DNA of 35,462 nucleotides, from contig JAFGDN010000030.1 in assembly GCA_016932095.1 (NCBI GenBank), positions 1 to 35,462 on the forward strand, written 5' to 3'. The DNA is from Sedimentisphaerales bacterium. GTDB taxonomy: Bacteria; Planctomycetota; Phycisphaerae; Sedimentisphaerales; Anaerobacaceae. A program made the position numbers and the translations under genes. The notes beneath the pieces are model-generated. The model had not been told where the DNA came from. It saw only the letters and a program-made list of their open reading frames with translations, and made no database searches. Shown one piece after another: positions 1-35,462 of this stretch (its first letter is position 1; each line of letters begins with the position of its first letter).

Positions 1-240
1 ATTTGGAGCACAGTTCGCATTGAGCACACAAAACCAGTTGAAATCTCTGTGCACTCCTTTGCTCTGTGGCTGATAAAAATACAGTGTAAATCTGCGTTAA
101 TCAGTGTCTAAATTCTTCGTGCTTCTCTGTGGTAAAGAATCGTAAGTCCATAAACACACTTGGCCGGGCAGGTTGCGAAACCTGCCCGGCCAGGGGACTT
201 TCACGCTGTTTCTATTATTATTCAACAAATATCTTTCAAA
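1..240. other. Intergenic, degenerate repeats
   Basis: No gene is visible. The text from about 30 to 145 is of the 'cactgattaacgcagattt' / 'tctctgtggtaaag' kind that recurs in the other gene-poor stretches of this window. Positions 89-112, read on the minus strand, match the flanks of the MITE-like element at 2902-3020 and act as an empty-site copy of that host repeat. The end of the stretch holds the first 70-bp hairpin repeat (147-216). Confidence 0.6.
147..216. repeat. 70-bp hairpin repeat, copy 1
   Basis: This copy is identical to 963-1032 except for three bases of the hairpin loop. Its core is a perfect inverted repeat with 14-bp arms (TGGCCGGGCAGGTT / AACCTGCCCGGCCA) around a 4-nt loop (gcga here, ttgc in copy 2). 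It lies 24 bp past the stop codon of the PEP-CTERM gene, so it would fold at the 3' end of that transcript. The two copies are in direct orientation and bracket exactly one gene. Confidence 0.9.
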
Positions 241-924
241 TCATACCTTTCGTTTTCTAAAAAAAACCAGCCCACCTAAACAAAACAGCACCAGCGATGT
301 TGGCTCTGGAATCGCCTCTCCACGAAATGAAGCAAGGCCGTTATTGCTAAAGGTGTCGTTTTGGGCGTCATCAATATAAGCCAGAAGATACTCCGAGCAC
401 GGTCCGTCCACGTTTGCGCTAAAATCACCGAGTATCTCACCCGGCAGAATTGGCAAATGGTATGGCGACTCTGAATACGACCAGTCAAATTTGTATGTGT
501 CCGGAGAAATCTCGCTGTAGCTTACATAATAGCCGATTGCTTTTACGTCACCGAAAGGATAGTCGATTCCGCCGAAAAACTGACGCCACGTCAGATCGTA
601 AGTCACTGACGAGTAATTGACTTTCATCTTTAAATCCCACGTGGTTGGGTTTAAAGGTTCTTCCATGAAATCTGTCATCCCCTGCGCCAGCCATCCGTTG
701 TTGGTATATGCGAGCAATCCATATTGATAATCGACCTCGACAATGAAACCCACAATGTCTCCAACGCTACTGTCGGCCGGATTAACAACTGTATAGTGAC
801 TAAAGCCAATGTCCTCGAACTCCTCGATTACAACCGGATCGGACGCCGCCAAAGCCAGGGACGACAAAAGAAGGGGCAATACTGTTATTACACAAAAATT
901 CTGTCTCGAAAAATCATTTTTCAT
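241..924 (-). CDS. PEP-CTERM sorting domain protein
   Basis: This is a secreted protein of 227 residues and unknown role. It has an N-terminal signal peptide (hydrophobic VITVLPLLLSSLALA ending near Ala-Ala-Ser). Its C-terminus is a PEP-CTERM signal: IPEPTSLVLF, a short hydrophobic stretch, then the basic tail FFRKRKV. In known systems this signal is recognised by an exosortase, and no exosortase is in this window. The reading frame is open upstream to 1041, but the start chosen is the ATG at 924 because GGAGG lies just upstream and the signal peptide follows directly; the upstream extension would only translate the hairpin repeat. The middle is Tyr/Asp/Ser-rich and probably beta-strand. The gene stands alone between two 70-bp repeats. 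Family is confident, function is not. Confidence 0.88.
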   Translation of the reverse strand: MKNDFSRQNFCVITVLPLLLSSLALAASDPVVIEEFEDIGFSHYTVVNPADSSVGDIVGFIVEVDYQYGLLAYTNNGWLAQGMTDFMEEPLNPTTWDLKMKVNYSSVTYDLTWRQFFGGIDYPFGDVKAIGYYVSYSEISPDTYKFDWSYSESPYHLPILPGEILGDFSANVDGPCSEYLLAYIDDAQNDTFSNNGLASFRGEAIPEPTSLVLFCLGGLVFFRKRKV

Positions 925-962
925 CCTTTCCTCCTTCAATTCTTTTGTTATGTGATGTTCAT

Positions 963-1032
963 TCCATAAACACACTTGGCCGGGCAGGTTTTGCAACCTG
1001 CCCGGCCAGGGGACTTTCACGCTGTTTCTATT
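963..1032. repeat. 70-bp hairpin repeat, copy 2
   Basis: This is the second copy of the repeat at 147-216, in the same orientation. It lies about 40-110 nt upstream of the PEP-CTERM start, so it falls in the promoter or 5' UTR of that gene. The arms are unchanged between copies and only the loop varies, as expected if the hairpin itself is what is conserved. Confidence 0.9.
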
Positions 1033-1039
1033 TTCAAGC

Positions 1040-1760
1040 ACAGCCGCAACGAGCGGCTACGCATACAGCCGCGCTGGGCTTATTTTGTTTTTGCAAACAA
1101 GTAAGACCCAGCGAAGAAAGGGAGAGAGAAATTCTTGCTCTTCCATATTCTTATCACGAATCCCGATAACACGGAACACGTGATTTTCATCTAGCTGGGC
1201 GTGAGAGAGTCCTCAACCCAGCCAAAGAAGGGGAGAGAGAATGAGCTTATATACTAACGCCTCGCCGTTTTACTTCCAGAAAACCAGTTTTCTTCCAAAA
1301 AACCAGCCGGCGGACGGTCGTATTTGTGCTGGGTTTGGTGTCAAGAGAGAGTCAAACCCAGCGAAGAAGGGGAGAGAGAATGAGTAGTTATTCGTTATCT
1401 CGCGGCTGATTGCCGCGTATGATACCGTGCTGGATTTGTGAAGAGAGTTCAAATCCAGCGGAAGAAGGGGGAGAGAAAATGTGTAGATATCGTTATCTTT
1501 ACCGCGGCCATACGCCGCGTATGATACCGTGCTGGATTTGTGAAGAGAGGCCAAATCCAGCGAAGAAGGGGGAGAGAAAATGTGTAGATATCGTTATCTT
1601 AACCGACCCCGCCGTTTTGCTTCTCAAAACGAAGCAGCGGGGGCGTATGATTGCGTGCCGGGCCTGTTAACCTCGCTTTAGATTTTTTTATCTGTCTGGG
1701 GTCAAAACAAAGCCCAGCTTGGGGGGGAGAAAACTCCTCGTGAGCACGTCGCCAAAGGCG
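1040..1760 (+). repeat. Tandem array of structured hairpin units
   Basis: About six units are spaced 101-165 bp apart, with hairpins starting near 1073, 1194, 1328, 1429, 1531 and 1696. A unit is a stem GCTGG(G/A)TTTG...CAAA(C/T)CCAGC, then a purine tract such as GAAGAAGGGGGAGAGAAAATG, then one or two small hairpins (CGCGGC...GCCGCG), then CGTATGATACCGT leading into the next stem. Units 3, 4 and 5 have perfect 10-bp stems, and unit 3 versus units 4/5 shows a compensatory G-C to A-T change. The intervals 1461-1499 and 1562-1600 are identical (39 bp), as are 1412-1447 and 1514-1549 (36 bp). The purine tract resembles a ribosome-binding site before an ATG, but the resulting ORFs are short and repetitive. 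There is no convincing gene between 925 and 1843. Confidence 0.75.
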
Positions 1761-1843
1761 ACTAAGTAAGAAAATCACGGCCCGGGATAATAGAGGGGTC
1801 GTGTCTGCTCTCACAGCAACGGACGGTTTTCAGGCCGTCGGAA

Positions 1844-2269
1844 CTATCTCTCTCTCATCAGCTCTTTAATGTTTTCAGCGGGTGAAATAGCCCTGATTGC
1901 GACGTCTCCTTTAAGGCCGAGGAGGTTAGCGAGTGTATCCCTGAAGGTGTCATCGCCTGCATCCTCAGTGAGGACGGCGGAGACGCCGAGGGCACGAGCC
2001 GCAACTTCCTGTGTTTTGTTACCCGGCCTGACGAAGGCAATCGTGGGAATATAAGGTTTAGCCGCTCTGAGGGTCTTTAAGAACTTCCCATCGGGCATAT
2101 CCTTTAGGTCCCACCTGCTGATAACACTATTAACCTTTTCATTTTTCAAAGAACGAGCAGCCGCTAAACCCGACTGCATTGTGATTAATCTGACCGGCAG
2201 TTCCCTGATTATTTCGTTTCTGCCGTTTAAACCCACTGTCAAAACTGTCGCCTGAACAAGAACTATCAT
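1844..2269 (-). CDS. Degenerate response-regulator receiver-like protein
   Basis: This 141-residue protein has the alternating strand/helix pattern of a CheY-like receiver domain. Residues 45-115 include DMPDGKFLKTLRAAKP, IPTIAFV and the ALGVSAVLTEDAGDD segment that resembles the end of a receiver. It lacks the acidic pair normally found after strand 1, and the position expected for the phosphorylated Asp (eight before the Gly of MPDG) is Trp, so phosphotransfer is doubtful. No output domain follows. The ATG at 2269 has AGGA five bases upstream. It stands alone, 360 bp from the nearest ORF-like sequence and next to the hairpin array. It may be a pseudo-receiver; the partner is unknown. Confidence 0.6.
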   Translation of the reverse strand: MIVLVQATVLTVGLNGRNEIIRELPVRLITMQSGLAAARSLKNEKVNSVISRWDLKDMPDGKFLKTLRAAKPYIPTIAFVRPGNKTQEVAARALGVSAVLTEDAGDDTFRDTLANLLGLKGDVAIRAISPAENIKELMRER

Positions 2270-2901
2270 CTGATTCCTAAGCCGCTATTTCATAATCATC
2301 ATAGGTGCGTCCTTTGCGTTTTCTAATTACCCGAATATATAAGAGCGAACGGCGTGCCAGAACTTTGAGAGCACAAGAGCACAAGTCGTAAGTGCATAAG
2401 TAACAGGTAGTTACGATTTCTTATTTTTTTCGGACGTAAAAAGAGGCGGGATTGTTGGCCGACCATTTGGGTCGTTAAAAATCGTGGGTTTTTGACGTAA
2501 GTGATTGAATCACAAGCCGGTTGGGAAGGACTGACCATTTTTGAACCTACTGACCAAAACAGCACATTTCACCGCGGAGCACGCAGAGAACGCGGAGATA
2601 TTATAAGTAAAAAGGAAAAAGTAAAAAAAAGAACCACGGATTTCACGGATTTTTTAAGCCACCGAGCACACAGAGACCACAGAGGGCAGCCGGTGAGGCG
2701 TACTCAAATAAGCCCTTTTTGTAAGCAAGCTTCCGCCAAGGTCTTATTTTCGTCTGCCGGACAACTTTGTTGCCCATTGCCGAAGGCAATTTACCGGCTG
2801 ACACTAAAAAGGATTTTTTCACCACTCCCGAAAGGGACGCCATAGTATGATTGATGATTTGAATCGCGGATTTCACGGATTTTTTAGACACTGATTAACA
2901 C

Positions 2902-3020
2902 TGTTTTACTTGGCTTGGTGTATTCGTCAAATCTTTCTCATAAAGCGAGCTTTGTCAAAAGATTTGCCATCATCCACCGGGTAGCCGAAAAATGGCTCCC
3001 CTTTTATTAAGCCAAGTAAA
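2902..3020. mobile_element. MITE-like element, non-autonomous
   Basis: This element of about 119 bp has 13-bp perfect terminal inverted repeats (TTTTACTTGGCTT at 2904-2916, AAGCCAAGTAAAA at 3009-3021, allowing one base of overlap with the target). It is flanked by the direct repeat AACAC (2897-2901 and 3021-3025). Removing it restores the host text 'actgattaacacagatt', which matches the uninterrupted copy at 89-112 (minus strand). Inside are two further hairpins: CAAATCTTT/AAAGATTTG (2928-2936 / 2958-2966) and GGG-t-AGCC/GGCT-CCC (2979-3000), giving a three-way-junction fold. There is no ORF. The insertion reading is inferred from the empty site and the duplication; the transposase is unknown. 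Confidence 0.6.
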
Positions 3021-3353
3021 AACACAGATTAAAATCTAAGCTAACTGCTTGAAACTTGCCTTACGATTGATTAAAGAAAGAAGGATTTCCACGGATTAAA
3101 ATCATTTCCGATTTATGATTGTTGATTGCTGATTTAAGAAGATTTTTGATTGCAGAATTGAACGCAGATTGCAAAGTATTGGGATTAAAATGAGAATTGG
3201 AAGGGGGGGAAATAAAATACTACAGGATTGTTGGCAACAATTTCGTTGGCAGGCGGATTTATACAAGTTTGGCCAAAAGAGTATATAAGTATATGCGTAT
3301 ATACTTATCGAGTGATTTAAGAAGCAGGTATTTTGAGACACGGAGATGGAATG

Positions 3354-3381
3354 GTGATGAGTGATGAGTGATGAGTGATGA
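3354..3381. repeat. Heptamer tandem repeat (GTGATGA)x4
   Basis: Four perfect copies of a 7-bp unit. It belongs to the same structural class (7-bp unit, about four perfect copies) as the repeats inside the pseudopilin genes at 23494-23521 and 24551-24578, though the consensus differs. Confidence 0.9.
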
Positions 3382-3434
3382 GTTGGGGAAGCCGCCGCCC
3401 CTGCCTACGGCCTGCATCCCCGATAACAACATTC

Positions 3435-3471
3435 CCCCGATTGCGATTCCTAAGGAGCATTAGTCGAGGAC
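3435..3471. repeat. 37-bp dispersed repeat, copy 1
   Basis: It begins CCCCGATTGCGATTCCTA and ends AGTCGAGGAC, and recurs at 6896-6932 with a few substitutions. A weaker relative lies near 6732-6770. It is non-coding and its function is unknown. Confidence 0.7.
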
Positions 3472-3843
3472 GAGCGAGGACACCCGCCAACGAAGTGCGA
3501 GTGCAGGCAGGCGAATGGCAGGAAGGCGGAAGACAGAGGACGGATTAAAATCATTTCCGATTTTCGATTTTCGATTGACGATTTAATCCAACCACGGATT
3601 TCACAGATTTTCACTGATTATTTGCCATAAAAAGTTTGTTTATAAGGGTGAGAAATAAATTCCTTCGACTATGCTCAGGACAATGTTGACACGGGATAAA
3701 TGAGGATTTATAGTTGATTTAGAAAAAATGGCCCCCGACAAAGACATTCGAGGGCAGGCCGGAAGGATACGGTTTTTGTATTGTAACGGAAATAAGTATG
3801 GTGTCCCCAGATTAGCCGCCCAGATTAGACGAAGAGCAAAAAC

Positions 3844-4488
3844 ATGTCGATGACAGACATAATAAAACAAGTATCACGAAAACAAGTTAGATTAGGTTTA
3901 TTATGTAATAATTCTTTTGTAAATTTTTGTACTATGGGATTTACAGGGGATAATACATTGATATTTGCATCCAAGTTTCACATTAAGAAAGGATTAATCG
4001 AAATAGGAACTTCTACATCACATCAAGGCCGTCTTATTGACCAAAAAAAAGAAGCCGAATTCGAAATCAAAAATGGTTTTCATATTTCTCTTCATCCTAA
4101 GGGTCAAGTAATGCATCTTAGAGAAAATCCTATTGGAAAGATATTATCAGAGAAAAGGTTTGATTGGTTTCCTGTGAAAAAACCATTTCATTTTCTTAGT
4201 TTATTTTCTCCTCCTTTAGATGAGTGCGTAGGAAGTCAAAGATTGTCCCCCTTTTTAGCTCCAGCCCCTAAAGGTTATAAAAATTCTATTTTGATGAAAG
4301 TAGATATATTCCCGAAAAATACAACCCAGCATTTCCCATATTCTACTTCTATTTGGATGTTTTGGGGGTACTGTCCTGAATATTTTGTTCGAGCAAGTTT
4401 CCTTCTAACTAACCATCGTGTTTCTCCAATGGTATTTTGGCCGATCGATCACGGATTTCTCAATGAAGGAGCAAATCTGAAACCATGA
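3844..4488 (+). CDS. Hypothetical protein, AT-rich orphan
   Basis: This ORF of 214 codons has no family I recognise. The product is mostly soluble-looking, with a Phe/His/Pro-rich second half (HFLSLFSPP, FPYSTSIWMFWGY) and no signal peptide or clear membrane segment. Its base composition is clearly more AT-rich than the core genes of the window, which suggests recent acquisition. Two candidate starts are close together (ATG at 3844 and 3850), and neither has a strong ribosome-binding site. Its TGA overlaps the ATG of the short HsdR-like stub (ATGA overlap at 4485-4488), so the two may once have been translationally coupled in a restriction-modification operon. It converges on the MvaI-type restriction gene. 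It is probably a real gene, but its role is unknown. Confidence 0.5.
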   Translation: MSMTDIIKQVSRKQVRLGLLCNNSFVNFCTMGFTGDNTLIFASKFHIKKGLIEIGTSTSHQGRLIDQKKEAEFEIKNGFHISLHPKGQVMHLRENPIGKILSEKRFDWFPVKKPFHFLSLFSPPLDECVGSQRLSPFLAPAPKGYKNSILMKVDIFPKNTTQHFPYSTSIWMFWGYCPEYFVRASFLLTNHRVSPMVFWPIDHGFLNEGANLKP

Positions 4489-4559
4489 CCTCAATCTTCG
4501 AATCAGACGTTGAAGAATTTGTAATCGAGCTTCTGCAAAAGCAGGGGGTTAGTAATTGA
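4485..4559 (+). pseudogene. Stub resembling HsdR N-terminus
   Basis: A 24-codon frame starts at the ATG overlapping the previous stop and reads MTSIFESDVEEFVIELLQKQ before running to TGA. From memory this pattern (short Ser/Thr start, E-x-D-x-E, hydrophobic helix, L-x-x-x-G) is like the first residues of type I restriction R subunits. Nothing resembling the rest of HsdR follows. I read it as a 3'-truncated remnant; a chance resemblance is possible given the length. Confidence 0.35.
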
Positions 4560-4624
4560 TTAATCCGGTTTAAGACTTTTTGTGATAATCATTTCGCGGA
4601 CGATTATTTCGTTAAGCTAAATCC

Positions 4625-5407
4625 TTAAATAGCTTGTACATCTGCATATAAATCTGCAATTCTATTATGTCTCCAACGAAATTTGGTTCCATGATTATGC
4701 CCGCTTCTTGCGTCGAAATCAACGTAAACGAAACCTTGTTCGATGCCAGTTACAAAAGCATCAATGCTAAACTTTTTAAGCATTAATATATTTTCATATT
4801 TGAAGTATTCTTTGCCTTTTTCGCGTTTTGTTCTGGCCTGCACATAAAAGCAGTTAAGGAGCTTAGTGCCCGTTTTATGTTCAAGGTCATCAAACCCCCA
4901 ATATGGTTGTGGTGATAATTCGCCGAGACCAATACGTTCTGATACCGATTTAAGCCATTCAGAATGCCGAGGGTCAACGGAATTCGCATCAAAGGAAATG
5001 AGAACCTTTCGCTGCTGGCGGTCAACAACGACCTTAAAACCTCTATCACTTCTTACTGTGCCCGTTATTGTTTGCCGAAAGCTCATTTCATTCAAAGAAT
5101 ATATACCACCTGCTTCCTTGTGACCCCACCCATATTTAGGTAAAAGTATCTTTGGAACAAATTTTATTGCCCTAGGCGATGGCTCAAAATGTAATCCTGA
5201 GGTCAGAGAAGTTGTGCCTATTCTTTGGCACTTGAGCTCCCATTCGGCTGCGTTTGGTATAGGCAGGTTGTTTTCTTTAATCCCTAGCAAATCTTCCAAG
5301 GTGTTGCCGATACCCCCAACGTTGCCTTGTCTGGCGGAAAGAATCCAGCCCATAGCTTTGATTTCACAAAGTTTTTGAATCAGTGTTTCTTTGGTGTAAA
5401 TATTCAT
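4625..5407 (-). CDS. MvaI/BcnI-family restriction endonuclease
   Basis: This 260-residue type II restriction enzyme is the nuclease of the adjacent methyltransferase's system. Family features are the N-terminal GNVGGIGNTLEDLLGI block (residues 29-43), the catalytic E-x-K at E57-L58-K59 within EWELK, and the C-terminal G-x-N-HGT-x-FRW segment, which matches MvaI (HDHGTAFR) as I remember it. MvaI and BcnI cleave CCWGG and CCSGG; this enzyme's target is not readable from the sequence. The MvaI catalytic Asp five residues before the Glu is Asn52 here, so activity is uncertain. The ATG at 5407 is chosen over the TTG at 5410 because AAGGA lies five bases before it. The start is 14 bp after the methyltransferase stop, in one operon with the methyltransferase first. 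Confidence 0.88.
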   Translation of the reverse strand: MNIYTKETLIQKLCEIKAMGWILSARQGNVGGIGNTLEDLLGIKENNLPIPNAAEWELKCQRIGTTSLTSGLHFEPSPRAIKFVPKILLPKYGWGHKEAGGIYSLNEMSFRQTITGTVRSDRGFKVVVDRQQRKVLISFDANSVDPRHSEWLKSVSERIGLGELSPQPYWGFDDLEHKTGTKLLNCFYVQARTKREKGKEYFKYENILMLKKFSIDAFVTGIEQGFVYVDFDARSGHNHGTKFRWRHNRIADLYADVQAI

Positions 5408-5421
5408 CAACGTCCTTGTTT

Positions 5422-6372
5422 TTATTGATTTACCGGTGGCCTCCAGAAATCGAGCAGATATTCAAACGTAACCCCCATTGTTATATAATTGCTCGGCCAG
5501 CCGAATATGCCTATCTGATTTACGAGATTGGTTCTGTCCCAAATAATAACGTTGCGAAGCTCATAACCACGCCGCCTTAATTCCTCGATTAAGGCAACAT
5601 GTATTGTTATACGTTCATTTTCCCACCACATATCCGGGACGTTAATAACGCAATGACCTTTTGGACGAAGCAGGGGTAACATACCTTCATATATATCGCC
5701 CATTACCTGCGAATATTCTTCTAAAGATAAAGTTCCCAAATCTCTCGGGTCCTGGGAATATTGCTCAATCTTATTTAGCTGACCATTATCCCGATTGCGC
5801 CTCGATTTATTCTTTCGCTTACGATTAAGCAGATTAGCGTATGGTGGGGATGTCCAAATTAACGAAACAGAGCCCCTATCAAGGTATAGAGGTATATTTC
5901 TTGCATCATCTTGAACCGCAATTTGTTTGGTTTCGTTAAACATATTTGGGTCTTTGGCTAATCTTGTACCGCAAAGCTCAATATACTTGGCTTGAAGGTC
6001 AAATCCGACGCAATTCCTATTAAGGTCATTGGACGCGATTAGTGTTGTTCCACTTCCGACAAAAGGGTCTAAAACCAATTCGCCTTGATGAGTAAAAAGA
6101 TCGATAATTTTCTTGGCAAGAGAAATAGGAAACGTTGCCGGATGAAGTGTCTTATCCCTTATATCTCTACCCTCATAGTAAAACTGCCAAACGCCCAATT
6201 GGCTTTTTAGCCATTCTTTTGCAGTCATACAATTAATATGAGTGGGCCCGCATTGGCAGGTTCGTTTATGATTAATGGGCAGATTCTTACCGGAAAAATC
6301 GCTTCCTTGAAGAATTATCGTCGGCAATTGTATTTGGGGGGGGTCTAGCGTTGCTGATATAGATTTATTCAC
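5422..6372 (-). CDS. Site-specific DNA methyltransferase, likely N4-cytosine
   Basis: This 316-residue SAM-dependent methyltransferase should protect host DNA from the nuclease encoded just downstream. The SAM-binding motif I is DPFVGSGTT (102-110) and the catalytic motif IV is TSPPY (174-178). SPPY is typical of N4-cytosine enzymes, which fits an MvaI-type pair. Motif I precedes motif IV, with the likely target-recognition part after residue 180. A Cys cluster (C39, C41, C48) is of unknown meaning. The start codon is GTG at 6372, with AAGGA eight bases upstream. A near-consensus promoter lies at 6439-6466, and an imperfect inverted repeat ACCTT...AAGGT (about 6397-6415) in the leader could be a control site. 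Confidence 0.9.
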   Translation of the reverse strand: MNKSISATLDPPQIQLPTIILQGSDFSGKNLPINHKRTCQCGPTHINCMTAKEWLKSQLGVWQFYYEGRDIRDKTLHPATFPISLAKKIIDLFTHQGELVLDPFVGSGTTLIASNDLNRNCVGFDLQAKYIELCGTRLAKDPNMFNETKQIAVQDDARNIPLYLDRGSVSLIWTSPPYANLLNRKRKNKSRRNRDNGQLNKIEQYSQDPRDLGTLSLEEYSQVMGDIYEGMLPLLRPKGHCVINVPDMWWENERITIHVALIEELRRRGYELRNVIIWDRTNLVNQIGIFGWPSNYITMGVTFEYLLDFWRPPVNQ

Positions 6373-6438
6373 AACCGTAATCCTTTCTAATATGTTATAC
6401 CTTCCATACGGTAAGGTTATAAATCCTCACCTTTTAGC

Positions 6439-6466
6439 ATTATAGGTTTTTAATGCTGTCAGTCAA
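6439..6466 (-). promoter_or_regulatory. Promoter of methyltransferase-nuclease operon
   Basis: On the minus strand TTGACT, 16 nt, TATAAT, followed by a leader of about 60 nt to the GTG at 6372. Confidence 0.6.
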
Positions 6467-6895
6467 TGATAGCTTTTTTTCATGCTTTCAACGAACATAA
6501 GCTGTATAAATCTCCGTTAACCCTTTTCGCTGATCTACGCTAAGGTCTTCGCTGCGCTACGGGAGGACGGAAGGAAATTACAGGGAAAAAGTTGTATGTG
6601 CTGCACAGACGAAGTAAAATAGAATGGCAAGCTGCGGGAAAAATGGTCTTAACCAATCAAATTTCTGGTTCCCAGCGTTCGCTGGGACAAGGGGAAACTG
6701 GGCCCCCTGCTGCCGGCCAAGCAAGCAGACACTCCCCCGATAGAAGAACCAAAGGAGCAGCAATCGAGGGCAGGCGGGTGAGCCCTTCGACGCACTACGT
6801 TTGCTCAGGGTGGGCAGGAGAACAGTTGAGAAGATACGAAGGTGGGAAAAGTGCGAAGGGTGCGAAGAGTGCGAAGGGGAACATTAAAATGGATC

Positions 6896-6932
6896 CCCGA
6901 TTGCGATTCCTACGGAGCTGGAGTCGAGGACC
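6896..6932. repeat. 37-bp dispersed repeat, copy 2
   Basis: Second copy of the element at 3435-3471; the differences cluster in the centre (TACGGAGCTGG versus TAAGGAGCATT). Confidence 0.7.
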
Positions 6933-7060
6933 TTCGCTACGCTACGGGAATTGAGAATTTAGAATGTAGAATTAATAAGAGATTGCCACGGCCTACGGGC
7001 TCGCAATGACCGAACTCCAAACGGAGAACTGATGACAGATGACGGAAGACAGAAAAACTT

Positions 7061-7187
7061 CGAACGTCCAACTTCCAACATCGAACGTTGAACATTGAAC
7101 AAAGAATACAGAACACAGAACAAAGAATACAGAACACAGAATACAGAACACAGAACACAGAACAAAGAATACAGAACGCAGAACAGA
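7061..7187. repeat. Degenerate heptamer repeat (AAYACAG family)
   Basis: About eighteen 7-bp units run without a break: first CGAACGT/CCAACTT-type units, then AATACAG, AACACAG and AACAAAG in mixed order. All frames on both strands are open across it because the period of 7 shifts frame at each unit, which explains the overlapping spurious ORFs seen here. Confidence 0.85.
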
Positions 7188-7193
7188 AGTCAA

Positions 7194-7253
7194 TTAACCT
7201 TTATATCGGCCGTAACAGAGGCGGAAACTGTCTTTGTCGGAGAGGCCTAAAAC
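7194..7253 (-). pseudogene. 3' remnant of a second AP2-HNH gene
   Basis: The minus strand reads GLSDKDSFRLCYGRYKG then TAA (stop 7194-7196). This aligns without gaps to the last residues of the intact AP2-HNH gene (GLSDKDSFLLCYGNHKD then TGA). Similarity ends just upstream of the shared Gly, so only the 3' end of a paralogue survives, in the same orientation as the intact copy and about 170 bp downstream of its start-distal end. Confidence 0.75.
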
Positions 7254-7360
7254 AGGTAATCAGAGAAACAGGTGAACAGGGAGAAGGAAATCAGGTTATC
7301 AGCAAAGCAGGAAGGAAATTTCAATCCGCCACAAACGAGCATATATCGAAAAATCCTAAA

Positions 7361-8011
7361 TCAATCTTTGTGATTTCCATAACAAAGCAGAAAGCTGTCT
7401 TTGTCGGAGAGGCCTTTTTTAGGGGGAGGGAAATTAAGGGAGGCGTATTGGCCGAAGGCGGTTTTGGCCCAGGCGTCGTAGGCGCGGGCGGCGTCTTCTT
7501 CATTATCGAAATAGCCGATGAGAAACTGTCGTCCATTACGTCTGCCCTGCGCCCGCCATTTGCCTTCGCGTTTCGACCAGCAGACGCCTTTGAATCGCGA
7601 GGAGGATAAGGCGGTTGTTTTTCTTTTGTTAAAGCCGTTCTGAAGGAGCGTAACGATACGCAGGATGGAACGGCGGTTGTCGAGGCCATTATGATTCTGA
7701 TGGTCAACGAAGAGGTCATCAGGCGGGTTGAGGACCTCGCGATGCATACGGACTCGGCATTGCTTTTTCGGGTTTGTTTTCGACCTTGTCTGCCGGACAG
7801 CATACCAGGTGTTGTTTCGTTTTTCTGCGAACCATTTGAAGGCGGCGAGTCGGTCGTAATCTTCCGGCGAAACCAATGCGAATAAGCCCTTATTAAGCGG
7901 GAGCATCCTGAAGGCATCGCCGTAACGGAGGCGACGATAAAGTAAAAGCGTTTTGACGGCCAACTGGTAAATAAACTCCGGCAGCAGCATTTTTATCCTA
8001 ATCTCTCTCAT
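7361..8011 (-). CDS. HNH endonuclease with AP2 DNA-binding domain
   Basis: This 216-residue protein is of the homing-endonuclease-like HNH plus AP2 family common in phage and mobile DNA. The HNH core is RMHREVL (89-94) followed by VDHQNHNGLDNRR (102-114), with metal/catalytic candidates H90, H104, N108 and N112. The usual Asn of the final N-L-R is Ile here (SILR). The AP2 domain spans 139-194 (RFKGVCWSKREGKWRAQ, YFDNEEDAARAYDAWA, ASLNFP). The ATG at 8011 has GGAG seven bases upstream. It is preceded by a hairpin-rich leader of about 175 nt and a consensus promoter. A truncated paralogue end lies downstream, which indicates element duplication. No intron or host gene is visible around it. Confidence 0.88.
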   Translation of the reverse strand: MREIRIKMLLPEFIYQLAVKTLLLYRRLRYGDAFRMLPLNKGLFALVSPEDYDRLAAFKWFAEKRNNTWYAVRQTRSKTNPKKQCRVRMHREVLNPPDDLFVDHQNHNGLDNRRSILRIVTLLQNGFNKRKTTALSSSRFKGVCWSKREGKWRAQGRRNGRQFLIGYFDNEEDAARAYDAWAKTAFGQYASLNFPPPKKGLSDKDSFLLCYGNHKD

Positions 8012-8186
8012 TATCCAACTCCAATCGCGTTAAAACGCGGAAATAAAAATCCCGTTTCTGTTTTTTACAAACAACTATTCTCGGGATTTCTCTCCCCACT
8101 GCCCTTGCGCTTCTGCGCTGCCTTGCCCTTTGCCGGGCTGCTACCTTTACACACCTGTGTAAACTACTGCGAACTACTGTCCGCGA
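8012..8186 (-). ncRNA. Structured 5' leader of the AP2-HNH gene
   Basis: Reading the minus strand from the promoter to the gene, the leader holds a tandem 10-mer (CAGTAGTTCG / CAGTAGTTTA), then hairpins TTTACAC-AGGT-GTGTAAA (8146-8163), GCCC...GGGC (8125-8138), GCGC-AGAA-GCGC (8107-8118), AAATCCCG...CGGGATTT (8047-8054 / 8082-8089) and GCGTT..AACGC (8027-8038). A purine tract GTGGGGAGAGAAAT lies between the third and fourth hairpins. It could be a regulatory leader or an RNA partner of the nuclease. No known class is recognised. Confidence 0.5.
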
Positions 8187-8405
8187 GTATGTATTATACC
8201 AAATAATATAACAATGTCAAGATAAATATAACTATTTATTTAATATTTTTCGTAATACCATAACTATTTGTCAGACAAGGAGTTAGCGATGAGCTACTAA
8301 AAAGGAAGTTTTATTATTCAGCGTTTCTGTTGGATTGCGGAGACGATGGCGGGAAAAGATTGAGAGTTCCCCTACATGAACCCGCCCGTTACTTTGCTGC
8401 TTTCT
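8187..8405. other. Intergenic between AP2-HNH and pilT
   Basis: Holds the AP2-HNH promoter, an AT-rich block (8200-8260) and no gene. Together with the leader it makes a 394-bp stretch without coding sequence. Confidence 0.6.
8193..8220 (-). promoter_or_regulatory. Consensus promoter of the AP2-HNH unit
   Basis: On the minus strand TTGACA, 16 nt, TATAAT. Both hexamers are perfect sigma70 consensus, in an AT-rich context. Confidence 0.7.
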
Positions 8406-9542
8406 CTATGTTCGCAGTATCGGCCCGAAGTCCTCTTCCTCTGTAGGCGGTCTTTCGTGCGGCTTAAGAGTTTTCAGACGCGCTATTGCCTTATCGTGCA
8501 GGGCCGCCGGCTGCCGTGACTTGTCTAACATTTCCGACATCATTATCTTGCCTGCTTCGTAAAGCTGCCAGAGGTGGTCGTCAAGAAGCTGCATCCCCAG
8601 TTTTCGTCCCGTCTGTATGCTCGAATCGATACGGTATGCCTTGTTCTCGCGGATAAGGTTGGCGATAGCGGGCGTTACGACCAAAAACTCGTATGCCGCT
8701 ATGCGGCCTTTACCCGTTGCCAAAGGACACAACACCTGGCTCAAAACCGCTATGAGATTCGCACTCAACTGGACGCGAATCTGCTCCTGCTGGTCAACCG
8801 GGAATACGTCGATAATCCTGGTAATCGTTCCCGCCGCGCTTGTGGTATGGATTGTGCTGAAAACCAGGTGCCCCGTCTCAGCAGCCCTAACGGCCGCTTC
8901 GATTGTATCGAGGTCTCGCAGCTCGCCGACCAGTATCACGTCAGGGTCCATTCTCAATACGCGCCGCAGGGCTTCCGTGAAGCTCGGAACGTCAACGCCG
9001 ACTTCACGCTGGTTAATGATGCTTTTTTTATGATTATGGTAATACTCGATTGGGTCTTCTACGGTTACTATGTGCCGGTCAAGGTTCTCATTTATGTAAT
9101 TTATCATCGTCGCCAGTGTAGTCGTTTTGCCGCAGCCCGTCGGCCCCGTTACAAGGAACATTCCCCTCGGCCTTCTGCAAAGGGCAGAGCAAATTTTCGG
9201 CAGTCCTATCTCATCGAAACTCAGTATTTTCGAGGGGATAAGACGCAGCACAACTGCCACGTTGCTTTTTTGCTTGAACACCGATACACGAAATCGCCCC
9301 TGTTCACCGTACGCAAAGCCGAAGTCCGTGCCGCCTTCTTCCTGCAACTCCTGCTGGTTGCGCTCGGGCGCAATGCTTTTCATAAGTGCGTAAGTATCGT
9401 CGGGCTCAAGAACCTTTGTCTCCAGCGGGCGCAACCTGCCGTCGATTCTCAGTATAGGCGGCCGGCCGACGGTGATATGAATATCAGAGCCGCCCATCGT
9501 TATGACCGCCTGAAGCAATCGGTCTATGTTTACTGTCGCCAT
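8406..9542 (-). CDS. pilT: PilT-type retraction ATPase
   Basis: This 378-residue hexameric ATPase belongs to the PilT family, which powers disassembly of type IV pili at the inner face of the membrane. It starts directly with the PilT N-domain pattern MGGSDIHITVGRPPILRIDG (residues 16-35). The Walker A is GPTGCGKTT (133-141), the Asp box is VTVEDPIEY, the Walker B region is DPDVILVGELRD, and the His box is GHLVFSTIHT. The Glu of GELRD and the length are typical. There is no zinc-binding Cys motif, as expected for PilT rather than PilB. It is 24 bp downstream of the pilB stop, in one operon. The C-terminal tail (PHERPPTEEEDFGPILRT) is acidic and extends past the core. Confidence 0.95.
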   Translation of the reverse strand: MATVNIDRLLQAVITMGGSDIHITVGRPPILRIDGRLRPLETKVLEPDDTYALMKSIAPERNQQELQEEGGTDFGFAYGEQGRFRVSVFKQKSNVAVVLRLIPSKILSFDEIGLPKICSALCRRPRGMFLVTGPTGCGKTTTLATMINYINENLDRHIVTVEDPIEYYHNHKKSIINQREVGVDVPSFTEALRRVLRMDPDVILVGELRDLDTIEAAVRAAETGHLVFSTIHTTSAAGTITRIIDVFPVDQQEQIRVQLSANLIAVLSQVLCPLATGKGRIAAYEFLVVTPAIANLIRENKAYRIDSSIQTGRKLGMQLLDDHLWQLYEAGKIMMSEMLDKSRQPAALHDKAIARLKTLKPHERPPTEEEDFGPILRT

Positions 9543-9566
9543 TTCATCAATCCAAATTAGTATTCA

Positions 9567-11303
9567 TCAAAGGATAACGCCCTCCGTCTGGGCTACGCCC
9601 GCAACCTCGGCTGGCGTCGTTACTCCCTTGAATATCTTGAGTTTCCCGTCCTCCATCAGTGTTTTCATTCCGCCGGCGATACAGGCCTTGCGAAGCTCGC
9701 CTGTCGGCGCTTTCGAAAACGCCAGCTCCCTTATTTCGTTATTGAGCTCAACCATTTCGAATATGGCCTGTCGCCCTTTATAACCGATGCCCTGGCAGAC
9801 GCTGCAGCCCTCGCCTTTGTAAACGGGGCTTTTGCTTATATCTTCCGGCGTGATATTAAGCAATCGAAGGTAGTTGGGGTCGGGGTTCTTATCAATGGTT
9901 TTGCAGTTTTTGCATATTATCCGCACAAGCCGCTGGGCCATAATCGCCTGTATCGAGCTTGCGACAAGGAACGGTTTGACGCCCATATCAATCAACCGCG
10001 TTATTGCGCTAGGGGCGTCATTAGTATGCAGGGTGCTGAAAACCAGGTGCCCCGTAAGCGCCGCCTGAATCGCGATATCCGCGACGACACCGTCTCGAAT
10101 TTCGCCGACGAGGATAATGTTGGGCGCCTGCCTAAGCATTGCTCGAAGGATTCTGTCAAATGTCAGCCCTATATCCTCCTTGACCTGCACCTGGTTCATT
10201 CCCGAAAAGCTGTACTCAATGGGGTCTTCTGCCGTGATTATTTTCTTGTCCGGCTTGTTCAGCTCCTGAAGGGCCGCGTATAGCGTGGTCGTTTTGCCGC
10301 TTCCAGTCGGGCCTGTTACAAGGAATATGCCGTTTGGCCTTCTTATAATGTGCTGAAAACGTTCATAATCGTCGGCTTCAAAGCCCAGCGCCTTAATACC
10401 GATATTTACCGAGTCAGGCCTCAATATGCGCAAAACCATGCTTTCCCCGTGGTTTCCCGGCAAAGCCGATACTCGAAAATCCACGTCCTGGTTGCCTATC
10501 ATGCGCTTTATACGTCCGTCCTGAGGAATTCTTTTTTCCGCTATATTCATCCCAGATAATATCTTCAATCGCGTCATCAGCGGTGCCTGCATATTCTTCG
10601 GGATGGTGTCTTTCTCGAAGCAGACGCCGTCGAGACGGTAGCGGATTCTGACTCTGTCAGCCATCGGCTCGAAGTGAATATCGCTCGCCTTCATATTTAC
10701 TGCGGTGTCGATAATGAGGTTTACCAGGCGCACGACGGGGCCGTCATCGGAACCGGCTACCTGACCGGCCTTGAGAATCTCGGCTTTTATGTCTTCCCCG
10801 AAATCGGCAAGCTCGGCGGCCGTGGCGTCGATACTGTGCCTGAGGCGGTCGCTCTCCTCGTGGCCGGCCTGTTCGAGAGTATCGTTGATAAAGCTTTTGA
10901 TTTTAGACGGGCTTGCAACGTAAAAGTCGAGCTCTTTATTTGTTCGGAATCGTATTGTATCGAGGGCATCGAGGTCCATCGGGTCGGCTATGGCTAATTT
11001 CAGCCGGCCGTTTTCCATACCGAGAGGCACGACGTTATGCCTCCTGATGAGGTCCTCCGGTATTAGCTTTAAGGCGTCGGCGGGTATGTCGTTGACGTTC
11101 ATATCGGCGTATTTGAGGCCGAATTGCTTGGCGATTGCTTTTGTCAGCGTCTCTTCATCTATTTCACCTTTTTCGAGCAGAACCTGCCCGAGGCGTTTAT
11201 TGGACGCCTTGCCGGCTTTTATAGCGTCGATGAGCGCCTGCTTTTCGACTAAGCCCGCCTTATAGAGGATTTCCCCCAAATGTCGTCTTGCTGTCTGTAC
11301 CAT
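9567..11303 (-). CDS. pilB: PilB/GspE-type assembly ATPase
   Basis: This 578-residue protein is an extension ATPase for type IV pili or a type II secretion pseudopilus. The N-terminal MshEN-type domain (about 1-160) is repeated-helical (LGEILYKAGLVEKQALIDA, LGQVLLEKGEIDEETLTKA) and could bind c-di-GMP as in some PilB/MshE proteins; that is not verifiable here. The catalytic core has Walker A GPTGSGKTT (331-339), the Asp box ITAEDPIEY, GEIRD and GHLVFSTLHT. A four-Cys zinc site is formed by CKNC and CSVCQGIGYKG. The promoter is at 11338-11366, 35 nt before the ATG. It is co-transcribed with pilT, so this pair more likely serves a retractable pilus than the separate gspE at 15745. Confidence 0.93.
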   Translation of the reverse strand: MVQTARRHLGEILYKAGLVEKQALIDAIKAGKASNKRLGQVLLEKGEIDEETLTKAIAKQFGLKYADMNVNDIPADALKLIPEDLIRRHNVVPLGMENGRLKLAIADPMDLDALDTIRFRTNKELDFYVASPSKIKSFINDTLEQAGHEESDRLRHSIDATAAELADFGEDIKAEILKAGQVAGSDDGPVVRLVNLIIDTAVNMKASDIHFEPMADRVRIRYRLDGVCFEKDTIPKNMQAPLMTRLKILSGMNIAEKRIPQDGRIKRMIGNQDVDFRVSALPGNHGESMVLRILRPDSVNIGIKALGFEADDYERFQHIIRRPNGIFLVTGPTGSGKTTTLYAALQELNKPDKKIITAEDPIEYSFSGMNQVQVKEDIGLTFDRILRAMLRQAPNIILVGEIRDGVVADIAIQAALTGHLVFSTLHTNDAPSAITRLIDMGVKPFLVASSIQAIMAQRLVRIICKNCKTIDKNPDPNYLRLLNITPEDISKSPVYKGEGCSVCQGIGYKGRQAIFEMVELNNEIRELAFSKAPTGELRKACIAGGMKTLMEDGKLKIFKGVTTPAEVAGVAQTEGVIL

Positions 11304-11665
11304 AAAAATCCGCTAATGTTTAGTTTACAGCAACCATATTGTATCATTTTCACAACGGCGAGTCAAATTTTAACGCCAAACGAAGCATATTCAGAGCAAT
11401 TTTGGCCGGCCGACGCCTGATTATATCTATTATCTGTAAAAAGTAAAACCTTTCGGCTTGACGGTTATTATCGGAACATACGTAAATTTATACAAGCATA
11501 AAGGTCATTTGTTCGGGGCGTAAATTTATGACAATTTAGAATGGTTTGCTGCTGCACTTCTCGGGGCAGGGGATGGAACCTGTCAAAACTTCCGGTGCGT
11601 CAGTTATATCACTATTACGCTCCTCCTCTATTAAATTTATTATTCAAGGTCTCGATAATTTGTTG
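11304..11665. other. Intergenic with pilB promoter
   Basis: 362 bp between the ABC permease stop and the pilB start. Apart from the promoter at 11338-11366 nothing is recognised: no terminator with a T-tract follows the permease gene on the minus strand. Confidence 0.55.
11338..11366 (-). promoter_or_regulatory. pilB-pilT promoter
   Basis: On the minus strand TTGACT, 17 nt, TACAAT, ending 35 nt before the pilB ATG. Confidence 0.6.
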
Positions 11666-12610
11666 TCAACTTTTTAGTTTTCGGCGGCCAAGTATCTGGT
11701 CGGCGATAACGCCAATTAAAATGACGGTCCCCATCACGGCGAAATTCAGCGAGCTTGGAATGCCCAGGAGGTTGACAAGGTTCTGCAAAACCTGCAAAAG
11801 CGCTGCGCCGATAACGATGCCGATTACCGAACCCTCGCCGCCGCGAAGAGAACATCCGCCGAGCACCGCGGCCGCGATTGCGTAAAGCTCGTAGAAATTA
11901 CCATGCGAGGAAGGCGAAATCGAATTGGTATAAAACGCTAACAGAATCGCGCCTATACCTGCCATTAAGGCCGAAACCACATAAGAGCTTGCAATCACCA
12001 GAGAGGTATTTATGCCTGAAAAACGAGCGGCTTCTTCATTTCTGCCTACCGCGAAAAGGTATCGACCATAGACCGAGCGATGCAGAACAACCCACATAAT
12101 GAAACTGATGATTATCAAAAGGACAAACGGCATCGGGACGCCGAGAAACTGGCCGGTGGTTAATCTATGGAGCGTCTCAAAACCTGTGCAGTAGCCAAAG
12201 CCCAGCGTCTGGTCTTCCGCGATGTACCGGGCCAGCCCACGGTAGAATAAAAGCCCGCAGAGGGTGACAATGAAAGATTGTAAATTCATTTTCGTGACTA
12301 AAAATCCGTGAAAAACCCCTATCGCGACGGCTGTCAGCAGGATGGCCGCGACGGCCAGTGGCCAGGACCAGCCCCAGCTCATCAGCATAAACGACAGCAG
12401 GACGCCAAAAAGAGCAAAAAGCGACCCGACCGAAAGATCGATACCGCCGGTGATAATAACAACGCCCACGCCTATACTGAATATGCCGAACATACCGACC
12501 AGGCGAGCGGTGTTTTGTAAATTTGTGACGCTGAGAAACAGAGGGTTAAGTATTGCCACGGCGACGCATAAAACTATCAGCATTGCGGATATGCCGATTT
12601 CCTTTTTCAT
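11666..12610 (-). CDS. Sugar-type ABC transporter permease (RbsC family)
   Basis: This 314-residue integral membrane protein has about 8-10 hydrophobic segments. Family signatures are IITGGIDLSVGSLFAL (53-68), the GRYLFAVGRNEEAARFSGIN segment that contacts the ATPase (about 184-203), and the C-terminal GAALLQVLQNLVNLL. It belongs to the CUT2 class (ribose, galactose, xylose and similar). It forms the channel of the importer encoded by the three-gene operon and starts 8 bp after the ATPase stop. Substrate cannot be inferred. Confidence 0.92.
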   Translation of the reverse strand: MKKEIGISAMLIVLCVAVAILNPLFLSVTNLQNTARLVGMFGIFSIGVGVVIITGGIDLSVGSLFALFGVLLSFMLMSWGWSWPLAVAAILLTAVAIGVFHGFLVTKMNLQSFIVTLCGLLFYRGLARYIAEDQTLGFGYCTGFETLHRLTTGQFLGVPMPFVLLIIISFIMWVVLHRSVYGRYLFAVGRNEEAARFSGINTSLVIASSYVVSALMAGIGAILLAFYTNSISPSSHGNFYELYAIAAAVLGGCSLRGGEGSVIGIVIGAALLQVLQNLVNLLGIPSSLNFAVMGTVILIGVIADQILGRRKLKS

Positions 12611-12618
12611 TTCACTCC

Positions 12619-14148
12619 TTAGTTATTTTTGTTTCCAGTCCAGTCCTTCTGGCCGACGGCAAGACGCATCACGGCTTCTTCATCGAAATTGCCCTGCGTA
12701 AGAATCCCCGTGATTTTTCCTTCGTGCATCACGGCTACTCGGTCGCTAACGCCGAGAATTTCTTCCATATCCGAGCTTATCATTACAATCACGACCCCTT
12801 CGTCGGCGAGGTTGCGCATAAGGTGGTAAATTTCCGCTTTGGAGCCGATGTCGATGCCGCGGGTTGGCTCATCAAAGATAATCACTTTGGGCTTTAGGGA
12901 AAGCCATTTTGCAAGGACCACCTTTTGCTGGTTTCCGCCGCTGAGGTTTTTGACTAAGGTTTCAACGGACGTAAGCTTGATTTTCAACTTCTCGCACTGC
13001 TTCTCTGAGATTACGGTCTCCCTGCTTCGTTTTATAAGGCCCAGGACCGCGTATCTGTTCAAATCCGGCAGCGTGATGTTCTCGCGAAAAGTCATCTCGG
13101 TAATAAGCCCGCATTTTCTGCGGTCCTCCGGCACAAGGTATATCCCGTTTTCAATGGCGTCGCCGGCGCAGCGTATTTGTAATTTCTCTCCGCTGATGCT
13201 TACTAAGCCGCCCTTGGTCGCTTCGACTCCGAAAATGGCGTGGGCCATTTCCGTCCTGCCCGCCCCGACAAGACCGGCAAAACCCAGTATCTCGCCCCGA
13301 GACGCCTCGAACGAAATCTTATGGTGCGGGTACCTGCTTGTGGATAAACCGCTGACGCTGAAGAATTTGTCCCCGCCTTTCGCCCTCGGCGAGACAAAAA
13401 ACTCTTCGACCTTTCGGCCAATCATCAGACGGACCATATTGTCGTGAGTTATCTTCTCAAGCTCCAGCGACCCTACGTTGACCCCGTCTCGAAGCCCCAC
13501 CACACGGTCGGCGCATTCCTTTACCTCAGCTAACCGGTGCGATATGTAAATGATGCTTACCCCGTTTGAACGCAGTTGCCGTATGACATCGAAAAGCCGT
13601 TTCGTCTCTGAAAGCGTCAAACTCGAAGTCGGCTCATCCATAATCAACAGACGCGCGTTAAGTGAAAGCGACTTGGCGACCTCGACCATTTGCTGATGCG
13701 CAATGGACATCTGGCTTAAAAGAGTGCTGGCGGGCAGATTTAGCCCGAGTTCTTGCAGGTAAGGCGCTGTTTGAGCCCACATACGACGCCGATTGATAAT
13801 CCTCAAAGGACCCAGCCGCGTTGGTTCTCTTCCTAAGAAAATATTACCAGCGATGCTCAGGTTATCGAGGATATTCAGCTCCTGGTGAATAAATCCGATC
13901 CCAAGCTTGATGGCGTCGGACACGTTTTTTATAACGACGCTTTGACCCTCAATTTTGATTGTCCCTGAATCCGGCTCAACGACTCCCCCGAGAACGTTCA
14001 TCAGCGTTGATTTCCCCGCCCCGTTTTCGCCAATCAGGGCGACGACCTCGCCGGGATATACGGTCAGGTCAACCTTGTCGAGCGCCTTTACGCCGGGAAA
14101 GCTCTTGTCGATTCCCTGCATTTCCAGCAATGGCTTTTCAGAAATCAT
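12619..14148 (-). CDS. Sugar ABC transporter ATPase, double-domain
   Basis: This 509-residue protein carries two ABC domains in tandem, as in RbsA/MglA. The first has Walker A GENGAGKST (40-48), a degenerate signature (MSIAHQQM) and DEPTSSL. The second has a degenerate Walker A (GLVGAGRTE, no Lys), the signature LSGGNQQK and DEPTRGIDIGSK. This asymmetry is normal for the CUT2 class. It energises import with the permease downstream and the lipoprotein upstream. The ATG at 14148 lacks a clear ribosome-binding site and is 30 bp after the lipoprotein stop, so coupling or read-through initiation is likely. Only one permease gene is present; CUT2 permeases usually act as a homodimer. Confidence 0.94.
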   Translation of the reverse strand: MISEKPLLEMQGIDKSFPGVKALDKVDLTVYPGEVVALIGENGAGKSTLMNVLGGVVEPDSGTIKIEGQSVVIKNVSDAIKLGIGFIHQELNILDNLSIAGNIFLGREPTRLGPLRIINRRRMWAQTAPYLQELGLNLPASTLLSQMSIAHQQMVEVAKSLSLNARLLIMDEPTSSLTLSETKRLFDVIRQLRSNGVSIIYISHRLAEVKECADRVVGLRDGVNVGSLELEKITHDNMVRLMIGRKVEEFFVSPRAKGGDKFFSVSGLSTSRYPHHKISFEASRGEILGFAGLVGAGRTEMAHAIFGVEATKGGLVSISGEKLQIRCAGDAIENGIYLVPEDRRKCGLITEMTFRENITLPDLNRYAVLGLIKRSRETVISEKQCEKLKIKLTSVETLVKNLSGGNQQKVVLAKWLSLKPKVIIFDEPTRGIDIGSKAEIYHLMRNLADEGVVIVMISSDMEEILGVSDRVAVMHEGKITGILTQGNFDEEAVMRLAVGQKDWTGNKNN

Positions 14149-14178
14149 AAGTCGGTCGATTGCGGTGCTGCCGCGAAA

Positions 14179-15150
14179 TTATTTTTTCAGAAGCTCGTGG
14201 ACTTTTTCAATAAACGGCGAGACGTTGTCTTTCTTGATGATTATCGTCGGCACAATCAGCATTCCATCCGGCGGCACATTGGGGTCATTGCCTTTTATTA
14301 TGTCTGCCAGAACCCTCATCGAGCGGTAGCCGAACTCGTATGGCTGCTGCACTACCGTGCCGTAAATGTGCCCGTCGCGGACGCCCGTAAGCGTTTCCTC
14401 ATTTTCGTCAAAGCATACGATTTTAACCTGTCCCAGCTTGCCGGCGTCGGCTACGGCGTTGAGGATTGCCGGGCCGTTATAATTCCAAAGCCCGACGCAG
14501 CAGGACAAATCCGGGTAGGTAACCAAAGAGTCGGCCACGTTCGATTTGGCGCGGACCTGGTCAACGTTGTCGGTCCTTACGTCGATGACCTCGATTTTCG
14601 TTCCCGCGATTGCTTCTTTAATGCCCTGTATTCTTTCCTTTGCGTTCTGGGTGTCCTGTTTTCCGACAAACAGCATTATTTTCCCGCCGCGGGGCAGCAC
14701 TTCCTTAATCATCTCGCCCGCCTGCCTGCCGGCAGCGACGTTATCGGTGCCGATGTAACATTTGCGCCTGCTGCCAGGTATATCGCTGTCGCAGGTAATG
14801 ACCGTTATCTTTCCCGCCAGCTCGTCAATAAATGGTTTTTGGTTTAACGGGTCAACGGGAGAAATCGCGATTCCCTGCACGCCCCTGGCTAACAAATCAT
14901 CTATGATTCTTCGCTGTTCGGCAGGAGTTGCGTCGGAAGTGATTCTGAAATCAACCTCGAATTCAGGGAGTTCGCCGGCGGCCTTTTCGCAGCCCCTCCG
15001 GGCAAAAACCCAGAAATTTGCGGTGTTGTTTGTTATAAATGCGAGCTTTGTTTTTACCGCCTTATCTGCCTTCTTTTTCGAACAGCCCGGCAAAATTATG
15101 CCCAGACACAGGGCTAGGACCATTAAGCAGGTGAAAACTGTTTTCTTCAT
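14179..15150 (-). CDS. Sugar-binding lipoprotein (RbsB-like)
   Basis: This 323-residue periplasmic-binding protein is type 1 (LacI-like fold). A lipoprotein signal (hydrophobic 5-20, lipobox LPGC with C23) anchors it after cleavage. The mature part opens with TKLAFITNNTANFWVFARRG, and RGVQGIAISPVDP and DVRTDNVDQ are typical segments of ribose/autoinducer-type binders. It supplies substrate to the permease and ATPase encoded downstream. AAGGA lies seven bases before the ATG, and a plausible promoter is at 15191-15219. No transcription regulator is adjacent. The sugar is unknown. Confidence 0.93.
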   Translation of the reverse strand: MKKTVFTCLMVLALCLGIILPGCSKKKADKAVKTKLAFITNNTANFWVFARRGCEKAAGELPEFEVDFRITSDATPAEQRRIIDDLLARGVQGIAISPVDPLNQKPFIDELAGKITVITCDSDIPGSRRKCYIGTDNVAAGRQAGEMIKEVLPRGGKIMLFVGKQDTQNAKERIQGIKEAIAGTKIEVIDVRTDNVDQVRAKSNVADSLVTYPDLSCCVGLWNYNGPAILNAVADAGKLGQVKIVCFDENEETLTGVRDGHIYGTVVQQPYEFGYRSMRVLADIIKGNDPNVPPDGMLIVPTIIIKKDNVSPFIEKVHELLKK

Positions 15151-15190
15151 TTTAGAATCCTTTCATATTGGTTAGTTTTGTAAAGAAGTG

Positions 15191-15219
15191 AATATAATCT
15201 TTTTCTCAATGGGTGTAAA
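15191..15219 (-). promoter_or_regulatory. Promoter of the ABC importer operon
   Basis: On the minus strand TTTACA, 17 nt, TATATT, about 40 nt before the ATG of the binding protein. Confidence 0.5.
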
Positions 15220-15448
15220 GCTTGAAAGGCAGGTAAGGAAACAAAGTAACTACAGCTCATATTATGCTTGATAGGCAGAGAGGAAAGAATACGGAAATGT
15301 AAACATAGAACATTAAACAAAGAGTAAAGGAAGTATAACAGAAAACTCAAGCCGTAAGCCACAGGAAGAAATAAGGAAGACAGAAGGCGGAGCTTAAAAC
15401 CGTATTTAATTATCAGCGAAACAAATAGTTATGGTTGAATTATAAAGC

Positions 15449-15478
15449 TTGACAAAAAGGCCTTATATATGTTAAAAT
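15449..15478 (+). promoter_or_regulatory. Upstream plus-strand promoter
   Basis: TTGACA, 18 nt, TAAAAT. It lies 267 nt before the gspE start and reads through the hairpin at 15522-15554; it may serve a small RNA or a long gspE leader. Confidence 0.5.
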
Positions 15479-15521
15479 AGATAAACTGCTTGATTTCTTA
15501 ATAGATTACGGATAATAAGCC

Positions 15522-15554
15522 CTACGCAAAGGTTCTTTTCTTAAATTTGCGTAG
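15522..15554 (+). other. Hairpin in gspE upstream region
   Basis: Perfect 9-bp arms CTACGCAAA / TTTGCGTAG with a 15-nt loop. No T-tract follows (aatcataaaa), so a simple intrinsic terminator is not supported. It lies about 45 nt downstream of the TTGACA...TAAAAT promoter. Confidence 0.5.
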
Positions 15555-15676
15555 AATCATAAAAACAGCCATAAATGGGGGTAAAAAGAAGCCGGTAATT
15601 GGGTATATAGGCAAAAGGATAATAGGAAAAGAAAGCAAGAATAGTCCCGTAAACCGTATGTCTAATTGCTAAATCC

Positions 15677-15706
15677 TTGACACAACGTATATTAGGGGTG
15701 TATAAT
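15677..15706 (+). promoter_or_regulatory. Main promoter of the pseudopilus operon
   Basis: TTGACA, 18 nt, TATAAT, both consensus hexamers, 39 nt before the gspE ATG. Confidence 0.7.
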
Positions 15707-15744
15707 AAATTAGATTTACGGGTTATAAGTAAAGGAAGATAAAA

Positions 15745-17511
15745 ATGGAAAAGCTGCCGCCAATCGAACAATTAAGAGGAAGGCCGATTGGAAGAGTCCT
15801 CATAAAGATGGGTCTTTTAACGAGGGAAAAGGTTCATCAGTGCCTGGAAATGCAGAAAAAAAAGTCCAAGCAGGAGCACAAAAACGTCCAGATAGGTAGT
15901 ATTTTTGTGGAACTGGGACTTATCACAAATAAGCAGCTTCAGGTTGCCTTAGCGGCACAAAGGGGGATGGAAAATATCAATTTGGATGACATAAACATAC
16001 CTCCCGCGGTGCTTGATAGAGTGGCCGGTCAAATGGCAAAGACATACAGGGCCTTACCAATCGAATTCAAGAAGGATACAAATGAGCTGGTAGTGGCGGT
16101 TGACAGGGCGGATAATTTTAGGGCTATTGACGACCTTAGCACACTTCTGGGTGTCAAGGTAGTTGCACAACTGGCGGAAACCGCTTCGTTGGACGCCGCA
16201 TTAGAAAAATACTATAAGCAGAAGGAAGAATCAGAGGGTATAAACGAGCTAATCAGCGAGATTCAGGAAGACGGATACCTGGCAACGTTCGAAGGAAGAA
16301 ATCAGAGCATAGACCTCGACGAGCTAAAAGAGCTGTCGGAATCGAACCCGGTGAAAAAGCTGTTAAACCTTGTGTTAATGCAGGCAATTCGAGACAAGGC
16401 ATCGGACATCCATTTCGAGCCGTTTGAGACCGAATACAAGATGAGATACAGAATAGACGGAATTTTGTATGAAATGGTGCCGCCGCCTAAGCATATAGCC
16501 ACGGCGTTAAGCTCGAGAATAAAGGTTATGGCGAGTTTAGATATCGCGGAGAGGCGTATGCCGCAGGACGGGCGTATTTCCCTGACGGTAGGAGGCAATC
16601 CGGTTGATTTGCGCGTGAGCGTGCTGCCGACGATGTACGGGGAAAGCGTGGTATTGAGGGTGTTAGACAGGAGCCAGATGCAGCTTGATTTGGCGAAGCT
16701 GGGATTGGAGCAGGATGGGTTGAAGATGATAAGGCAGCTCATTCATAAACCAAACGGGATTATAATTGTTACCGGGCCGACAGGATGCGGCAAGACAACG
16801 ACGCTATACGCCGCGTTGAGTGAGCTCAACGACATCGAAACGAAAATAATCACAACTGAAGACCCAATCGAATACGATATTGACGGCGTAGTGCAGGTTC
16901 AAATGAAGCCGGATATCGGAGTAACGTTCGCGAAATGCCTTCGTTCGATACTGCGACAGGACCCGGACGTGGTAATGGTCGGCGAAATCCGCGACCTTGA
17001 GACGGCGGAAATATCGGCCCAGGCTTCGCTCACCGGGCATATAGTGTTTACGACGCTGCACACAAATGACGCGCCAAGCTCCATTGCGCGTCTTCTGGAT
17101 TTGGGGATTGAGCCGTTCCTTATTACGGCAACGCTGGAGGGAATCGTAGCGCAACGTCTCATCAGGAAGATTTGTGAAGGGTGCAAGACAGAGTTTACGC
17201 CGACGGAAAACCAGTTGATGGAGCTTGGGCTGAAGCCTGAAGACGTGAGAGACAAGAAATTCTATTACGGCAGAGGTTGTCAGAGGTGCAACAACACGGG
17301 ATATAAGGGCCGGACGGGCATATTTGAGATAATGACGTTTAACGACGAGATACGAGAGCTGATTATGAACCATGCCTCGACGAACGTTTTGCGGACGGCA
17401 AGCCAGAGGGCGGGGATGAAACTGCTGAGAGACGCCGGCCTGAACGCGATATACAACGGGCTTTCAACGGTTGAAGAAGTCGTGAAGGAGACGATTGCGG
17501 AAGGGACCTAA
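15745..17511 (+). CDS. gspE: GspE/PilB-type ATPase, pseudopilus operon
   Basis: This 588-residue ATPase drives assembly of the pseudopilus whose parts are encoded downstream. The N-terminal domain (about 1-165) has two LIKMGLLTREKVHQCLEMQ-like helical repeats of the MshEN type. The core has SDIHFEPFE (about 224-232), Walker A GPTGCGKTT (344-352), TTEDPIEYD, GEIRDLETAE and GHIVFTTLHTND. The zinc-site cysteines are C477, C480, C512 and C515. The ATG has AAGGA eight bases upstream and a consensus promoter in front. It is a clear paralogue of the PilB at 9567 but is encoded with a platform protein and pilins instead of a PilT, which suggests a one-way secretion pseudopilus. Confidence 0.93.
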   Translation: MEKLPPIEQLRGRPIGRVLIKMGLLTREKVHQCLEMQKKKSKQEHKNVQIGSIFVELGLITNKQLQVALAAQRGMENINLDDINIPPAVLDRVAGQMAKTYRALPIEFKKDTNELVVAVDRADNFRAIDDLSTLLGVKVVAQLAETASLDAALEKYYKQKEESEGINELISEIQEDGYLATFEGRNQSIDLDELKELSESNPVKKLLNLVLMQAIRDKASDIHFEPFETEYKMRYRIDGILYEMVPPPKHIATALSSRIKVMASLDIAERRMPQDGRISLTVGGNPVDLRVSVLPTMYGESVVLRVLDRSQMQLDLAKLGLEQDGLKMIRQLIHKPNGIIIVTGPTGCGKTTTLYAALSELNDIETKIITTEDPIEYDIDGVVQVQMKPDIGVTFAKCLRSILRQDPDVVMVGEIRDLETAEISAQASLTGHIVFTTLHTNDAPSSIARLLDLGIEPFLITATLEGIVAQRLIRKICEGCKTEFTPTENQLMELGLKPEDVRDKKFYYGRGCQRCNNTGYKGRTGIFEIMTFNDEIRELIMNHASTNVLRTASQRAGMKLLRDAGLNAIYNGLSTVEEVVKETIAEGT

Positions 17512-17516
17512 GAAAG

Positions 17517-17544
17517 AAGGCAGAATACGGAATATAGAATGCAG
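17517..17544. repeat. Heptamer repeat between gspE and gspF
   Basis: Four 7-bp units AAGGCAG, AATACGG, AATATAG and AATGCAG lie directly after the gspE stop. They are degenerate but in register, and of the same class as 7061-7187. Confidence 0.65.
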
Positions 17545-17628
17545 ACGGTAAACGTTGAAATAACAGCGGATTTAATGGAATCGACGGGGTAAATCCCGTC
17601 CAAAGGAATAAAGATAGGAGGTGTTGAT

Positions 17629-18879
17629 ATGCCGTTGTTCAAATATGAGGCGCTGGACAACCAGGGAGTGGCGATAAAGAACGAGATAGAGGCGTTAAGC
17701 CAGAAGGAGGCGGTCAGCAAGATACGCAATATGGGCTATTTCCCGACGAAGGTAATCGTGGCGGGCGGCGCAAAGAAGGCCGCTGCGGCGATGGCCGGGG
17801 CTAAACCCAAGCGAAGACGGGGAGCAGGCGGCAGGGTGAAAATCAAGTTTATTACGCAGTTTGCACGACAGTTGTCAACGCTGCAGGACGCTGGATTGCC
17901 GATTTTGAGGTCTCTTAGAATTCTTGAGCAGCAGCAGAAGGCGGGCACTTTTCGGCGGATACTGGGCTACGTGGCCGACGACATTGAGGGTGGGGCGACG
18001 TTGTCGGAGGCGCTGAGCCGGTTCCCCAAGGCGTTTGACCGGCTGTTAGTCGGTATGGTTGCGGCAGGCGAGACGGGCGGCGTGCTGGACCTGATTTTGT
18101 CGCGCGTGGCGGACTTTATGGAAAAGGCGCAGAAACTGAAAGCCCGCGTCAAGGGAGCTATGGTTTACCCGATAGTGGTGCTTTGCGCGGCGATGACCAT
18201 TTTACTGGGGCTTATGACGTTTGTGATTCCTAAGTTTGCCGAAGTGCTTAGGGAAATGGTCGAAGGCGACCTGCCGACGATTACAACCGTAGTGCTGGGC
18301 ATATCAAACTGGTTAAAAGCCGGGGGCTGGATAATACTGCTGGGCGTTCCGTTCGGGATTATATTCCTGCTGCGTTTAGTGAGGAGAGTCCGAGTCGGCC
18401 GGTACATCCTGGACAGCATAAAACTTCGGCTGCCTATCATAGGACAATTGAGCCGAAAGGTGGCCATAACACGGTGGACCAGGACCCTTGGAACGCTTAT
18501 CGGGGCGGGCGTGCCGATTCTGGACGCAATCAACGTAACAAGCGAAACCACGGGCAACGAGGTTTTCTCCAAGATGCTTATTAACGTCCAGAATTCCATC
18601 AGGCAGGGCGATACGTTCGCCGCGCCGCTGAAGCAGTCGAAAACGGTGGATCTGATTGTCACGAATATGGTGGCGGTCGGCGAAGAAACCGGCGACCTCG
18701 ACAAAATGCTGCTGAAGGTGGCGGACAACTACGACGAACAGGTTGACGTTCTTGTGGCTTCGCTGATGCACCTGCTGGAGCCGATTATGATTCTGGGTCT
18801 TGGCGGCATAGTGCTGGTGATAGTTATGTCGGTGTTTTTGCCGATGGTCAAGATTATTACAACGCTGAACGTCGGGTAA
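17629..18879 (+). CDS. gspF: GspF/PilC-type platform protein
   Basis: This 416-residue inner-membrane platform protein links the ATPase to the growing pseudopilus. It opens with the family pattern MPLFKYEALDNQG and has two homologous T2SSF domains (about 75-200 and 280-405), recognisable from FARQLSTLQDAGLPILRSLR and TRTLGTLIGAGVPILDAI, with VAAGETGG and VAVGEETGDLD at their ends. There are three main membrane segments. A basic low-complexity patch (KKAAAAMAGAKPKRRRG, about 51-67) sits between the start and the first domain. The ribosome-binding site AGGAGGT is six bases before the ATG, the strongest in the operon. The gene follows gspE by 117 bp. Confidence 0.94.
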   Translation: MPLFKYEALDNQGVAIKNEIEALSQKEAVSKIRNMGYFPTKVIVAGGAKKAAAAMAGAKPKRRRGAGGRVKIKFITQFARQLSTLQDAGLPILRSLRILEQQQKAGTFRRILGYVADDIEGGATLSEALSRFPKAFDRLLVGMVAAGETGGVLDLILSRVADFMEKAQKLKARVKGAMVYPIVVLCAAMTILLGLMTFVIPKFAEVLREMVEGDLPTITTVVLGISNWLKAGGWIILLGVPFGIIFLLRLVRRVRVGRYILDSIKLRLPIIGQLSRKVAITRWTRTLGTLIGAGVPILDAINVTSETTGNEVFSKMLINVQNSIRQGDTFAAPLKQSKTVDLIVTNMVAVGEETGDLDKMLLKVADNYDEQVDVLVASLMHLLEPIMILGLGGIVLVIVMSVFLPMVKIITTLNVG

Positions 18880-18880
18880 A

Positions 18881-18908
18881 ACCGAAGACAGAGGTCAGAC
18901 GACAGAAA
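18881..18908. repeat. Heptamer repeat before the first pseudopilin
   Basis: Units ACCGAAG, ACAGAGG, TCAGACG and ACAGAAA directly follow the gspF stop. They are degenerate and match the GACAGAR family seen at 22613-22661. Confidence 0.55.
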
Positions 18909-18931
18909 AAACGAATGAAAAGGAGAGGCAA

Positions 18932-19891
18932 ATGAAAACGACAGGATATAAAACAGGCAAAAAGGGCGGGTTTACCATCGTGGAGCTGCTGACTGTAATG
19001 AGCATCATAATACTGCTCATCAGCTTGCTTGTGCCGGCGTTGACGCGCGTGAGGCGTTATGCGCAGTTCGTCAAACAAAAAGCGCAGTTCCACAGTATCG
19101 GTGTTGCTCTTGACCTGTTCAATTCGGAGCAGGAGGGCTATCCGCCGTCGGACCGTCTTGATACGGCGCCGGCGCCCGGGCCGTTCTCCTACTGCGGGGC
19201 TATGAAATTAGCGGAGGCAATGGTGGGGCAGGACCTTTCCGGCTTTAATCCTAATTCGGTGTTCAGGAGAGACGGCCTTGACGCCACAGGGACGACGGAC
19301 CTGTATTTCCCTAATCCCGGCACCGGCAACGTGAATTTTCCGCTATACGTTGAAAATATGAAGTCCAGAAGGATGTATCTGCAATTAGAGAACGCCAACG
19401 CCTATCGGCTGACGGAAGTATATTCCACGGCGCATCGAGCCGGCACCAATTACGCCGATACCGCTTTGAGCCCAGAAGACGCCAACCGGGTTCTTTGCGA
19501 TGTTTATACGCGGACAATGGCGACCGGTCTAAAGACGGGGATGCCGATTCTTTATTATAAGGCGGATACATCGAAGATATTACACGCTGAGCCGAACACG
19601 GTCTGCACCGTCGCCAATAACAATATATACAACCGGTGCGATAACCAGGAGCTTGTGGATATCCCATTGCCGTGGGTAACGCCCAAAGGGCCGGTTCATC
19701 CGATGGCTTCTGCCGGCAGTACCATACTCGGCATGACCGCTAACGCCGGGATTTTCTACCAAAAGACGCGGGACAAGAAAATTTCAAGCGGCGACAGCAA
19801 GCCGTACAGGGCGGACTCTTATATCTTAATATCGGCGGGATTCGACGGCGAATACGGGACGAGCGACGACGTGTTTAATTTCGACGAATAG
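18932..19891 (+). CDS. gspG: GspG-like major pseudopilin
   Basis: This 319-residue pseudopilin has the prepilin site GG/FTIVELLTV at residues 12-21, with Glu5 of the mature N-terminus present, then a hydrophobic helix to about residue 35. The C-terminus SAGFDGEYGTSDDVFNFDE resembles the calcium-binding loop of GspG. It is much longer than a classical GspG (about 140 residues) because of a large middle region. AAGGAG lies six bases before the ATG. Leader cleavage needs a prepilin peptidase, which is not encoded in this window. It is the first of seven pseudopilin-like genes. Confidence 0.88.
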   Translation: MKTTGYKTGKKGGFTIVELLTVMSIIILLISLLVPALTRVRRYAQFVKQKAQFHSIGVALDLFNSEQEGYPPSDRLDTAPAPGPFSYCGAMKLAEAMVGQDLSGFNPNSVFRRDGLDATGTTDLYFPNPGTGNVNFPLYVENMKSRRMYLQLENANAYRLTEVYSTAHRAGTNYADTALSPEDANRVLCDVYTRTMATGLKTGMPILYYKADTSKILHAEPNTVCTVANNNIYNRCDNQELVDIPLPWVTPKGPVHPMASAGSTILGMTANAGIFYQKTRDKKISSGDSKPYRADSYILISAGFDGEYGTSDDVFNFDE

Positions 19892-19920
19892 CCGGACGAT
19901 TTGTGGAAAGGATATCGGTG

Positions 19921-20943
19921 ATGGATAAACGAAAGGCATTTACGCTGGTTGAACTGTTGACAGTGATAGTCATAATCGCGCTGCTGGTGGGGTTGCTGTT
20001 GCCCTCGATTGCTATGGTTCGCAGGAAGGCCAAAGAGACATCGCAAAGGGCGCAGTTTGCCGCGATAGAAACGGCTTTGGACGCGTTCAAGCAGGATTAC
20101 GGCGACTGGCCGCCGTCAGGCCGAAGAGACGCCATCGGTAGCGAGTACAACGGCTCAATGAAATTGGCCGAGGCGCTTCTCGGCTGGGACCTGCGGGGCT
20201 TTCATCCAAAGGTAACGTGTACTGATAACGTGGGCTGCTGGCGACGCGACGGTTTAGATGCCACCGGAGGCCCCTGGACATACGACCCGCCTTTGCCTCC
20301 TGCTATGACAAGGGCCAGAGGAACTGATACTCTCTTTGAGAGAAAAGGGCCGTATCTTGACACGGCAACAACGCCGGCCTTTCACATTGGGATTAGCGGC
20401 GCGGGTAAAAACGACGGTCTTTATGTGAATACGTTTGCCCTTTACACGATGAACTACGTCATTTGCGACGTTTTCGGTGTCCGGAAAATCACCGTAACCG
20501 ACCCGGTATCAGGCAATGTCATCAAAACCGTTACGGCCGGCTCGCCAATCCTGTATTACAAGGCCTATACGGCCAGCAAAAGTATAACCGTTGGCGGAAC
20601 AGTGGACGATTTCGCAAACAGAATTTATAATCATAATGATAACTATGACCTCGTTCTACTCGGTAAACTCACTGTAAACGGCGCCCAAAACGTCAATCAT
20701 CCCCTCGTGCACAATGCCTGGGACGCGACAACCCCGTCGTTTTATCTGGGCCAGTTCCAATATGACCCTGGCGCTGCGCCTCTACCGCGAGGATGGCGCT
20801 ATGGAGGGTCGGGCATCGCCTACGGGATAAGAGACCCGAAGTTTCTTCCAGACCCCTGGCCTTATAAACCGGATAGCTACATCCTGATATCGGCGGGATT
20901 GGACGGGCTTTACGGAACCGAAGACGATATTCATAACTATTGA
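19921..20943 (+). CDS. GspG-like pseudopilin, second paralogue
   Basis: This 340-residue paralogue of the preceding pseudopilin has a very short leader MDKRKA followed by FTLVELLTVIVIIALLVGLL, so the residue before the cleavage site is Ala, not the usual Gly. Parallel features are YGDWPPSGRRDA (versus EGYPPSDR), MKLAEALLGWDLRGF (versus MKLAEAMVGQDLSGF) and RRDGLDATG, showing gene duplication. It ends in SAGLDGLYGTEDDIHNY, a GspG-type acidic loop. The ATG at 19921 is chosen because AAAGGA precedes it by eight bases; an upstream GTG at 19903 would only lengthen the leader. Confidence 0.87.
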   Translation: MDKRKAFTLVELLTVIVIIALLVGLLLPSIAMVRRKAKETSQRAQFAAIETALDAFKQDYGDWPPSGRRDAIGSEYNGSMKLAEALLGWDLRGFHPKVTCTDNVGCWRRDGLDATGGPWTYDPPLPPAMTRARGTDTLFERKGPYLDTATTPAFHIGISGAGKNDGLYVNTFALYTMNYVICDVFGVRKITVTDPVSGNVIKTVTAGSPILYYKAYTASKSITVGGTVDDFANRIYNHNDNYDLVLLGKLTVNGAQNVNHPLVHNAWDATTPSFYLGQFQYDPGAAPLPRGWRYGGSGIAYGIRDPKFLPDPWPYKPDSYILISAGLDGLYGTEDDIHNY

Positions 20944-20971
20944 CGCGGGATTTCTTCGGGAGAATCTCTTT

Positions 20972-21661
20972 ATGAAGAGCCGCAGCAGAAAATACGGTCT
21001 CACACTCGTCGAGATGCTCCTCGTCATCGCACTCATCGTCATTCTTGTCGGGATGGTCGTCGGCGTCGCCAAACGTATCGACGACCAGAGCAAAGAGCGC
21101 CTGTGCGTAAGCACAATCGAGCTCGTCGGCAACGCGATGGAGCAGTTCCGTGATTTCGGTTATGAGTATAAGAATGGCGCTTATATCGGCCTTGCTTTTC
21201 CTATCGACTGCAATGGTTTTACCGTCCAGGGTCTGCCGAGAGGCATCGAACAGGCGTTAGGCGAGGCGATATATCCCGCGGGTGTAGTGGTTAATATAAA
21301 TCAAATTGAGCCGGTTCATGATGTTAACTGGTCCGGCTCTGAGGTTCTGTATTTTTGCCTCAGCCGGGTGCCGGATTGCAAATCGACGCTCGGCAAAATC
21401 GACAAGTCGCTTCTCACCAACACCGGTAATCAGGGTCTTCAAATCGACATCAGTATTATCGGTTCCACGACCATTACGGAACCGTTTACGCGAATCATTG
21501 ACCCCTGGGGCACGGCCCTGCGTTACAGCTATTATGATAAATTCATTGCGACTTTGCTGCCTGACCGTACTACGAAAAAGACGTTTCCCATAATTACCTC
21601 GGCCGGGCCGGACGGGGTTTTTGACACCGGCGACGATATTTCGAACAGGAAGCTGAAATGA
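20972..21661 (+). CDS. GspG-like pseudopilin, third member
   Basis: This 229-residue protein has the prepilin leader MKSRSRKYG followed by LTLVEMLLVIALIVILVGMV, with Gly at -1 and Glu at +5. It ends SAGPDGVFDTGDDISNRKLK, again the GspG-like DG..xT.DD pattern. It carries two or three Cys in the middle, unlike its two upstream neighbours, and lacks their RRDGLDATG region. GGGAG lies upstream of the ATG. It overlaps the next gene by 4 bp (ATGA). Confidence 0.85.
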   Translation: MKSRSRKYGLTLVEMLLVIALIVILVGMVVGVAKRIDDQSKERLCVSTIELVGNAMEQFRDFGYEYKNGAYIGLAFPIDCNGFTVQGLPRGIEQALGEAIYPAGVVVNINQIEPVHDVNWSGSEVLYFCLSRVPDCKSTLGKIDKSLLTNTGNQGLQIDISIIGSTTITEPFTRIIDPWGTALRYSYYDKFIATLLPDRTTKKTFPIITSAGPDGVFDTGDDISNRKLK

Positions 21662-22608
21662 GAACGACGCAAGACACAAGACGCAGGACGCAAGACGCAG
21701 GACGTAACGAGCCGCGTAACCGCCCCGTGAAATTCAAAGAATTTCCGGGACTTAGTCCTCGGAATCTTTTTAAGATTCCTGAGGGCGGCCGTTTTACGAG
21801 TCGTAAAGGTATGACGCTTCCTGAAATGACGGTGGTCATAACAATAGCGGCGTTAATGGTCGGATTGACTGTGCCTGCCATCAATATGCTGCTGAACTCG
21901 TTTGAGTCGCAAAGCGGCGCAAAGTCGATTATAAACGCCGCATTAACAAGCGCCCGCACAATCGCCGTAAAAGAGCAGCGCTACGCCGGCATTCGCTTCC
22001 AGAAACGCTACGACCCGAATACCAGCGTCCTCAACGCTCCGCAATATATGATTTTTATAATCCAGGACCCTGCCATAATGTCTTATGGCTTCCGAGCCGT
22101 GGATGGAATTCAGCCAATCAAATTACCGGATTCAATCGGTGTTATGGACCTTACGATTGTCCCGCAGCGGAACATACCATATCCTGATAATCCTGCACAA
22201 CAGGTTCGCATTGATGACCCGGTTAATGGTGGTGATAATACAATAAACGATAATTTTGAATTTCTCGACACTACTACTTTCTCGATAATATTTTCTCCAT
22301 CGGGCAAACTTGTCATTCATGGTGTCCGCGTCCGAAACAAAGATGGGCAGACCAATGATAGCAGCAAAGACGATATATTTAATACCGCTAATAACGTTAA
22401 TAATTTGATCTCGATGTTCTATCAGGATGATTACTGGATTGCCCCTTATGACTATGGTTTTGGTCCAGAACCAAGCAGAAATAGTTTTGTTATTTATGAG
22501 ACAAAGACACTCAAACAAACCGACAAGAATTATCGTTGGTCGCGTTATCTTAATCGCTTAAAGATAGCATATATAAATTCTTACACTGGAACGATTGTTT
22601 CTCAATGA
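21658..22608 (+). CDS. GspH-like minor pseudopilin, long repeat-derived leader
   Basis: This 316-residue GspH/FimT-type pseudopilin has the mature start after SRKG: MTLPEMTVVITIAALMVGL. The segment SGAKSIINAALTSARTIAVK fits the GspH helix, where FimT-type proteins carry L-x-x-A-R-x-x-A-(I/V). The leader is about 44 residues, far longer than usual, and its first part (residues 4-15) is written by five heptamers (ACGCAAG type, 21667-21701). The second part crosses a set of hairpins (21743-21806). AGGA lies seven bases before the ATG, which overlaps the previous stop, so this long leader is probably translated; a GTG at 21727 is an alternative start. Confidence 0.82.
   Translation: MRTTQDTRRRTQDAGRNEPRNRPVKFKEFPGLSPRNLFKIPEGGRFTSRKGMTLPEMTVVITIAALMVGLTVPAINMLLNSFESQSGAKSIINAALTSARTIAVKEQRYAGIRFQKRYDPNTSVLNAPQYMIFIIQDPAIMSYGFRAVDGIQPIKLPDSIGVMDLTIVPQRNIPYPDNPAQQVRIDDPVNGGDNTINDNFEFLDTTTFSIIFSPSGKLVIHGVRVRNKDGQTNDSSKDDIFNTANNVNNLISMFYQDDYWIAPYDYGFGPEPSRNSFVIYETKTLKQTDKNYRWSRYLNRLKIAYINSYTGTIVSQ
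21667..21701 (+). repeat. Heptamer repeat in GspH-like leader
   Basis: Five units ACGCAAG, ACACAAG, ACGCAGG, ACGCAAG and ACGCAGG lie within the coding sequence, 10 bp after the ATG. Confidence 0.85.
21743..21806 (+). other. Hairpin cluster in GspH-like leader
   Basis: Three inverted repeats follow one another inside the leader coding sequence: GGAC-tta-GTCC, then CCTCGGAATCTT-ttt-AAGATTCC-t-GAGG (8 perfect bp plus 4 past a bulge, 21757-21784), then TTTACG-agt-CGTAAA. They end just before the codons of the cleavage site. This could be a palindromic insertion or an mRNA structure. Confidence 0.6.
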
Positions 22609-23483
22609 TGAAGACAGAAAGCAGAAGACAGAGGACGGAAGACAGATGGCAGATGACGGCGGTCGGGATGATATTGAAAAATCATAAATCGAAAATCATA
22701 AGTCATAAATCTGAACGCGGCTTCTCGCTGACGGAGGTGTTATTGGCCGTGGGGACCTTAGCGGTCGGGATGCTGTTTATCGCGGGGGTGTTCCCGGTCA
22801 GTATTCATTTTACGACGGTGGCCTCCGAGCGGACAATCGCTGCAGCGGCAGCCGACGAGGCCTTCGCGAAAATTAAACTCTATGGCGTCAATCTTTCGGA
22901 CCCGGACCTGAGTTATAATGCACAGGCCTTATACGAAAACGTATCACCGGTAGTTGTTCCTAGTAGTGAGTTTGCATATCCATCGACTCCGATAAAAGAT
23001 GTGAGAGACCCTAATTACTGGTGGTCGGCTATTTGCAGAAAGGTCGGTGCAAGTGACGTTCAAGTCACCGTGTTTGTGAGTAGAAAACCGGGAAAGACAA
23101 CGAACTATTATATGAGAGACCCGATATCGATGCCTACTCTGATAACCGCCGCAAGGCCAATGCCGGTTATTGTATCCGTTAGCGCCTTAGGCGTCGCTAC
23201 GGATGAGCGGATGATAACTGACAGTATGCCTCCGCCTGCGGATTCGATTAATGAGGCATCTTTCATTAACGATGGCTATACTATTGTTGAGCATGCTGAT
23301 GGCCATATATACCGGATTTTGGAAAGATATAGAGACGATACATCAACTCCTTTGGACGAGAGCCGGATTATCCGTCTCGACCGTGATTGGCAGGGCGGCG
23401 GGGCGGTCTGGGTTGTTCCTCCGCCTATCGGCGGCGGCCGATACCCCTGTATCGCCGTTTATCAAAAAGTTATGCGTTTCTAA
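22605..23483 (+). CDS. GspI/PilV-like minor pseudopilin
   Basis: This 292-residue protein has the mature N-terminus FSLTEVLLAVGTLAVGMLF after SERG, with E at +5, typical of the GspI/PilV group (A-V-G-x-L-x-x-G). The leader is about 38 residues and nearly all of it is written by heptamer repeats: seven GACAGAR units (22613-22661) and five AATCATA-type units (22680-22714). The ATG overlaps the previous stop by 4 bp. Later ATG codons in frame (22608, and Met residues 17 and 22) are possible shorter starts. No further domain is recognised. Confidence 0.82.
   Translation: MMKTESRRQRTEDRWQMTAVGMILKNHKSKIISHKSERGFSLTEVLLAVGTLAVGMLFIAGVFPVSIHFTTVASERTIAAAAADEAFAKIKLYGVNLSDPDLSYNAQALYENVSPVVVPSSEFAYPSTPIKDVRDPNYWWSAICRKVGASDVQVTVFVSRKPGKTTNYYMRDPISMPTLITAARPMPVIVSVSALGVATDERMITDSMPPPADSINEASFINDGYTIVEHADGHIYRILERYRDDTSTPLDESRIIRLDRDWQGGGAVWVVPPPIGGGRYPCIAVYQKVMRF
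22613..22661 (+). repeat. Heptamer repeat (GACAGAR)x7 in GspI-like leader
   Basis: Seven in-register degenerate units. The 16-mer GAAGACAGAGGACGGA inside it also occurs in the non-coding stretch at 3529-3544. Confidence 0.85.
22680..22714 (+). repeat. Heptamer repeat (AATCATA)x5 in GspI-like leader
   Basis: Units AATCATA, AATCGAA, AATCATA, AGTCATA and AATCTGA end directly before the codons of the Arg-Gly cleavage site. Confidence 0.85.
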
Positions 23484-23490
23484 TTTTTTT

Positions 23491-24522
23491 ATGAAATACG
23501 AAATACGAAATACGAAATACGAGCGACGGGCTTTCACGCTCGTCGAGCTTGTCGTCGCGGTAGGGATAATGGCGATGGTCATCCTGTTTGCGGGCACTAT
23601 TTTCAAGGAGAGCATCGGCTCATATCGGGCAGCGTCGGCACAGGCAGAGATTATGCAGAAATTGCGAGTCATAACCGACCAGTTAGACAGCGACTTTAAA
23701 GGTCTTCGTAAAGACGCCCCCTTGTTTATATGGTTTCATCAGCATGACATCGATGCTCGCCAGAGATTTGACCAGATTATGTTTTTTGCCGACGGTGATT
23801 TTCAGTCAACCGGTCTGTGGGCGAATAAGCCGGTCGTGGGTAACTTGGCGAGAATATATTATGGACAAACGCAAAATTCTTTAGGATTAGAGCCAAAGAA
23901 GAGAATTCTTGCCAGACGCCAGCACATATCAACTGCTGATTTGGCGCTCGATGCCTGGCCAAATCCGGCAAATTTTGCAGCTACTTTTAATTTGGCCAAT
24001 AACGATATTTATGAGCATGACCGTATTTCGTTATCTCAGTGGCAGGCGCTAATGACACAAGATGTTAATGTATCTTTCACAATCGAGGCCTGCATTGGCA
24101 GAACCGGTAATAGCCGCCCAATGGTAAACCTTGCTTCCGCCCAGGGGTTGCATATGCTGATGACTGAAGGCGTAAGTAGTTTCTCGATTCAGTGGAGCTA
24201 TAATTCGACTCTTACGGGCAGTCCTGTTTTATGGTGGCCAAGCGTTGACCCTGAAGGCGACGGCCAAGTAAACAATCCCAACGATTTCAATTTCAATGTT
24301 TCTTTTCCATGGATTGACAGGATGGGTTTCTTTTTTAATGCCGTTAAACCAATTCCCTTATTCGTGCTGTGGAATTCGTATGATAATGCAAGTGGGCCAT
24401 ATTATCCGGTTATCAAGCCCGTATATCCGCAGGCGCTGAAATTCACTTTTACTCTTTACGATTCGAAGGGCGTGTTCAGAGAAGGACAGACGTTTACGCA
24501 TATAGTTTACCTGGGTGATTAA
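23491..24522 (+). CDS. GspJ/PilW-like minor pseudopilin
   Basis: This 343-residue protein is read from the ATG at 23491, seven bases after the previous stop. The leader MKYEIRNTKYERRA is encoded by four perfect AAATACG heptamers right after the ATG, then FTLVELVVAVGIMAMVILFA follows. The residue at -1 is Ala instead of Gly. The body fits GspJ (YRAASAQAEIMQKLRVITDQLDSDFKGL after the helix). An open frame continues upstream to 23251 but lies inside the previous gene and lacks pilin features. No ribosome-binding site is visible (T-rich upstream), so translation may be coupled to the previous gene. Confidence 0.83.
   Translation: MKYEIRNTKYERRAFTLVELVVAVGIMAMVILFAGTIFKESIGSYRAASAQAEIMQKLRVITDQLDSDFKGLRKDAPLFIWFHQHDIDARQRFDQIMFFADGDFQSTGLWANKPVVGNLARIYYGQTQNSLGLEPKKRILARRQHISTADLALDAWPNPANFAATFNLANNDIYEHDRISLSQWQALMTQDVNVSFTIEACIGRTGNSRPMVNLASAQGLHMLMTEGVSSFSIQWSYNSTLTGSPVLWWPSVDPEGDGQVNNPNDFNFNVSFPWIDRMGFFFNAVKPIPLFVLWNSYDNASGPYYPVIKPVYPQALKFTFTLYDSKGVFREGQTFTHIVYLGD
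23494..23521 (+). repeat. Perfect heptamer repeat (AAATACG)x4
   Basis: Four perfect 7-bp units directly after the ATG of the GspJ-like gene. One unit more or less would shift the frame of the whole protein. Confidence 0.95.
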
Positions 24523-24523
24523 A

Positions 24524-27112
24524 ATGGACTCAAGACCCAACACAAAAAACGAGCGACGAGCGACGAGCGACGAGCGACGATTCCATGGTTCGGCCATCAT
24601 ACTAGCAATCGTTTTGACGACGCTTTTGGCAATCGTCGCGGTGATGTTTCTGCTTTCGTCCCGCATCGATATGCTCGGCACTTCCGCCATCGCCGACAAT
24701 AAAAACCTCAACCTCGCCGTCGATTCCGTCATTGCAAAAATCTCGCAGGAGCTTGCCGCCGACGTCCCCGGTATTGACCCGAACAGCGAATACTACGACT
24801 ATCCTGACGGTAATGATGCCTGGCTTGCCTGCCTTGAGCCGTATCAATCCGGCGCTTATTATTTCTGGCGACAAGGCAGCAATATTTATAACGACCCATT
24901 CCTGTTGTCGCGGAATATAAGGGCGAGAGTTCTCGATGATTACAACAATTTTGTTATTCCTTATACGGCCGCCGACGCCGACGGCGACGGTGTAAGCGAT
25001 GCAAACTGGATTCAGATTCCGGGTATGACCAGCAGCAAAGGAAAATCCATATATGCAGCGATTCGAGTCGTCGATAATGGCGGTATGCTCAACGTCAACA
25101 CCGGCTATAAATTCGATGCCAACACATCCGACGGCTCAGCCCAATTGAACGTTAACATCATGTCCCTTTCCTGGCGGCCTCCGGGGACCTACGCTGCCGC
25201 AGAGGAAACTGATTTGCGAGTAGTTAGGTCGCCTGTATATCAATCTGAGTTGCAGCTCCCCGTATATGAGCAAGGAGTTATATGGAAATACGGTACTCCT
25301 GATGGTAACTTTACCCCGTTTGACGTTTCCGATGAGCTTGAGATGCGATACAGATTTGTGCTGAACCATAAAGACATTGATACCCGGCTGGAAAACTGGG
25401 GCGGCGAATTTAGAAACGCAGTTGAAAGCACTCCTTATAGCAGTGTAGCTGAATGGTTTTTTAGTGCTTATGACTTCGGCGTGCTCGACCCCAATTATGC
25501 CTATCGACATATCGCCACGACGTATAATTTCGACCGCATAATCGACCCAAACGGCGACAAAATGCTTAATATAAACATGCCCTTCGATGTAAATATAAAT
25601 AACACATACGCAACCGTTCGCCGGGCGCTCGACCCGGGCATTTCGGACGCTGTTACATCTCAAATAACTGCTAATCTCATAGATTATATTGATGGGTCTG
25701 GTTATATAGAATCCGACCCAAGATACGACCCGAATAATGATGTTACTGTCGTTTATGATACGAACGGGACTCCGCATTTCGGTTTTGAGCAGCCCTGCGT
25801 TTATATTTCAGAGATTGCTCAAAAATTTGTGCATTTAACATCTCCCAACGATGTTAATGTAAGGTCTTATGCGATCGAATTACAAAAACCGTATTGGGAG
25901 GACGATTTTCCCGCCGACCCAAACCACGGCTGGCAATTATTGGTCGATGGCAATGTAATACCTATCAACTGGACGGGCAGTCGTCGTTTCCACGTCATCG
26001 AGAATATCAATGCTCTTGCTCCCATCATTATAGATTTTACCGATGTTAACGGCCCCAACGATATAAACCAGCCAACCGACCCTTGCGCACAACCTCATCC
26101 ATACGTCGCTTTCAGCGCTAATTCCATCATTATCCTTCAGCGGCGTATTCCAGAAATAGACGCAAATATTACTGTTGATTGGGTATCTGTACCAGAACCT
26201 AATGACAGTTTGGGTTGGCTTATTGACCTTGATGTCAATGATATAAGGTCGGGCGTTTATAGCTACCAGCGGGATATCTGGCCCCATAAACACCTCAGAC
26301 GTTTTTGGGGTCTAAGCGCCAGCCCATCCGTCGGCAATAGCATCGCAATTACTGATTTCAGGGCAACCGGTAGTCCTTTTGTTGATAGTCAGATTCAGGC
26401 GCATCCGGCAAACAAGCCGTTCACCAATGTCGGACAATTTGAGGAACTATTCTATCGCTCAACTTATGATTATGGTGAGCTTATTCCATCTGGTCTAATT
26501 GAAGAGGATCTTAGAATCAATTTAACTGACCCAAATTATCAGCGGGTATTCAATTACCTCACTGTCTTCGACCCAACAACGGATGGAATAGATAACGACG
26601 GCGACGGGGTAGGAACTGGTTTTGAAGTTGATGCTAATGAACTAAAAGTCAAAGGCCGAATCAATATCAACACCGCTCCGTGGTTTGTTTTGGCTCAATT
26701 GCCGTGGCTCTCTTACCATACGCCGAATTACGACCTTGCTCGTGCAATAGCCAATTACAGGGACACCGTCGCCGGCTTCGAGAGTATAGGCGAACTTATG
26801 CGAGTAACGGACTCAAACAATCTTCTCAGTATGGATTTTTACTCGCGTGACGGTGATGGCAACGACTTGAGTGCCTTTCCTGATTTAACTCCTGCTGATG
26901 AAGCGGCCAATGACTTTGAAGAGCGGGACGTGATTTTCGCTCGAATCAGCAATCTTGTTACCGTCCGCAGCGACGTCTTTACGGCTTATATCCTCGTCCG
27001 CATCGGGCAGGACGGCCCGCAGAAACGCGTCGTGGCCATTCTGGACAGAAGTGAAACCCCAGCCAAACCGGTTAAGGTCATCGCCATACAATCAGTCCCC
27101 GACCCGAGGTGA
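24524..27112 (+). CDS. gspK: GspK-like minor pseudopilin, very large
   Basis: This 862-residue protein has a leader with heptamer-encoded ERRATSDERR, then FHG/SAIILAIVLTTLLAIVAVMFLLS, a pilin helix without Glu5, as is usual for GspK. The GspK fold is supported by GGMLNVNTGY (about 187-196), the KGRININTAPWFVLAQLP segment near residue 710, and a helix-hairpin-helix-like LARAIANYRD...FESIGELM. Classical GspK is about 320 residues; here a large Asp/Asn-rich middle (for instance DADGDGVSD, DNDGDGVGTGFEVD, possible calcium loops) is added. The ATG at 24524 follows the GspJ-like stop by one base; an upstream GTG at 24515 is possible. Capping the pseudopilus tip is the expected role. Confidence 0.85.
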   Translation: MDSRPNTKNERRATSDERRFHGSAIILAIVLTTLLAIVAVMFLLSSRIDMLGTSAIADNKNLNLAVDSVIAKISQELAADVPGIDPNSEYYDYPDGNDAWLACLEPYQSGAYYFWRQGSNIYNDPFLLSRNIRARVLDDYNNFVIPYTAADADGDGVSDANWIQIPGMTSSKGKSIYAAIRVVDNGGMLNVNTGYKFDANTSDGSAQLNVNIMSLSWRPPGTYAAAEETDLRVVRSPVYQSELQLPVYEQGVIWKYGTPDGNFTPFDVSDELEMRYRFVLNHKDIDTRLENWGGEFRNAVESTPYSSVAEWFFSAYDFGVLDPNYAYRHIATTYNFDRIIDPNGDKMLNINMPFDVNINNTYATVRRALDPGISDAVTSQITANLIDYIDGSGYIESDPRYDPNNDVTVVYDTNGTPHFGFEQPCVYISEIAQKFVHLTSPNDVNVRSYAIELQKPYWEDDFPADPNHGWQLLVDGNVIPINWTGSRRFHVIENINALAPIIIDFTDVNGPNDINQPTDPCAQPHPYVAFSANSIIILQRRIPEIDANITVDWVSVPEPNDSLGWLIDLDVNDIRSGVYSYQRDIWPHKHLRRFWGLSASPSVGNSIAITDFRATGSPFVDSQIQAHPANKPFTNVGQFEELFYRSTYDYGELIPSGLIEEDLRINLTDPNYQRVFNYLTVFDPTTDGIDNDGDGVGTGFEVDANELKVKGRININTAPWFVLAQLPWLSYHTPNYDLARAIANYRDTVAGFESIGELMRVTDSNNLLSMDFYSRDGDGNDLSAFPDLTPADEAANDFEERDVIFARISNLVTVRSDVFTAYILVRIGQDGPQKRVVAILDRSETPAKPVKVIAIQSVPDPR
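24551..24578 (+). repeat. Perfect heptamer repeat (GAGCGAC)x4
   Basis: Four perfect 7-bp units in the leader coding sequence of the GspK-like gene, 24 bp after its ATG. Confidence 0.95.
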
Positions 27113-27144
27113 TTGTCGATTGCTGATTGTCGGTTGTCGATTTT
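27111..27144. repeat. Heptamer block, left flank of four-helix gene
   Basis: GATTGTC, GATTGCT, GATTGTC, GGTTGTC and GATTTTG units start inside the gspK stop codon. The first 18 bp (GATTGTCGATTGCTGATT) are repeated exactly, inverted, at 27528-27545. Confidence 0.85.
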
Positions 27145-27151
27145 GAATAAA

Positions 27152-27511
27152 CTATCGAGTTTTGCTGCTGCTTGCGGTCTTACGCGATGCAACGACAATT
27201 GCCGTCAGTTCGTTGACTTCAGCTAATAATCTTGTTACTAACGCTTGTTTTATGATATTGGCTTCAATCAGCAATTCTAACCAATATCCTGACTCGTCAA
27301 TTTCCTCCTCCACGATTCCCAGTTTGGCAACGAAATCTGCTTTTGACCTGGCACTGCATACTGCCCTGTAATTGGCTCCCACAGATGTCGCTGAACGCAA
27401 GACCTGTTTGCCGATTACACCTGCCGTCACCGATTTTGGAAGCGACTCTACCATTCGTATTATAGCCAAACCAAACTGTTTTGTTCTGTTCTTCAAATAA
27501 TCAGGTGTCAT
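27152..27511 (-). CDS. Four-helix bundle protein (S23 / IVS-type)
   Basis: This 119-residue all-helical protein is of the family first found in 23S rRNA intervening sequences. Recognisable segments are the early aromatic/basic helix (LKNRTKQFGLAIIRMVESLP), SATSVGANYRAVCSARSKADFVAKLGIVEEEIDES (about 60-95, the family's most conserved part) and a C-terminal helix LLAEVNELTAIV. Its cellular role is unknown; members often occur as free-standing genes near mobile or repeated DNA. The ATG at 27511 is preferred over the TTG at 27529 because AAGGG lies just upstream. The gene is bracketed by inverted heptamer blocks (27111-27144 and 27528-27559). Confidence 0.88.
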   Translation of the reverse strand: MTPDYLKNRTKQFGLAIIRMVESLPKSVTAGVIGKQVLRSATSVGANYRAVCSARSKADFVAKLGIVEEEIDESGYWLELLIEANIIKQALVTRLLAEVNELTAIVVASRKTASSSKTR

Positions 27512-27527
27512 AATTTTCCCTTTCTTC

Positions 27528-27559
27528 AATCAGCAATCGACAATCGGCAATCAACAATT
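27528..27559. repeat. Heptamer block, right flank of four-helix gene
   Basis: CAATCAG, CAATCGA, CAATCGG, CAATCAA and CAATTAT units, the reverse complement of the left block, with an exact 18-bp inverted match. It ends at the stop of the phosphatase gene. Confidence 0.85.
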
Positions 27560-28370
27560 ATTTAAGTAATTCCAGCATATCCCGATAAACCTTTTTGTTC
27601 GCCGCCAGCGTCGGCAGCTCTGCGCCTTCGTATTTGTCGCAATCGATGGGGAAAATTTTATTGCCATACCAGTCGCTGACGCTCGCGCCCGCGGATTCGG
27701 CAATTACGGCCCCGGCGGCGATGTCCCAGATTTTCGGCCTGACGAATACGACGCCAATCAGCGAGCCCTTGGCTAAGTACGCCATTTGCAGGCAGGAGCT
27801 GCCTATGGTTCGCGAGCGGGCCTTTTCCATAAACGCGATTACCCATTTCGGCACGCCGTTATCGAAGAAGCTGTCGGTGCCGATGCTGGAGAATTTGTCG
27901 AAGCCGTCGTCGCTGACGCTGATTTGTCTGCCGTTAAGGCGGGCCTCGTCGCCTTTTATACCTGTAAACATCGAATCGGTGGCCGGGTCGTAAATCACGC
28001 CGACAACCGGAACGCCTTCGTATATCGCCGCGACGGCGACCGCGAAAAGCAGCATACCCTTGGCAAAATTTGTGGTGCCGTCGATGGGGTCGATTACCCA
28101 CCATACCTTTTTATCGCCCCTCGGCGGCTGCTTAAGAAGGCGGCCGTCGGGGCCTTCCTCCGCGATAAAACCGTCGTCGGGATACGTTTCTTTGATGCGG
28201 TCGATTATTATCTTTTGACAGATTACGTCCGCCTGCGTAACAAGCTGGTCGGGGCCTTTGACCGACGACTTGATATATCTGATTTCTTCCATCGCCCGCT
28301 GGCCGGCCAATCGGGCGGCCACGATTGCAGTTTCGAGAATCGCGCTGATTTCTCTTTGTTCGAGAGCCAT
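27558..28370 (-). CDS. Inositol monophosphatase family protein
   Basis: This 270-residue enzyme is of the Mg-dependent, lithium-sensitive phosphatase family (IMPase/SuhB, CysQ, FBPase-like). Motif 1 is WWVIDPIDGTTNFAKG (about 89-104), holding the metal ligands Asp and Asp; the upstream E-E of FIAEEGPDG supplies Glu. Motif 2 is IWDIAAGAVIAESAGA (about 217-232). The likely reaction is hydrolysis of a sugar or inositol phosphate; the exact substrate cannot be set from the sequence. It is divergent from the DUF2752 gene, with a 93-bp gap. Length is typical. Confidence 0.92.
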   Translation of the reverse strand: MALEQREISAILETAIVAARLAGQRAMEEIRYIKSSVKGPDQLVTQADVICQKIIIDRIKETYPDDGFIAEEGPDGRLLKQPPRGDKKVWWVIDPIDGTTNFAKGMLLFAVAVAAIYEGVPVVGVIYDPATDSMFTGIKGDEARLNGRQISVSDDGFDKFSSIGTDSFFDNGVPKWVIAFMEKARSRTIGSSCLQMAYLAKGSLIGVVFVRPKIWDIAAGAVIAESAGASVSDWYGNKIFPIDCDKYEGAELPTLAANKKVYRDMLELLK

Positions 28371-28398
28371 ATTTTTTCCCTTTTCAAAATTGTTTAGC

Positions 28399-28417
28399 CG
28401 TCGCCGGAAAGGCGACG
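28399..28417. other. Hairpin between phosphatase and DUF2752 genes
   Basis: Perfect 7-bp arms CGTCGCC / GGCGACG with a GGAAA loop. A similar GTCGCC-aaa-GGCGAC occurs near 1748-1762 at the end of the hairpin array. It is probably a dispersed short palindrome. Confidence 0.5.
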
Positions 28418-28426
28418 CAATACGTC

Positions 28427-28454
28427 TTGACCCGGTTCAGAAAAGTGTTATTTT
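28427..28454 (+). promoter_or_regulatory. Possible promoter of DUF2752 gene
   Basis: TTGACC, 16 nt, TATTTT, ending only 9 nt before the ATG at 28464, so the transcript would be nearly leaderless. Confidence 0.4.
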
Positions 28455-28463
28455 AACGGTTCT

Positions 28464-28925
28464 ATGCAAACAGTCCAACGATTAAGTTCTCCGCAGATTA
28501 TCACTCGTGCTACGCGACGACAGCGGCTGATAGCGGCTATCGTCCTGCTTTCAATAGGCGGTTGCTTCGCCGCCTGCTGGATTGTCGCGAGATATAAAAT
28601 CCCCATATACCCGTTCGGCTGCGGCTTCAAACAGCGTTACGGTCTACCCTGCCCGACCTGCGGAATGACGACGTCGGTTATGGCCTTCGCACAGGGTCGA
28701 TTCCGTGATTCATTTTATATCCAGCCGGCGGCGTTCGTTTTCTGCTCCCTCATTGTTATTATCGCATTTTTTGCTTTCCTTACAGCGGCCTTTGGTATAT
28801 ACTCTCCCCGTTTTTGGCGGCGCCTGGTTTCCATAAAATTGCGCTATTATATAATCATCTCGGCGCTGGTTTTAATTGCCGGATGGGCGATAACCCTGGC
28901 AAGGGCGCTGGCGTCAAAGGGCTGA
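28464..28925 (+). CDS. DUF2752 membrane protein
   Basis: This 153-residue protein has three hydrophobic segments (about 22-42, 86-106, 132-150). The family signature is YGLPCPTCGMTTSV with C63 and C66 in a CPxCG(M/L)T motif just after the first segment, plus an upstream F-x-C-x-F. The family is common in Planctomycetes and Bacteroidetes and its function is unknown. The gene runs 8 bp from the next one and is probably co-transcribed with it. No clear ribosome-binding site is seen. Confidence 0.85.
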   Translation: MQTVQRLSSPQIITRATRRQRLIAAIVLLSIGGCFAACWIVARYKIPIYPFGCGFKQRYGLPCPTCGMTTSVMAFAQGRFRDSFYIQPAAFVFCSLIVIIAFFAFLTAAFGIYSPRFWRRLVSIKLRYYIIISALVLIAGWAITLARALASKG

Positions 28926-28933
28926 AGTGTCAA

Positions 28934-29650
28934 ATGAAACAGGACAGAAGAAAATTTGTCAACGAACTTGGCGGGTTCAGGCGGGCTGTTTTGGCCTGCC
29001 TGTTTATATCAGCGATTCTGGCGCACACCGGCTGTCATCCTGGAATGCTTGCCGTTTTGGGCACGCCGACAAGCGCCGAAATGAAAACGGGCGCCGAATT
29101 CGACCTAACGGCCGAAAAGGACAAAAAAATCCTTATCCTCGTTGACCAGCCGACGCTCTTCAATACAGGCCTGAATATGCGGTATATACTTACCGATGCA
29201 ACGGGCAAGCTGCTTCAGGAACGGCTGAAAATTGAGCCGGAACAAATAATTGATTATGACGCTTTAGCCGACTTTCGCGCAAACACCGATGATTTCTCGC
29301 TGCTGAGCCCTGAAAAGGTAGGCGCATCGCTCGGCGCAGACCTCGTCCTGCTGATTATAATTACCGATTTCAGCGTTTCAGACGTCGGCCAGACAGGATA
29401 CCCCGGCGGGACTTTGACGGCACAGGCACAGCTTATCAGTGTCGCTACGGGCCAACGGTTGTGGCCGGCCGTCGAGCAGGCAAGAATCGTCCGCGTCGGC
29501 TTCGAATCTGAAAAACGAGGCGCCGACGCCGCGACGGTTCGGCTGGCGGTGAACACAGCACATTGTATTATCAGGTATCTTTATAACTGTCCTAAAAACC
29601 AGTTCCAGAATTCCGATGAAATCAAAGATATCGGCTGGGAAAGTAAATAA
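28934..29650 (+). CDS. Putative lipoprotein, unknown function
   Basis: This protein of 238 residues is read from the ATG at 28934. It has a signal-like hydrophobic segment (AVLACLFISAILAHTGC) whose Cys could be a lipid attachment site, although the lipobox is not ideal. The mature part opens with an extended strand region (DKKILILVDQPTLFNTG) and contains GADLVLLIIITDFSVSD and QLISVATGQRLWPA, a pattern like periplasmic proteins that assemble near the outer membrane. I recognise no named family. It lies between the DUF2752 gene and serA. A longer frame from 28814 overlaps DUF2752 and lacks pilin or signal features. Confidence 0.65.
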   Translation: MKQDRRKFVNELGGFRRAVLACLFISAILAHTGCHPGMLAVLGTPTSAEMKTGAEFDLTAEKDKKILILVDQPTLFNTGLNMRYILTDATGKLLQERLKIEPEQIIDYDALADFRANTDDFSLLSPEKVGASLGADLVLLIIITDFSVSDVGQTGYPGGTLTAQAQLISVATGQRLWPAVEQARIVRVGFESEKRGADAATVRLAVNTAHCIIRYLYNCPKNQFQNSDEIKDIGWESK

Positions 29651-29684
29651 TGATTTATTAAAACTTTTTCGGAGCGTTCAAGTG

Positions 29685-31274
29685 ATGAAGATTCTGATTT
29701 CAGACAAGCTCGCAAAGGAGGGCATTGACCTGCTCAAGGCAATGCCGGACGTGGAAGTGGCGGTCAAAACAGGCATAAGCGAAGACGAACTCGCCGGTAT
29801 CATAGGCGAGTATGACGGACTCATTATTCGAAGCGGAACAAAAGTTACCGCAAAGGTGCTGGCAAATCCCGGGCGTTTCAAAGCCGTAGCGAGGGCGGGC
29901 GTGGGCATCGATAACGTTGACGTCAAAGAGGCCACGCGAAAAGGCATCGTTGTGATGAACACCCCAGGCGGAAACACCCTCAGCGCTGCCGAGCATACCC
30001 TCGCGCTAATGCTGGCTATGAGCAGGCATATCGTCCCCGCCTGCAACTCGCTCAAGGCCGGCGCCTGGGACAGGAAAAAATACGAGGGCAACCAGTTGAA
30101 TAACAAGGTCCTGGGCGTCATAGGGCTTGGCAGAATCGGTATGGCGGTGGCAAAAATGGCCGCAAAGGGCTTCAATATGAAGGTCATCGGCTACGACCCC
30201 CTGGCTGTCCCGCCGGAGGCGCAGCAAATAGGCGTCGAAATCACCGACAACTTAGAGAAAATCTTCAGGGAATCGGATTATATCACCGTTCACGTTCCGA
30301 AAAACGAGCAGACGCTGAATATGATTAGCTCAGAGCAGCTTAAGATGATGAAGCCGACGGTTCGTTTGATAAACTGCGCCCGCGGCGGCATTATAAACGA
30401 GGATGCGGTGTATCAGGCGCTGTCTGAAAAGCGTATCGCAGGCGCGGCGTTGGATGTCTTCCCCAAAGAGCCGCCGGAAAATACACGTTTTAAGGAGTTC
30501 GATAGCTGCCTCGTTACCCCCCACTTAGGCGCAAGCACCGAAGAGGCGCAGATTGAGGTTGCCGTCGAGGCCGCACAAATTCTCGTTGACGCCATCAGGG
30601 GCGCCTCAATCAGAAACGCCGTCAACGCCCCTTCAACGGCGGGCGTCGTTCCGCCGCTGGTTGCCAAATACGCCGAGCTTGCACGAAGAATCGGCGTGCT
30701 TTTAAGCGCTATCGCGCCGGGTTCTGTCAGGCAGGTGCAGGTGGAGTATCGCGGCTCAATCGCGGAAATGTCTTTGCAGGCCGTAACACTGAACTTCGCC
30801 ATCGGCCTCCTGCAGAAGCATTTCGATATGCCGTTAAATATGGTCAATACGCCCGTCCTGGCGAAGGAGCGGGGCATCAGTATCGACGAGACAAAAAACA
30901 CTACGCCCAAAAACGTCGCTTCAAGTTTTTCCGCGAAGGTCGTAACGGACAAATTCACCCGCACCGTTACCGGCTCGATATTCGGTGAAAAATTATTGCG
31001 GATTATCGAAATCGACGGCTTCGACGTGGAAATGACGCCGCAGGGAACTGTCCTGATTATATTCAACGATGACAAACCAGGGGTTATTGGCTCCGTCGGA
31101 ATGCTCTTGGGCACGCACAAAATCAATATCTGCACGATGGGCGTAGGCCAGAAGCTCGACCTGCTGAAAGCGATTCTTGCCGTTTCATTGGACAAGGCCC
31201 CGGATGAAGATACTATCAATGACCTAAGCAAGCTCGATTTTGTAAACGAACTCTACGTCTGCAAGCTCGATTGA
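29685..31274 (+). CDS. serA: D-3-phosphoglycerate dehydrogenase
   Basis: This 529-residue enzyme oxidises 3-phosphoglycerate to 3-phosphohydroxypyruvate with NAD, the first step of serine synthesis. The start at MKILISDKLAKEGIDLL is the usual one, with GGAG ten bases upstream. The substrate-binding part holds the IRSGTKVT segment; the NAD motif is GVIGLGRIGMAVAKMA (about 143-158); catalytic Arg, Glu and His lie in NCARGGIINE, the DVFPKEPP region and TPHLGASTEEAQ. After residue 310 come the ASB domain of the long-form enzyme and a C-terminal ACT domain (LIIFNDDKPGVIGSVG). Length and layout match the long type found in many bacteria. The next gene follows by 21 bp. Confidence 0.96.
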   Translation: MKILISDKLAKEGIDLLKAMPDVEVAVKTGISEDELAGIIGEYDGLIIRSGTKVTAKVLANPGRFKAVARAGVGIDNVDVKEATRKGIVVMNTPGGNTLSAAEHTLALMLAMSRHIVPACNSLKAGAWDRKKYEGNQLNNKVLGVIGLGRIGMAVAKMAAKGFNMKVIGYDPLAVPPEAQQIGVEITDNLEKIFRESDYITVHVPKNEQTLNMISSEQLKMMKPTVRLINCARGGIINEDAVYQALSEKRIAGAALDVFPKEPPENTRFKEFDSCLVTPHLGASTEEAQIEVAVEAAQILVDAIRGASIRNAVNAPSTAGVVPPLVAKYAELARRIGVLLSAIAPGSVRQVQVEYRGSIAEMSLQAVTLNFAIGLLQKHFDMPLNMVNTPVLAKERGISIDETKNTTPKNVASSFSAKVVTDKFTRTVTGSIFGEKLLRIIEIDGFDVEMTPQGTVLIIFNDDKPGVIGSVGMLLGTHKINICTMGVGQKLDLLKAILAVSLDKAPDEDTINDLSKLDFVNELYVCKLD

Positions 31275-31295
31275 TTGCGCCTGAAACGAAATACA

Positions 31296-32669
31296 ATGGC
31301 CGACGAATTGATAATAACCGTTAGCGGCCTTCGGGGAATCGTGGGCAAAAACCTCACCCCGGAGGTTGCGGCTGCATACGGCCGCGCTTTTGGCGAGTTT
31401 CTTCGCGGCCGGTCGATTGCGAAAAGCAAACGTTTGGCTGTCTGCATCGGACGCGATTCGAGGCCTTCCGGCGAAATGCTCTCGGCCTCCGCTGCCGCCG
31501 GGCTTGTCGCCGCGGGTATCGTCGTTACAGACCTCGGGCTGGTAACGACCCCCAGCGTCGGGATTATGGTTCGTCATTTGAATTGTGCCGGCGGCGTAAT
31601 CATAACCGCCTCGCACAATCCTTCTGAATATAACGGCGTCAAGCTTCTGCTCGATAACGGTATGGCCCCTCCCCCGGATACCGCAGGGCTGATTAAAAAT
31701 CTGTTTTTAAGCAAAAAATTTACCGCGCCGGCCTCGCCTCTCGGTAAAATAACGAGCAATAACCAGGCCGACGAGATGCATATATCAAAAGTCCTCGCGA
31801 TAATTGACGCAAAAAACATCGCTGCGAAGCAATTCACCGTTGTTTTGGATAGTATCAACGGGGCAGGGGGCCGACCCGGAATAAATCTGCTCGAACGTCT
31901 CGGCTGTAAAGTCGTTGCCTTAAACAGGGAACCCACTGGTTTGTTCGCACATCCCCCCGAACCGACTGTTGATAACCTCACTGGCTTGTGCGTGACCGTT
32001 AAAGATAATAAAGCCGACGTCGGCTTTGCCCAGGACCCCGACGCCGACCGTCTCGCAATCGTCGATGAAACCGGCCGGTATATCGGCGAGGAATATACGC
32101 TGGCGCTGGCCGCCAAACTCATCTTCAGTAACAAAACCGGCGTAGCGGCCACAAACCTGTCAACCTCGCGTATGCTCGACGATATCGCCAAAGCGGCGGG
32201 GGGGCAGGTCGTCCGAACGCCGGTCGGCGAGGCAAACGTGGCAATGGCGTGTCTCGAAAATAACTGCGTCGTCGGCGGCGAAGGCAACGGCGGCGTCATC
32301 GACCTTCGCGTCGGGCCCGTCAGGGATTCGCTCGTCGCTATGGCTTTCGTTTTGCAGCTTATGGCTCAAACCGGAAAGTCGGTCAGTCAGCTTGTCGGCG
32401 AGATACCGGCTTACTATATGACCAAGCAGAAATTCCCAGCCGACAAAAACACCGTTTCAGTCCTTATCAACGCCGCCAAACGCCGGTTCCCGAACGCCAA
32501 AATCGATACATCCGACGGCTGCCGGTTCGACCTGCCCGATGCCTGGATTCACGTCCGCGCGAGCAATACCGAGCCGCTCGTTCGCGTAATCGCCGAGGCA
32601 AAAGACAGTCAAACCGCCCAAAAATACATCGACGCTGTGATTAACATCTCGAAAAAATCAGCCGAATGA
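31296..32669 (+). CDS. Phosphohexomutase (phosphoglucosamine/phosphomannomutase family)
   Basis: This 457-residue alpha-D-phosphohexomutase has the four-domain layout. The active-site serine is in IITASHNPSEYNG (S106). The Mg site is QDPDADRLAI (about 246-255), the sugar-binding loop GGEGNGGVID and the phosphate-binding loop RASNTEPLVRV. The sugar loop GGEGNGG differs from the GGEQSGH of classical GlmM and is closer to archaeal-type phosphoglucosamine/phosphomannomutases, so the substrate (GlcN-P, Man-P or Glc-P) is left open. The ATG at 31296 is chosen over the TTG at 31275, since the family starts close to ITVSGLRGIVG. It lies between serA and the CDF gene on the same strand. Confidence 0.92.
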   Translation: MADELIITVSGLRGIVGKNLTPEVAAAYGRAFGEFLRGRSIAKSKRLAVCIGRDSRPSGEMLSASAAAGLVAAGIVVTDLGLVTTPSVGIMVRHLNCAGGVIITASHNPSEYNGVKLLLDNGMAPPPDTAGLIKNLFLSKKFTAPASPLGKITSNNQADEMHISKVLAIIDAKNIAAKQFTVVLDSINGAGGRPGINLLERLGCKVVALNREPTGLFAHPPEPTVDNLTGLCVTVKDNKADVGFAQDPDADRLAIVDETGRYIGEEYTLALAAKLIFSNKTGVAATNLSTSRMLDDIAKAAGGQVVRTPVGEANVAMACLENNCVVGGEGNGGVIDLRVGPVRDSLVAMAFVLQLMAQTGKSVSQLVGEIPAYYMTKQKFPADKNTVSVLINAAKRRFPNAKIDTSDGCRFDLPDAWIHVRASNTEPLVRVIAEAKDSQTAQKYIDAVINISKKSAE

Positions 32670-32675
32670 ATATAT

Positions 32676-33575
32676 ATGGAAGACATCAGGCAAATCACTG
32701 CCACAAAACAGCTTCGGCTCGTTACCTTTTTCAGCATTGCCGCAAACGCATTTTTTCTCGTGCCCGTCAAGTTCACAGTCGGTATTCTCACCGGCTCACT
32801 GTCCCTGGTCGCCGATGGTATTCATTCCGCAACCGATATGCTCACCGATTTGGCGGTCTTAATCGGGATTCATCTTGGCTCCAAAAAACCTGACGCTGAC
32901 CACCCCTTTGGCCACGGCAAGCTCGAAACACTTTCAGCCGCAGGTATTGCGCTCGGATTATTGGCGGTCGGCCTCGCTATGGTTTATTACGCCGCCCACG
33001 ATATAGCAAAAGGCAACATCCATCACCCGGGAAACCCCGTCCTTATCGTCGCGGGCCTTTCCATCGTGGTTAAGGAAATCATCTTTCGCGTCACAAAAAG
33101 AGTCGCCGTAAAATACCATTGCCCCGCCGCCCTCGCAAATGCCTGGCACGACAGGGCCGACGCGCTGGCCTCAGTTGCCGTAATCATCGGCGTCGTCGCC
33201 CAAAAATTCGGCTTCAACTACGGCGACCAGGTCGCCGCCGTCGTCGTCGGGATTATGGTCTCGCTCGTCGCCTCAGGCATATTCAGGGATTGCCTCGCGG
33301 AATTAACAGAGCGGGCCGTTGACGAGGTGACAATAGCGCACATCAAGGATATTATCAACGCCGAAAGCCAAATCAGGCAGTGGCATCGCCTGCGAACCCG
33401 CGGCGTAGGAAGGGAAATTTTTCTCGACCTTCACATCCTCGTTGACCCGAATCTCAGCATATCAGACGCTCACGATGTCTCAGAGCGCCTCGAAACTGCC
33501 ATTCACCGGCAGCTTACCCGCCCCGTCAACGTAATCATCCACGTCGAGCCCGATCTCCCCCAATTGCGAAAATAA
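32676..33575 (+). CDS. CDF-family cation efflux transporter
   Basis: This 299-residue membrane transporter is of the cation diffusion facilitator family, which exports divalent metals (Zn, Fe, Mn, Co) against protons. It has six membrane segments. The first metal half-site is in LVADGIHSATDML (D47, D54), followed by DHPFGHGKLE after segment 2. The second half-site is HDRADALASVAV in segment 5 (H-x-x-x-D). A C-terminal cytoplasmic domain of about 90 residues follows, with HRLRTRGVG and DLHILVDPNLSISDAHDVSE. It begins 6 bp after the mutase stop in the same direction. The metal cannot be read with confidence. Confidence 0.94.
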   Translation: MEDIRQITATKQLRLVTFFSIAANAFFLVPVKFTVGILTGSLSLVADGIHSATDMLTDLAVLIGIHLGSKKPDADHPFGHGKLETLSAAGIALGLLAVGLAMVYYAAHDIAKGNIHHPGNPVLIVAGLSIVVKEIIFRVTKRVAVKYHCPAALANAWHDRADALASVAVIIGVVAQKFGFNYGDQVAAVVVGIMVSLVASGIFRDCLAELTERAVDEVTIAHIKDIINAESQIRQWHRLRTRGVGREIFLDLHILVDPNLSISDAHDVSERLETAIHRQLTRPVNVIIHVEPDLPQLRK

Positions 33576-33593
33576 TCCCCTCACATAATCTTT

Positions 33594-34376
33594 TCAGCGT
33601 TGTTTCCTGCGGCGTAAAGCCAGAATCCCAATACCCAGAAGCGCCATCGTCCCCGGCTCTGGAATACCTATTGCAAAACCGTTAAGGGGTGCGTGTTGCG
33701 AGCCCTCCCAGCTTTCGTTATCGGCCCAGCCGTAGATTGTTGCCTGCCCGTTTTCGTTAGTTCGTACGAAAAAGCTGCCCGAGTAATAATACGGGTCCAG
33801 AACGCTCGGGTCGCAGGGGTCGGCGCCGGCCGTATGGAGTCTTGCCAGTTTCGGCGCCAGTCCGCCACCGCCCACTGTTGGTTCATAGCTCGGATAATTA
33901 GCCGGATTTTCAATTCCCCATGCCATGTATTTGGTAGATTCTGGTATGTAATACGCATCGAAGTCAAACACGGTAAACTCGTAATACGTATTAGCGTTTA
34001 GGCCGCTAAAATCGATCTTCAGATAATCAAGTCCGAAACCAGCGCTTGTGCTTCGGGGAATATACAAAAAATCTCGATACACGTTGTTAAGATACTCGTT
34101 GTTTTCTTCGGGTGGTTCTTCTCTATTTCGTGACTGCGGCAAAACGCCCTCGTAGTTTATCCCTGTAATGGTTACCCCTACGTTGCCGAAAGTGTTATTA
34201 AATGTGTTAACAGTAGGGAAGCGTTCAAAGCTCCAGCTTTCCCAGCCGGCCTGTGTTGGGCCATTATCTCCGTTAAGGTCAACCTTAAGAAAAGGAGTAT
34301 TCTGCGGCTCAGCCAAAACAGGCAAGCAAACTGACGTTATGACGAATATGATAAAACAAAGCATTACTCTGAGCAT
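33594..34376 (-). CDS. PEP-CTERM sorting domain protein
   Basis: This secreted protein of 260 residues has an N-terminal signal peptide (CFIIFVITSVCLPVLA) and a C-terminal PEP-CTERM signal (IPEPGTMALLGIGILA then LRRRKQR). The body starts FLKVDLNGDNGPTQAGW and is Tyr/Asn-rich, probably beta-sandwich; no known domain is recognised. Exosortase-dependent sorting to the cell surface or matrix is the expected fate. GGAG lies nine bases before the ATG, and a perfect consensus promoter is at 34440-34467. It converges with the CDF gene across 18 bp without a terminator-like hairpin. Confidence 0.9.
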   Translation of the reverse strand: MLRVMLCFIIFVITSVCLPVLAEPQNTPFLKVDLNGDNGPTQAGWESWSFERFPTVNTFNNTFGNVGVTITGINYEGVLPQSRNREEPPEENNEYLNNVYRDFLYIPRSTSAGFGLDYLKIDFSGLNANTYYEFTVFDFDAYYIPESTKYMAWGIENPANYPSYEPTVGGGGLAPKLARLHTAGADPCDPSVLDPYYYSGSFFVRTNENGQATIYGWADNESWEGSQHAPLNGFAIGIPEPGTMALLGIGILALRRRKQR

Positions 34377-34439
34377 AGGTTCGGACTCCTCATCAATTTA
34401 TTAATAATACGCACCTTCTCTTTACCCTTCATTGCAACA

Positions 34440-34467
34440 ATTATAACAATTTACCGGCCCGTGTCAA
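34440..34467 (-). promoter_or_regulatory. Consensus promoter of second PEP-CTERM gene
   Basis: On the minus strand TTGACA, 16 nt, TATAAT, both perfect. The TTGACA overlaps the stop codon of the upstream decayed frame. The leader is about 55 nt. Confidence 0.65.
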
Positions 34468-34760
34468 GTTTTTATGTAAAAACGAAATTCGCCTTTTATA
34501 ACCTTTCCTGTGAGTTTTAGGGTCAGATGGCAGTCATTTTGCGTCAAAATCCCGTAAGTTCCGGTGCCGGCAATTGTGACTTTCCCTTTTCCCTCGTTGA
34601 CCGGGCCTTCGTATGTCAGGAATTTCAGCGGGTGGTCGAAGATTTTGACCGCCTCAATCGGCTCGCCGCTCCATTCTTAACGACAGCACGCCTACGCACG
34701 CTTCTTGGCTAAACCGAGTCGAGATTTGGTCCTCTGTTCTGACTCGCAATGTAATTTTAC
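34464..34760 (-). pseudogene. Frameshifted hypothetical gene
   Basis: The minus strand reads a protein-like 3' part: WSGEPIEAVKIFDHPLKF..., containing FLTYEGPVNEGKGKVTIAG and LTLKLTGKVIKGEFRFYIKT, to TGA at 34464-34466. In this frame TAA lies just upstream (34677-34679) and there is no start. The neighbouring frame upstream reads VRTEDQISTRFSQEACVGVL and SLRME before stopping, so the two parts probably join across a frameshift near 34670. It is beta-strand-like and of no family I recognise. A short intact gene lacking a visible start is the alternative. Confidence 0.4.
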
Positions 34761-34849
34761 TTACGGGTTTACGTAAGCGGCCAATTATAAAGGGCTTATG
34801 AAAAGTAAAATAAAAAGATGGACAGTCCTATAATATCTCATCAAAACAC

Positions 34850-34877
34850 TTGACAAACAATAAAATTTGCTTACTCT
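34850..34877 (+). promoter_or_regulatory. Possible promoter of the secreted repeat protein
   Basis: TTGACA, 16 nt, TACTCT, with a leader of about 100 nt to the ATG at 34977. The -10 is weak. Confidence 0.4.
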
Positions 34878-34976
34878 GCCTCTTGGCTAACAAACGACTT
34901 ATCACGCGTTCCGAAAGCTGAATCTGATTATTACATAACGGTTGATAAGAGAGTGGAAATGCTCAGGAGGTGTAAA

Positions 34977-35408
34977 ATGAAAAATGTCAGCCTTTTTTTG
35001 TTAGCAGGTCTGTTGGTGTTAGCGGTTAACATTCAAGAAGCTCACGCTGGTGACACATACTGGTATATATACACAATAGATAGTATTGGTGATGTGGGAT
35101 TTTACACTTCTATTGCCTTGGACAGCAACGATAAGCCCCACATCAGCTATTTTGATAGTACCAACGTTGATGTGAAATATGCTCACTATGATGGTAGCTG
35201 GCATACGGAGATAGTAGATGATTCTTTTGGCGCCGGACAGAACGGGATTTCACTTGCCTTGGACAGCAAAGGCATTCCACATATCAGCTATTCGTGTTCA
35301 GAAGGTCTAAAATATGCTTATTATGATGAGATATGGCATATAGAGACAGTTGATGCCAATGCTAATACGGGATGGTTTAGAGCCTCTAACAAAATGAGGT
35401 ATATTTAA
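34977..35408 (+). CDS. Secreted beta-propeller-type repeat protein, truncated
   Basis: This product of 143 residues has a signal peptide (NVSLFLLAGLLVLAVNIQEAHA), then two copies of a repeat of about 45 residues: IALDSNDKPHISYFDST...VKYAHYDGSW and LALDSKGIPHISYSCSE...LKYAYYDEIW. This L-A-L-D-S-x-x-x-P-H-I-S-Y pattern is typical of long secreted proteins with many such units, probably propeller blades. A third unit should begin after NTGWF but the frame instead reads RASNKMRYI and stops, so the gene appears interrupted. The ATG at 34977 follows AGGAGGT by five bases. Cell-surface or extracellular location is expected; function is unknown. Confidence 0.75.
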   Translation: MKNVSLFLLAGLLVLAVNIQEAHAGDTYWYIYTIDSIGDVGFYTSIALDSNDKPHISYFDSTNVDVKYAHYDGSWHTEIVDDSFGAGQNGISLALDSKGIPHISYSCSEGLKYAYYDEIWHIETVDANANTGWFRASNKMRYI

Positions 35409-35462
35409 CCGATAACATGAGTAGCTGAACGTTACAGAGAAAGGCAAGGATGCTACTCATGG
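35380..35462 (+). mobile_element. Probable left end of an insertion sequence
   Basis: The repeat protein loses its pattern at about 35378, where TTTAGAGCCTCTAACAAAAT begins, text that resembles an IS end. An inverted repeat CATGAGTAGC (35416-35425) / GCTACTCATG (35452-35461) encloses AAGGA, eight bases before an ATG at 35459, which would be the transposase start. A hairpin that hides a start codon is a known safeguard in insertion sequences. The window ends here, so the family is not identifiable. Confidence 0.4.

Follow-up and report, generated by a model that had tools for sequence, protein, structure and literature searches.

In-frame 7-bp tandem repeats in minor pseudopilin leaders and enzyme loops of a Sedimentisphaerales bacterium

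Introduction

In many bacterial genomes, no class of long simple repeats is more abundant than the heptamers, and the residence of such repeats in coding sequence has been tied to unit lengths divisible by three (PMC4679880). Polymerase slippage was proposed as the cause of the preference for 7 nucleotides (PMC4692102, PMC4679880). The heptameric LSSRs GGGAATC of Xanthomonas and GGGGATT of Nostoc (Mrazek 2007), as summarized in PMC4692102 and PMC4679880, resemble the arrays described here in their 7-bp unit, genome-wide distribution, mainly intergenic location and variant units. They differ in that many units coexist in the present genome, where a good part of the arrays lies in frame within conserved proteins and leaders.

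The STRRs of heterocystous cyanobacteria are likewise degenerate heptamers scattered between genes. STRRs are also found inside the RNase P RNA gene (rnpB), a functional gene that tolerates the insert. The present arrays belong to another phylum, have other units and occupy protein-coding loops and leaders. Repeats within open reading frames (ORFs) are known from Borgs, where they produce new disordered protein segments, some of them N-terminal (PMC9879509). The Borg units are divisible by three and give perfect amino acid repeats, whereas the unit here is 7 bp and the carrier is a bacterial chromosome.

Heptamers near a gene for a surface structure are best known from the Haemophilus HMW adhesins, which switch through 7-bp repeats (PMC8262952); these repeats lie in the promoter and vary in copy number, whereas those described here are translated and showed no change between species other than in-frame steps. 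Non-triplet repeats in genes are usually taken as switches. In the bacteria studied here, they are kept in frame in essential enzymes and in export leaders across a family, and the part of the literature that was covered contained no account of prepilin leaders made of heptamers, or of heptamers that recur as loops in housekeeping enzymes.

Results

The window analyzed here spans 35,462 nucleotides and is one entire contig of a 2.95-Mb MAG (G000), whose congeners in GTDB are Phycisphaerales MAGs. It carries a compact operon on the forward strand, in which three G-like pseudopilin genes (18932 to 21661) are followed by an H-like gene (21658 to 22608), an I-like or PilV-like gene (22605 to 23483), a J-like gene (23491 to 24522) and a K-like gene (24524 to 27112). 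The ATG codons of H and I overlap the stop codon of the preceding gene, and J and K begin a few bases away from theirs. The Shine-Dalgarno-like sequence is good for H (AGGAAG), moderate for K and weak for I and J. A six-frame search placed the prepilin motif PF07963 above cut-off in H, I and J, and K presents an HHH_3 motif and a GspK match over its N-terminal 60 residues that is below cut-off. The assignment of the four genes as H, I, J and K, made in the original prediction, is based on the order of the genes and on family matches that are weak: H is ComGD/Verru-cassette-like, I is PilV-like, K is GspK/HHH_3-like and J matches N_methyl only. An Rfam search of the window gave no match, and AlphaFold, given an alignment of four sequences, yielded no usable fold for J (pLDDT of 32).

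The five heptamer arrays that had been predicted in the leaders of H, I, J and K are present, with the expected units and positions, all on the forward strand. The H array (21666 to 21704) has 5.6 units of ACGCARG with an 84% match and encodes TQDTRRRTQDAG; its units at 21667 to 21701 read ACGCAAG, ACACAAG, ACGCAGG, ACGCAAG and ACGCAGG. Gene I carries two arrays, which are degenerate like that of H (matches of 73 to 84% in TRF for the three). The first (22610 to 22661) comprises seven degenerate GACAGAR-like units at 22613 to 22661, with a match of 73 to 76% (TRF), and the second (22677 to 22714) is of the AATCATA type and encodes NHKSKIISHKS, with AATCATA, AATCGAA, AATCATA, AGTCATA and AATCTGA at 22680 to 22714. 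The arrays of J and K are perfect. In J (23493 to 23522), four copies of AAATACG at 23494 to 23521 lie within 30 bp of unbroken period 7 and encode KYEIRNTKY, and in K (24549 to 24580), four copies of GAGCGAC at 24551 to 24578 lie within 32 bp of unbroken period 7 and encode ERRATSDERR.

The arrays had been described as lying between the start codon and the prepilin cleavage site. For J and K this holds, since no start codon occurs between the array and the cleavage motif, and synthesis of these proteins from a canonical start entails translation of the arrays. A canonical start downstream of the repeats, excluded by the same observation for J and K, is possible for H and, with respect to its first array, for I. 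The H array ends approximately 35 codons before the cleavage motif, with a possible GTG start further down, and a second in-frame ATG of I (22668) lies between its two arrays, so that the first may be 5′ of the true start and untranslated. The peptides encoded by the arrays are hydrophilic, with a mean net charge of about +0.9 per array. The earlier description of them as basic and charged is thus only partly correct, as the charge is mixed and the ERRATSD unit has a net charge of zero.

The leaders were compared over 118 pseudopilin leader regions from G000 and 20 relatives. Segments of period 7 score at least 11 in 18 of these regions, against 0.05 expected from shuffles, and other periods reach this score in 0 to 3 regions. 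Of the 12 leaders of I, J and K in the genus, represented by four species (G000 to G003), 11 carry scoring arrays; the exception is the I leader of G000 with its two degenerate arrays. The leaders of the three G-like genes carry none in 12 cases, here and in the three congeners. All 13 array-bearing leaders of the four species, a small sample, are in frame.

The sequence of the unit turns over at these fixed sites. The I leader has GAAGACA and AAATCAT types in G000, AAATCCG in G001, an ACGAGTC type in G002 and AAGACCC in G003, and the units of K also differ by species; the AAATACG type of J is common to G000, G002 and G003. The J leader extends over 14 (G003), 15 (G000), 21 (G002) and 22 (G001) residues up to the phenylalanine of the motif, and these lengths are set apart by three units, to within a codon. 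Leaders of more distant genera are mainly short and plain, and arrays nonetheless recur there. Recycled repeats are also found at gene junctions, and a repeat unit can there include the start codon, as in G001, G006 and G015, with AACAATGAACAATGAAC in the latter two. In G042, a leader suspected of being an OFF allele proved to have in-frame TTG starts and was rejected as such.

The leader arrays show a sense bias. The sense strand is purine rich in 20 of 22 leader arrays and in 11 of 25 intergenic arrays between codirected genes (Fisher p = 0.0008, an optimistic value, since related species do not contribute independent arrays). Stop codons were rejected as the cause of the purine bias, since among 55 intergenic arrays the purine-rich strand is stop free in 16 and the other strand in 29. 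Two further prepilin-like genes of G000, on contigs C28 and C72, have leaders with arrays of the GACGGAA/GAAGACA type. Separately, a T-rich array on the minus strand of contig C4 of G000 (2809 to 2838) appears to encode the hydrophobic core of the signal peptide of an RCC1-repeat protein.

Arrays also reside in frame within enzymes. They were found in kdsB, valS, mutL, gyrA, truA and the genes of a CoA-enzyme activase and an S41 protease, with the families confirmed by Pfam, and near the C terminus of a LeuA-like enzyme. KdsB has three sites, the BadF/HGD-type activase has two, and those of MutL and GyrA lie in the linker and in the C-terminal tail, respectively. Alignment of KdsB, TruA, ValS and the activase with relatives places the arrays in extra or variable loops, and in-frame insertion at such places in a conserved protein is a trait that they share with the palindromic elements of Rickettsia. 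The essentiality of such enzyme genes is well established.

The kdsB gene (G000, contig C18, 10581 to 11543, minus strand) has heptamer-encoded inserts at three loops. Heptamers occupy these three sites in several species, and the more distant genera have unlike units there. The AAACTCA array at site 3 measures 33 bp in G000 as well as in G002, and the AGCG-type array beside the AAACTCA block numbers four units in G000 as well as in G001; copy number in kdsB is stable across species, as these equal lengths indicate. Turnover of the unit at a fixed site is seen in other enzymes as well: one loop of the activase has AAGACAG in G001, AAATCTC in G002 and GAGCGAC in G007, and one loop of TruA has different heptamers in G000, G007 and G011. 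The arrays of gyrA, mutL, kdsB and truA are degenerate. The array in valS, a gene with one full-length match in G000, is perfect (contig C7, 13211 to 13240) and spans 30 bp, the length of that in J. The same contig holds several heptamer-like arrays in the mutL linker (19640 to 19850). As a side observation, the valS frame of G001 (contig C37, 52626 to 55817) is about 120 residues longer (1,081 residues, against 960 to 982 in G000) and includes a large insertion around query residue 480.

The arrays of the operon are real but not special to it, and period 7 dominates throughout the genome. A sample of 716 kb of G000 holds 79 arrays of period 7 with a score of at least 12, against 6 of period 6 and no more than 16 for any period from 4 to 6 and from 8 to 12. 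Shuffling of a 403-kb subset left no period-7 array, compared with 43 in the real subset. By the simple method used for ORF calling, which makes the coding and intergenic counts approximate, 53 of the 79 arrays lie outside called ORFs, although ORFs make up 86% of the DNA (403-kb subset). Over-representation of 7-bp repeats and a mainly intergenic location, which characterize LSSRs and STRRs, are thus both found in G000. Scaling from the sample, the whole genome probably holds several hundred 7-bp tandem arrays. Two examples in the window lie outside the operon: a perfect, intergenic GTGATGA array (3354 to 3383), and a 129-bp block of GAACACA and related units (7056 to 7184) outside the genes called by size. 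Small samples of relatives in the family gave from 0 to 29 heptamer arrays per 100 kb.

Discussion

We consider it quite probable that a genome-wide heptamer process, filtered for reading frame and peptide chemistry, supplies both the prepilin leaders and the protein loops. Of the two explanations in the original prediction, the one in which repeats were taken over as leader peptides is supported and extends to the loops of housekeeping enzymes. A slippage-like or copying process would generate 7-bp arrays with a lineage-specific repertoire of units, and most of these would settle between genes. An array at or inside a gene would survive only where the frame is kept, no stop codon arises and the peptide is harmless or useful. 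The prepilin leader may be a preferred refuge, because the demands on the peptide are low, it would be cleaved off, and intergenic space is scarce. It is bounded by the start codon and the site of the peptidase, the operon leaves hardly any room between genes, and the peptide would need only to be hydrophilic and roughly basic before its presumed removal by the prepilin peptidase at maturation. Surface loops, linkers and termini of enzymes would be other refuges. The four leaders of the operon would then be tolerated or co-opted heptamer repeats that are constitutively translated, and they may even benefit from hydrophilic peptides. The marked enrichment of arrays in the I, J and K leaders of the genus over other gene starts could mean a positive role rather than tolerance. 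Because the unit turns over at fixed sites, these loci offer a natural test bed for the origin of new loops and leader peptides.

A stronger form of this explanation is that a lineage-specific process actively seeds arrays, which evolution repeatedly turns into leaders, in some cases along with the start codon and the stop codon before it, into enzyme loops at fixed hot spots and perhaps into the hydrophobic part of a signal peptide. A non-triplet repeat would then serve generally as a source of new peptide segments. We regard this form as rather unlikely.

It is more doubtful still that the arrays derive from a selfish mobile element instead of local slippage; as with the palindromic elements of Rickettsia, heptamer blocks would be copied into genes, and the arrays would be what such an element produced or left behind. 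Units are common to several loci about sixfold more often than permuted ones, and the GAAGACA type has 52 pattern matches in G000 while being found in only 18 of 392 genomes of a phylum sample, a search for which the reversed-pattern control was uninformative, as the reversed heptamer resembles the pattern. Both observations would suit such an element. Rickettsia palindromic elements, however, have a single conserved palindromic sequence, whereas 50 different canonical units were counted among 89 arrays here, and unlike units occupy one and the same loop.

The other explanation of the original prediction, multi-locus phase variation in which array slippage would switch the reading frames of the four minor pseudopilins, is very unlikely on the present evidence. 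Its mechanical premise is sound: the gain or loss of one or two units would truncate H, I, J or K, whereas three units keep the frame. The arrays of J and K are moreover among the longest perfect ones in the genome sample, and the HMW adhesins of Haemophilus provide a precedent (PMC8262952). Switching is thus possible in principle, but it is not supported. The perfect array of valS is as long and as pure as that of J and lies within a gene with one full-length copy, and slip-prone repeats are therefore not confined to switchable, nonessential genes. The kdsB array is equally long in orthologs of different species, none of the 13 array-bearing leaders in the small sample from the genus is out of frame, and J and K have only about four units each. 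Degenerate arrays are expected to slip inefficiently, and slippage at H and I should be inefficient for this reason. The arrays are probably stable within the population, and those of the leaders presumably have no switching role. This locus is a warning that the anatomy of a repeat alone is insufficient for calling phase variation.

Also very unlikely is the reading that the arrays are RNA or DNA signals at gene junctions, acting for example in translation initiation or in coupling between the pseudopilin genes, with the peptide as a by-product, for although in each of the four species of the genus they are concentrated where I, J and K begin, next to weak Shine-Dalgarno sequences in I and J and sometimes around the start codon itself, and although translational regulation was proposed for TAACTGA heptamers 5′ of start codons in Beggiatoaceae (PMC4679880), they have no one unit in common, with units that differ between genes and between species, belong to a class that is also found mid-enzyme and intergenically on either strand, and are lacking in most relatives.

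Repeats of other kinds accompany the heptamers. In G000, two secondary and weaker classes have periods of 9 and 10 (16 and 15 arrays, respectively, in 716 kb), which are absent from the 403-kb shuffle too, and a 102-bp tandem repeat of 2.6 copies, unrelated to the heptamers, occupies positions 1346 to 1605 of the window.
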